NCBI GenBank assembly: GCA_027575765.1
Contig: JANBPT010000061.1
Coordinates: 1-64,000, forward strand
DNA length: 64,000 nucleotides
Source: Tieghemiomyces parasiticus
Taxonomy: Eukaryota; Kickxellomycota; Dimargaritomycetes; Dimargaritales; Dimargaritaceae
Direction: 5' to 3'
Shown: positions 1-64,000 of the stretch, piece after piece
Layout of the letters: each line of letters begins with the position of its first letter
Numbering within the stretch: the stretch's first letter is position 1
Translations under genes and position numbers: made by a program
The notes under the pieces: model-generated
What the model was told of the DNA's origin: nothing
Databases searched by the model: none
Seen by the model: only the letters and a program-made list of their open reading frames with translations

Positions 1-1221
1 GGGGGGGGAGGACAGTCACGGATCTCCTCTTGATTCCAGATGGCATCCACAAAGAAAGGGACTAATCGTCATCGGGTGTATAAAGAAAGAGCGAGAGAGG
101 GGGGGGAGCTGCTCGATGGCTGGCGGGACCGGCCTACCTTGCCTGGCTACTCATGCTGCTAATATGTTTCGACATAACCTCCACCGGTTCCGCTGTGCCC
201 CCCCTTCACGCTCGGCCCAACCTGGCTTGTAGATGGGCACAGCCTAGTGGCACGAATAAATATCTATGAGCTAGCGTTGGGTCTTGGTATAGAGTACGTG
301 TACAGCTTGTTGGCCGTCGACGGTGGCCTATTCCTTCGCTCCTCCCCTACCGCCCTTGGCGGCCGGGTGGCCGTACGGCAATGGTCGCTGGGTCTGTACG
401 GATAAAAGGGTGCCCCTCACCGACAGGGCTGCCATTGTCACTTATGATCGGGGCGCAATATACGTTGTGGTGGGCGTCGTTGTGCCCATGATTTGGCGAC
501 TGTAGTTTATTTTTGCAGCCCACGGCACCATTGCTATGCGCGAAGTCGGAACCGGCGGATAGTCAATGGCACACCTAGGCGTGTACTGGGAAAATGGGCA
601 CTATACAGATTGGTAGCCATCGTCCGGTAGGATTGTAAATGTCCCCGCAAAGTATCGGCTCGGTCCAGGGCCGGGGGTGGGACTGAAGGGCGTGCAGCCA
701 ATCCAGGCGGCCAGGGCTCTGCACAGGCGGAGGCGGGCATGAACCTCAAGCGGACAGCCCGAGTTATCAGGAGATACCTGCAAACTAGATTACTTGAGAT
801 GTCACTGCCTTCGGGTGCTATGGCAGGAGACCATAAATAAGGGGTAGCTGTGGGCCAACGAATCTTCAGCGAGGTGTTAACCCGCACTACTTACATCTCA
901 GCCTGTTCTATACTGTGGCGCCCAAAGTTGCTGTGGGTTCGATTGCATACTGCTGTTCCTGTCCTCTTCCCATATTACCCCGCCACCCTCCTGGCTGCTA
1001 TTCCATCTGCCTGGTTTGCTGCTCATCGCACACATCAATCTCCGCTCCACATCTCCAGCCTAATTACCAGACTATCCTGAAGCGCACGAGATCACCTCTC
1101 ACTGAACTTCGCTCTTCTAACTCTTGTGTCAACCTTCGACGCATCCCGCATCCTACCACAATTACGTATTCGCTGACCGCCAAGTTTCATCTCAATACAG
1201 TTAAGAACTGCCAAGGTTGAC
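1..1221. other. Spacer upstream of ATG27
   Basis: No gene recognised. The window opens in a G-homopolymer. Open frames here are short, overlap each other on both strands and show no recognisable motif. The last few hundred bases are presumably the promoter and leader of ATG27. Confidence 0.5.
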
Positions 1222-2613
1222 ATGGTCCGTTTGTCGCATTCGCTCGGGCTTTATGCTGCGGCCAGTTTCCTAGCTTTGCCGTGGGCCAGCGCCTTGAATT
1301 GCAAGGACCTTACCATCTCGGGTCAACACTATGACCTCTCAGCTCTAGACAAGTAAGTATTGCCCTAGGCCTATATTGAGTTTACATTTAGTCGCAACGT
1401 TCAATGCGAAGAAATTACAGGTAGACGGAGAGCCCTTTAGTACAAGGGAATGCTTCTAAGTTAAATACTAATTCTACCAACCTTACCTACCTACCCACAT
1501 ACATTCACCGGCTCGTATAGGGAACACGTCGTGAAGGTGAAGGTGACGACGCCACCCACCTACACGATGGAGGAATACACCCTCAACCCGTGCCAGGCTT
1601 TGACTAAGAAGGACGAGGTTCCGAAGGACGACCAGTGTCCGGTGGGTACGTTCGTGTGCCGCACAGACGTCAACTACAAGGCCGAGAAGCCACGGGTAAC
1701 CTGGGTTCAGCCCGTCAGCGGAGGTCAAGATGACGGCGCGTCGCCGGCCATAACCGTGCCTAAGGCTTCCCCAGGTTCTGATCCGGAAACGTCACCCAAA
1801 CTGCAATGGACCATGCGCGGTCCCACTGTCGACAAGACAGACTATCGATGCGACATCAACCTCATCTGCGATAAGGAGGCGGCGGCGGCCAAGTCGGTGC
1901 CCACGTTTGTCAGTATGAAGGACGGTGTACTTACCCTGGACTGGAAGAGTGACGCGGTGTGTCTGTAAGTTTTGGCCTGTTTTTAAGGCGACTGCAAGCC
2001 ATGAGTGGAAGGGAGTCTGATCATACGGTCCTGGTTACAACTATCCATACTAGGTGATTTCACTAATCCTCTTTTGCCCTACCCCACAATCCATCCTCTC
2101 TGATTCCGCCATTCTACCCCCCCCCCTTGAACTCGCCTCTAGTACGAAGCGGACCGACCCTAAGAAGCCTGACGAGCCCGAGAAAAAACCGGACGATGGG
2201 CCTAAACCCGATGAACCCGCCCACAACAGCGGTAGCGGCTTCTTTGGTACTCTCTTCAAGATGTAAGTACATTACCAATTAGATTGCCATTTTCAGCTTG
2301 ATAGTATTACAAGGAATTCATATATTGTAAGCCATTTTTACCACAATCTCTAATTTGCCGCACTTATTGCCTTTCTATCACTCTATAACCCCGTTCCCCT
2401 TGTCCTCATTCCACTCTCAGCATTGGTATCCTGCTTCTTGTGTATTTTGTGGTAGGCATCATCTACAACTATGCCATCGCTGGTGCCACAGGCCTTGACC
2501 TCATCCCGCACCGCTACTTCTGGCAGGACTTACCGTCGTTGTGTATCGAGTTTGTGCAGTATATTTACCAGTCCTGTGGTGGTCGCCGGCGGGGCGGCTA
2601 TTCGGCCGTGTGA
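1222..2613 (+). CDS. ATG27: Autophagy-related protein 27 (Atg27), type I membrane protein
   Basis: Atg27 is a type I membrane protein cycling between Golgi, endosome, vacuole and the pre-autophagosomal structure; it supports Atg9 trafficking. I read four exons: 1222-1352, 1521-1964, 2143-2262 and 2421-2613, with donors GTAAGT or close to it and consistent phases, giving 295 aa. Residues 1-25 are a signal peptide ending near WASA. The lumenal part has spaced cysteines (NCKDL, NPCQAL, DQCPVGTFVC, YRCDINLIC, DAVC) as in mannose-6-phosphate-receptor-homology domains. A Lys/Pro/Asp-rich stalk follows, then a membrane segment (IGILLLVYFVVGIIYNY). The tail ends in RRGGYSAV; the Gly-Tyr-Ser-Ala-Val ending is typical of fungal Atg27. 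The ATG was chosen because it starts the signal peptide. The gene converges on the PB1/SAM gene 450 bp away. Confidence 0.88.
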
Positions 2614-3064
2614 TCCCGGCCCAGCTATCCTGCCATGAACCTCATACACCAAGTCTGTCTACTACTCACAAGTTTTCTCTCCCTTTATAGAGGGTTCAGC
2701 TGTTCCGTCCATCCCCGCACCTTTTTCTTCTTTACTCGAAACGCACAGCCTCCTACAGTTCGTCTTTTCAAGACCTCCCGCCTTGCCTGCTTGTCTCAAA
2801 TGACACGGATATTTTTTACCCCTTAACCTCACACATTATAAGCTGATCACATCATCTTTTTTTTTATAAAGGGTACTTTTTATTATAGTAATACGCTTGC
2901 CGCACTGCAGCACTCTGAAGAATAATGTTATTCCTTATAAACGAAAATGGGCGCGAGGAAACAAGATACGGCGAGGTGCAAAAGGAGCATGCGTCACGTC
3001 CGAGTTGATAGGGGCAGTACAGTTTATACTTCGTGGTAAGGATAATTGCCCTGCTACCCGTACT
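2614..3064. other. Convergent 3' spacer
   Basis: Shared 3' flank of ATG27 and the PB1/SAM gene. It has a T-run near 2858 and AT-rich stretches (about 2840-2945) that may serve as polyadenylation regions for both genes. No gene seen. Confidence 0.4.
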
Positions 3065-4518
3065 TTATAGAGTCAGTGTTTCAAGTTGCACGTCCGGGTG
3101 TCGACTGGCCAACGCCTTCAGAATACTGTCTTCCTTCAGCTTACGGATCGCCTTAAGTAAGATTACCCGCTTACCAACGGACTGGATACCGAGGTCCTTG
3201 AGGTTGTTGTCGTCCAACTGGAAGAGCACCTCGCCGGTGATGTGGTTTTCCTGAACCGCCTCTGTGTAGTCGGAGAATCCAGCACTTGCAAACCATTCAG
3301 CCACCTCAGCCATACCCCAAGCAGCCGCGCCCGGTGGGATGGATTCTGTGACGTGGAATTAGGAGAGAGAGAGAGAGAAAAGGGAGGATGTAAGTGGGTG
3401 TAATGATTTACACAAGATGGGGTTAGGGCCAGTCCCACTGGCAACCTCGTTGGCTCAAGAGCCCAGAGTAGAGGTGGTCAAGCGAAAGGTTAGTCATGAT
3501 TGCTTGCCTTTGGTGGTCTTGTCTGGGTCGACACGGGAGGTCAACACCTGTGGGCTAGCCTTGGACTCGACGAGGGTGGCGTTTTGCGGGGTGATTAGGC
3601 TCTTCTCGGAAGTCACTGAAGATAGCACATCCGGGCCCAGGTCCCGGGCGCAAATAAAGAGGCTAATGTCGCGTAAAATGCTTAGGATCTCGGTTTCGTT
3701 GAATTCCTTGCCGAACCGGGTCCGGGCCAGGCCGCTCACCCCGTCAAGGGTCACTGGTGTGGTGGAGAGGGCGATATTGGGTTGGCGAACGTGGTATAGC
3801 AAAGTAATGGCTGGTTAAGTACAGGGGCATTGGGAATATTGCCCTGTTCGTCCAGATCTGCTGTAATTATCGGAGAAACAGGGTACTAATGGGGTTACTT
3901 ACGGTTTGCCTCGTCGAATCCCGCGTCTGTCGGGCTGGCGGCCTGGGCCACAGACGCCCCGTGACTCTGGATGGAGAGCTTTAGTGACGTCGTGCCAGCT
4001 GGGATTCCTTCTCGGACTGCGGTACAGATATTAAAGAGTTGGGGATTTGAGGTGTCAATTCGTAGTCCGGCTACCTTGAATGTCCGGTCCGGTACCCGAT
4101 AATCGCTTGTGACTACTCATCCTGACCCTCAAATGGTACTTACTAGCTACTTGCAGCTCTTCGGTGGTGGATACCGTGATGCAGTCGCCGTCGCTATCTT
4201 GATACGTCAGCGCGAAATTTCCGACGTCGAGATCATAGAGTTCTTGGACCTTATTAGTATAGGAGAGAAGGGCGGGTGTAATGTGTGAGTGAGGTATACC
4301 GTGATTACATTGGCAAGCCTACTATCCTAAAACTCGAGGTGTCGCTTCTTGCTGTTAAAGCGTCGATGGGCGTAGGGTAGAGCCCAGTGGCATTGACCTA
4401 CCTTTTTTTGAATGGCCTCGATGCTGAGGTCCTCGGCTGGGAGCATGACGCGGCGACATTCCTCGGCGCGGTACAGCTTGACGCTTAATTGGGGCGTAGA
4501 GTCGCTCGTAGCGGCCAT
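3065..4518 (-). CDS. PB1 + SAM domain protein (putative signalling adaptor)
   Basis: Five exons on the minus strand: 4518-4402, 4249-4144, 4112-3903, 3810-3508 and 3345-3065, giving 338 aa. Residues about 8-75 form a PB1-like fold: LSVKLYRAEECRRVMLP at the start with a basic cluster, then a strand and acidic loop (FALTYQDSDGDCITV) and the helix STTEELQVA, resembling the OPCA motif. The middle is unassigned. The last about 70 residues are a SAM domain (VAEWFASAGFSDYTEAVQEN ... LLKAIRKLKED). PB1 and SAM both mediate protein-protein binding, so an adaptor or scaffold role is inferred; partners are unknown. The fourth intron is best modelled with a GC donor (AAAG|GCAAGC), since it alone keeps the frame. 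I do not recognise a named orthologue. Confidence 0.72.
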
Positions 4519-5106
4519 GGCGATGTGTGCAGCTAGGCTGTGACGAGGCCGAGCGTATTGAGAAGACGACAAGGGACTTAACGTAGTGACTGCGGCGCAA
4601 GCCCGAATGCCTAGCTTACACGAACAAGCGGGCTTCGTGTGGGGGGGAAGGGTGGCTCGGGTCCGGATGAAATACAATAATGAGGACAGGCGACCTGCCG
4701 AGAAACCCCTTTGGTAGGACGGATACACGAAAAGGAATGGGTAGAGGCGGGGAATGTGAAAAGGCTAGGTACTGATGTGGATAGCAGATACTAGAACAGA
4801 AAGTAGCCCGTATGGCCAATGGGTTTGGGGTAAACAAACGCGGAGTGGGAAAGGGTAGCTAGTCTGTTGATTGGAGCTCAAGCGCTATTACATCCTCTGT
4901 GGGCTAGGCCTCCCATTAAATCCACTAGCCTGCATCGGGCCAAGGATCGCCAGCCTTAAAGAGGGGGAGGGGGTGGGGGAAGCACTCAGGGGTGCGAGGC
5001 GACCCGGCTTAAGCGGAGTTTCGATTTACTGTTATTTGCAAACGAGTTAGCACCGTGCAATGACCGATATCACGCCACCAGTGTAGTTTTCGCGGCACAT
5101 GTCCCG
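4519..5106. other. Spacer between PB1/SAM gene and Fanzor relic
   Basis: No gene seen. Presumed promoter of the minus-strand PB1/SAM gene. CpG frequency is normal here and drops abruptly just after 5106, marking the edge of the mobile-element relic. Confidence 0.4.
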
Positions 5107-5658
5107 TGAATTTGCATTTAAATGGAGGCTAATTTTGTGTTTAAAAAAGCTGAGCAGTTTGTGTGTGCATTTGCATTGGTGAACCTATGGCATAGTGAGA
5201 AATGTTAGCAGAATGGCAAAAGGTTGAGCCTATCAGTATGTGGTCTCACAGCAGGCCACAGTTATTCAATCCATTTCTTAAATGCAGCTTCTCTGCCCAG
5301 CCAACTCACCTTTAGGGTGCCTCCCCTCCATTAAATTGCATGGAGTGTGGTCCAAGTAGCTTGCTTTTGTCACATCTTAGCCCTGCAATAACAGGACTGG
5401 GAAGTTATGTATGGACCTGGTGGGGAATAGCCTTTATGCTGGCACTTCACCCATGGCTTCTGGTCAGCAGTAGTAGTAGTGGCCTTGTGCTTTGCAGCCT
5501 TAGTAGGTGCCAGATCACCACCACCACCATCACCCTGGGACTTAGTACACTGGAGCCACTCCAGAGTCTCACCATTGGCCTGGAAGCTCAAGAGGATGTG
5601 CCTGGAGTTGAACACTACTGCCATGTCCTGGTTCCACAGCTGTGAGCAAGATGGATCC

Positions 5659-5787
5659 TGTGTTGATACTAGGCCCAAGTCTAATACCATAACCAAAAGG
5701 CTATTCTACTATCACAGAATTTGTGGTTCTGAAATAGTAGACTTGGACTTTACCCTGGGATGATCTAATGTGGTGGTTCCCAATCAC
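5659..5787 (+). repeat. Left arm of about 125-bp inverted repeat
   Basis: This stretch matches the reverse complement of 5987-6115 with scattered, mostly transition-type differences. Shared blocks include CTAATACCAT, AAAAGGCTA, ACTATCACAGAATTT, GATGATCTAATGTGGTGG and TTCCCAATCAC. It sits between the Fanzor zinc-finger and the final RuvC motif and interrupts them. It may be one terminus of a nested element with terminal inverted repeats, or one copy of an inserted short element. Confidence 0.8.
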
Positions 5788-5986
5788 CACAGATCCCTAG
5801 CATCTTCCATGGACTTCAAACAATTTAGGTTTTTATCCCTTAAAAGCCCATGGCATTTTACTTCAGGATACTTTGCTCACTGCTATGGTCATGGATTGGG
5901 GACATGCTTAAAGGTCTCCAGGTGGTTGCAGCACTTGGGACAGGTCATGGGTGTGTGGTACTCATCCACCAGATGGGCCTTGTGTA

Positions 5987-6115
5987 GTGATTGGGAACCA
6001 CCACATTAGATCATCCCAAGGTGAAGTCCAAGTCTGCTATTACAGAACCATAAATTCTGTGATAGTAGAGTAGCCTTTTGGTATGGTATTAGACTTGGGC
6101 CTAATATCAGTACAC
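5987..6115 (-). repeat. Right arm of about 125-bp inverted repeat
   Basis: Partner of 5659-5787 in opposite orientation. On the minus strand its outer edge begins near ACAGTGTACTGATATTAGG. The roughly 200 bp between the arms (5788-5986) contain the Fanzor zinc-finger in the correct order and orientation, so the arms are not simply the two ends of an empty insertion. Confidence 0.8.
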
Positions 6116-7339
6116 TGTGTCTTGTAGCTCATTGTGTGGGATGGTTTGTATGTAGGGGCAGTCTGCAGAGTGGTCATTCCTGTGCTTCTTTCTTTGAGTG
6201 CTCTGGTCCCTCATGCTGTCAGCCTTGCACTTGTCCTTGAGCTCCACTGCACTGTCATTGGTGGAAACCCCATCAGCATCAGTCTGGCTTTGCTTGCAAC
6301 TAAGGTTCCTCTTAGTCTTGGGGGCCTTGAGTATGAATGATACAGACACCCCACCTGTCTGGATAGCCCTTAAGAACCTCCTGCCATGCTGGTCCTTGAA
6401 TACCTTGCAATGGAGGTCAAGAGCCACCCCCCCCCATATCTCTTTGATCAATGGCTCATTCTTGGATGCCCACTTTAAGATATGCTGGCAGAAGATCCAC
6501 ATATCTATGTGCAGGTGGCATGGCACCCAAGAACTCTGGAGAGGAAAGCACTGGGCTGACTTTGCCCCCGTCACCTCCAGGAACTTGTAGATCTCCTAAA
6601 ATGCCTCAAGATGCTTTTCTGGAGACTTCTTGGCATCATAATAAATGACATCCTCAGCAAACGCATAAGTGGTATCATACACTTAAAGGATTGGTAACAG
6701 CACAGTGAGAATGAGCTGCCCTTCTGGTGGGAGCTTGCTGCAATTGGGGCCTCTGTATCACAGTGCCTCCTTGACCAGGTGTGCTGGCCCCCAGGTCCTC
6801 TCCTCACAGGTATGGTGGAACTTGTGTTCATTACTGGTGGTCATTTCCTTGTGCAAAGCCTCCTTCCACTGGCACATGCTCATCAAGGTATTAACAGCAA
6901 ACTGGAAGTACTCACCAAACCACAGCTGGACATTGACCTTGTAGGCAGCCATGATGTTGGTACTGACATAAGCTGCCACCTGGGCCACGTTGCCATGTTT
7001 CCTAGGCTCAATGTTGGCAGCCTTTGTGTAGCTTTCAAGGTGTCCCTGAATGAGCACCCTAATGGCCTTGGTTGACAGCTTGACCTTCTCATGCATGAAC
7101 TTCCTCCCAGCCAGGCTGAGGAAGGCTTTGTCAATGGATGTCTGGCTGAAGAGCTCATTGGGGTTGAAGTCATGGTTCCTCTCTAGCTCATGGAGGAAAA
7201 TCCAGTGTGCCAGCTGGTATGTGTGCATTGTGAGAAAGTGGGTGGTTCACACCAGATCCCCCAGCAACTCCTGGTACTCCTGCTTCCACCTAACAGACCA
7301 CAGAGAGGTCTTGAGGATGCTGGTCTCGCCTTGGGCCAT

Positions 7340-8200
7340 CAATGGCGTAATAAAAAGTCTAGCAATTGCACAGCAAAGGGCGTGCTGAGCTCAAAGAAAA
7401 GGGAAGAGAGACATGTTGTGTAAGGAGGTAAAGTGGGGCACTAAGGGTATTAATTGCAGAAATTTTTACGTCTGACCTTGGTAGTGGCTCCTATTGTTTC
7501 TCTATTGCTGTTGGACTCTTCTGGTTCTTCTATGACCTTACTTTTTCTTGGTCATCTAGCCTTTGAGAGTAACCATCGGCCTTGCATATCCATATAGAGG
7601 CGCAACGCAGGACCCCCTATTTCTGGCGCAAATTGCGACGACGCATACCGGCTGGCCACAGCCCGTGGAAATAACGCGTCACACAAGACGCACAGTTGGC
7701 GAGTGGATAGCCCAAAGATCCCATCTCAGCAGGCGCTAAAGTAAAACTGCTGCTATGCGAGCACCTCTGCAAACTACAGTAGGCAGCCTGGCTCTTCCCG
7801 CCACTGTTCTTGTATCCTGCACACCTTACCTATCTCTGGGCGTAGCCGAGGCCCATCGGACGGTTAGTTTGGCCCCGGGGCTCTCTACATTCCCTGTAAC
7901 CTCTCCGTGCGGTACGTTGTAGCCGTCCTTATTGGGTCCACTAGCCTGCCTTCAGAGCTGTCCCGAAAACTCCGCCACCCGAGCCCATCTACTTGGTCCC
8001 ATCTGCCACTCGCTCTTTTCGCTTCGGGCTTTTCGTAACAGTTCGTCTAATCCCCCCGACCCTTATTATCTCCCCCTCCCTCCCCATCCTCCTTCCACCG
8101 GCCCCTCTTGTCACTGCATTAACCCTACCACCCCTCTAACCATCGCGCCCTCGCCGCTCACACTTTAGCATCCCATACCGTCCATACTCTCACCCCAACC
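7340..8200. other. Spacer between Fanzor relic and ARP1
   Basis: No gene seen. CpG returns to normal beyond about 7560. The pyrimidine-rich stretch at 8040-8190 directly precedes the ARP1 start codon and is probably promoter/leader. Confidence 0.4.
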
Positions 8201-10102
8201 ATGATGGAATACGAGGACGTCCTGACTAACCAGCCCGTTGTCATTGATAACGGATCGGGGGTCATCAAAGCCGGATTCGCCGGGGAAGATAAGCCCAAGT
8301 GTTTCTTTTCAAGCCTGGTAGGCCGGCCCAAGCACGTTCGGGTGCTGGCGGGTGCCGTTGAGGGGGACTACTTTATCGGCCGTAAGGCCGAGGAACTGCG
8401 TGGGCTTCTCAAGGTCAAGTACCCACTCGAGCATGGTGTGGTCACCGACTGGGACGACATGGAGAAGATTTGGCAGCACGTGTACACCGAGGAGCTCAAG
8501 ACCTTATCGGAGGAGGTAGGTGTTGGTATTCAATACTGAAGTCGTCAAATGTGAAAGGGTTACCGCTACATACTCAGCCCAATCACCGTCCATGGGTATC
8601 CAACATTATATATCTATACACCGCCCTTTGCATCACCCGCCACCATTTTTCAGCACCCGGTTCTGCTCACCGAGGCCCCGCTTAATCCCCGTCAGAACCG
8701 GGAACAGGCCGCCCAGATCTTCTTTGAAACTTTCAATGTCCCGGCTTTCTACACGTCCATTCAGGCCGTGCTCAGCCTGTACTCCTCGGGCCGCACCACT
8801 GGTATCGTGCTGGACGCTGGCGATGGTGTCACCCATGCTGTGCCTGTCTTTGAAGGGTTTGCAATGCCTCACGCCATCAAGCGTATCGACGTTGCCGGCA
8901 GGTAAGTCCGGCTGGATGCTGGTCGAGCTATGGAATGGCTTTTCATGGGGCTTGTAAGCCTACTATCTAAGCGCCCACGATTCGGGTTATTCACCACGCG
9001 ATACCCTCTCCCTTCCCTTCTACCCATTCCCCCCCCTCGCCGCCCTTACACCATACCAGGGACGTCACGGACCATTTGCAGCTATTACTTCGCAAGTCCG
9101 GGTATCACTTTCACACCTCAGCCGAGAAAGAGGTGGTACGCATCATCAAGGAGAAGACGTGCTACGTGGCGCTCAATCCCAACAAAGAGGAAAAGGAGTT
9201 TGGTAACCGGACCAACGACTTTGTACTGCCCGACGGCAACATCATCAAATTGGGTTCCGAACGATTCCGTGCCACCGAAGTGCTGTTCGACCCGGAGATC
9301 ATTGGCGAGGAGTACCCGGGTATCCACCAGATCGTTGTGGACGCCATCCAGAAAGTCGACATGGACCTGCGCAAGTCACTGTACGCTAATATCGTGTTAT
9401 CTGGCGGCACCACGCTCTGCCAAGGTAAGTATTGGGGAGATGGTGATGATTTTGATGCCCATTAGAATGCGGAGCCAAACAGTGCTGGGATTGAAGGGAA
9501 GGTGCCACATTGAGGCCAACTCATGCTACCTGGGCTCTCGCCAGAGATTAACGATGCATTTATTTATTTTTCCTTTTCCATTGTACAAATTCAATTGCTG
9601 CTCGTAGGCTTTGGCGACCGTCTGCTGAACGAGGTCCGCAAGCTCGCTGTTAAGGATAGCAAGATCAAGATTTACGCCCCACCGGAGCGCAAGTACAGCA
9701 CCTGGATTGGGGGGTCGATTCTGGCGTCGCTGAGCACGTTCAAGAAGGTGAGTCCGTGGTGGATAGGTCGACTCGGAGCGGATGGTATTAGTTATCATCC
9801 TTTACCCGGTCCAGGAGTGGATAATGGAAAGGGATCGCTAGGCAATATAGATACGGCGTTTCGGCACCACGCGAATCGCTTCATCGTGCTTCTTTCCTCC
9901 TGAGCTCATACTGCACCTAATGCGTCTAGGCCCAACTGGTTGCATTGCACGCGATGTGCCCCCGTCCCTTGTGACATCACCTAACCACATCACCTATTCT
10001 CTGTTCGTTCCCGACGCTACTGCTTGTCCCTTATCCCAGATGTGGGTCTCTGCCGACGAGTACCAGGAAGACCCCGAGATCATCCACCGGAAGGCTTTCT
10101 AG
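8201..10102 (+). CDS. ARP1: Actin-related protein 1 (Arp1/centractin), dynactin filament subunit
   Basis: Arp1 forms the short filament of dynactin, the dynein activator, in the cytoplasm. Five exons: 8201-8515, 8654-8901, 9060-9424, 9608-9747 and 10040-10102, all GT-AG with matching phases, giving 376 aa, the usual length. The N-terminus [19 protein letters not shown] carries the actin-family phosphate-1 loop. [14 protein letters not shown] sequence (here [13 protein letters not shown]) is specific to Arp1 rather than actin. Other landmarks are [39 protein letters not shown] (phosphate-2), [22 protein letters not shown] and the C-terminus IHRKAF. A second ATG follows immediately; either could start translation. 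Retention of all motifs argues for a functional gene. Confidence 0.95.
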
Positions 10103-11410
10103 TCCTATACGCTAGGCTAGACATCTTATTGAACTTTTTCCTTGTAATACCATTGGTGTGTCCAGTAAGGGTCGCCGGGTGTCGTAACCACTATCTATCA
10201 TTTGAAGACTTGCACTCTGCCATAGGGTATAGCTGAGATAACCATGGCCGCAAGGTCATAAGTAATGGTATTCTACTGCTGCCCTGGCTCTCCTCACATA
10301 CGCACACAGTATCGTTCGCCCTCCTTTTATTATTTAGTAGCTGCCCCTTCCCTTCGATTTCAGTCTTGATGTATCAGGCTACTATCGCTTAAAGACCATA
10401 AACGACGACCCATGAGCGCACCTTGTGCATAAATTGTTCTGAAGATATACATGACTCTCTCCCGGAAGGCTATTCAATGAGCCTAGAGGTGGCATCGACC
10501 AGATATGGCGAGCAATTGTAAATTTCTTGGCATGGTCAGAGTGGCTTGGCACACGCCCTAGTGGGCCCGTTTGGCCGCGGTTATGTAGCTGAGGGGGGGG
10601 GGTGTAGCTCCACTCTAGAATCCGACCGGCGCCACTCTAACTCCCAGCCCCTGGCACTTCAATAGACGAGGTAGGCTGACGCACACTGACTGTGATGCAC
10701 TGCAATCGGCTAACCTTTCTTTGGTTAATACTTTCAGCAACACCTTCACTGATGCCCAACCGATCCACTCACCTTTGGTTCCGGGTCTCTCCTTCTCCCT
10801 AGCTCACCCTTTTCTCGCAACCACCGTCATGTTTCCAACCTTGTCCATCTGCCATGCCCGGTCGAGTGCTATTAAACGCAGTACCATGTATCTCGGCCTG
10901 CTGGCCATATATATAGTAATTAAAAATGCCAGCCTATCAACAGTGCCTTGGGCTGCTGCATTTTAACCATCCCCTCACTCACTGACACACTTCGTTGTCT
11001 CCTTTTAATTGACTGCAACACCGTCACAGTCTGCTCACTCACCCCTACCCCTGACGACTGATAGTGCACTAACCCTGCCCTATGCAAGTTGACATGCGCT
11101 TATGACCTTGGAGGCCAGCCGCCAAGGTGGCATGCTGGGGCTGACCTCCACGGGCAAACCGCATATATTTTTTTTATTACCGAAAGAGACGGGTCTGAAC
11201 ATAGAATGGTCGGTGCCCCTTCCCCGCTCCTCTCCTACGCTTCCTGGCTGGGTTTCGGTCTGCCAATTCACCAAGTGCTGAGAACCCAACAAGCATGCCC
11301 ATTGAAGAGTGCCCCTCGTGGGGAGCTATCCAGGTAGGCCTTATGGGAAGACATTTGAGGTGCCTTGTGGTCTGTAGGGAGAACCCCGTTGTCGTGTATG
11401 TCGGAGATGA

Positions 11411-11419
11411 TATATATAG
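11411..11419 (+). promoter_or_regulatory. TATA-like element
   Basis: TATATATAG lies about 285 bp upstream of the small open frame starting at 11703. It is a weak call: such runs occur by chance in AT-rich spacers and no transcription start can be seen. Confidence 0.2.
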
Positions 11420-11620
11420 GGCGCTGTGCTGTCGGGCAGCAGCTGTCGAACTGCAACCAAACCTCAATTTAAATCGACCAACACTACCCCTTCCAATCAC
11501 TCCATCACGTCCAACGGTCCTCTTTAGGCTAATTCATGCCGCCCATCAACGTTGAGTAACTTGCCAATTACCTCTCGCGGTCTCTTTTTTTCTTCCAGCC
11601 GTATCTGTTTGTTATATACC

Positions 11621-11640
11621 TATCTATCTATAGATAGATA
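11621..11640. repeat. Perfect 20-bp palindrome of TATC/GATA repeats
   Basis: The sequence TATCTATCTATAGATAGATA is its own reverse complement. It contains repeated GATA cores on both strands, so it could bind a GATA-type factor or be a simple-sequence accident. It lies 63 bp before the small open frame at 11703. Confidence 0.5.
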
Positions 11641-11702
11641 ACACTTCGACTGGGTATCAGCCTTCGGTCCTCAACCCTATTTTGACATACATCACCAGCA
11701 CG

Positions 11703-11882
11703 ATGATCGACCTGGTCTATGCCTACCATCTACTCATTGAGGCCTTCGTGAGCAAGACCCATCGGCATCGTCCCAGCCGCTCCAATCGCTCAAGCGACTC
11801 CTGGTCGCGCAAATCCGGCACCTTTGACGACTACGACGGGTTTCGGCGCAACTCCCATATCCTACGTCGCAACACCATGTAA
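11703..11882 (+). CDS. Small basic hypothetical protein
   Basis: A 59-codon frame (a further in-frame ATG lies at 11682). Codon choice resembles the neighbouring genes, with many C- or G-ending codons (GAC, CTG, GTC, GCC, TTC, AGC, ACC). The product has a short hydrophobic start (MIDLVYAYHLLIEAFV) followed by an Arg/Ser/His-rich segment (THRHRPSRSNRSSDSW) and ends RRNTM. No family recognised; it could be an entire micro-protein or the last exon of something larger. Confidence 0.3.
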   Translation: MIDLVYAYHLLIEAFVSKTHRHRPSRSNRSSDSWSRKSGTFDDYDGFRRNSHILRRNTM

Positions 11883-12510
11883 TCTGGCTGGTGGGACTGG
11901 GTCAACACCAAATATGCCATTCAGTATCGCCTGGCTGGGAGGGGTCGCCACTCATTGACCCCTTTCCCTTCATTGCCATCCACTCTCCCCTCTCCGTTCT
12001 CTTGTTGAAGCGCCGTACTTGACATCAGCCGTATAACCGGTGCCCTTCACTATTATTCTCCACCTTCGTAATCCATTTTGGCCTGCATAGTCGGAGCGGC
12101 ACTGCCGCATTACTACGGTATATTGTATATCCATATTTGTATGCCCCTTGCATCGCTACTCTACATGGCTCCGTGATAGGTGACCAAGTAGCCCCTATCC
12201 ATCCTTCTAAATATCTTATACCAAGAATTCGGGTAAATCCACCCACTCCCAATACATATTGTTAACCCTGGCTTAGCGTTGGACAGAATATGTTTAAGAT
12301 CCAAGATTAGACAGAGTAAAGTCAAGCGGTATTTCAGGGCTAGTCAGTATACCAAGTAAGCCCCAAAACCACGACCTCTCTGCCCACAGTGGACGGTTAT
12401 CCGCCTGCGTCGCCTAAAATCCCAGCACTTAATAAAATGATGCTTACCGATATCCAGTCTTGGACCTACTACGGCTATACAATTCTTTATCGAGATTCAA
12501 GTAAATGGGA

Positions 12511-13155
12511 TCATTTTTCCTCAGTCGGCGGTGCGGCAACTGGTGACAATTTCTCCTCCGCCGCGGCTACCAGCTCCGACGTGGGTACAAAATCCTCCGA
12601 CCGGCCCTTGGGGGGCACGTGAGGGGTGCGACGCTCGATTGAATCCTTGAAAGTGATGTTCATCCGGCGTAGTTGCTCTCTCCGCTGGTAGAGACAGAGC
12701 TGGCGGCTCGCAATGGAGAAGACCACGAAGCCACCCACTGTCCAATTGCACGCCGACAGCACCCTACCCTTCTGGAGGAACCTTAGACCACCCAAAACGA
12801 AGGCCCCGGTCAGGCCGTATAGGAAACCGTCCCGGAAACAGGGCATGCGCTCGACATGGTCAAGGTCGTCCCAGGAGAGGCGCTGGAGAGGGCCGACAGG
12901 GTCGATCGTAATCAGGGAATGGGAAGGAGGTGGAGTAGATTGCCAAGGAAGTTGGAAATGTGTGCGAGGGAGGGTAACCGGTACACGGTCCCGGACTGCT
13001 CTTTGGATGTGTCAAGCCCTAGTGGCCCTAGCTGGCCGCAAGAGACGTGAAACGGTGATCACGCATTCCACTGGAAACAGGGCCGGCACTATGCCTTCAT
13101 GTGGTGCGACATCACTCACCTGGAAGGCCTCCTTGTAGCGTTCCCAAGTCGACAT
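12511..13155 (-). CDS. COX20: Cytochrome c oxidase assembly protein Cox20
   Basis: Cox20 is an inner-mitochondrial-membrane chaperone that binds newly made Cox2 during cytochrome oxidase assembly. Two exons: 13155-13120 (12 codons, donor GTGAGT) and 12882-12511, giving 135 aa. The family hallmark is seen right after the splice: VERMPCFRDGFLYGL, then a first membrane span (LTGAFVLGGLRFL), a linker (QKGRVLSACNW) and a second span (TVGGFVVFSIASRQLCLYQ), followed by a charged helix RREQLRRM. The 45-residue C-terminal tail is Glu/Pro/Ala-rich and not conserved. Length suits the family. The start is fixed by the short first exon MSTWERYKEAFQ. A second cytochrome oxidase factor, Shy1, lies at 60.6-61.8 kb. 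Confidence 0.85.
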
Positions 13156-15360
13156 TGTGAGTGTGCAGAATACAGGTCGGGGATGAAAGAGAATGTGCGG
13201 GAATAGAAATCAATTAAGTGCCGGATAGAGGTGCGGATCACTAGTGGCCCATTTAAGCCGTTGGTAAAATTGACGTCACTAGCCCTACACCTTGCACCCT
13301 CATCCCCCACAGGGGGGATAACAAATGACTGTACCAATACGTCTCTACTGATGTGATAAAAGGCCGGTTTCGCGCGACAATGGCGCAGAGCGCGGGATAC
13401 GTCAGCGAACCCCTTCGTCCTCGCCCACATATCCACAGCATATGGCGGATAAGCGGATTGGACAACGTACAGCTGTTCTGACGGAAGGGCACCCTAGGGT
13501 CAACTCATGTTTGCAGCCCGCGGTGTCTAGGTTCGAGACCCCCCCCTACCAGTAATTATGAGCCTAGAAGCATACGCACACCAATTAATGCATGTAGACC
13601 TAGTTGTATATTGGCCTAGAATATACCGGGCTGAGCTTGTGATATGATACCAGCCAGCGCTTGGCTTGTCAGAACACCCTTGGCCATATTCCGTTCACTC
13701 GCCCAGAACAGCCAGCGTTGGCTTTCCATCATCAGGGCCCACGTGCCCGCTTCCCTATTTAGCAGTATCCGATCTAAGGCGATGAGGGGGGGGGTTATCG
13801 CTCCTGCACTAAAATAAACGCACAGAAAGCCCAATATAAAAATACCACCCCTTTCGATTTATGGTCTCGATGCAGGTCCACACATCTGTACCCATCAAGC
13901 CTACCAAGACAGGGGGTCAGTATCTTGTAGATGAATGATAGACGACCGCAAATAGAGCGGGTGGGTTACACCTGTATGGCCTCAGATAGATGACCGGCCG
14001 ATGTCCCCCTGGTGCCACCCCGGCGCATAGGCGAAGGAGGAATGCTGTGTCTTTGTGCACTGGTACATACCGGACCTGTACAAAGAGGCTGGTCCCGTGA
14101 GCCTCCCCCATCAACGGGTGGCGTGCACTCCCCAACGACTCATCACTACTCCCTTTCCCTAGGCCATACGACATCATCGATACCTGTGAGAGGCAGGGTC
14201 TAGAGCCATCGTACTGACCAGAAAACGCGTATTTAGCTCGGAGGATAGTTGCATGGCCATCAAGTAGTGCTGCGCTGTGAAATCTATGTTAGACATACCA
14301 GGTGAGGGGATTTCGCTGCAGTTCTGATCTCTAGATTACACGGCCCCTACACGGAAACATCGACTTGAAAAGTTGGGGGGGGGGGCTCCGCCATCTCCCG
14401 GCCGAATCACTTCCCGCCAGCGCCGTAACACGCTTGTCTTACCAGAAACCACCGGCTTCCGGTCGCTTAGCCTTGAAAGTTCGTACTCAAGGGCGGTTTT
14501 TCCCAGTTCTTATTTGTTCTCCGGCTACCCACCTACCCGATAGCTGGCTTCTATCGAATGAATGGTGGGGTAAGGAGGCAGTGTGGGGCGTAGGGGGGCT
14601 TCAAATCGGAAGCAAAAATAGTTGGCATCTGGGTCGTACAGACCAAGGTGCTGTGTGAACAAGTGGCGTTTCAATCCACAAGGAAGTGGGGGAGGAATAG
14701 GTGGTGAGGGTCGACCGGATGGGGATTCAGGATGTTGAGGTAAAAAAAAAAAAAGAAAAGAAAAGGAAGCTAAAACCTTACATCGTACCTTGTACACCGT
14801 TGTTGGACCGGCTTCTGACCTACCTAAGCCAGGACTTCACAGCCCCCTTATTCTTCATCTAGCCGGGCTAGCCCGCCACCGATACCATCTTAGTCTTGGG
14901 GTCGGCCGACTTGATCATCTGGGTACACCGTCTTGTTATTGCTTCCCGGCTGTTCTATATCGAACTAATTGAGTTGATGGGGGGAAGAAAGGCCGAGTGG
15001 CCCGGGGACAGGTGGCTCACCTCTGTTCCTCTGGCAACACGAATCCCGGTTGATGTTATAAGAGGGGGCTAGTCTGCTCGATTGAGGACCCCACTTAGCT
15101 TCAATACCCTAGAGTTACCCGTCCTTCTAGCTTTAATACCAACCATTCCGTGCTGACGAGGAGATCCATCACTTATCAATCAGCTAATTTGCCCCTAATA
15201 CGCCCTGGTTCGCCACTCACAACTCAGCCCCTTGTTCTGCTCCGTTTTTTGGGACTGTTGGTGATCCTCGCTTCCTGGCTTTTCTCCACTGTACGCTATA
15301 CAAGTTATCTACGCTCCACCTCGTGGCGCCGTAAATCCCTACCCAGCAACGATACCAACC
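13156..15360. other. Spacer between COX20 and the first secreted-protein gene
   Basis: About 2.2 kb without a supported gene. Contains an A-rich tract near 14742-14768 and several C- or G-homopolymers. Short overlapping frames only. The final part, up to the ATG at 15361, is the presumed promoter of the secreted protein. Confidence 0.4.
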
Positions 15361-16887
15361 ATGCCACGCTACCTCCTATGCATCGCATCCGTAGCCCTCG
15401 GCCTCGTCAGGGCCACTGACATGGGCCAACAGATTCCGGGCGACGTCCGCGACGTCGACATGACGTCGAGTTTCTACTACGACGCACCCGATGCCTTTGG
15501 CGTCGCCCTGCCGGTCTTTTCCGAATACCCCGGCAACCCGGCGAACCTGGAAGTGCCTAGTAATTACGCGGATAACGCCAATCCACTGGATGGCAACTAC
15601 CCGCCGGTATGGGGCATCCAGGGTCAATCAGCCCAGCCCTGGGATATCCCGTCCCAGTCGACCATTGCAGGCCAGCTCCCGCCGACCACGCCGATGCAAC
15701 TCCAGTCTTCTTCATTCGGGTCCAACCCATGGGAAGGCACCTTCTCGGACATTCTGGCCCACGATCTAGACACCCAGTACGACATCGGAAATCGGGCGAA
15801 TATTGACTTGTCCGCCAGCCTTGGCAGCGATTACGCGTTCCTAGACCTTCAAAACTATGCCACCGACCCGGCCTACACAGACCACTCGGCCCTCAGTGAT
15901 ATGGAAAGTCTCCTGGATTCTGGTAACCAAGCCAATGTCGATGCAGAATTGATGGACAGCACCCCCGTGACCACCCTGGCGTCCGAAGTATCCTCGGGCG
16001 TATCGGCGAATAACCTCGCGCCCAGGTCCATCACCAGCGACGCCTTGGAGGCTGAGGGCGTTAAAGCTTCAGAGCCGTCATCCCGCAAGCGCCGGGGATC
16101 TTCTCCTCACGCATTTGAAGTACCCAAACGACCCCTGGCTGCTCGCAGAACAAGTAGTTCAAGTCTAGTGCCACCACCATCGCCGCAGCGCCGACCGCAG
16201 CAGCATGGTCCGATCTATACCACCCTAGGTCACAACCAATTCCAGCTCAACTACAACATCCTCGTTGACCACCTCAACTATCTAGCGGTGCAGTCCGTGA
16301 TGAAGCAACATCAGCGCCAGCGTCTGTCCCAGCGTAGCTCTCTGATGAAACCCGACCAAGTTCATATCAAGAGTGCCGTTTACAACCAAGTCTCCACCAG
16401 CCTCCAGCGCTTCCTCCTTACTCACCCGGACCCGACACTTCACCCCGACCGTCAGGAATCCCCGGCCGCATTTCTACCTGACCCTCGCCCACTCACTGCA
16501 CGGGCGGGTGAGCCATCTGTGCTGCCTACCATTCATAATCGACGCCAGACCAAACAGCTGGTCCAAATGTGTGACAAATTTATCGCCCCTGGCGACCGTT
16601 CGCTGTTCGCCCTCTATTGGACGAATCGCGCTCGAAAGAACCGCCAGGGGAATACCTGGGTTGTTGCGTTTGAGTTTATCTACTTACCTACCGATGTGGT
16701 TCCCTACGATCGGTTCCTCCGATTCTGGGCAACCCCCCGGTCCGATACGGTGGTCGCATGGGTGAACCTGTACGACGAGCCGGAAATCGACTATAAGGAT
16801 ATGGCCGAATCTATCATTGCAGAGTACATGAAGAAGTCGACGCAGTCTACCACCGACCAAGGCACGACCGTTCCTTCCGCCGTATGA
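15361..16887 (+). CDS. Secreted protein of unknown function, paralogue A (basic-cluster type)
   Basis: Single-exon gene, 508 aa. It starts with a signal peptide (MPRYLLCIASVALGLVRAT) and has a clean ACC-ATG context. Residues about 20-240 are acidic and rich in Asn, Asp, Ser and Pro, probably disordered. A basic cluster at about 241-245 (SRKRRGSS) and a Pro/Arg/Ser/Gln-rich linker follow. The last about 220 residues look folded, with alternating hydrophobic strands (TWVVAFEFIYLPTDVVPYDR). The gene 1.6 kb downstream has the same plan and also starts MPR, so the two are likely ancient tandem duplicates. The basic cluster could be a nuclear-localisation or dibasic protease signal. No known family recognised. 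Confidence 0.7.
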   Translation: MPRYLLCIASVALGLVRATDMGQQIPGDVRDVDMTSSFYYDAPDAFGVALPVFSEYPGNPANLEVPSNYADNANPLDGNYPPVWGIQGQSAQPWDIPSQSTIAGQLPPTTPMQLQSSSFGSNPWEGTFSDILAHDLDTQYDIGNRANIDLSASLGSDYAFLDLQNYATDPAYTDHSALSDMESLLDSGNQANVDAELMDSTPVTTLASEVSSGVSANNLAPRSITSDALEAEGVKASEPSSRKRRGSSPHAFEVPKRPLAARRTSSSSLVPPPSPQRRPQQHGPIYTTLGHNQFQLNYNILVDHLNYLAVQSVMKQHQRQRLSQRSSLMKPDQVHIKSAVYNQVSTSLQRFLLTHPDPTLHPDRQESPAAFLPDPRPLTARAGEPSVLPTIHNRRQTKQLVQMCDKFIAPGDRSLFALYWTNRARKNRQGNTWVVAFEFIYLPTDVVPYDRFLRFWATPRSDTVVAWVNLYDEPEIDYKDMAESIIAEYMKKSTQSTTDQGTTVPSAV

Positions 16888-18526
16888 GTAGCTGACATGG
16901 CATTTCCGACGTGATATTTGTGGTGTAATTATTCTGATAAGACAAATGATAATTGTTAATCGATAATTATGATTTTTACGGATTTGGTAGTTAACCCCGA
17001 TAAGTGCCTGGGCTCAACACCCAGGGGGTAGTTCCTTAATTTACATTATAGTAATCATTAAAGTTAGTTCACCACCTAAATTTATGTCATGAAATAAATG
17101 ACATTGCGCTTGACCTTAGTCCATCTGGCGAGTGTCGCTAACGGAGTTAATACGTCTATTAATATCCTATATTAAACGTTAAAAGCTCCTCCCCATCGAT
17201 CTAGGGGTGTACGTCTATTATTCACCTTGGGCTATACGTATGTGCAATTCTAGCTGTAACACTTTTACTAGCTGTAAACCTGACCATCAATACCAGGATG
17301 TTGGATATGCGGCACCACATCCGCATCGGGGCTGCGCCTCTAATCACTCGCACAACCCAACAGCCCGCTCTAGTCGGGACCGAGGAAAGAGTTGTACTAA
17401 GAGGTTCACACCTAGCCTAGCAGACCGGAGTCGAGGGATGTCGCCGCAGCAATCGTGCACTCTGCGCCATACCATACCCCATGACTCTTGCCCATCATCA
17501 CGCTGTTCCTTACTTTACACGTCACCTAAACTTGATGACGCCAAGGTCCTCGTAGTAAGCGTCGGTTGCCACTGGAGGGAACACTATGGTTACACAGTTG
17601 TTCACTGCGGAAACTAAAGCAAATCATCGTGAAGAACTAATCCGTTTTTGTTTTTTTTTAGCTGAGATCGAGACATCAGAATACACTTGTCGGGGCCGAA
17701 TGAAGTTACACACAATCACGCTGGTCGTGCCCTGTTTTATGCATTGATGACCAACCACTGCGATATAGGGAATGGTATATACCATTTCTTCTCCTCACTA
17801 ACCCACCGATAGGATACCCATGTTTTGAAAGTATACAGTTTTACCAATGGCGGACACAACTGCCAATCAGCACGTCGTGGCCCATTGTTTCCAAGCATGA
17901 CATTTGAGATGCCTCACAGCTGCAATCATGATGCGATTTTGGCGTCTCAGTTTCAAAGCGATGGGGGGGGGGAAGTCGGGCAGTCCTCGGCTTCCAGCCA
18001 CCCTTTACTATCTTATACGAAGCGCGGGAACTAGCTTGCGCGTACTGTATAACTCTGCTGTCGTGGTGATAGGTAGATGGGAGCTATATATCCAGCTGGA
18101 TAACTATAGCCGAACAGGGACCCTGTTAAACGAAGGCCGTACGATGACCTCGTATGAGCTGGTGGGCTTGTACATATTTTCGGCTATTGGCTGAAAAAAA
18201 TCCGACCAGTAGAAGCCGAGGGAGTGAACTCGCATAGAACAGCAAAAAAACACAAGAGAAACGACCGGGACTCGTCGAGGGAGAGAAAGGGTAGAAGGCG
18301 AGAAGGAGAGTGGTGTGACCAGATGTGAAGGAACCGGGTTACACACAGACTGCGGATCGCAAAAAACCCAACGAACGTGGTGTTTGTGGTCAAGCACTAT
18401 ATAATGGGTGCGAAATGGTGCGCTTTCCAGTCGAGACAATTATGTGGCTACTAGCTGTACACAACTCGGCCATTGCCAGCAATATTTTACTGTGGCTTTC
18501 AAATGCGTCTTAAGTTACCTCCTACT
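16888..18526. other. Spacer between the two secreted-protein genes
   Basis: No gene supported. AT-rich at 16915-17090, likely the terminator/polyadenylation region of paralogue A. A TATA-like block lies at 18398-18405. Confidence 0.4.
18398..18405 (+). promoter_or_regulatory. Putative TATA box of secreted paralogue B
   Basis: TATATAAT lies 122 bp upstream of the chosen ATG (18527) in otherwise mixed sequence. Spacing suits a fungal core promoter; not proven. Confidence 0.35.
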
Positions 18527-20182
18527 ATGCCTCGTCTAACATCAGCCTTTCCCTCCCACCTGCTGGGCTCGCTCTTTGTCTTAATATTCAGAGGCACCCT
18601 AGCTGGTCCCACCTTCCCAGTTTTCGCCTCCCAATCAACAACCCGACCACTATGGCCTTCGCACATCCATGTGCCATTTGGTATGCCCCACCTCACAAGT
18701 CCGCAAGGAACCTCCCCGCCTAGCTTGGACGAGTTCACTCCTATGGGCTGGTCGCCCGTCGATGACGTATCCTCGCATCCTTTCATCCAGTTTGGTGAGC
18801 TGAACGATGCGGAGTTTTCTCCGATAACTTCCCCAAGTTTAGGACCGTCTTCATCACTGCCACCAGTGGCACCTCTGCCAACCGACCATCGGCCGGTCAA
18901 GCCTTCGGATGGCTCGGACGCGAAATATCTACGGATACTAATGTCCAAGGTTTATGGAACTAGCGGTGCACTCAACTGCAGGGAGCTCGTTGCCGGTGCG
19001 CCCCAAGACCTGGTTGACTGGTGTCAGAGGGTCCGGCCGGAAGTTTCGCAGTCAGATATTGACACTCACAGTGGGCCATCGCTGAACACGGATGCTCGAA
19101 CGGTCAGGAGCCCCACCAATAAACCACCCCATAGAGAACCTTCGACAACTGGATCCGACCGCATGATGGATACCCACCATTATGCGTCCAGTCTGGTACA
19201 CCAGCCCTTCCTCGATTATCCGGAGTCCCACGCCGACACCCGCCGCATCGCTCTACCAATTCAACACAGCCCACCCGATGCCCCCACGGAGGTCAATCCG
19301 ACATGGACAGACTACTTGTCGGCAGCGACGGCGCCCAAGGTACAACAAAGGCTCGAACGTCCCCCCCACCACCGGCAGCAAAAGCGACGTCGTTCGACCG
19401 CCGAGTCAGCTCACCGAACTATGCCTGCGCTGCATCATCCCTTGGCTCCTGCACCGGTACTCTACCAATCACCAGTACCCGTACCACCTGGACTTCCACC
19501 CTCGGCCCGGCAATTGACGGGGCTCTCTGACTTCGTCTACCCACTTTCAACTGCCTCGTATCTCCGCTACAGCTTCGACCCGGCCGCACAAACTCTCGTG
19601 TTAGACTACAACCACTACTTTAACACTCTCCACTTTCTTCACCACCAACAGCCACCCCTTGACTCCACGACACACAACCCTGCGCCCAAGTTGAGCGAAC
19701 GGGTCGTCAAGGAGCGGTTCACGAAACTTACCTTACTGGCGCTCAAGAACCTGAATGCCATGCCGATGTTGCATATCGACAGCACGACCAGCGTCTCAGC
19801 TACCAATGGTCAACCTGCGCTGGACGGTATAAAAGACCAGACCGTAGCTAACCTGGAGGATCTAACCTTGCTTTACGAGGCCGTTGCGGGACGACGGGAC
19901 TCCGCCCTGCTCTTCTCCTACGATTCGGATATCGACTCGACCGCACTGGGCGCTACTGTGTGCAGCCGCCCTGGCACGATGGCCCCCAAAGAGGTCCGCC
20001 TTCAGGTACTGTACTCTCCGGCCGACCCCGCCCCGGATTTCCGTCAGATTTGGATGACCATTCTGGGCAGTGGCCCCTGCCAGCAGCTGCGGTACTTTGA
20101 TATGGACCGATTCCCGCTTGAGTTTTTCGTAACCACTTTGGCCAACATCCAGGCTCAATTGTCGATATACTACCAGCATTAA
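18527..20182 (+). CDS. Secreted protein of unknown function, paralogue B (basic-cluster type)
   Basis: Single-exon frame. I place the start at 18527 rather than the in-frame ATG at 18473, because MPRLTSAF... begins a clear signal peptide (hydrophobic HLLGSLFVLIF, then GTLAG) and matches the MPR start of paralogue A; 551 aa. A long Pro/Ser/Thr-rich segment follows, then a basic cluster (HHRQQKRRRSTAES) near residue 300. The about 220-residue C-terminal part starts with LDYNHYFNTLHFLHH, echoing LNYNILVDHLNYLAV of paralogue A, and ends with strands such as VRLQVLYSPADPAPDFRQIW. Identity between the two is low but the order of elements is the same. It converges on the Cdc14-like gene with only about 105 bp between stops. 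Confidence 0.68.
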   Translation: MPRLTSAFPSHLLGSLFVLIFRGTLAGPTFPVFASQSTTRPLWPSHIHVPFGMPHLTSPQGTSPPSLDEFTPMGWSPVDDVSSHPFIQFGELNDAEFSPITSPSLGPSSSLPPVAPLPTDHRPVKPSDGSDAKYLRILMSKVYGTSGALNCRELVAGAPQDLVDWCQRVRPEVSQSDIDTHSGPSLNTDARTVRSPTNKPPHREPSTTGSDRMMDTHHYASSLVHQPFLDYPESHADTRRIALPIQHSPPDAPTEVNPTWTDYLSAATAPKVQQRLERPPHHRQQKRRRSTAESAHRTMPALHHPLAPAPVLYQSPVPVPPGLPPSARQLTGLSDFVYPLSTASYLRYSFDPAAQTLVLDYNHYFNTLHFLHHQQPPLDSTTHNPAPKLSERVVKERFTKLTLLALKNLNAMPMLHIDSTTSVSATNGQPALDGIKDQTVANLEDLTLLYEAVAGRRDSALLFSYDSDIDSTALGATVCSRPGTMAPKEVRLQVLYSPADPAPDFRQIWMTILGSGPCQQLRYFDMDRFPLEFFVTTLANIQAQLSIYYQH

Positions 20183-20287
20183 CGGGACTTAATAGATTTG
20201 CAACTCCTATGTTATGTAGGCGGACACTTTACTTGAAATGTGAATGAGGGAATACATGGGGAATAGTAGGTAGACGGGAACACCGGT

Positions 20288-21765
20288 TCATTCGGTCTCA
20301 AGGGACTGCATCAACCGCCGGACGTAACGGGCCCCAAATATCTCCACTAACGCGTGGTACTTGTCGTCAGTCGATCGTGACTTCAGGCCAGCTATTGACG
20401 TACGCCCAGTGATACGAATCAAAGCGTCAGTGTCGGTCATATGGCACTTCGGTTCCGGTAGCAAGTAGAGGCAAAGTGTCTCGATGCACTTCATCCTGTG
20501 TTTGGCAATCATATGGAGCGATGAGTAGCAGTTGGGAAAGGGGTTAAAGGGGGAGGAGCGTCAACGCGGCAGTGGAGAATAGCAACCTGGGCCACTAAAG
20601 TGATGCAGGCGGACGGGTATGACACGTACCTGACGGCACCCGACTGGCGGGATGAGGTGAGTAAGCGGTGGATGCTGAAGAGGCCGCGGGATTCCTCATA
20701 AACCTAGTCAGGAGGGGAGGCAGAAGGGGCAGGCGGGGTTGTAAACCAGTTCATAATTCTACCGAGTTTGATGTCAACTCTTAACCCTGACAAGCCAAAG
20801 TGCTCAACCTACCCGTAAAGCTGGAGGAAATCCGGTGGTGATGCTATTCAAAGTCTGAATCGCCTGTATGGCAACCTTATCGTTGGCAAGTCCTAGCAAC
20901 GAGACTAAGGTCTAATTGAGTTGGTCGCCGGGGAATAGACTAGCGGTATCGGTCAATTAGTGCGTTCTACTAGACCGGTATTACGAGGCAGGGTAAAGTG
21001 ATGCACCCGTCCAACGGAATATATGGGTGACGTGTATGACCTGCCTTCATGCGCTCGGTGTGAGCATGGTAGATTCGAAAGGGTGGATAGGCCAAGACCA
21101 GGCCTTCGACTAGCTGCAGCATCGTAATTAGACCGTCATAGGGACTAGAGTTGGTCTCCCGTGGACGATGATCGGTCTCTGTGGGTCATGGCGGATAACA
21201 ATGCAGGTAGAGATATTGTGGCCTCGCTTAGCCACGGTGGATGAGTCCGTGTGCGTTAGTCGCTCAACCCGACTTGCCATCAACTGACCTACCTTTCCGT
21301 GCGCCTGTCTCCGCCCTAATAAGCCGGTACAACTCTGAGAAGATGTCTGGGAGGCGGGAGAGTAACCGACGGGGAACAAAGAGCTGTGCTGAACGGTTAA
21401 AAAGTAATGTGTGCGGCAGCAGGTAGAGTCGTCCGTACCAGCTTCCTGGATCGCGTAACTGACCTAAACAAGGGTAATGGATATCAGGGCGAACGGGCCC
21501 GAGGTCTTTGGCGGCCTCAATTCGCCCGTGAAGCCTGCCAAGGAGGTTGCGCAGTTCGGCGTTAATCCGTCCGCCGGAACTTGGTTCGAGCTGAGGTGTC
21601 CAGTAGGGACGTTGATACAGGGTAGAATTGAGTATGGTAAGCAACGCAATATCCCATCGTGTTGGGTGCGCTAAAGTGTGACCAAGCGTGAGCACCGCAT
21701 GGCCTGTGACTTACACAGGTTAGGTCCGAGTGAAGCTCGGTTAGGAATGCGGTATCGGGGTGCAT
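20288..21765 (-). CDS. cdc14: Cdc14-like septation initiation network (SIN) component
   Basis: This is the SIN scaffold protein (partner of the Sid1 kinase in fission yeast), not the phosphatase of the same name. I model six exons: 21765-21717, 21670-21293, 21178-21045, 20911-20813, 20703-20630 and 20495-20288, giving 313 aa in frame. The armadillo-like family signature is clear in the C-terminal half: LQLVEGLVLAYPPFR, LVSLLGLANDKVAIQAIQTL, PPALRVYEESRGL and VRMKCIETLCLYLLPE, the last being the hallmark. The N-terminal half is weaker and exon 1 is the least certain. The intron after exon 3 needs a GC donor (ATGAAG|GCAGGT) to stay in frame. Several introns are short. Confidence 0.7.
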
Positions 21766-22619
21766 CTTGGTCGGGTTCCGAGTCAAAGGCGGCGAATGAG
21801 CGAGGATAGATGGGCTTCCGGAGGTCGAGGCGAAGGAGTAGGGACGTTCTTGAATTACCAGGCTTGAAGGAATGGTCATTCTGAATCTTCAAATTCAACC
21901 CCTCCGCACCGTCCCATTTCCCGAGCTGGCGCTTTGGGTGTCAGGGGACCAACTAGTGGGTTTGGAACGCCGTGCGAAAGACCCGTCGCTCGTGTTTACG
22001 GCCCCCCCCTGCTCGGTCTACCAGGGTAGTGGTGGCGAACTGCTTGCATTACCGCCACTCACATTCGCTCCCTGTCCCCCCATATGATTCCCCCATTGAC
22101 TGCTGGCCATATTTAAGATTTGTCTGCCTGATTGCCCCGCCTGCGCGCGGTGTTCATAAATCAGCCCCGCCGCCAATCCGCGCGTTTGTTTACTGATGAA
22201 ACGCGTCTGGAACGCGCCTCACGACGTGCTACCACCGCACACCCCACTGCCTGAAAGTGGCCGAATTCTCCCGGCCAGCCAGCCTCGCACCCCTGCTTCC
22301 CTCCGTAACCCTATCTCGGTCTCCTGCTTGGCATCATTTTTCCAACCCCGACGAATCCGCCGCATGTCGCGCTTCTAACCCGACCGTTACAATTATTTAC
22401 TGCCTCGCCCTCGTCTCTCCCGTTCTACTTGGCTTGCTGTGTTTACTTGAACCTGGGCAACGGTATCCTGCTTGGCACTCAATCCGCCCCTCCCCCTTCT
22501 CCACATCCCTGCCACATTAAGGTCCACCCTACCTCCACTGATTCCCTTCGCACCTAACCTTCCGCCGCCTTCCTCGCCAGAACCCTGTGCCCCGCCACGT
22601 GGGACCCCTATAATTAGCC
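21766..22619. other. Divergent promoter region
   Basis: Shared upstream region of the Cdc14-like gene (-) and the DPBB gene (+). Pyrimidine-rich at 22440-22560 before the DPBB start. No independent gene seen. Confidence 0.4.
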
Positions 22620-23916
22620 ATGCAGTTCCCGGAACCCCAATTCAGCAGGTCACAGGCCAATTTCCCAGACGGAAGCGACCCCTCACGAAGGCCCAGTCCA
22701 TTCCCGCAACCTATGGGTGGAGACAATCGTAGCATGATGCCGCCGGGCGGTTCACAGGCCAACTTTCACCCGGGTTCACACATGGGCAGCCAGATGCCTA
22801 TAGGCGGGCCCAACCAGGGCCCGCCGCTCGTGCCGCCGCCACCACCAGGGGCGATTATGTCGCACGAGTCCATGGCACCTCCGATGGGCAGCTTCGCACC
22901 CACGCCAATTAACGTACCTCCGCCCGAAATCCAGGCCTCGGCTATCTACCAGCCCCCACCACCGCAAGGCTTTGACGGGGAGGGCGCCCCGGGGATATAC
23001 AGCCGACTCAACCTCCCCGAGCACGCACCACTTGAAGAGCTCCTGAGCCACCCTGGGGAGATCCCTCAATTCCCGGGAGACGGTAATACTGACGGCCGCA
23101 TCATGATGCCCGATGCGCCGGGTCGGGTTTCGGAGCCAATGATGATACCCCCGGCCGGATTTAGTCGACCGGGTGCCACTTCACCACTACCCACACTTAT
23201 GAACCGATTCCGACGGTTCATGGCTCCTATGCCCATGGGGGTGCCCCCTGGGTCCTACCCGCCGTCTGGGTACCACAAAATCGACAACGACGCCTTTCAT
23301 ACCCCGGGGCTCCTCCATCGGTTACTCAACGGCCAGTGCTGGATCATTACTACCATCATCGCCATCATTCTGCTGGTCGTCGTGGCTCTCCTGCTCTATC
23401 TCGCTCTAACTAAGAATGGCCAGCCCTGTGGTGCCGCCTGTCTCGGCGTTGGCGATGGTGGGCTCTACCTGGATGGGTCAGGGCAGGCCAGCATTCTAAG
23501 CCGAAACAATAATACATGTAGGACGCACGACAAATCCGACGTGTACTACGCCGCCATCGTAAGTGGATATACCCTGACTTCCGTCATGGCAAATACGAAT
23601 ATATATGCCTTCGACGGCACTAGACTGGGCCATACACGACCTGTACCGATTCGTGGCTTACATCTAACCCATGCTTCCTCCCTGCACTACAATCCCCCAG
23701 AATCCCGGCCAGTATGGTATTTACAGTAACCTTACGCAGAGCCCCGTCTGCGGCAAATGTGTGCGCGTGTTTGGGCCCGCTGGTACCATCCAGGCCAAGG
23801 TGGTCGACCAATGCCAGGGCTGCACTTACGGTTCCCTAGCCCTCAGCCCTTCAGCTTACGCCGAAATATCAGACAACTCGGGGCCCAGCGTGCCGGTACG
23901 CTGGGAAGGTTGCTAA
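22620..23916 (+). CDS. Membrane-tethered DPBB (expansin/barwin-like) protein
   Basis: Two exons, 22620-23558 and 23701-23916 (donor GTAAGT), 384 aa. Residues 1-235 are a Pro/Gly/Met/Gln-rich, probably disordered, presumably cytosolic segment. A single membrane span lies at about 241-263 (WIITTIIAIILLVVVALLLY). The extracellular part is a double-psi beta-barrel as in expansins, barwin and RlpA: VCGKCVRVFGP, then VVDQCQGC, then LALSPSAYAEI and PVRWEGC. In many relatives the third motif reads LDLS; here the Asp is Ala, which may remove a catalytic-like residue. Fungal DPBB proteins usually are secreted and act on or bind cell-wall polysaccharides; tethering is inferred to place this one at the wall-membrane interface. 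Splicing at 23558/23701 restores the AAINPGQYG entry to the domain. Confidence 0.78.
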
Positions 23917-26556
23917 GCTCAGGCGAGCCTCGCACTGACGGCACGTCACCTTTCTGCGGTGCCAAGCAAAGGTCCCTCCGCTTGAGTCTGGCGAGGCATT
24001 ACCGGACAGGCCGGCGGACCGTCAGTATAACACTCCTTGTATTCTATCTATGCTATACTCGCCTTCTTTTTGACCTGCCCTTCTCCGGCAGCCCGCCCCA
24101 CGATCATCACCATACTACAGCTACCTCGTCTGTTAAGGAACACCTCTTTACTCGGACGTTAATTAGAAGCAACCTTCTATGCCCCCGTATGCATACTATA
24201 AATACCCACTATAATTTGCAGCTTCTCAAAAATAAAATGATGTTTATTTAAAACAATTGCTATCGTTTGGTACCACACGGAGAGCTCTTCCTATTTAGCT
24301 GGCAATGTAGTGTCAAATGGCTAGGCTGGGAGTCTGTCAGGCATCCACGGCGGGCTCCAGTGTGACGAACCTACCCCACATCCGCCAACGATAATCTGTG
24401 AACCTCTGTGAGCCGCAGGGAGGGGGAGCTAGGTCGGGGACTGTAGAGAACGGACGAAAGGAGATTTATTTTGGAACCGGATATGTAGGCACAGGTGGCG
24501 GTAGCCCGGTGTGGTGGTGCTTTAGTGTGGTATAACTGTGGGGCAGGGCGGCTGACGGTCCAGATTTCCGCGTGCCTTTGTCCAGGCACAGAGAATGAGT
24601 CCCAACCCGTACGCTGTGTAGTGGTCGGCAGAGGCCTTGACACTCAGGTGCAACTGGTCACCTCTGGTAAAAGATAAGCTGTCAGTTTATCCTTGGGTAT
24701 CACACAGCCCAGGCAGGTCTGGGTTGGGTTGGGACAGGGTCACCTTAAGAACATTACTTCCGGCGATTGGAGCCAGTAGGTGGATCATAATGATACACTC
24801 AACTTTTATCGCCTGTGACAGCGGAGTTCAGCAGGTAATCCTCTGACTCTGCCAATTTTCTCTGGGAAATTGGTAGCAAAACGTTACCGCTGGTGACGCA
24901 GATCATCAGTGAAGTTGTGCAGGTCCCGGTGATCGAGGTAGCTGCAAAAACTCTCAAGTCCCTGTGCAGAATATAGTGCAAAGTACTAGGGGAAGTGTGG
25001 AAAACATGAACCAGTTATTCAGCGATCAGCCGAGGGTCTTACGTAAACAGTCTCATAACTATGACCCCATAAAGTTTGCTAATATTATCTGATGAGCACC
25101 CAAATCATGGATCGACTTCAAGAGAGCAGTGGCCCGTACGAAATGGGGGCTAGCCATTTGTAGACAGTGGTTTAGCAAGGGGGCAGCCAGGCCCAACAGG
25201 TCATAATGGCCGCAGGGTGCGAGTAAAGAATCATTGAGTTTGTGGTAGAGCAGCCATGGGCCATAGATGAAGGAGGATACGAAGTAAAGGCTAAGCCAAT
25301 GGGTGGTGCAAACGAGAACAATAGGCGGCTAAGATGCGAAACAAGTAGTATATGGAGGTTACTTTAAGATACATGAACCAGTGGTACGTGGCCGTGTTGG
25401 TATGAGTAGTTTCGGGTACGGCAGGCAGGAATTGTTGAGAACTGGGCCCGTAATTACCACAGGAGTGGTCCATTACTCTGGGTAAATATCTGACCAGGAG
25501 TGGAGCATCTCAGCAGGGTATTTCATCATATTACATTACTGGTACGCAGTAACATTGATAATAAGTACGGAGTCATTGTCGTGGTAAGTAGGAAACCGTG
25601 AGGAGATTGGTATGATCATAAAGTATAGGAGGATAAAGATACGTTTATCAAGGTGTCCTCTCACTGGCTAATATGGCCCGTGGGGCTTAGACATGAGCCA
25701 TGGGTAGCGTCTTGTAAGTTGGGGAGGCGGATGGTGTTCGCCTTTGGTTGCAAGTCGGAAAAAGGTAAGCTGAAACGTTTAGATAAAGAGGGGTAAGGTT
25801 ATAGCAAGGTTTAGCTGGCGGAGAGTGTGGTCTGATGCAAGGTACGATGATGGTAAGGACAATGTTAGGGATTTGTTGTAGGGTTAGGCGATAGTGGCGG
25901 CGAAGATGGCTGCTTGCCGCCAGACCGGCTAGGCGGGAACGCCAGTGGTGGTGGGTTTACTGTGAAGGGTGGAGTGAGTGGCTGCTGCGAGGTGCTTCTT
26001 GGCTACCACAGGGCCACGTGCCAATAGAAAAGTAAGGGAGGGAGCAGATAAAGCTTGTTTGGCTGTTGTTAATATATATATATATACAACTCTCGTGGCT
26101 CGCCGATAACAAGTTAAAGGGCGGGTCGTGACGAGAGGTAATATTTACAAAGCTCGGTTGTATCTGCCGCCATCTGACTATAATTAGGAAGCCCCTCCTC
26201 CCTCTTAAACGAGCAGTCACCGACTGTATTTCGCTGGGAATTAAATGTTATCGCACCCACTGAAACCTGATGGGGAAATGAAGTGTGAGAGGGAGGGAGG
26301 AATGCATGTGTATGTGACTGACGTTTTGCCCCCGTGCGAGAGATGGGGGAGGATATGGCCTGAGTATTTCGTAAGCAGTTCTCAACCGGGTTACCTCTTC
26401 ATGCCCTTGTTCGAGATAAATGCAGTCCTACTCTAACAGCTCGTCTTCAACTCCGCACCTCCAAGCTTCTGGTTGCTACTATCGACCTCTTAGCCGTCGC
26501 ATCTTCATTTCAGTCTTGACCACGCATTTCCCTCATCTCCACCCTCGCTCCTCACT
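23917..26556. other. Gene-poor spacer
   Basis: About 2.6 kb with no supported gene on either strand. Relatively AT-rich at 24790-25900, with an (AT)n tract at 26072-26086. Frames are short and lack recognisable motifs. Confidence 0.4.
26072..26086. repeat. (AT)n microsatellite
   Basis: An uninterrupted run of alternating A and T about 470 bp upstream of the GST gene. Confidence 0.7.
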
Positions 26557-27390
26557 ATGACTGAACAGGTAATTATTCCTTCTCGACGCCCAACCTAGCC
26601 CACCTATTGTGTGGCTGCTGGGTGCTGGACGAGGAGGGGTATCCCCCCCCTCCTACCGATAGTTCTTTACTGGCCCGCGCCTACCTGCCTAACTATTCTG
26701 CCCACGACCGCTCTGTGCACCCAACACGAGAAGGTCGACACCCCCAAACCCATCCTCTACACCTACTTCCGCTCGAGCTGCTCGGGCCGAATTCGTGCGG
26801 CTCTCAACCTCAAGGGCATCCCGTACGAGCCCCGGTACGTCAACCTCCTTACGGAGGAGCAAAACTCAGAGGAGCATCTCAAACTAAATCCGAACGGTAA
26901 AGTCCCGGTCCTGATTATCGACGGTTTACAGCTTACCCAGTCCATGGCCATCCTGGAATATCTTGAGGAGACCCGTCCCGAACCAGCTCTACTCCCGTCG
27001 CGGTCGGACCCAGCCCGCCGAGCCGTCGTGCGCTCCATCTCAGATATTATCGCTGCCGACGTTCAGCCCGTCCAGAACCTCGGTGTACTGCGCCGACTCC
27101 CTGCGGATGGTCGCAAGCCCTGGGGTCGCTGGGTGGTGGATAACGGATTCCGCGCCGTTGAAGCGATTCTCCAGAAATCGGCGGGTCGGTACTGTGTCGG
27201 CGACCAGGTCACCTTCGCGGATATCTGCGTGTACGGCCAGATGTGGAACGCCCTTCGGTACGAGGTGGATATGAAGGAATACCCCATCTTGGCGGGGGTG
27301 TATGAGCGGCTCCTAGAATTGGATGCGTTCCGCGACGCGCTGTGGATTAACCAAGAGGACTGCCCTGCGGAACAGCGGCAGCACAGTTAA
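26557..27390 (+). CDS. Zeta-class glutathione S-transferase / maleylacetoacetate isomerase
   Basis: Converts maleylacetoacetate to fumarylacetoacetate with glutathione in phenylalanine/tyrosine breakdown. Two exons: 26557-26568 (MTEQ, donor GTAATT) and 26731-27390, 223 aa, normal for the family. The thioredoxin-like N-domain shows the zeta motif FRSSCSGRIRAALNLKGIPY, then LKLNPNGKVPVLIIDG and the Gln-Ser glutathione-contact motif in LTQSMAILEYLEE. The helical C-domain has QNLGVLRRL, GRYCVGDQVTFADICVYGQM and AFRDALWINQEDCP. The usual motif is SSCxWR or SSCxHR; here the aromatic residue is Gly. The exact acceptor could be 3 bp later, dropping one Lys. Confidence 0.88.
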
Positions 27391-28807
27391 AATCGGAGGG
27401 CAGTGCTTGGTCCCGTTCTGAGACTGTAAAAACCGACGTTGTGGAGCCTGTGCAGAGACACTTCGTTGGCCTTATCGCCGGGTGATATAAATATACCGTT
27501 TCCACCTACCCTTAATTCGACAACGTGGCTGCGGCCCTTCGAAGTCAAATAGAAGCCATCTAAGGGTGTGGGAAAGCACATCGCAACCACAGTCTCCGTT
27601 TCATTGATCCCCCTATACGAGCCCATACCTCACGTTCCTCCTCCCCCCCCGTTCCACTGATTTGGCCAGGAATAGACAGTGCGATGGTGTGAACCGTCCG
27701 GGGATACACATGAATCCTGGGCGACAGCTGTGTTTGTAAGCGCCAAGGAAGGGAGTTACGCTAAGCCAAAAGGTGAAGGTGCCAAGCTGGGAGCGATATT
27801 TCAGAGCAAAAGGTAGTGGCTGCAATTACAGGATCTACCCTGGACACCAGTCTAGAATTAGACAGGTTTTCGAAGGAAGTAAAATGGGCGGTTTGATTGC
27901 CATTTTCATCAGCACGCCGTGCTGCGTCACTTTCTCTCGGAGTTGACATGGGCAATTGACCCCAGTACACCTACACAGCTCATCAAGTTGGCGCTTCACT
28001 CTTCCCCGCCCCGCCCACGGACCTCGTCGTCACCGCTGGGCATGCTCTTCCCCCTCATCCCCTCCCCCTCCGCATACTCCAGTAACTACGCCAACTTTTC
28101 GGAAAGATACTGACTGGTACGCCCTCAACGCCGATGGCATGTATGGGGAGAAAGTGGGCTAGGTTCCAGGGCCAATCAGGTCCAAACGAAATACCCTCGG
28201 GCCACTACATATCGCCCATTCCGTCCAAAGGGAATAGATGGTTGGAGGATAGATGGCTTCGCCCTGGCGCCCATACGGCTCTCTTGGGTGCCCGCCACCA
28301 CACCCGTTTTCTGTGCGTCTTTCGGCTCGTCGCCGTGGGGGGGGGGGTGAGGCGCGGCGGGGTATCCAAGAGGTAGGGGGCAAGTATTGAAGAGCGATGG
28401 AGATACTTAGTAACTGTGCACTTGGGTGGGTGAGATGAGAGTGTTGAATAGGGCACTCAGCCTTCCTCTCCTCACGCACTTCATCTCGCCGTTTCCTTCC
28501 CCACACCCCCTTCTAACCTTCCCCCCGCCGTTGCCGCTAGCCACAGAGGTATATAAATGAGCCCGCCTGGCTGCACCTGCCTCTCGGATAAATATACCTG
28601 CCCCAGCCGTCTCTACACCCTTTACTCACACCTTAACCTCGTCTACCTTAACCTACGGCTGCCTATCCCGTCGTCTCAACCTTCTTACCCCTTATTTCGT
28701 CCACCGCGCACGCTCTTCTCACTTCTAATACACACGCCTCTCCATTCCCAACCGCAAACACTGGCAACCTTTTACCAGTCCCGCGCATTTCCGCTTCTCC
28801 TCCGGCC
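27391..28807. other. Spacer between GST and GILT genes
   Basis: No supported gene. Contains a G-run at 28337-28346 and ends in a pyrimidine-rich leader (28560-28800) with a TATA-like box. Confidence 0.4.
28550..28559 (+). promoter_or_regulatory. Putative TATA box of the GILT gene
   Basis: TATATAAATG about 250 bp upstream of the GILT start codon, followed by a C/T-rich presumptive leader. Position suggests a core promoter element. Confidence 0.4.
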
Positions 28808-30501
28808 ATGTCGTACAAGTCGCTCCTCACGGCCACAGGCGAGGTGGCCCACCGGTGGCGACCGACGACCAAGCAGCTCATTACGGGCGCCTGTCTCGTC
28901 TTCTGCCTCACTTACCTCATTCTCAGCGTGAATCAGGACCGCGACCGATGGGACGCTGCACGCCGTCGTCTAGGCAAGGACGATCGCCACTACCAGACGT
29001 CCTATTGGAATAGCTTTGTCGACCGGCCCCGAGGCACCCCACCGCCGGCACATTTGAATGATACCCGCCTGCGGCTGCTATCCCAGAAGGAAGCGTCCAG
29101 TGAGGGACTCCAGGGCAGTGGTGGCGATAACACTACGGTTGCGGTGGACTTTTTCGTCATGTCCAAGTGTCCTGGTGAGTACACGCATTCCCGACGAGGG
29201 CACACTATTGCGGTACTGAAGTGGGGAGGCCGGAGCTCTCTCTGCGATACTGCTCGGTGACGGTGTCGTGGACATGACGCCATCCTCATGCTGCTCGTAA
29301 GCCCACGCGTGTACGACGCTAACCTTCTCCCCTCGTCCCCACGCCCTTGATCCTTTTTTCCCTCGCTTATGCCAGACGCCATCTTCTGCGAGAACTACCT
29401 GCACCGCGTCCGTAAGTAGTACCTCCACCCTGTTGACGACCAACTTGAGGTGTGGGGGGGGGGAAGGGTTCCTTAGACAATACCATGCCTAGCCTTCTCC
29501 GCCCTTATGACCATGCGATAGGCTGCAATGATAACACCACATTACTAATACATTGCCACTCTACACGAGTGCGTCCTTCGTTTCCCACCGGCCCTATCCC
29601 CTTCTTCATTGCCCTCCTGATTAGTCGAAACGCTGAGACCGATTGCGCGGACCCGCTTCCACTATATCGCCAGGTTTGAGTCCCCCGACGACCCAGCATC
29701 GCCAGTGCGTTGTATGCACGGCCCTGACGAGGTACGTACTTCCGGATTGTCACCACGAACCTGTTCGGAAGGTTGTGATGTGTCCTTCTTGGTCCCGGCT
29801 TGCTTACTAATTTGTAAAGCATACCTACGTTACTTGTATACCAATGCACTACACGTACCGTCCATACATCAACCTACGCCCTCCCCTCTTCAGTGCAAGG
29901 GAAACATCCAGCAGCTGTGTGTGGCGGACCGCTACGGCGCCGATAAGGCCTACGACTTTATCTACTGCCAGAACCACGCCGTCCGGCGGATCGGCACGGA
30001 GCGCCTGGCGGCTACGTGCGCCAAGTCACTCGGCATGGGCTACATGCCCGAGCTGACCGACTGCGTCAAGCACGACGGCGACGACCTGTTGCGTCGATCG
30101 ATCCACTTTTCCCAAGAGAGCGAAGTTAGGTAAGCCTTTCTTCCTTTGTTGCTCTTTCTTGCATTGTTTTTTTTTTCCATTTTCTTGCAGGTTTCTACGT
30201 GAAGAAGCGGATCACAGCCACCGGCTTCATTGCCTTACTTTTTCGGTATCTAACGCGAACACCCTTATGGTACCTTTTCTTATATATGTATACACCATTC
30301 ACAACACCATTGACCCCCTCCCCCACTTTTGGCAGTCAAAGCTGCACCGTCTATGTAGACCAGAAACTCCGCTGCATCTACGAATCCGGGAGCTGGCAGA
30401 CATGTCCAGGTGGCCACGCCGAGGACGACTTTGTCCGGACCATCTGTGATGCCTACCGTGGCGACCCAGAACAGTACCCCGCCGCATGCAAGAAGCCGTA
30501 A
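28808..30501 (+). CDS. GILT-family lysosomal/secretory thiol reductase
   Basis: GILT-type enzymes reduce protein disulfides in acidic compartments. Five exons: 28808-29174, 29376-29411, 29625-29731, 29894-30129 and 30336-30501, 303 aa in frame. The N-terminus has a membrane segment at about 23-41 (LITGACLVFCLTYLILSV) with a positively charged front, suggesting a type II anchor instead of a cleaved signal. The active-site region is VDFFVMSKCPDAIFCE, with a C-x5-C spacing. The GILT signature follows: CMHGPDE, then CKGNIQQLC across a splice. Later come FIYCQN, CAKSLGMGY, a small-substrate-pocket-like SCTVYVDQKLRC and CPGGHAEDDFVRTIC. Skipping straight from 30129 to 30336 restores the frame and the conserved SCTVYVD strand. 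Many conserved cysteines support a functional protein. Confidence 0.83.
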
Positions 30502-32048
30502 GGTTAGCGTTATGTAGTTTAATCAGCTGTGATGTACTTTACTAGGTAATTCGCTGGCCAAGCGAGCCCAATTATCTCCCGGGTACCGTTATGATTTTTA
30601 ATGATTTTTATTATTGCATCGATTTAACATCCACAATCGAAGCGGGGACCGATTATAATATAGTAAATCAGCCACGTAGGGCGAAGGTTATTACTTTGAC
30701 CATGGGGATTTTCTATGATGGGGAGAGGGGAGGGGCCGTTATCAACGCGGGCTTTCTCACCCATAGCTGCTGGCTCAACCCAAACGGCTGCGGTACATAC
30801 GGATGCCGAACCGACCGCGCAGCTCGGTGAGGAGGCGTGGTGGGGGGAGGGAAGGGGAACGGCAGCCATGTGCGGGAGACTTTGGTTGGAATAAAAGCCA
30901 TTAACGCCTTCAAAGTAGTTTAGTTGGCTGAACCGCCCCCTCCTCTCTCTCTCTCTCTCTCTCTCCCTTAGATCTGTTAAGGAAAAAATGCGGAAAAAAG
31001 CATCCCCCACCTCCCCGTCGCGTCATACAAAAAGGTTACAAATACGTCACAACTCATAGGGCATGTGTGGGATAAGGGGGGGATACACAAACCGCCCGGT
31101 TCACATTCCTCCAGCGGACATCATGGTCATTTCGGGGGATGTGATATTGCCATCAAGTTACGCCTCCCCGTGGGAAGAAGTGGACACACTGATAGTTTAG
31201 TCCGCATGTAGGATATCAATCTCGCTAGCCGTGCTCTCCCACCTACTCCCCCCTCCCACACACTCGCTACATCCCTCCTCCTCTGGGTAAGGGTGTATGG
31301 GCCATGCTCCCGTCGGCCTGTGCTGCAGTTTGTATAGACCCTGCCGCCACGTGCATAGCTTCCCCAGTGCATCACCTGTATAGTGACAACATCCATACCA
31401 TAGTCCCCCAGTGGGATACACAAAAAAAAAACGATCGTGGTACACGTGCTGGTGGCGTAAAAGGTAACTGGTACATATCCACATGCTGCTGTCTTTTTTT
31501 TAATTACACACATGGTTACACAAGTGAGGGTGGCAGAGGTCCTAGGTGTCTACCCCTGCGCCTCCGTGGATTGTGAGGTGCTGTAAGAGATACCCATTTC
31601 CGTTCGAGAATCAGAAATAAAAAGGTCACGAGAAGGGTTGTTTATTCGATGATTACGCAACACGTCGACGGTTGAAAAGAGAGCTGGGTGTACATAATTG
31701 TCAGTGGCGGATATGTGTGGTAGGAGAGAGAGGGGGGGTTAGTTGGACGAGAAATATGTAAAATGTAGATGGGAAGAGACAATAGTCGAGGAGAGGCGGG
31801 GTGCAGGTAATAATACAAGGCGGATAGGAAGAGTAAATTTCGACAAAGAGGGGGGGGCAAGTCGGCCACACAAGCGGCCTGGACAAGTTGGAAGTACAGA
31901 GAAGATTAGTATGGCCGACGAAATCTCACACCAAAGCTCCCAACGCACACACACACACTCACTCACGCACATAACACATATCAATTTTTAAAGGAGGCAG
32001 AAGCCAGCTTAGGACAGCACAACGCCCACGCACAGCACCGGGGAAGAT
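30502..32048. other. Convergent 3' spacer
   Basis: Between GILT (+) and the CBM21 gene (-). No gene supported. Holds a (CT)n tract at 30943-30965 and a (CA)n tract near 31945-31958. Confidence 0.4.
30943..30965. repeat. (CT)n microsatellite
   Basis: About eleven uninterrupted CT units followed by CCC. No associated gene. Confidence 0.75.
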
Positions 32049-33959
32049 CTAAGTCCGGATGCAGGTGGCGGGGGTGGGCGAAGCGCTAGCGAAGGTAGGC
32101 GAGACCGAGAACAGATTGTACCCGGAGGGCGACTTGGTCATCACACCGCCACCCGCGGCGAGATACGAGTCCGAATGCGAGCTGTGGTGGTAGAACCCGT
32201 CGAAATGGCTGCGCTGGGGCGGGGGCTGGGAAGCCGCGCGGCGGCGATCGGCCAGGTGAGGGATTCCGATGGGCACCGCTGACGAGGCGTGGTAGCTGCT
32301 GCTGCTGAAGGTTGTGTCGTCATCGGACGAGGACAAGGCCTCGTGATACAGGTCCGATGCAGACCCATCGTGGGTGACCGCCAGGGCACTGAAGGGCAGG
32401 TCGAGTGGAGCCGGCACGATCGAGGGGGAGGTGGAGAGCAGGCCCGAGGCCGACGCCATGGGCTGAATGGCCAGGTCCATGTACTTCTGGGCGTTACTCC
32501 GGGTGGCACTGGCCGACAGCGGGGAAAAAGGTGCCGCAACGGCAGCCGGGGCCGACTGATCAGGGCGCAGCGCGGCGCTGAGCGACGCCCCGAAATCGTA
32601 GCGGTTGGCCAGCCGGGTGCTGTTCATGCGCAGGAACCCGCCGTCGGGGGAGGTACCCAAAGCCGGGGACGAGGTGCGACGCGGGGCGGCGGCCAGTGGC
32701 GGGGATAGAGGACGGTGGTCCTCGTCCTCCCCGTCGGCCTCGACCCCGGCATCGGCGGGACCGGAGGGCAGCTGGCGGGGGTAATCGCCCAGCTCGGCGG
32801 GGTTGAAAAAATAGTCGGTCTGGAGGTGGGTAGGGTCGGAGCTGGATCGGCGACGCACGTACGGGGCCGGGGCGGCCTTGGTGAGCGCACCGGGGTGGGC
32901 GGTGCCATACCGGACATGGTAGTTGTGACCGGCGTTGTTGTCCCAGTACTCCTGGCCGGCCACAGTGTAGCGCAGGCAGAAGAAGAGCGAGCGACGGGTG
33001 GCGGCAGGCGCAGTGACCAGGGGCAGGGTGAAGGTGAAACGGTCCACGGCCGGGTGCGCGCTAGGCAGCGTCTCGGAGTATACGGCCCCCACCTCAGTGT
33101 AGGTCTGCCACAGGTCGGTGGTGTAGCGCACCACCAGGGACTTTTGGTACGCCAGATTCTGGACTTGCACGCTGCCCAGCAGTTTGGACTTGTCTGAGGC
33201 CAGGGCGACATTCTCGAGCCGGACGGGGCGGGAGTGGAACAGGTTGACGGTGGGCGGGGGGAAGTTGACCAGGGTCACGACCATCTCGGTGCAAGTGGTC
33301 GGGGCCGTATCGTCCTCCTCCTCGTCGGTATCACTGACGTTGTCGGCGTCGTCACCCGGGAAGTACTCGGCTGTGTGGCTGACAGTGTCCGGGGTCTCTA
33401 ACTTGAGGAACAGCTTGACGCGCTCGAGGTTGGTCGGGAAGCGCACAGACTTGTTGGGGGTGACCGGGGAGGAGCGGGTGCCGTCTCGCACAGCCAGCCT
33501 GAGGGCCGACTTGAGGGGTGTGGCGGTCGGGCCGTTGGGCTGGTGGAGTCGAGCGGCGGTGGACACGAAGGCCTGGGGGCTGGGCAGCTGGATGGACAGG
33601 TTCGGGCGGGGAGAGCTGGCGAGCAGGGAGGTGTGCCGGGTCCGGCCGCTGTACGAGGTGACCGACGGGGCGCCGGTGTCGGATACAAAAGTGGAGCCGA
33701 AGCAACCCGCGGCGGTGAGTGCCGAGATGGTCGGCGGGCTGGTGCTGACTTTTCCCCAGGGCACCGAGTACGACGGGGCCGTCAGGGTGTGGGGGGACGT
33801 AGGAGCGGAGGAGGCGGGCGAGCCGGCCGGGGAGCGCTTGGCCCCAGCGACTAGGCTGACCCGGCGGTGGGCCCGCGCGGATTTGACGGGCGAGAAGAGA
33901 CCGGCCCCTTCTGGTGGGAAGCACGGCGAGGTGGGGGCGGTAGCAGCCTGGAGCGACAT
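32049..33959 (-). CDS. Glycogen-targeting regulatory subunit of protein phosphatase 1 (CBM21)
   Basis: Proteins of this class (yeast Gac1/Pig1, animal PPP1R3) bring PP1 to glycogen to activate glycogen synthase. Single exon; 636 aa from the ATG at 33959. An in-frame ATG at 34028 would add a hydrophobic stretch unsuited to a cytosolic protein. Residues 1-165 are Ser/Pro/Thr-rich. A PP1-docking RVxF-type motif is at about 170-174 (KSVRF), followed by NLERVKLFLK, the usual neighbour in Gac1-like proteins. An acidic stretch (VSDTDEEEDD) precedes the CBM21 domain at about 240-350: RPVRLENVALASDKSKLLG, VQNLAYQKSLVVRYTTDLW, then the signature EYWDNNAGHNYHVRY. The last 280 residues are low-complexity Ser/Ala/Pro-rich with possible phosphosites (SSSDDD). 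Confidence 0.88.
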   Translation of the reverse strand: MSLQAATAPTSPCFPPEGAGLFSPVKSARAHRRVSLVAGAKRSPAGSPASSAPTSPHTLTAPSYSVPWGKVSTSPPTISALTAAGCFGSTFVSDTGAPSVTSYSGRTRHTSLLASSPRPNLSIQLPSPQAFVSTAARLHQPNGPTATPLKSALRLAVRDGTRSSPVTPNKSVRFPTNLERVKLFLKLETPDTVSHTAEYFPGDDADNVSDTDEEEDDTAPTTCTEMVVTLVNFPPPTVNLFHSRPVRLENVALASDKSKLLGSVQVQNLAYQKSLVVRYTTDLWQTYTEVGAVYSETLPSAHPAVDRFTFTLPLVTAPAATRRSLFFCLRYTVAGQEYWDNNAGHNYHVRYGTAHPGALTKAAPAPYVRRRSSSDPTHLQTDYFFNPAELGDYPRQLPSGPADAGVEADGEDEDHRPLSPPLAAAPRRTSSPALGTSPDGGFLRMNSTRLANRYDFGASLSAALRPDQSAPAAVAAPFSPLSASATRSNAQKYMDLAIQPMASASGLLSTSPSIVPAPLDLPFSALAVTHDGSASDLYHEALSSSDDDTTFSSSSYHASSAVPIGIPHLADRRRAASQPPPQRSHFDGFYHHSSHSDSYLAAGGGVMTKSPSGYNLFSVSPTFASASPTPATCIRT

Positions 33960-36900
33960 GGTCGCAACGGGGTAGTGGGCTGTAGGAGCGAAAAGGATAA
34001 CGGGAAATAAAAAGAGACCGGCGACCACAGGGGAGGCGTACGAGGCGGTGCGAGGCCAGGGGGCTCAGCAGAGCATAGGTGAACGAGCGGGGTCAGCAGT
34101 AGTATGAGGGACGGTCAGAGGATACGCTGGATAAATATGGAAAGATGATTAAGGTACGGCGACGGTGTGGCGCACGGGTACGGAGGGTCACACGGGAGGA
34201 CCGCTGGCGAGGAGGGACTTGTGGGTCAGGACACCGGGTACGTCAGCCGGGAAGAGGCTAGAAAGCACGGGGCTGAGCCAGCTGGCGGAGGGTCGGCGAG
34301 CCGAAGGGATACCGGACGACGGAAGGGTAAACAGGCGGTGTAGTGTAACCCACGGCGGAGGTGGACGGCACTAGGTGGTAACGAGGGGGGAGTAGTAGAC
34401 CAACTCTACAGCGACAGTGTGTTGGAAGGTAGGGTAGAGCGGCAATATAAGCAGCAGGAGCGGTGCGGAGCGAGGAGGGTGGGAGAATGTAGACGAGTAG
34501 TACGCCGACGGATATTGGTCAGCAAATAGGAATGCGATATGGAGGGTAAACGAGGTGGGCTGTAACGCAGAAGGAGGGGTCTAGTGTACAGAAGGCCGCA
34601 GGCTAGGGGATATATATGACGAGAATAGTAGAGTAGGGGCGACAGAGACCGGGGGGAGCGGTAGGGTACCAGGCGGCTGGTGGAGCGGACAGAGCAGCAC
34701 GTCGTCGTGGTGAACAAAGAGGAAGTGAGTGATAGAGACACGCGATGGTAAACCCTGTCGAGTTGAAAGGAAAGGGCAAGGCGGGGGCCGGGTTGGTAGG
34801 AGTAGTTTTAGAGAAGGTTGGGGCAGAGGCCGTAAAGATTATGCTGGAGCAAAAAGTGAAGAAGAGAGGGGTTGGAAGTAGAGCTTTTGGGTTGTGGAGA
34901 GGGAGGGAGAGGCAGGCGGGGGCCTTTAAATACTGACAAGCGTAAAGGGTGTATGCTAGGCCGAGTGGCAGGCCTAGGATTCCCACTGGCAAAAGAGTGT
35001 AGCCAAATATACGCACATCCGAGGGGCGCACTCCACCCGGAGGGAACCAACTGATGGATGATAAGCGCTAGGGGGGAGATGGGGTGGGAGGAAGTGGCGG
35101 CACGATAAAAAAAAGTAATATCCCACACGCATACACGCTGATGTCTAAATAGCGGGGGGAGCGGCCCATATTGATGTAGGCCGATGGAGGGAGAAAAGAG
35201 GGTAGGGCCATGGCGTTATCGCAGGGCGGCAGTGATGATAGGGCGAGGGGACGACGCCCATAGTGAATCAACACCAACCAAAATGACACCCCTGCTTTTC
35301 CATTAGCCCAACCTCGTGCAGGGAGCGAAACGGGGAAGAGAGGGGACTAGGGCATCCTGGAAGGGACCTAATCGAACTCCCAGCGTGAGAGAAAACGAGG
35401 GTGGGCGGGGACCATCGCACCTGGAAGGCCAGGGGGTGTGTGTCTGGGTGTAGAGTTAGGGGGCGGGGGATGTACCCCCTCTCCCGTAGCCCGCGGGCGG
35501 CGGATCGCAGTTTAGCGGCCAAGGACCCCGACGTCAGCAATATCAAAGTGATTCATGAGGCCAACGGCGAGGGAGCGGGGGAAGATGGGGAGGGGGACTC
35601 GGTGGGCGACGGTGGCACCCCCTCCCCCTCGCCTGTGGCCAGACAGCGACAGGCATCTCCCTTCGCATAGCATGGTAGCCCTGGCCCGGGGGCCCAGCCA
35701 ACGAGGCTATTGGGCGGATGCTCCAGTCTTGCTGCCCAGCGCTTATCCAGGGTCCGTCGGAAGCCCCGCAGGCACAGTGGAGCGCGCCAGTCGGGGCTAT
35801 ACGGACGGCGGTGGAGGGTTCGGTCGTTTAGCGGAGCAACACGGGGGGGGCGTCGGGCGGTTGCGGTGGAGAATCTTCGATTCAAAGGGAGAGAATTGGA
35901 GACGAGGCGATTATTCATCCTGTCCTGCCACTGGCTCCGGAGACCTTCAATGGACGGGAATTTCAACGTCTTCGCTAGCCAAGCGGAGAAGGGCCCGCTC
36001 TGATGCCTCGCCGACAACTGGCTATCAAGAAAGCAGTCCGACAGCTCTTCCCGACACCTCCCAATGGCCTAGTGCGTTATCCTGAAATCCGACCTGTAAG
36101 GAGCTCCCTCCAAATGTCTATCGATTATTATTTCTTTAGGAACGGTTGGTTTCTAGATGGTACTCGCAACCGCAGCCCGGCCCTCGCGAGTATGGATGGG
36201 CGTAGCAGCTCCAAGCGCGGTGGCCCGCACCTGGGCCCAGGACGCCTACCCCTTTAGCGGGCCAACTGATATTATGGCGCGATGTCGACGTAAGTTGGGG
36301 AGCCCCCCCCCCTCCTCCCCAGGTACAGGTAGATGCGGCCCGTGGCGGTGAAGATTACCTTTCCGCAGGGAATGGTGGCATACGTTCGACGGCCTGACTA
36401 GGCATAGGTCGACATGACTGTGAGGTGGGAGGGGGAAGGAGGGTGCTTATGGAGTACCAGTACTGTCCACACCGGTTAGCAACCGTTCAGGGGCCATCGG
36501 TCTCATCGAGCCAACCTCGGGTTACACCCAGGGTGCCCATTACAGGCCACTATGACGCACCCTGTTTAAATCCGGACCGGCTGTGACACTGTGGGCATGG
36601 TTTTTCGGTCAAACGTTGCGTCACCTCCATCAAAGGCAGCGGATAAACAGGCCTATCCACGCCAAACCTTTGACCGAGTTTGCCAAAAAGTAATTTACGA
36701 CAAGGCTCAAGCGAGGGAAGCCGCTAGATTGTTTTGGGGCGCCGTGCGATCACATTGGGGCCATGCGGAGTGGCTGTCATTAAGGCGACTCCATGGCTCA
36801 CCTAGCTCGTAGGCCCTCCTGGCTGGGCTGGCCGGCAGTGTCCTGATGCGGCCCGTAGGCGGTGTGTGCGCGGGTGTGGGTGCGGGGTAGAGCCCTCACG

Positions 36901-39785
36901 GGACCATAGCTTCTCATTTCCGCCTCGGCTCTTTGGGACTGGTCTGCTCCAATCCGCGGCGTTGTTGGCCTCCCCCGCCACACCCACGGCCTCCGCCGGC
37001 TGGTCATTCGCCAGCTGAGGGAACTCGAGTGGCCTCGGCTGATATTGGTGGTGGGTACCGGGCGATACAGGGGTGTAGGCGAATGAACCCGGGGGCTGGC
37101 CGCCAACCCTTTGTGGGGAGGAAAGGAAGGGAACTGTGAAAGCGATAAATAGATTGGCCGCCGGGATATATAGCTCTAGGCAGCGATCCCTCCTCTCACT
37201 TCTACTCCGCTCCAGCGGTTCCTCATCCCCACCCCCAGCGCCGTGCGCCGACGTTAAAGGGGAGGGGTCTTTTAGATGCAAGTGGCAAGACTGAGAGGAC
37301 GCGCTACTATGGCGTGTGCCGCACGGTCACTTAACTTCACCGTCCCCAATCCAGCCTTGCCCTGCCCTTCAGTCGCTTCCTGCAACAAACCCTCTCCGAT
37401 TCTCCCCCCTGATTGTATCGAGTGCTGCATTCGCGAAGAGAACCGACCAGCACGCGTGTGCGCGTATGTAGCTGGTTCGTGACAACCAAACCTCCTCACC
37501 CGTGTTCTGCAGGCTGATTCGTGTATTCGCGGTTGCCCACTCACCCCTCATTTACACACACACACACCAAAAGTCAGGGGAGAAAAGCGTGGCCGATAAC
37601 GATAACGTGGTCTGCCGTTCGAGGGCGATAGGATGGAATGTCTCAGAGGACGGGCACATGGTTCTATGGCCCAATATGGTCTTATCGCCTAAAGGAAGAG
37701 GGTGGTGTTCATAAGCTTGCCTGCCATTAAGGAATACTTATCCGCCAGTGTAGCTTTGAGGTCTCAAATTAGAGTGGCGGCCGGGGGTCGGCCTGTACAG
37801 ACAGTGTCCATTCTTATCGCCAAAAAAACAACAACGGATAAGGGGTGGGCTGATCCGGGACCAGATCTGTGGGACCCGATAAGATAACGGACCTGATACC
37901 AGCGATACCATTGCGCTGCCAGGTGAACATCAGAAGTGGTATGCCAAGATTGTGTGCGTATGGCGTGCAGGCATGGTCAATCATGCAAAAAATGACACAT
38001 AATCCGATACCATTGGTAATGCTACTGAGCGAATGGATCCACTCCAATAGGTTGGCAACGTGCCTTTGACCATGGTTTCAGCAAGGAGTTCAGACTTGAG
38101 CCAACCGGGGCCTAGCCTATCCGTTAAAATCCACTATCGGAGATGCAAACTGTTTTGCTTACTTGCCCAGCCATTCACCAACTGGTAGGTTGGTTGCAAT
38201 CGCGCCTAATCAGTAAGTTGGGCACTCGGCAGGTATAATTTTGCTACCCGGTCTCGTCCCTCGCCCTCCTCCCACTCTAAGGCTTGAAATCAACCAAGGT
38301 CACGACGACCCAGTTAATGAATAGACGCCATTCTCAGCCTTGCTGGCGGACCCGTCTTCCATAGTCCCAAGGAATCTCGACCGCAACCTGGACGACACAT
38401 CTGCCGAGTTGTTCATAAAGCCTTAAAAGGGTACATTAGACCGAATGAATCACGAGGGCAAGGGCCTCCTCTCCGGCTACGACTGTTGGTGACTGATGCA
38501 GAGCTGCCCACCTCCTCCTCCCTCCCCTCCTCCTCCCTTTCCCATGGGGCTGGAGGTGGGGGGGGGTGGGCGAGGGAAATAGGGGCAAGAACCTAAGGCC
38601 CTTCACGATGACCGGCCCTGACATCCCTATGGTTATTATCCTTAGTAGCTTTTCCCTCTCATTACCTAATTTTCCATCATGGTGGCCATGGTACTATGGT
38701 CTAAGGCCGAAAGTCAACCCTGCCGGTGGTCACTTGATACAACTGATTTGCCGGTTTTTTATTCAATGTAACGATGGGTTCCATGCGTAAAGGCGACACT
38801 GTCGCACACTCTTACTCTCCTAGCAGTACGGCTAACCCTTTGAATGGTCTCCTCCGCCCTTTTTTCCCATCCCGAAGTTGCTCCATTGGAGCCATTGCTG
38901 CCGCCACACCATTGGTTGGTTTGAATAGTGACAGGTTTAGTTTTTGACACCCCTCCCTAACGAATTACGTCGTCAGCATACACCAGAAGGTAAGACTCGA
39001 TTTAGATGGAAACCAAAAAAAAATCAAATGGTTACGGTGAAGTGGATGGAGGTTGTGACGAACGAGAGGCGCTGCGTGCTCAGCCAAGGCGGGCTGGGTA
39101 ACTAGAGGATCGATCACGTCAGGATCTACTAGTCGATTTAGATAAAATATAAATGCACATCTCTATGAACATGGTCACATCCCGTTCACTACCGCTCCAT
39201 CAGTGAACTAATGCCTACGAGGTCGATACCCTCGACAATCCTAGTCGCTCCTAATCGCTCCGCCTGGCCCCTCGTTCACCCTACGATTAATAGGGGGCAT
39301 TTTTGGGGAGAAGATCAAGACCCTGTATGATACTATAGCTTACTCTACGTCAGCTTACATTGCGATTAGCATGGATTACCGCCCAGTTGTTCCTTCCCCC
39401 CCCCCGCCTCTATTCTATTCTCGCAACACCGGGATTTTGCGCCTACGTTCCATCAGCCCTCGACCTTCACATAACCACTCCCCTCCCCTACATATCTTTA
39501 TCCTCGTCCGCCCCGCTTTCGAAGGCAACCGGAACCGATCGCGCCCCTCCCCATTTGACGGACCCTCTAAGGAGAGAGCCGGGTTACTCCGCCACACGTA
39601 ACTTGACTGGTCCCCCAGTTCGGACGTTGGTTGGTGGGACAAGCGAATTCGGCACTCGTCGTCGTCGTCATCATCATCGACATTCCCATCCTGTTGACGT
39701 TGTGATGTTCGAACGGTGTGGCTCCGCCCGACTGTGACGAGAGGAGGGGAGGTTGCACTGACGAAGGTGATCCCTTCCCCCGTCC

Positions 39786-40074
39786 TTTATTGTCCACCCA
39801 TGGTGACCCCAGTTTCGATTATCTACCAAGGTTCCACCCTGCTCGCCTCGAAACTAAAGACTTTTCTTGATGCCCCTCCACTCCCTGCCCCTGGCGACCC
39901 GAGCGCGTGTCAAGGGTAAGGGTTTTCCAAGGCTGGGTCGGTTGACACCGGATCCCCCCCCTTCCTCCGCAACTTGGACTTGGACTTAGACTGTGAAACC
40001 CCACCTATTAACGTCCAGGTCTTGATTGGCGGTAATTCGCCAGGTACCAATTCGACATGTGGTTGAGAATGACG
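39786..40074 (+). pseudogene. Possible eroded coding fragment
   Basis: One frame contains protein-like stretches (YQGSTLLASKLKTFLDAPPL, then after a TAA, AGSVDTGSPPFLRNLDLDLD and INVQVLIGGNSPG) before further stops. Codon choice resembles the neighbouring genes. A GT donor (CAAGG|GTAAGG) follows the first piece, so a spliced gene is not excluded. No family recognised. Low confidence. Confidence 0.2.
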
Positions 40075-41481
40075 CCGCTTCGACTGTCGACGTCACCGGA
40101 TCGAGGCGACGTTTTAAGAGGAGGAAGGGGGGAGTGTGGGCGTGGGCATAGCGGGGATAGGTGTGTTGGAATGGGAGGGAGGTCGACCCCGCAATGAAAG
40201 AAAATTGCAATACACAAAACGAAGTGGACATGTCCTCCTTCGCGAAACCGACCGGACGTCAGTCAGCCTTGTAGTAGCTGATGGTCCTTCCCTGTCTTCA
40301 GCAATCGACCCGAGAGGAAGAAAAACCTGGCAGATCCCCCGCCCTGGATAGCGAGCGGGTCGTAGGCGAGGCGGGATTGGTGTTTTGAGCGTGGTTTTAG
40401 ACCGCCTGGCGATTCGTCTTGGCTTCGCTTCCGTCGGAGTCTAGCACGCTATCGTTAGTTGTGCGATCCGGTAGCGAGGGCGTACGGTCTTCGAGTGGTG
40501 GCAGCCTCCCTACGGTTCGCCTCCTCTCGAATCCCTCGCTATCAGCTGATATTCCTCGCCCATCCACCAGCGTATCCACGAGTCGATCGGTACGGCATGT
40601 GCAGCATCGTGCATTGATTGAAAAACTGTTATATCCAAATAGGAATAGCCCCTATCCGAATAACTGCGTGCATACACACACATCTGGGTGTGTGCGTGTA
40701 TGAGGGTCCCGGTTCTGTGGGGAAGGGAAAGAGGGAGAGTGGGAGGAACTGTTGGGGTACCTCCCCCTCCCCACAACCCTAACCCCAGTTTTCCACAACC
40801 ACCCTCACTGCCTCATCTGATTAACTTTCCCACATTCATTTAGACATTTGGGCCGCTGCGAACAGATCCCTGATGTGCACCTGCCAAGTTCTTCCTCCAT
40901 CGCTAAGAACTGGCGAGTCAGGTGTCCACACTGTGCTGTACTCCCCCTTAGGGTGCGCCACCGGTACTTGGGTGGAAATTATAGATTACTACTGGTGTGT
41001 AATCGGAGATTTCATACAGCTCAGTCCATTGAATACAAGCAGCGAACCACTGGGTTGTGGCGTGACCTTCACCGAAGCATAAACATCTTGTCGTGCACCA
41101 CCCTCTGTCTTCAGGTTAAACCCTGTTTCTCCTGGCGCTCTTCCTACCCTCTCTGCATGCTTCAATGTATACCACTTTCCGTCCGAGCCGCCCTTAATTG
41201 GCGAGACTTTTGTGGGCTAAATCTCTACTGAGGGCCTGGGTTCAGTTGCTAGGGACATGAGTTCACGTTTCTCATCTACAGAACGAAGTCGTATTGACCG
41301 AATTTTAATTATTCCTTTACCATTCATTTCGCTGCCGACCTTGCACATCACCTTCATTGAGAAGGTAGGGCTGAAATGGGGGTGGACCAGGGTAAGTACA
41401 CCGGGTTTAGCCCCTTCGGTTAATAGCGATCCATGCAGCCATTTCCAGCGGTGGACAGACCCCGCCATCATCCTCCCTCCC

Positions 41482-41504
41482 CACACGCACACACACACAC
41501 ACAC
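41482..41504. repeat. (CA)n microsatellite
   Basis: CA repeats with one CG interruption near the start. Confidence 0.7.
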
Positions 41505-42662
41505 CATTACCGGTCAATTAGACCTTATGCAGTGCGCGCGCTCGGGACCCTCTATCGCCTTCGGGACCGACAGTGGCCTTCCCTAGTCGACCGGAAGGGA
41601 GGAAAGGGAAGGATTCGTGCTTTAATGAGTACCTTCCACAACCGGAATTATTGGCATGGTCCATTATGAAGGGCACTGAAAGGTGGCTTGTATTGGCGTT
41701 CCGGTATTTATTGACAATACAGAGCCCAGTCATACATTTATCTGAGCGAAGAGGGAAATGTATATTTCCTCCCCCCCCCCCACATAGCCGTACACAATAA
41801 CGCATTTCATAGGATCTGCTAGGATCTCTAAACCACCACATGGTGTTAATCTTGGATAGTTGTTGGACAAACGCTAATTAATCAAGGTATCGGCCCAAGC
41901 CTCAGGGTCTGTATCTAATTTTTCAATTTTTTTCTCTCCTTTTATTACGGCCCAACCGCCAGCTCACGCGACCCTGCCACATAAGGATAAGATGAAAAAG
42001 CTTGAATATGAATCCCACTTTTCCTCCCTTCACCTGTACCCTGCTCACGCGGATACCGCCAAAGCCAGTTGGGACCGTGGCGAAGGAGGATAAAGTGGCT
42101 AGAAGGGGGAAGGATAACGAGGGGAAATATCGAATAATAATAAAACCCTGAGGGGAGGGGGAAGGGCGCGACCATTGTGATGCAATACGCCGATGATAGA
42201 TAGACAGGAGTGAAACCGAGCCGATACCACCACCACTATCATCCCAAACAATTCATCAACAAGCGTGCCGCATAAGTTAATATGTGTGTCCAAGACGTGG
42301 GACCAGAGTCCGCCCTTCCTCATTCATCACGGACCCGCATATCTACCTCCTCCTTTCCTGCCGGCCCAGGGCTTCATTTATAAGCCGTCTTATCATTAAG
42401 ACTATGCCACTACCATCTAACCAAATGAAGCGGCCGATGCGAAGTGACCGATTTTTTATTGATTTTTTTTTGGTTATGGTTTTGTCATGGTATGGCTACG
42501 GGGGGTGGGTAAGGTTCGCAGGCGGATCCAAGCTGACCATATGAGCTCTACTTTCCCGCGCTTTGGGTCTGACCACAGGGTGGCTTGGAATACTAAGAAA
42601 GAATAATAATAATAGCGTAGATGAATGTGAGGCGTACGTGGAAGAGAAGGGGAGAGTTGCCT

Positions 42663-42678
42663 CCCCCCCCCGGGGGGG
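42663..42678. repeat. Palindromic C9-G7 homopolymer junction
   Basis: Nine C followed directly by seven G; the inner 14 bp form a perfect GC palindrome able to form a tight hairpin or Z-like structure. It may also be a sequencing weak spot. Confidence 0.6.
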
Positions 42679-45380
42679 AATTGTGCAACCAGGCCCTGAG
42701 TCCAATGTATCAAAACGTGTGAGGGTGTAGGTGCCGAAGAATAGAAGGATCATGGTATTATGGCACCACCGGTCATGATTAGATCCGGTATAATACCTAG
42801 GCATTTTCGCCGGAGGGAAGGGCGGAGATGGGGGTTGTCAAGGGAAGAAGTTCATAATCCGGAAAGGCTCGGATGGAGATATGTTCACTACAGTCATCAA
42901 CGGTCTACGGTTGGCGGGCCGTGCTGTCTATCTCGCCCCTCACTCCCCACCGGCCCAAGCCGTCCACACTACCGCGTGAGTAAACTCACCGTTCCAATTG
43001 CCGGCCGTTCATTGACATTGTAGGGGAGATCTCCCCTCACATATAGAGAAGAGAGAGGTATGTGTATGTGTGGGTGGGTGTAGTTGTGGAGTTGGTCGGG
43101 GAATGAGCCATGCCGAAGCGTATTCCGAGCCTGTCTCCACTTTCCCACCCCGCCCATCATTAACGGCTGCGCCCCCATCTTGGGCGCCAAGTCCCATCGA
43201 CACGGGTCTCAACGCAACCCCTTCGATATTAAAGGGCCTGGTCTTATCGGATCAATCGTCGTAGGCCAGCCAAGTGGCGTGATAGCCGTGCATTCCGGAT
43301 GCCGAAAGTTGAGAGGGGGAGGGAGGTCAGCTATCTCTCGACCTGGAGTTGCATGTCTGCAGGCTATGCCGGGCCATGCAGAGGCTTTTAGTGAAGGGCC
43401 CAACCGACAAGTCCTCGGGGCCACGGTTTCCACTATCCACTTTAGCCAGGCTTGGTACTAATGTCGCAGCAATACCCTCGGCCTAGCGGGACGTACTACG
43501 GGCTAGAATGACACTTGAGGGGGGGAGTGGTGAACCTACACGTGTAATGGCAGTAGACACCGAGATGCTGAACATGGGAAGAGGGTAGCCGTAGGGCATC
43601 CTGCCCGACCCTTCTCTCCCACCATGCCTGTGCGTGGTGCAACGGGCTTGTGGGAACCTTCGCAGCGACTACCAGTCCCGAGAGAACATGGTCAGTCTGG
43701 CTGTGTGTCCGTGCCGTCCACTCGTATATACAAGTTCTGTGCAACTCATGCTCAGGCTGGAAAGCTAACCGGGAGGTCAAAGTAGGCCGAGGGATACAAT
43801 TCCAACCCCCCCATCCTGAAACCAGCCCTACCAGGGCCGCGTTGTCCGTTTAAGAAGCCTGCGCAGCATACCTGAGTTCTAAATAAATACCGTAAGCTTG
43901 GTGTTACAACCCTACAGTTTAAGAGAGGGGTGTACATTGTAGGTCTGAGAGCTAGCATCTCCATCATCTCTGCCACCCTATTTTTACGGGCACCCTACCC
44001 TATTTTCTGAGATATCTGTTATATTTTTACTTTTTTTTTTCTATCATCGCCTGGCAGTGATGGAATTTTGACCGCCACTCACTGCAAGTCATTCAAAGGT
44101 ACACCGGAGGGGGAAAGGCGGGGTTCCCGTTTGCGATCTAGCTGATAAGAGAGTGCCCTCTCCCAGTTGGGAGTGTGCGATATTTGGACCCTGCGACCCA
44201 CGGGCCCGGCCATACCACACCGTATGGTGGCCGTAACCAAAAATAGCAGGTGCAGGCTAGTTGGTGAGCCACGAGAATAAAGGGGCAAGCGGCGTGGAGT
44301 ATTGGACTGTTTGGTTGAAGGCGAAGGGAGACTCCGGTGGCTGATTTCCTCCGAATCCCGCACGTTATCGATAACTGCCCTCCCATTCGTCCAGAATGGC
44401 CACGTAGAGAACCCAGAAAAAAAAAGAAAAAAATTGTATGCAAAAGGGGAGAAGGATGGAGCGAACTCATCAAGGTTGCTGACCAACCATAACATGGCGA
44501 TGCCGATTACCATGCCAGCCTCCCAGGTTTTCCATATATAGATTGGCTCTCGGGACTAACCTTTAATGTTCATTGGACAATCATCTGGGGCCAGATGTAA
44601 AGGGAGGGAGGGATAGGGGGCAAATGTCTACCACTTTGCATTATCTTCGCCATCCATTCGCCACCATTCGATGGCAAAATCATTCCACATAGCCCCGTCA
44701 ACGAGAGAGCCTGCTGTTATGGTAGGCCTCCGCGCTATTCCCCTCCCCATTCGACTCCGCACTCCTCGGATAATACGCTGCGGCTCCTCCCACACCCTAC
44801 CTGCTTTGACAGCTAACCAGTCGGCGTAAAGCCTAGCGCCGCCGGATACGGTGGCTGTGCGGGACCATTGGTTAGTCTAGGGGGGGGGGGGTTTCCGGCT
44901 CCATTGACTCCAGCCTTCCGGGGACACCATGATAGGTGCGGGTCGGAGTCATTCAACAAGTCTCCTGGCTTGTAAGGGTAGGCCCGGCTGCATAAATGGC
45001 CCCGTCCCACCGTGTTCTACCGAGTTGATTATATCTGCAATAGTCGGGGCTGCACTGATAACCGGAGGCTAATAGAGGGGCTAGGTGGGTGGGTGCATAA
45101 GGAGGTTTAATGCAAGCCCTGCATGGTCTTCCCCTAGAGTAGTACATTGTTTGTATCGGCTTGTTACTTAAAATTAGACCATCATAAGTTGTGGCATGGC
45201 TGGGCCCCTGAACTACAAGATCTATACTCCCTGTATTGTGCAGGGTGGTGGCTGAGAATAGCTGTCAGATGGCAGGGCTCGATACTATCGGCGAGAGCTA
45301 GGAAAATGTGAAGGGATAAGGCTGCCGACAGCGGCAGGGGGGCGATGCCCGAGTCCACTAACCGAGTTTGGTCGAGGGCT

Positions 45381-45408
45381 CTCCTCCTCCTCCTCCTCCT
45401 CCTCCTCC
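45381..45408. repeat. (CTC)n trinucleotide microsatellite
   Basis: Nine CTC units in a row, ending CCAG. It is not within a supported coding region. Confidence 0.75.
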
Positions 45409-46787
45409 AGCTTCCCTCCAAGCTAGAGAATCGATTCCATTCGTTCCTTATCCATCATCACTGGCGGAAAGTGTGAATTGGGGTGAGTAAGGAGGACTTG
45501 CAAGCTGTCCAAGTTTTCTCGCTCGTGATTCCTTAAGTAATGGCCACAATGTTGCTGGATTAAGTACCGTAGCGGCTGCGGGATGGAGGCAGGAGGGGTC
45601 ATCCGGTACCTTTTGCGGGTGCGTATGTCTATAATCTCCGCCTACCTCGCCGTTCAGAGAGCGTGACCGAGAGTAGTACCTAGCTGGGGCGGAATTAATA
45701 TTCTCCTTTTACAGACTGCCCGCTATACCGCAACCTCTCGTCTATTATCCCAGGCTTGCCGCTGGCAAAGTCGACTTCATCCTTACCGCTTGGAATAGGA
45801 GGGTGAGAGTCGTTCTCCGGATTAGGGTTAGTCGGCCCTCGTTTTCCTTCTCTGGCCCGGATAGGCTACTAGTCATTACCCTGGTGGGGGGGGGGAAGGT
45901 CAGTGTGGCGCAAGGCGTGGTCCGAAGTTGCCCACGGTCTCTAACCAAATGGAGGTGTAGGGTGGAATAGAGGAAACAATAGTGGCGTTCAATGCCTGGA
46001 GAGCAGTTGAGTGGTTAATGCACCTCTACCCACTCCCTCCCCTGCCCTCCACCCCGAGCTATTGATGGCTACGCCCTCGACCCCCCTTATCTACTCATTG
46101 CCTCCTCTAGCGAGCCGCATGCCTTGATAAGGTACATTTTTCCTCATTCCTCCTTAAGTTTAACCGAAACGGTGAATGAACTGAATCCCGGTATCCTTAC
46201 ATCCCCGATCCCCTTTCCAGCGCACCAGATAGTCCCTGCGTCATGTTGTTTCAGATGATCGAGAATTGAAGTCCGACAGACAAGCGGATTAGGGAACCTG
46301 ACAGACAACCAAAATGCATGGCCGGTTGCGGGATCGACCTTAGAGAGCCCACCTGACCGTTTCGTCGCCAGTACGATTAAAGCAGAGCATGAGGAGGGGT
46401 AGAGTAAACTTATCAACCCAGTTGACCAAGCCACCACCTGTGTCTCGCCGATATTTAATTCCTCGTCTTCCGGATCCGCACATTTAAATGTGATGCAAGG
46501 GAGCGAAAGGGAGAGAGACAGAGGCCTCCCGGCGGATGCTTGGGTTCGCCGTGGTTAATTACCGATAGTGTTTATTACCATGCAATTCAAATGAATGTAT
46601 TAGAAAGCAGAGTGGAAAAGAAGGGCAAGGAGCGGGAGAATGCCGGAAACGAAGGGATACCTAGTGAGATGAGCCGATAGGGGACGGCGAATAAAAAGAC
46701 ACAGCAATTGAACCATATGTACTCTGTCGCGCGCGTGCTCTCTTTCTCTCTCTCTACAACTCAAACCCCTCCCCCTCCCACTCCAGT

Positions 46788-48869
46788 CTAGTAGCTGCGG
46801 CCAAACAGGGCGTACCGCTTGGCCAACTCCCCACAGGCGACGCACTTGGTCTCACCGGGGACCAACTTGGGTTCGGTGGGCTGGTCGAACGGGATGCAGA
46901 GCGACTTGGCACCCATGGAGGGGGCCTTCTCGTCCTCGGGTTCGTCGGTATCGGTGGTTGTCCGGGCCGACCGGTCCTTAATATCATCTTCACAGGCGGT
47001 CCGTTCGCACCATGGGATGAGCACCACGCACTTGCGGTTCAGGGCCGGCACGAAATCCTCCCACTGCGTCACCGTCTTGGTGGACGCTTGACGTGCCGCC
47101 TTGGCCCGCTGCAACATGTCGGCCTGGATCGTTTCGAGTAGGCTCGGGAGCTCCGTGGGCAGGTCGGCCACGGCGATCGAGCGCTTGGCCCCCGTGTCAC
47201 GGCGCACCGACATGGTCGACGCATTCTTAAGGTCGTTGGGTCCTACCTCCAGACGGAGCGGGACGCCGCGGAGTTCCCAGTGGTTGAACTTGTACCCCGG
47301 GGTGTAGTTCTCGCGGAGATCGGCCTTGGCCCGAACGCCTGCCCGGGTCAGGGTAGCCACCACCTTCTTGACGCCCTCCTCAACCGCCGCGCGGTCCGCC
47401 GCCGTAGACTTGACCGTCAAGCCGCACGGGATGACCACCGCCTGAATCTGGGCTACCCGGGGCGGCATGACCAGGCCCTTATCGTCGCCGTGCACCATCA
47501 CCATCACACCAATGACGCGGGTGGACAGACCCCATGAGTTTTGCCACACGTGCAGCTTCTGCGCCTCGCCGCCCTCGGTACCACGGTCCTCATTGCCTGC
47601 CGCGGGGTCCTCCACCACCACGTTGAACATCTTGGAAAAGTTCTGCCCCAGGTGGTGGCTGGTACCGCCCTGGATACCGCGTCCGGTGGCCGGGATGAAC
47701 CCCTCGACGGTGGTAGTGTACTGGCCGCCGGCGAATTTTTCCTTCTCCGACTTCATACCGGGCACCACGGGCACGGCGAGCAGTTCCTCATAGACCCGGC
47801 GGTACAGGTCCAAAATCTCGAGGACCTCCTCGGCGGCGCCCTCGTGCGTCAGGTGGGCGGTGTGGCCCTCCTGCCACAAGAACTCGCGGGTCCGGATGAA
47901 CGGCATCGGGTGCTTAAACTCCCAGCGGACCACGTTGCACCACTGGTTGATGCGCAGCGGCAGGTCACGGTGGCTCCGGATCCACTTGGCAAAGTACGGA
48001 TACATAACCGTCTCCGAGGTGGGGCGCACGGCAATGGGTTCCTCGAGGTCAGACGACCCGGCCTTGGTGACCCAGGCCACCTCCGGTGCGAATCCTTCAA
48101 TGTGGTCCTTCTCACGGTCAAGCACCTTGCTGGACACGAACATGGGGAAGTACGTATCATCGATGCCCATCTGCTCGATGCCATCGCCAAAGAACCGCTG
48201 GACCATCTTCCACACGAAGTAGGCCCACGGGCGGATAATGTAGCAGCCACTGACGTCGTAGTAGTCGAGCATCTCGCTACGCACGAGCACCTGCTGGTAC
48301 CACTTGGAAAAGTCGGCGTCTTTGCTGACCTCCACACCGAGTTGGGCGCTACCCACCACCGCTTCGGGTTTGGGCTTGGGAGCGGCGGCGGCGGCCTTCT
48401 TGGCGGCCGGGGCGGCCGATGCCTTGGCCGGGCCGGGCGCGGCCGCGGGAGCCATGGTACTGAAATCAACCTCCTTGTATGCCAGAGGCAGGTTCCGGAA
48501 AAATTCCAGCAGGGCTGGGGCCGTGCTCAGGACCGGGGCAGTGAACCCCGGGGCGTTGAAGGAGAGCGGGGTTTCCGATGTCGAAAGCTTGGCCACGGCG
48601 GCGTCGAGCACCAAAATCACGTTGGCCAGCTGGTCCTTGGGCGTGTTGCCCAGGACGAATGGGGAGACTTCGTCCTTGTTAACCTGGAAGAATGACTGAA
48701 GAAGATCCTCATTGGCGAACCGCATTTCTTTGAGGTTCAAGTGCTTGGCTAGAGCGGTGAGGTTGGTCGAGGTCTCGTCGAGTGCCACGATCATCACCGG
48801 AGTGACGGCGGCCGACTTGGCCGTCTTAGGCTTAAGCACTAAAGTCTTGACGGTAAGCGGGGTAGCCAT
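46788..48869 (-). CDS. Cytosolic prolyl-tRNA synthetase
   Basis: Class IIa enzyme charging tRNA-Pro in the cytosol. Single exon, 693 aa. Residues 1-140 resemble the YbaK/INS-like domain fused to fungal and some protist enzymes (VNKDEVSPFVLGNTPKDQLANV). An Ala/Pro/Lys-rich linker (150-170) joins it to the catalytic core: DFSKWYQQVLVRSEMLDYYD, GCYIIRPWAYFVW, VRPTSETVMYPYFAKWI, motif 2 WEFKHPMPFIRTREFLWQEG, then QGGTSHHLGQNFSKMF and QNSWGLSTRVIGVMVMVHGD. The anticodon-binding domain follows, and the archaeal/eukaryotic-type C-terminal zinc domain with KCVACGELAKRYALFGRSY at the very end, a hallmark of this subtype. An antisense open frame of 384 codons over the gene is a GC-bias shadow. The ATG at 48869 starts the conserved domain promptly. 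Confidence 0.95.
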   Translation of the reverse strand: MATPLTVKTLVLKPKTAKSAAVTPVMIVALDETSTNLTALAKHLNLKEMRFANEDLLQSFFQVNKDEVSPFVLGNTPKDQLANVILVLDAAVAKLSTSETPLSFNAPGFTAPVLSTAPALLEFFRNLPLAYKEVDFSTMAPAAAPGPAKASAAPAAKKAAAAAPKPKPEAVVGSAQLGVEVSKDADFSKWYQQVLVRSEMLDYYDVSGCYIIRPWAYFVWKMVQRFFGDGIEQMGIDDTYFPMFVSSKVLDREKDHIEGFAPEVAWVTKAGSSDLEEPIAVRPTSETVMYPYFAKWIRSHRDLPLRINQWCNVVRWEFKHPMPFIRTREFLWQEGHTAHLTHEGAAEEVLEILDLYRRVYEELLAVPVVPGMKSEKEKFAGGQYTTTVEGFIPATGRGIQGGTSHHLGQNFSKMFNVVVEDPAAGNEDRGTEGGEAQKLHVWQNSWGLSTRVIGVMVMVHGDDKGLVMPPRVAQIQAVVIPCGLTVKSTAADRAAVEEGVKKVVATLTRAGVRAKADLRENYTPGYKFNHWELRGVPLRLEVGPNDLKNASTMSVRRDTGAKRSIAVADLPTELPSLLETIQADMLQRAKAARQASTKTVTQWEDFVPALNRKCVVLIPWCERTACEDDIKDRSARTTTDTDEPEDEKAPSMGAKSLCIPFDQPTEPKLVPGETKCVACGELAKRYALFGRSY

Positions 48870-50456
48870 GGGGGATAGAAACGGTCGAGCAATATGATGG
48901 TACAGCGATGAATCCGGTCGGGGATGGGGCGATGAGAAGGAGATATGAAACGGGGAGGGGATGGTTTATTACACGGGCCTCTGAGGGGAGGGGATTTAGA
49001 CCACCTTCTTGGGGAAGTCGTACAGATGAGTCGACCTGAGGCCGAAAAAAAAACCAGCTGAAGCCGATCGGAGCCTAGCCTATATGAAAAATATCTCCCT
49101 GTGGGGGGAAAAATTTAGATTCTAGCTGTGGAATAGTGACTGTTTAATGGTGGTGGAGGATGGAAGTGATAGGACCAGACGATGACAAGTTTGTGGGGGG
49201 TGATGTGCCGGGGTGCGGAGTTATTGTGGTAAGTCCGACTGCCGACTGAGGTGATGGGTCCAAGGTCTGGTGGGTGGAAGAGATGGGAGCGTACAATTCA
49301 AGTGAACATGGGATGGACCTCAAACTGACGGAGGGTTCAAAAGGCTTCGAGCAAAAGCATTGGTTGGATAGCAGAACAGATGAGTCACCCTCAAAAAATA
49401 ACGGCCGGCGTACACTCTGACCCCACCACATCTTCCAGTAGCTTAGCGAGCACTTAATTCGCTTCGATCATTATCATATCGGAGGTCCCGTGGGCCCGGC
49501 GGTCGTCCGGGGCGGGTTAAAGTCCCCTGTGAGGGAGGAGACGGAGTCGGCTACGAGGTTAGGGGGGGGGGGAAGCAATGCCCACGGGCCGTTCTTATGG
49601 GTTCATTAGGGTCATACTGGGCGGGCCCGCGACCGCAGTGTGGTGAATGTAAGTATGAACGGCCCTATACGCGCTAACTGGATTAAGTTGTCAGTTAGAC
49701 GTTGGGAAGGCCTTAAGGATACTAGCCGCGAACGGCCCCGAGATGAAGACGAATAAATGTTGCATTGGGAGCGTCGAGGGTCAGTGCAAAGGAGGTCTAC
49801 GGTTAGGTGGGTAGAAATCAGATGAAATTAGACAGTTAATAATAATAGTAATAATCAACCAGGACAAGGCAGTAACAGGGTGGGCGTAGAAATAATATAG
49901 TCGTAATCCAGGGGAGACCTGTGTGACACAGGGTGGCAGGCACGGATTATTGAGGGCATGACCATCAGTTGAAGGGCAGTTAGGTCTACTCGTAATTTGT
50001 GGCCTGGTAAAGAGGGGTGATGGCCAAGGGCGATATGTAAAGGTGGTACGTTGGTTGCGTATAAGGGGCCCTCGGAGGTCAATCATACCTATAGGAGGAT
50101 CAGGGGCGAGCTATATCGGCAGTAGCTTTGCTCCGGAGCCTTCAGCTCGCCACATTGTTACATTCGAAATTTTGTGCTCTCTGTCGTATTACGGCGGTTC
50201 CTTTTATTAGTCACAGGTGTACCTCGCTCTCCTCGATCTCCAATAGCACCATGGTTTGTTTCTTTGATATAATTATTGGCCTGATAGAATAAAATCAATC
50301 CGGATTCTATTATGACGTCTGATATGATGGATGACCTAACAGCGCCAGCGGATTCGTTGGGCTGAGAAGCTAAGGGCTACGGATGCGCGTACCTTTCCAG
50401 AACAAGGGAGGTGGTGGTGGTGATTATGGGTACATTGCAACCAGCTAGGTCGTGTT
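48870..50456. other. Spacer between PPTase and prolyl-tRNA synthetase genes
   Basis: No supported gene. The part next to 48870 is the likely promoter of the synthetase. AT-rich around 49750-50300. Confidence 0.4.
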
Positions 50457-51768
50457 TTATAGTCTGGGCGCTGCCGGCAACCAACCAAGCAGCCCTTGCA
50501 GGCTGAGGATGGTGAATTCGGGCGCGGCCTCGGTGAGCCTCCCTCCCATCGTGGGTTCTATGCTGTACGCCACAGCCACCGGGTGGCGGTGGTCGACGTG
50601 GTACAGTTCAAAGTACCAGTCAGCCTGCGGTACGCCATCCAGGTGGACGCTGATGTCCGTAAAAGGTTTCTGTGGGAGTGAGTGTAACGGGATCGTTAAG
50701 GGGAGGGTAATACGCATAGTAATGGCTTAAGTCAGCTGATACCTTACTCGTTCAGAGGACCCAGGTTATAAAGGATACCGATGGGTTAGTTGGAAACCGG
50801 TAGTGGTGTACCAACCAATTCTTTTCCAAGCTCGTCCAAGGGTTACTTACGTTAATGGCAATTGTATCGGCCTGCGAATAATCCTCGACAGCGGGCACGC
50901 CATGGAACTCGATCCGTTGCAGGTCCAAATTGAGTCCAACCCCCTTGGCCTTGACAAAGCTCTCCTTGAGTCCCCAGTAGCGGTGAAACTGGGCCAGTCG
51001 GTCGTCGTCACGCGGGGACTGGCGAATCCAACGCCACTCGGTGGGCGTAAACTGACCGGTCATCCAGCCCAGGTAGGCAGTCACCGTCTCGGATTCACGA
51101 GGAGGCTCAATGTCCGTCACGTCGATCCCCAGAGCGGTTACTGTACCAGCGGTGAATACCACCCAGTCCCCATGGTGGGACAGGTTGAAGTGCAAGTTGG
51201 ATGGGACGGTGCGGCCACTCCGGGATCCGGCGTGTTGCTGGTAGTGTTGGAGGTCGAATTCAGGCTTATTGTGGGCGGACCGCGTGAGCCTAATGTCCCA
51301 CCAAGAGAGTGCTGGCGGTGAAGGGGGCGGAGTCGGGCGGGCTGGCTCTGAAGATAATGCCTTGACATCCCCCGTGTCGTCCAGTTGACCGCTAAGGAAA
51401 CGATAGAGAAAGGTCCGCATCAGTATCCGGCCGAGGAGGGCGCGGTGGCGGTCTTTCTCAAACATGAATTGGCGGATACGGGCACGTTCCTCGGGCTGTA
51501 CGAAAGGCACCAGTCGCTCGGTCAGCTGGCAGGGAAAGTCGTATAAAAAACATGGCGTAGGTGATAAGGAGGAACGTGTAAATAAGGGACACGGCGCTAG
51601 GTATGCTATTGGCGCCAGTGTCTGGCCCGCAGGCTAAGCGGGGTCGTCAGGTAACGTGGGAACTACTCTATCCGATTCCGCCCTTACCTCGGCGTCAACA
51701 CCTGGCTGGGTGATGTTGATCGCCCACCGCACCAAGATTCGCGGTGGGGAGGGAGTCGAGGCCGTCAT
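50457..51768 (-). CDS. 4'-phosphopantetheinyl transferase (Lys5/AASDHPPT type)
   Basis: Moves the phosphopantetheine arm from CoA to carrier domains, in fungi including Lys2 of lysine synthesis, fatty-acid synthase and any peptide or polyketide synthases. Three exons: 51768-51688, 51525-50851 and 50669-50457, 322 aa. Recognised motifs in order: QPEERARIRQFMFEKDRHRAL and GRILMRTFL (CoA-binding start), FNLSHHGDWVVF, GIDVTDIEPP (the metal-binding G[IV]D), and WGLKESFVKAKGVGLNLDLQ (the W.xKES.xK signature with catalytic Glu/Lys). The last exon adds DWYFELYHVDHRHPVAVA, the usual final strands, and about 25 extra residues. Conserved residues are intact, so it should be active. Substrate cannot be read from sequence. 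Confidence 0.9.
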
Positions 51769-53895
51769 GGCGTATACTTCTTGAGGGGTGGGGAATGCGT
51801 AAAGTGGGGGAATGTCGGAGGTTGTGAAAGGCCACGCTGGCCGGAAGGACTCGGCAGGTAGGTCACGCTAAGACCGCACAGAAATAATGGTTCGTCTGAG
51901 ATAGGTAAGGGCGCAGGCCAGTAAAGTAGGACTAGACGGCGTTGGCGGATAAAAGGCGAGTTCGAATGGATAGGGTACAAGCCGCCTGACTATTACCCGA
52001 TGATCGGGCTTTGGAAATAGCCCACCCTCCCCACACGGGGGGTCGCCCTAACCTCCACCTGAGGCTCCTCCTACTTTTCCGCTACAACGACCGTTCCCAG
52101 TTCCTCCTGGCGGGTTCCGGAGGAGCTAAAATTAACCCAACAGGGGAAGGAGAGGGTCGGCCCCTGGGTCAGTCAGCCCCCCGTCCTCCCCCTCCCCGGC
52201 ACCACCGTTCTCGGGTATGGCTGGGCCTTCATGGCGTCACCCATGGCTAAGCCATCGGCGGCGGAACATATATATGGCGGCAGGGACGTTGGTCAATGAA
52301 GGAAATGCCACGGGGTAAATAGAAGGCAGGAGCGATGCCCCTACATTGGCCCGGGTCGAGATTATATTCTCCAGGGACCTTCACCCTCGCCATCTCATTT
52401 CCTGCCTGCCTGACGAACGGGCGTACAGTTTGATCCTATCGGACGCCCCACCCTGGTCTCTGGACTGCGTGGTCGTTGATCCAAAGCTTGGAATCGGCCC
52501 GATTAGTGCACCTGGGACACTACAGTGGTGTCTAGACGGTACGCCAGAGCCCTCCGACACTTGTACTTTAGCGGTGCCCACAACTAGGCAATGCTAAAGA
52601 CCAAGGGGTTATCTGATAAAGTATCAATACTCGCAGCGGTGGATGGCCTGTAACTGAAACGTACCACTCTCCCAGTGCTTAATCGGTTGGGTTCTACCTC
52701 CTATAGATTGAGTATCTAACTGGCTGCAATGCCTATCCCTGTCCCACATGCCGCGCACCATTCGTATGCAGGGAGGTTAGGTATACGAGCCCAGCTGTCG
52801 CCACCATTTGCCCCAGGGGTCCTCCTGCTGTGGCTGCATGTTATGATAACCATGCCCTAACGTTTCTGACCACGATAGCATAGGGTTGAAAAATACTGTC
52901 ACCGCACACCATTCCTGGTATATGAGGGATGATTTACAGAAGGCGTGGCGGATCTGTCGGAATAAAATTATACCAAGCAAGGGGTGGATTTACAAGAGGC
53001 CCTAAGTATAATTTCTGGGCTGTCTGACCTTTTAGCAAGCTAGTACCAACTAGAGCATAAGGGACTGACGATGAGTAGACGGAAGCCGGAAGGCTGTGAG
53101 GGGAAGGGGTTGATCATTGCCACCCTATTTTGCATCTCACCCCTAGTTGCGCCTTCCCATCCCCCACCGCCGCCACTGCCGCCATGAATGTCCATTACAG
53201 ATAGATCGTCCCAGACATTCAAATTTTCCTATTGCGGAGACGACGCTGGCGGAGGAGAAGCCGCTACCTTCACCTTAGTTCTTCCCCTCTTCTAGACTGG
53301 ACTCGTATCGCCACCTTCAACATCTCTCCGTACAGGACCGTCAGCATTCAGAGATCAACTGGTGAAGGCTTGTGGCCAACTGCATATTGGTCTTGTGGGG
53401 GGGGGGCTCGGACACTGCCCAGATGGAAGAGACTATCCTATAGGAAGTAAGATCACAAGGCACTTTCCGTAAGCTGTCAACTCCGTCGATAACTACTTTC
53501 CAGTTGATTATAGCCTCCAGTCCGCGAGGGAGAGGGAAACCGAGATACCAGGGGAAAGTTCCGGATGGTGGCTCAAAGGGCAGTGCACTTCCGAAGCCAA
53601 ATGATTACGTCGGTCATCTTCAACCTAAGACGAGTTTAAAATCTGAAAAGTCAAGCTGAGCCGAGACAACAAGCAGCTAGAAGAAAGCGGGAAGGAAGGC
53701 GATTCACATGAGTTACAGCCCCCACTTAAACATATATAAGGTCTTTGGGCCGTCTCATTGCCAAGTATATCACGTCACCAGTTCAAGTCGCCAACTTCCA
53801 GCACCACCTAGCCTACCTTGCCTGAACGATACAGACTATACTCATCGGTATCTTCCTTTCCTTCAAGGGGCTGTCATTTTTTACATCTTCTTACC
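51769..53895. other. Spacer upstream of the PPTase gene
   Basis: No supported gene. One frame at 52321-52597 (+), open without an ATG for about 90 codons, reads protein-like (SRDLHPRHLISCLPDERAYS) but has no recognised family or splice partner. A G-run lies at 53398-53407. Confidence 0.35.
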
Positions 53896-54428
53896 ATGGT
53901 CTCTTTCGACATTTACGATACGACAGACCACTGCGTCTACGGCTACCATAGTTAGTAAGTCATTTCCGCCCACTGGTATTGATTAGCCAGCGTGCCTCGC
54001 GGACCAGGGTTAGTACAATGGTCGCTCAAGCCACTCACCTATCCGCCACTGGATTTCTTCAACCATCTTCCCTATACACACCCCTCTTTCCTCTACCATC
54101 AGCCAAAACGAGTCCATCGAAGAAGTCAAGGCGGCCATGCGCAGGGATGTGCCCATCGACTGTGAGGATATTCATTTGTACCGGGGGTAAGTAACTAAAA
54201 GAAGCCTAGAAACTGCATCCCGATGTTTATAGGCCGTCTCCAGGCTGGTGGAGCTACTGTCTTGTTGAGGCAAGGTCGGCACTAACCCCCCCCCCCATGT
54301 TTGCACCACCTATCCTACACGATAAAATTTACACCATCTCATCCTTCAGTGGCCAAGAATTGCCCGACGACCAGACTGTCAGCGAGTGTCAAATCGAGGA
54401 TTGGTCCGAAATCACTATGCGCTACTAA
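53896..54428 (+). CDS. Small stand-alone ubiquitin-like protein
   Basis: Four tiny exons: 53896-53950 (donor GTTAGT), 53987-54008 (22 nt), 54103-54186 (donor GTAAGT) and 54350-54428, giving 79 aa in frame. The order fits a beta-grasp fold: two strands (VSFDIYDTTDHCVYGYH), a loop, helix (ESIEEVKAAMRRDV), IDCEDIHLYRGGQELPDDQT, and VSECQIEDWSEITMRY at the end. The L-x-x-x-G-x-x-L-x-D-x-x-T-V pattern is typical of ubiquitin-like domains. It ends in Tyr with no C-terminal Gly-Gly, so conjugation seems unlikely; it may act as a free binding module. I know no named orthologue. Exon 2 is inferred from phase and sites alone. Confidence 0.6.
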
Positions 54429-54801
54429 TGATCTGGAATCTCTGTATCGTAATTCCATTTTTGGGGGGATAAGTACACAAACACTCAGCCCTTGCAGCTC
54501 CTAAACCAAAACCTCGTACCGTAGATTAGACTGGTGCATTTCTTCGCTCACTTCCTGTATACTACATCATAGTTCCTTCCTTATTATCCTAGAAACCGAC
54601 CCCGGTCTGTTAAAATAAAAATTCGCCTGGGGAGAAACGGTACTCTCGCTAAAAACAACTACTACTAGGTGGGCAACTCAAGGCAAAAAAATAACAGCTC
54701 CTCAGGAGTGTCGTATGGGACCACATTATATCGTATTTAATATTGCAAAATAGAGCCACTCCTCCAGCACCCATCATACACGTATGCCACTTTTACCTTC
54801 A
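54429..54801. other. Convergent 3' spacer
   Basis: AT-rich 3' region shared by the ubiquitin-like gene (+) and HID1 (-). AATAAAAATT-like sequence near 54615 could serve polyadenylation. No gene. Confidence 0.4.
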
Positions 54802-57800
54802 CTACTGGCTACGTACTTGAAACAACTGGATGGCGGTCCCATTCCACAGTCCGAGCGGGGCCGTCCCGGCAACGTAAATACGGCTCCAAAGCAACCCGCG
54901 GTACCAAGCCGATAGCGGATTCGACCACCGCAGGTGCCGAACGGCAATAGGGGGCGCTTCAGGTGCCGTTGCGCCCGTCTCCGGGTCGGCTGATAGATTT
55001 GGGATCCGCTGGCGGAAAGCCTGCGAGCGGAGGATAGCGAGAACTTGCGCGTCGGACTGTAACGAATTGCTGGCCAGTTGTTCTTCAACGTACGGTACCG
55101 TCGCGTCCAGCAGGGTGATGAGCGCCGCAAGGGGCAGTTTAGGGTACCAACTTTGGAACCACTCGGCGGTCGGTTGAAACGACCGACCATCCATTCCCGG
55201 GGTAGCTTGGGGCTCTAGGGAGGACGCGCTGGGCCGATGAAGTGTGGGTGAGTCAGTACGCTCGGATGGCGGGAGGGGGGAGGCTAGCGAAGACGGCTGT
55301 TCACTGCCGCCCTCGGGCAGTTTACCACGGGCTTTATCGGATAGGTGGGCGAGCGTCCGCTGCTCGCGGACCTGGCTGGCCTCGCGGAACTCCACTAGGC
55401 CAGTGTCAAAGTCGAACCCGGCGAGTTTACGCACGGCGTCGTTGGCACGAATAAGCGCGTACAGGAACTGCATATTAGACGGCAACTGGTAGTAAATCAG
55501 GTAGTTAATGGTCTCAAGTGTGAACAGAAGGAGCCGGTAGTTGCCCTCGCCAGCCAGAAAGAACGCTGGGGACGCAAATATGACCAACAGCCGCACCAGT
55601 TTGTCGCTCGCGAATCCTGACAGATGCTCAAGGTACGGGGCGATGTTACGTAGTACAATCAGCATGGTGGGGTGTAAGGCCACGTGGAGCTTCTTGGTAG
55701 TCGTGATCAGACTATAGAAGGCGTAGATGAGGGCATCGGCATAGGTCACCTGGGCCGCTGGGATGCGCATTGCTGTAGGGAGCACCGACTGGTCGAAGGT
55801 GCCGTTAAGGCGCTCGCCGCACCGTGGCTCCTCCGAGAACACGTGGAGCAGAAACACGGCCATCCGGACCTGGCCGATAAACAGTGGGTCGGCCTTATTG
55901 TCCCAGGCGAAGAAGGTGATGGCTCCAAAAATGGGGAGGAACTCCTCGCTATCAATCAGAAACGTGGTGAATTTCTGGAGGTGGGAAGCGGCGAAGGAGA
56001 GGAGAAGGGTAGGCCGAAGGTAATAAGGGAAAGTTGATCGGGAAGGGTAGGCGAGGAATTGAACCAGGAATTAGTGGAAGCTACGAAGGACGGCAGATCT
56101 TGTCTAGGGATGTGACGGGAGGAATGCCGTGGGGAATACACCGACGAGACAGTGAAGGCAGTGTAGTGGCCATGCCGATGCCAACCCCCTCCAGCTCATA
56201 AGAAGCGTGGACCCCGAACTCATCAGCATTAGTTCCCATAACCTACCATGTTAACGCGCAATAGGGTCCACAAAAACATCATGGTCTCCTGGATAATCGT
56301 GTGCTGGGCGCGGTTACCGAGCTGGAAATACGAAGCCCGGTTGCGCATGAGCTGACCAAGGATGCGGCCAATATTGCTGGCAAGGAAGGCAAAGTCGCCG
56401 TTGCGGTGGAGCCGGGCGACGTAGCCGTAAAAGAGGTTGACGTCACCGACGGTGGTGAGAGGGATGGCGTGCAAGCCGGAAGGCGTAGCGGCGTCGGAGC
56501 CGCGACGACTCTCCGGTGAGCTGGACGACTCTGTAATCTTGGCGTCATTCGCCAGACGATCTGCATTTCCATTGTCTGCTGACGCGCTGAAACCGTTACG
56601 ACGTTCGGCCACGTTGAAAAGGATCAAGAGAGTCTGCAGGCAGTACACTGCAAGAAGGTCGTGCGGGTCATGGGCGGGCTTCATTTTGTAAGGAATCCCC
56701 CAGCCGACCGACTTGTACTTCATGGCCGTGTTGATGAGACTGCAGAGCAGGGTCAGTACCACCTTTTTATCCGGGTGGTAGGCTAGGCACGCCAAGGCCG
56801 GGTTGGCCTGCGTGAGGATCTCGCCTGGGGGTGTGTACATGGCCTGCGAGAGGAGGCAGAGAAGAAGGCGAGTTACTTCCAAACGGTGAAATACGTGCTC
56901 CTTGCTTGTGGGCACCAACTGGGTCTGGCCGATCCCTGATTCCCAAATGTAAAAATTGGTGCGCGCTGGGGGGTCACTGGCAGCACGTGGCACCGTAAAG
57001 TCAGCGAGGAAGAGCAGGTCCAACACGGTATAGACCAGCCGTTCGCCAAAGGTCTTGGCGCTCTGTCCAGATGGGAGAGAAAGAGTGTGTGTGAAGGTGG
57101 GTCGGAATACAAGGAAATTGAAGGGGAGGGACGGTATTAGTCTTAGGGGGAGTATTGGAATATGTGGATTACTTGGGAGTTGATGAAAAACGAGGGGTAT
57201 CGTTGGACATCTTGTAAATATCCTCATTCTTCGGGGAGGGGGAAAACTTGGACCATTCACAATGACGGAACGGATGATGAAGAGGGATGAACCTACCTTT
57301 CCACGTAACGTCCAGAACAGGTCTTCAGCGATGGGTGGGGGCGGAGTTTCACCAGTTTCCGTGTCGGCTTTACGAGGCTCAAAGGTAAAAGGGATGAACC
57401 GCGTCAGCAAGCGGATACAGTTAAGTAGCTGTTTGGTCGTCGCCTGGACGACCTGGGGCGTGGGCGGGACCGCTGGGGTGCCGCTACCTAGTTCCGAGGA
57501 GGCCGCCGGCGCCGTATCAGCTGCTGGGGGTGTGAAGACCGGGGACATCTTGATTATTGCGATACGTTCGTAGAGCTTATCGAAGAGGAGATAGAAGTTC
57601 TCCGGGGCCTGGTCGCGAATACGCCGAATATCTTGCGCAGTAAAGAGAGAAAAGATGTCGTCGGCACTGTCGGGGACATTCCAGAGCTGGTGGATGGGTA
57701 TGGGGTTATAGTTGTAGGGGCGTGTGGAGGTTAGTAAGTGAAGGGGGAGGGGTCAGTATCGTATTGGGGAGGCGGGGCTTATGGCAAAGGCGCTTAAGAT

Positions 57801-58205
57801 AGGGTATTGCAGTCCCAGTGTTAAGTCAAACGATTGCGTTACAGCCTCCAACGGGCTATGGTAAACCCTAGTGCGACCCTTCGGTGACTTACGCTCATCC
57901 AGTACTCGTCCGTTGAAGCTAAATTCTATCGGGTGTGTCGGGGAGGGGCAGCACAATGATGGTACATGTAAAGTTAGAAGGTCAGCTCTTCGGGGACGGT
58001 GGAGCGCCGTGGCTCCAATAGCCACCTTCTGCTCGGCTCTTTTACTATCGTTTTGGGGGCGGGCACCACGAAAGCGCACTTCAACTAGGAATTGAACCAC
58101 TGCGCACAGCGCTTCCATTTCCGCCCGAGGTACTTCACTTACCCGATCCTGCGAAAGGCGGAAAATGCCTTTGCGAAAGGCAATTTTGCTGTCAGTGGCA
58201 CCCAT
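54802..58205 (-). CDS. HID1: HID1-family Golgi/trafficking protein
   Basis: HID1 (fission yeast Ftp105) is a peripheral Golgi protein; in animals it is needed for dense-core vesicle and trans-Golgi sorting, in fission yeast it anchors a ubiquitin protease. Four exons: 58205-58143, 57686-57297, 57062-56247 and 55974-54802, all phase 0 with GTAAGT/GTAGGT donors, 813 aa. It starts MGATDSKIAFRKGIFRL, matching the family's MGxTDSKLxFR start with an N-myristoylation glycine. Later landmarks are DDIFSLFTAQDIRRIRDQAP, LLNCIRLLTRFIPFTFE, FGERLVYTVLDLLFLADFTV, NFYIWESGIG, HVFSEEPRCGERLN, TYADALIYAFYSLI, NIAPYLEHLSGFASDKLVRL, NYLIYYQLPSNMQFLYALIR and the C-terminal LWNGTAIQLFQV. A Ser/Pro-rich insert (about residues 600-650) is lineage-specific. 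Confidence 0.9.
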
Positions 58206-59212
58206 GGCTATTGGTAGTCCGTAGCGAAGGTGGGGGGTGGAGGGTGTGGGTGCCAGTCAGGTCCTGAACGTCTTAGCGGAGGTGGGCAAGAATGCGTTAT
58301 AGACGAAGCCTTCGGCTGGCAGGAGAGGTGAAGAGCGGGATGAACCAGCTAGGCGTGGAGGTAACCGCTACTGAGTGGATGAAGCTGGTGTTCGAAGCTT
58401 TTTTTTAAAAAAAGAAGATAGAAAGGCTAAAGGGGGCGGAAGTGGCCGGTGATTCTATCAGTGGGGCTGTAAGGGCCAAGGCTATGTGGTTGCGAAGCGA
58501 TGGTGGTGTCGAAATGAGACGGAGAGGGAGGGTACAAGGCTGTGCGCAGTAGCATACTTACTCCTTAAGCCTTCAGTTATTAGGATAGGGGGGGTGCTTG
58601 CCAAGCTCTACTTGAGGAGGGGGTCAGCTCAGAGGGAGTATGGCAGCGGCACGTTGACCGGTGCGCTCCGGGTCTTCGAAGGCGGGCAGTCATGCTAAGC
58701 CTATATTAGTTCCTAATCCTGTCGCGGTTTGAATACCCTATTAATTATCATAAATGCTCCTTATCCGCCCATTGCCGCACCACCAAGGAACCAAGGTCTG
58801 GGAGAGTTCATTCCATATAAATCACGTGATGTCGATTGGGATCGGTCTCACACTCCAGGCGAGGAAGGTTGGGGTAAGGACAGATGGGCGTGTGGGCTCC
58901 ACTGGGCCAGAGCCCAGCCACCTAACGGGGTTGGCCCATGAGATGCGCTCCCGCGCCCCACCTACCCACCCTGAGGCGAGCTGAATTATCCTCCAGGCCC
59001 TCTCATCAGCTCCACCCGGCCCAGCGGGGTCCCTCCTCGGGAGATTCGTGGGCGGCTTCGCGGCTGCCAACGTTCCATGCTCTGGATCACGCTGTGACGC
59101 CTCATCTCCAATTCTCCCCTTCATTAGCCCCACTTTGCCTTGTACTCAAATCTGCCTTAGATTCACTTCTTTCGGATTACCCTAAAACACCCTCCCCGCT
59201 TATCTTTCAGCC
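58206..59212. other. Divergent promoter region of HID1 and ATP5
   Basis: About 1 kb between two oppositely oriented start codons. No gene supported. The C/T-rich stretch at 59090-59212 precedes the ATP5 start. An AAGCTTTTTTTTAAAAAAAG inverted block lies near 58397-58416. Confidence 0.4.
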
Positions 59213-60378
59213 ATGTCGTTCGTTCGCACCTCCCAGCTCGCTCAGCAGGTAATGATTGGCGGCCGCCTTCCCCGGCAATCCTGCCTATAACAGCGCTTGA
59301 CGCAGCCCCACCGGGAGGTTCTAATATGCCTGGCAGTGCAGTTGAATGGTAGCGGTTTCTTGAGCGTTAACAGTGCTAAGACTGGGAGTACTGGAGCAGC
59401 ACCACATTGTCCGTACGACTCGGCACTAAATTCCTACCTACAACCATCTCCTTACTTCCATCGTACCCTTCTATTATCTAGGCCACCCGTGCCTACGCCA
59501 CTGCCGCCGCTACCAAGAACGTTTCGGTAGGTACCGGTGCGGCTTGACAGGCCCTGACCCGTTGTGCTGACGTCGCTAGTCTAAAGCACTGGCGCCTACC
59601 GGGTAGAACCCCTCGCCCCTTTCAGATTGCCAAGCTCAACCTGGGTTTCCAACTAACCCATCATCTCCAACCTACCAACTCGTCAACTCCAGGTACCCCT
59701 CGCCCTGCACGGCATCGAGGGTCGTTACGCTACGGCGCTGTACACCGCGGCCTCCAAGAAGAACGCGCTGCCGCAGGTGGAGACCGACCTCAAGAAGCTC
59801 AAGACGCTGATTGAGAAGGACACCAAGGTGCGTCAGTTCCTCGAGAACCCGATCCTGGGTAAGAAGGCTAAGAAGGAAGGTATCGCGGCCCTAGCCAAGG
59901 GTCAGTCCCTCAACCAGGTGACCCTCAATTTCTTGGACGTGCTGGCCGAGAACTCCCGCATGGCTGAGGCCAGCAAGGTCATCAACTCCTACCAGAGCCT
60001 GATGGCGGCCCACCGGGGTGAGGTCCAGGTCACCGTCACCTCCAGCAAGGCCCTCACCGGCGACCAGCTCAACAAGCTTAAGGCCTCCCTGTCCAAGGGT
60101 AACCTCGTGGCCAACGCCAAGAGCGTCACTGTCGACAACAAGGTCAACCCCTCCATCGTCGGAGGTCTCATCATCGAGTTCGGCGACAAGACTATCGACA
60201 TGTCTCTGGCCTCCAAGCTGTCCAAGCTCGACAAGATGCTTACCGGTAAGTAGTTACGGCTGAAGGGTTTGTGCGTTGTCGATTTTGGAGCATCCCTGGC
60301 CCGGTTTCTGTGCGATGGCGATGTGACTAACTCAACTACGTTTCCGCCCCATTTTCTACCCCTCCAGACTCCATCTAA
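59213..60378 (+). CDS. ATP5: Mitochondrial ATP synthase OSCP subunit (Atp5)
   Basis: OSCP couples the F1 head to the peripheral stalk of ATP synthase at the matrix face. Four exons: 59213-59248, 59482-59526, 59693-60245 and 60368-60378, 214 aa. An Arg/Ala/Thr-rich targeting sequence (SFVRTSQLAQQATRAYATAA) is followed by VPLALHGIEGRYATALYTAA, the family start. Then come LKKLKTLIEKD, RQFLENPIL, LNFLDVLAENSRM, INSYQSLMAAHRGEVQVTVT and the signature VNPSIVGGLIIEFGDKTID. An unspliced reading would end in GK; joining G at 60245 to the four-codon last exon gives ...MLTDSI, matching yeast Atp5, which ends in DSI. The gene converges on SHY1 and codon use is strongly biased, as expected for high expression. 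Confidence 0.93.
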
Positions 60379-60617
60379 TTTACGTCAAGTACGTCGAGGA
60401 ACGTGCAGCTCTGGCCGGAACTCCGTTAGAGGCAGAGTAGTTCAAAATGACACGGTTACCTATTGGACTTCCACGCTGTCAGTCACAATAAATACCAACA
60501 AGCGAACGACGTCTTTGGCTTGTTATGGAGCTAGGTTTAAAGTTAGAGTCTAGTCGTTTGTTATTGTTTTATCATTCTAAATGAGGTGATTTTACGCTGC
60601 CTAGTCGTACAGTGCCC

Positions 60618-61756
60618 TCATAATTTGGACATATCCTTGATACGACGCCGGATGGTGGATGATCCCCGGCCTTGGTAGACGAGGACGCCGAACATGGCGG
60701 CAGTGGCGAGGGCCAGGGCGTACCAGGTTACAACGTACTGCATGTGGTTATTTCGGAAGGTAACGTCGCGACTGCGGCCCAGCGGAATCCCGCGGTCCAC
60801 TAGAATCTTGCTGGGGTACGTGGTTTGCGGGTTGTAGAGCTCGTCAATCAGTAGCGGCAGCGAGCCTGTGTGGCGGGCCATCTCGCCAACATTGAGGATG
60901 TACCATTGGTCACGGTCTGGATGGTTGACAGGCGTGAACATGTTCTGTTCCTCTCCGTGACGGACGAGCCCGCATACTGTGTAGAGCTCGTCCTTGCGGC
61001 TTTCCGGTCGGGTGGCCGGATCGGCTTTGGCCTTGGGGATCCAACCACGTTTGACAAGGACCTTGGTTCTAGCAGAGGTTGGATATAAAGTAAAGGTGGA
61101 GGAGGGAGGGAGGACAATGGTAGTTGAAGGGGATGATCGCGGTTAGTGTACGGCCGGGTCCCTCACGCGATACTGGACTGAGTGGGTAATCGTACTAAGC
61201 ATCATAGGGCCATCGATACTTACCCGTCCTCCCGTTCCAGCGGGGTCACCACCATGAACCCGTTCTCGCCGTCGTTCGGCCGGGGCCCGATCAGCATTTC
61301 CTGGTCATGGTGATACAAGCCAACCAGCAAGACCCGGCGGTATTCCCAGTCGTTCGTAAACTGGTCAAAGTTGGTAATACCCTTGGGCAGAGCGACCACG
61401 GGCTCGGCCACCGTCGCATCCACCCGGGCAATCATGTCCTCCTTCCAGCGCAGACGGTAAACTTGCCAGGTACCCAGGCCAATACAAATGAAGGGGATTA
61501 TGCCGAGGAAGATGCGGCCGGCTAGGTTAGGACCGCGGTTTGCGCGCCGAATCGTGCCGTCGGTGACGATGGTGCGGATACTACCAGTAAGGGCTAGGGT
61601 TGAGGGAAATGGGAACGGCGGTGGCGGCACCTTGGCGCGGAAGGTCGACCGTAGGCTAGCGAACGAACGGACGCTAGCAGCCGGGTGGGCGTGGGCGAAT
61701 CGGCCAGCTACGGCACCTAGGGTGCGGTTGAAGAAAGTTCGGCTAGACGGGTGCAT
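60618..61756 (-). CDS. SHY1: SURF1/Shy1 cytochrome c oxidase assembly factor
   Basis: Shy1 is an inner-membrane protein needed for Cox1 maturation, possibly for heme a delivery. Two exons: 61756-61224 and 61068-60618 (donor GTAAGT), 327 aa. The first about 60 residues are a basic, Ala/Ser/Arg-rich mitochondrial presequence. The first membrane span (IFLGIIPFICIGLGTWQVYRL) contains the family GxWQxxR-like motif. The intermembrane-space part shows EYRRVLLVGLYHHDQEMLIGPR, GENGFMVVTPLERED, LVKRGWIP and NMFTPVNHPDRDQWYILNV. The second span is QYVVTWYALALATAAMFGVLVY, preceded by the conserved RNNHMQY. All landmarks are present at normal spacing. Its divergent neighbour is a mitochondrial carrier. 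Confidence 0.93.
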
Positions 61757-62853
61757 GGTGAAAGGAATCTAGGTAGTGTGGAGCAATGAGGTCGGGTGGA
61801 ATGAGCGTGAAGGGCGTGGCAGGCTAGGGTGAAGAGTTCGATCTGAAGGGTAGGCTAACCAGGAGAGCATCGTTGACTTGGCAGCGCACAAAGAGTAATG
61901 CGGCGCCATACCTTCTTCCCCACCCGCCACCACCTCAACCAACCCGGGTGCAGAGGGTTTCGGTTAGCAATGCGTTCGCCGCTCTGGCAATGGGACGTCT
62001 CGTCTGTGCTTACCGAAGGGTTCGAGGGACTGCGGGACTCCTAGCCCTTTGACCCGAGGCTCAAGTGACTGCAGGGATAGGGCTCAGTTTGCCCGCTGAT
62101 AATGAGGCTCAGAGGAGGGCATGTATGCCAAATCCACCTAGGGCTCTCGTTGTCTTCGTTGGTCGGGGGACGTAGCAGGAGAAACAGTACTAGTTAGCCC
62201 CAGGCTGCCACGGCGCCTTGTCCGTTCACTCTAGATGCATAAAGGTGCCGGCTAACCTGCCACTAAGCGGCATATTTCTCTAATTTCACTTGCAACCGAC
62301 CTCTCTGTCCATCGTTGGCGGCGGTGTACGTGGCCACTAGGCCCTTTATCGCCGCCTTCTCTCCGAATTGCCCCCTCCCCCCTTTCATTTGCCCAGCCCA
62401 CCAATCGACCCATTTAGAAGTAGCCCGGCCGTGGTTGCCCCGCTCCTTATACCGCCTGCTGCCACCACCGCTCTTTTATCCACGCCTACACCCGCTGCCC
62501 TGCGTTTGCACGCTCCAGCACTGCCCCTATCCCCCTCCCTCACCCCCAGCCAGCCCCCCTTCCCTGCGCTCGCCGTGCAACGGTGTGGGTCCGTCAATCT
62601 TTCAGCCTAAATTTTCCCTGCATCTCTTGTTGGACGTCACGCCATTACGTAGTAGCGGTTATTGGTCAACCCTTATCACTACCAACCTACTTACCTCAGC
62701 TACCTTTCGCACCGGCCCTCACATACTTCTTCCACCAGCGCTTCATCTCTAGAACCGCACCACAACCATCCCACCCCCTTCTGTGCTCGGCCTTCTATTT
62801 ATTTCCAGGAACGACTTGACCGCTAGTTGCCCTCCCAAGCCCATGCCGTGTCT
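61757..62853. other. Divergent promoter region of SHY1 and the carrier gene
   Basis: About 1.1 kb without a supported gene. Very C-rich from 62340 to 62560 on the carrier side. Confidence 0.4.
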
Positions 62854-64000
62854 ATGTCAACAGGCCCCTCGACCGATCCTTCCCAGCAGTGCCCTGGCCA
62901 TGGTGGCCGGCCAGCGGTGGCGGCGGCGGCGGGTGCCCTAATCCGCTCTCCGACCCCTTCCCCGTTATTGCACACCTCCACTCTAAGCTCACCAGACTCA
63001 CCCGCGGACGGCCAACGACCCCCCTCCGAGCATCGCAACCTGAAGAACATGATCGCCGGGGCGGGGTCAGGTTGCGTCTCCGCCACCGTCACCTGCCCAC
63101 TCGACGTGGTCAAAACCCGCTTACAGAATCACGCCCTCCGGGAGGGCGCCATCCCACTCTACCGCAACACCTTCGACGCCCTACGCAGCATCGCGACCCA
63201 CGAAGGCATCCGCGGCCTGTACCGTGGCCTGGGCCCCACCGTCACGGGATACCTCTCCTCCTGGGCGGTCTACTTTACTGCTTATGACGCCCTCAAAACA
63301 ACCATCGCCCAGCGCACAGACCGGTCTATTGACAGCTCCGTAGTCCATATTCTATCGGCCATGGGCGCCGGCGCGACCAGTACCAGCATCACCAATCCCA
63401 TTTGGGTCATCAAGACTCGGTTCATGTCCCAGAATGGCAGCCAGAATCGGCGCTACCGCAACATGGGCCACGCCTTTATGAGTATCCTACGCGAGGAAGG
63501 TTACCGGGGGTTCTACCGCGGCATGGGCACCAGCCTACTAGGCCTGTCCCATGTCATGGTCCACTTCCCGCTCTACGAGCGACTCAAGCTGTGGCTACGG
63601 ACCGTCCCCGCCTTCTCCCACCCCGGTGTGGTCAGCGCCGCCACCAGTGCACCCGTGGTGACCAACGGTGCTGCTCCCCTAAATCCACAGGACCGCGCGC
63701 TCCGTCCCTCCGACCATGACCACGACCATGTACACGGCCACGACCACGCCCATCCTTATGCGGGCCGCACCGCACCGCGGTCATCGGCCGAGGTGGAGGT
63801 TGATACCGGTCGGATTATCAATAAGCGCGGGATCCTCGTGGCTAGCATCCTATCCAAACTGACCGCCAGCGTGGTGACCTACCCGCACGAGGTGATCCGT
63901 ACCCGCCTGCAGAATCAGTACCAGCCCCCTTACCGGTACCAAGGCCTCGTTCATGCCGTTGTCACCATTCTCCGCGAGGAAGGCTGGCGGGCTTTCTATC
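62854..64000 (+). CDS. Mitochondrial NAD+-type carrier (Yia6/Ndt1-like), 3' end beyond window
   Basis: Mitochondrial carrier family protein of the inner membrane. The frame from ATG 62854 is open to the window edge (382 codons, incomplete). About 60 low-complexity residues precede repeat 1: NMIAGAGSGCVSATVTCPLDVVKTRLQ, GLYRGLGPTVTGYLSSWAVYF. Repeat 2 has ITNPIWVIKTRFMSQNG and YRGFYRGMGTSLLGLSHVMVHFPLYERLK (quoted in parts), closest to yeast NAD+ carriers Yia6/Yea6. Repeat 3 has VVTYPHEVIRTRLQNQY. The three P-x-[DEW]-x-[VI]-[VI]-[KR]-[TS]-R signatures read PLDVVKTR, PIWVIKTR and PHEVIRTR. An unusual about 75-residue insert with a His/Asp run (63712-63759) separates repeats 2 and 3. Pyrimidine-nucleotide (Rim2) or folate/FAD carriers are alternative members of the same branch. 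Confidence 0.88.
   Translation, partial: MSTGPSTDPSQQCPGHGGRPAVAAAAGALIRSPTPSPLLHTSTLSSPDSPADGQRPPSEHRNLKNMIAGAGSGCVSATVTCPLDVVKTRLQNHALREGAIPLYRNTFDALRSIATHEGIRGLYRGLGPTVTGYLSSWAVYFTAYDALKTTIAQRTDRSIDSSVVHILSAMGAGATSTSITNPIWVIKTRFMSQNGSQNRRYRNMGHAFMSILREEGYRGFYRGMGTSLLGLSHVMVHFPLYERLKLWLRTVPAFSHPGVVSAATSAPVVTNGAAPLNPQDRALRPSDHDHDHVHGHDHAHPYAGRTAPRSSAEVEVDTGRIINKRGILVASILSKLTASVVTYPHEVIRTRLQNQYQPPYRYQGLVHAVVTILREEGWRAFY
63712..63759 (+). repeat. His/Asp-rich coding run inside the carrier
   Basis: Encodes DHDHDHVHGHDHAHPY in the loop between carrier repeats 2 and 3. Such runs can bind Zn, Cu or Ni ions; here function is unknown. Confidence 0.8.

Follow-up and report, generated by a model that had tools for sequence, protein, structure and literature searches.

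A Fanzor1 relic inside a transposable element with many gene-less copies in a fungal genome

The window, the whole 64,000-nucleotide stretch of DNA analysed here, carries on its minus strand a decayed Fanzor1 gene (7339-5373), recognised by sequence comparison with the solved Fanzor1 proteins. Ordinary fungal genes lie between 26599 and 57752 (glutathione S-transferase, a CBM21 protein, proline-tRNA ligase, phosphopantetheinyl transferase and Hid1), and three long frames between 15265 and 23729 gave no Pfam match at 0.001. The features of the Fanzor locus are as follows.

5027-7782, minus strand: entire element carrying Fanzor, with CTACTGTAGTTTGCA as left end at 7782 and ..TTTGCAAATAACAGTA as right end at 5027
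7598-7782, minus strand: left ~185 bp common to gene-less elements, from alignment
6110-7339, minus strand: Fanzor block 1, 410 codons from the ATG at 7339, with in-frame stops at codons 31, 194, 219 and 248 only
5983-6114, minus strand: 133-bp TG..CA element, copy 2, 93% identical to copy 1, at the deletion breakpoint where block 1 stops
5931-5969, minus strand: VDEYHTPMTCPKC, RuvC-II glutamate and first zinc-finger cysteine pair, from the block 2 PDB alignment
5659-5791, plus strand: 133-bp TG..CA element, copy 1, with the 5-bp target duplication GATCC at 5654-5658 and 5792-5796
5598-5645, minus strand: SQLWNQDMAVVFNSRH, RuvC-III region, aspartate kept, preceding R changed to Q
5373-5658, minus strand: C-terminal portion of the gene; 91 tail-only loci match its last ~75 codons
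5201-5372, minus strand: noncoding stretch after the stop, 80-82% identical and nearly gap-free across most of its length between Fanzor subfamilies
5027-5118, minus strand: right-terminal 92 nt, predicted guide RNA scaffold site by analogy with Spizellomyces punctatus (PMC10432273)

The initial annotation had described about 410 minus-strand codons with four stops, and this description was confirmed at 7339-6110. In 1000 base shuffles of this interval the same frame contained 17.6 stops on average and 6 at minimum, and none had four or fewer. A chance open frame, in favour of which nothing speaks except the presence of stops, is refuted by these shuffles and by the E value of 3e-36 given below, and deserves practically no credence. 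The start at the ATG at 7339 was supported by the similar N-terminus of a Dichotomocladium elegans protein.

Block 2, which holds the RuvC-II glutamate, the zinc finger and the RuvC-III aspartate, lies in a different frame from block 1. It is a real second block with the CPKC and WNQDM motifs noticed initially, and its description needed correcting for the change of frame and for the 133-bp insertion that splits it. The RuvC-II pattern DE(Y/F).T is present as VDEYHT (5969-5931), which supplies the RuvC-II glutamate. At RuvC-III the window copy reads NQD instead of RD, with the aspartate kept and the arginine changed; the C935 copy reads NWD. The C4 zinc finger retains CPKC, and its second pair, LRCKNMSC in Parasitella, is LRDKNLNC here, indicating that one cysteine was lost in the window copy. 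The order of landmarks proposed at the outset holds as a Fanzor1 order, except that RAIQTGGVSVSF (6370-6335, minus strand) is not catalytic and the RuvC-I region is missing: the PDB alignment placed RAIQTGGVSVSF just upstream of RuvC-I, ruling it out as a catalytic motif.

The window copy is broken in several ways. Besides the four stops in block 1, block 2 also contains stops. The RuvC-I aspartate region (DPG/DPN) is absent, with the 133-bp element at 5983-6114 sitting at the breakpoint. Four sister copies keep RuvC-I, as IDPG in C858 and C729 and as IDLG in C587 and C1192, followed by GDW/GNW and DEYHT..C; none was found in the other eight copies inspected. The second 133-bp insertion (5659-5791) separates the zinc finger from RuvC-III and is absent from the C858 sister copy.

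Comparison with solved structures identified the family. In a phmmer search of the PDB with block 1 (379 codons, X at stops), two distinct sequences came up at E up to 10: Fanzor 1 of Parasitella parasitica (3e-36, query 1-321) and that of Spizellomyces punctatus (4.5e-7). Block 2 matched the same two proteins (1.5e-17 and 1e-4), its alignment covering DEY..T..C..C and LWN.D, and its third and last PDB match was an unrelated receptor (0.011). The C858 sister copy aligned through the part missing in the window, pairing 'LPIDPG' with 'VLMDPG' of Parasitella, a stretch that alone is a weak match (9.8 bits). Profile searches, proposed as a check, gave nothing above the Pfam-A cut-off for the two window blocks, and PF07282 matched once in the whole genome, in the C134 sister copy and just at the cut-off. 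This profile covers TnpB as well, and its single match is what could be said for a relic of a bacterial TnpB or of another transposase in place of Fanzor1. We consider that reading very improbable: Fanzor1 was the best PDB match of both blocks by a wide margin, no other PDB chain matched better, and the only transposase-named PDB chain listed, 8hr5, scored 0.16. The proposal of a Fanzor relic was therefore upheld, and, judged by sequence comparison, the window locus is a genuine Fanzor1 relic.

A search for related proteins found only one above threshold, the Dichotomocladium elegans hypothetical protein BX666DRAFT_2117772 (P0001), and longer relatives were not found at E 0.001 among 1972 candidates. 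This 256-aa protein has a similar N-terminus and lacks internal parts; 93 of 145 residues are identical over three ungapped stretches picked by eye, and identity is 35% over the whole gapped alignment. Dimargaritales fungi parasitise Mucorales, and we considered horizontal transfer between them. It was set aside, since identity to Dichotomocladium is 64% over the stretches picked, close to the 60-70% that proline-tRNA ligase shows to Mucorales among the matches listed, a comparison that is no more than suggestive. Among the best 120 of 7994 matches to proline-tRNA ligase, the best-scoring fungal relative came from Dispira simplex (70% over the whole query); two plant proteins scored above it (identity 52 and 59%), and a few Kickxellomycotina sequences reached 71-72% over part of the query. 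Dispira belongs to the Dimargaritales, and this one gene, thin evidence as it is, points to a Dispira-like fungal host.

The gene lies inside an element of ~2.8 kb with defined ends. Its boundaries were set by aligning it with other Fanzor copies and with 16 gene-less ones, of which one has no matching left end and three have no clean right end; outside the boundaries the flanks diverge. Comparison with the gene-less copies gave CTACTGTATTTTGCAGAGG... as left end and ...CTCGTTTGCAAATAATAGTA as right end. The ends are imperfectly inverted (TACTGTATTTTGCA / TACTATTATTTGCA), with an inverted match of ~14 bp. TA stands at both tips, and a TA target duplication is plausible, not proved because no empty site was found. 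Of the 23 copies that match the next 18 bases exactly, 22 have a C ahead of the left TACTG; this base is similar to the motif side of a Fanzor target, or may simply belong to the element. No transposase was identified within the element. DDE_3 matched 39 places in the genome, none of them near those of the 117 left ends that were listed (compared by eye) except one nested in the C569 copy. There, at C569:22399-22587, a DDE_3 (Tc1/mariner-like) match below cut-off falls within a 413-aa open frame between the Fanzor pieces. The locus almost certainly represents a DNA transposon of ~2.8 kb that carries Fanzor1 between imperfect inverted ends and is now dead in the window.

We then asked how many copies the genome holds. 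Block 1 was found at 14 loci (31 matches, the window's own included). The initial annotation had allowed for intact copies elsewhere; none appeared, as 0/14 loci keep block 1 in one open frame in this assembly, read without modelling introns. Block 2 matched at least 104 loci: 11 at block-1 loci, at least 91 with the C-terminal tail only, and 2 other fragments. With as many as 3 mismatches allowed, the left end occurred 117 times, against 0 for a reversed-pattern control. The alignment of Fanzor copies leaves out L003, the second piece of the C134 copy. One and the same deletion, bridged by the 133-bp element, is common to the C465, C935 and C965 copies; it seems that this deleted form was itself moved or duplicated.

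All 16 tail-only loci fetched were gene-less and about 1.2-1.3 kb long. They have the same ends as the Fanzor loci, no gene and many copies, as expected of ghost elements; 15/16 align at the left and 13/16 at the right. The right-end alignment leaves out L018 (right end misplaced) and L039, L045 and L055 (no clean right end). The consensus of 15 copies (L054 left out) is ~1.27 kb long and consists of a ~186-bp left end, ~512 bp of unrelated sequence and a ~570-bp right end; this larger form keeps the last ~75 Fanzor codons. A 0.57-kb form, lacking about half of the conserved noncoding stretch, showed one junction common to 7/7 copies fetched, a set selected for its short spacing. An exact TATATAG occurs in 10 of 15 aligned gene-less copies, at consensus ~650-700 in the unrelated inner part and ~100 bp before the Fanzor tail; an eleventh match (L049) lies in the flank, outside the element. 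This motif could be a promoter. We had considered the gene-less family as unreported, an idea dropped because ghost elements are described in PMC10432273.

The two 133-bp copies in the window have opposite orientations, so 5659-5791 and 5983-6114 read as an inverted repeat. They are ruled out as inverted repeats of the Fanzor element, being copies of a distinct 133-bp element that has 5-bp duplications of its own. Among the fully identical 133-bp copies examined, 16/16 showed perfect 5-bp target duplications; this TG...CA element is solo-LTR-like and probably recently active. It is present in 12 of the 14 Fanzor loci, often at deletion breakpoints (in C569 it lies in sequence between Fanzor pieces, and in C847 it is cut by the contig end), and in 0/16 of the gene-less loci fetched. 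Targeting or nesting in old repeats might account for this bias.

The assembly comprises two divergent haplotypes. Proline-tRNA ligase has a second copy at 99%, and Fanzor loci are paired by one or both flanks (window/C858, C587/C569, C424/C465, C911/C965 and C134/C457). For nine ghost sites, searches with the joined flanks matched a second contig in 9/9, at 87-96% for one flank or both. Both flanks lay on one contig in six, ~1.25 kb apart in four and 0.53-0.56 kb apart in two; at the C222 and C625 sites the ghost match adjoins the single flank found, and the ninth, L040, belongs to neither group. No empty counterpart was seen in the other haplotype among these nine sites, indicating that most of the tested ghost insertions predate haplotype separation. 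At two sites, C202 (L082) versus C1082 (L049) and C849 (L083) versus C1175 (L050), the haplotypes differ in form: one has the 1.27-kb element, the other the 0.57-kb element with its usual junction, close to a repeated GGCTGGGC. Either gene conversion or recurrent deletion could account for these pairs.

The right end was examined as the possible source of a guide RNA. Between Fanzor subfamilies, identity is 80-82% with gaps of at most 1.4% over alignment columns 101-255, from which 5201-5372 was derived by hand; it is 73-76% with 11-20% gaps over columns 256-400 and 79% with 1.6% gaps over the last 49 columns. Covariation gave no support for a guide-RNA fold at the right end, and consensus folds were weak. 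For five right ends taken singly, folding was not better than in shuffles (z from -0.91 to 0.31), and an 8-pair stem with a terminal hairpin did not outperform shuffles either. The covariation score of a 5-pair stem was reached in 18/500 shuffles, a weak result given the covariation program's warning about sequence relatedness. Rfam gave 0 matches at gathering scores on the window. In S. punctatus the scaffold covers the right repeat and the guide is flanking DNA (PMC10432273), and by analogy the guide RNA would have been made from the right end of the element.

The covariation result speaks for a reading in which Fanzor is a passenger and the gene-less elements are ordinary mariner-type MITEs, moved by a transposase alone and never providing a guide RNA. 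The TA at both tips agrees with it, as does the occurrence of the 0.57-kb form at several sites despite its loss of about half of the conserved noncoding stretch. Against it, guide-RNA scaffolds from four S. punctatus ghost loci were functional with Fanzor in human cells (PMC10432273), the C conserved at the left end looks like the side of a Fanzor target that bears the motif, and the survey of listed left ends by eye showed no matching DDE_3 transposase beyond the one nested in C569. We regard the passenger reading as a serious contender that falls somewhat short of an even chance.

What is known of the family suggests how a guided Fanzor element would have worked. The living Fanzor protein would have bound RNA from the right end, the tip of that RNA would have been the DNA just outside the element, and Fanzor would have cut matching DNA beside a short motif, thereby helping the element to persist. 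Gene-less copies may have been mobilised via the same ends by some transposase, perhaps with Fanzor acting in trans. In a more specific and rather unlikely scenario of collapse, ghosts would have spread with Fanzor cutting in trans via their own right-end guides (predicted motif 5'-CTA), and the spread would have ended when the last Fanzor copy broke, before the haplotypes separated.

These results add a Fanzor1 element with ghost copies in a fungus that appears Dispira-like (Dimargaritales), a case in which no open Fanzor copy was found and ghosts can still be counted. Whether Fanzor aids element spread, a question left open by Saito et al. (PMC10432273), could be tested by comparing how active ghosts are in relatives that have or lack a live Fanzor.

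Finally, we compared the element with known systems, as described in the cited reports. Parasitella parasitica Fanzor 1 (PDB 9cf0), the best solved match for block 1 (query 1-321) and block 2, aligns with the C858 sister copy at RuvC-I too; it has a cyclophilin-binding domain and, unlike the window relic, is intact and active (PMC11423790). In Spizellomyces punctatus, Saito et al. (2023, PMC10432273) counted 134 ghost loci devoid of the gene next to 42 loci with Fanzor; they also describe a conserved CA immediately beyond the left repeat, as well as Gypsy elements that had inserted into Fanzor loci. The present genome likewise shows ghost loci, conserved bases just beyond the left end and insertions of other elements at Fanzor loci, the C before TACTG being comparable to that CA. 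For SPu-1, putative TA duplications are reported, as are mariner-type Fanzor1 elements (Bao and Jurka 2013, PMC3627910); like the SPu-1/SpuFz1 element, ours has Fanzor1 between inverted ends, a putative TA duplication and no transposase found within the ends. The two differ in their inverted match (~14 bp and imperfect here, 30-33 bp in S. punctatus), in element size (~2.8 versus 2.1 kb), in ghost size (~1.27 and 0.57 kb versus about 550 nt) and in that no open-gene copy was found here. Since the literature already describes ghosts of the S. punctatus Fanzor element, the kind is known; with the Fanzor loci, ghosts and SPu-1 reported there (PMC10432273, PMC3627910), the present locus is a new, dead example of it.
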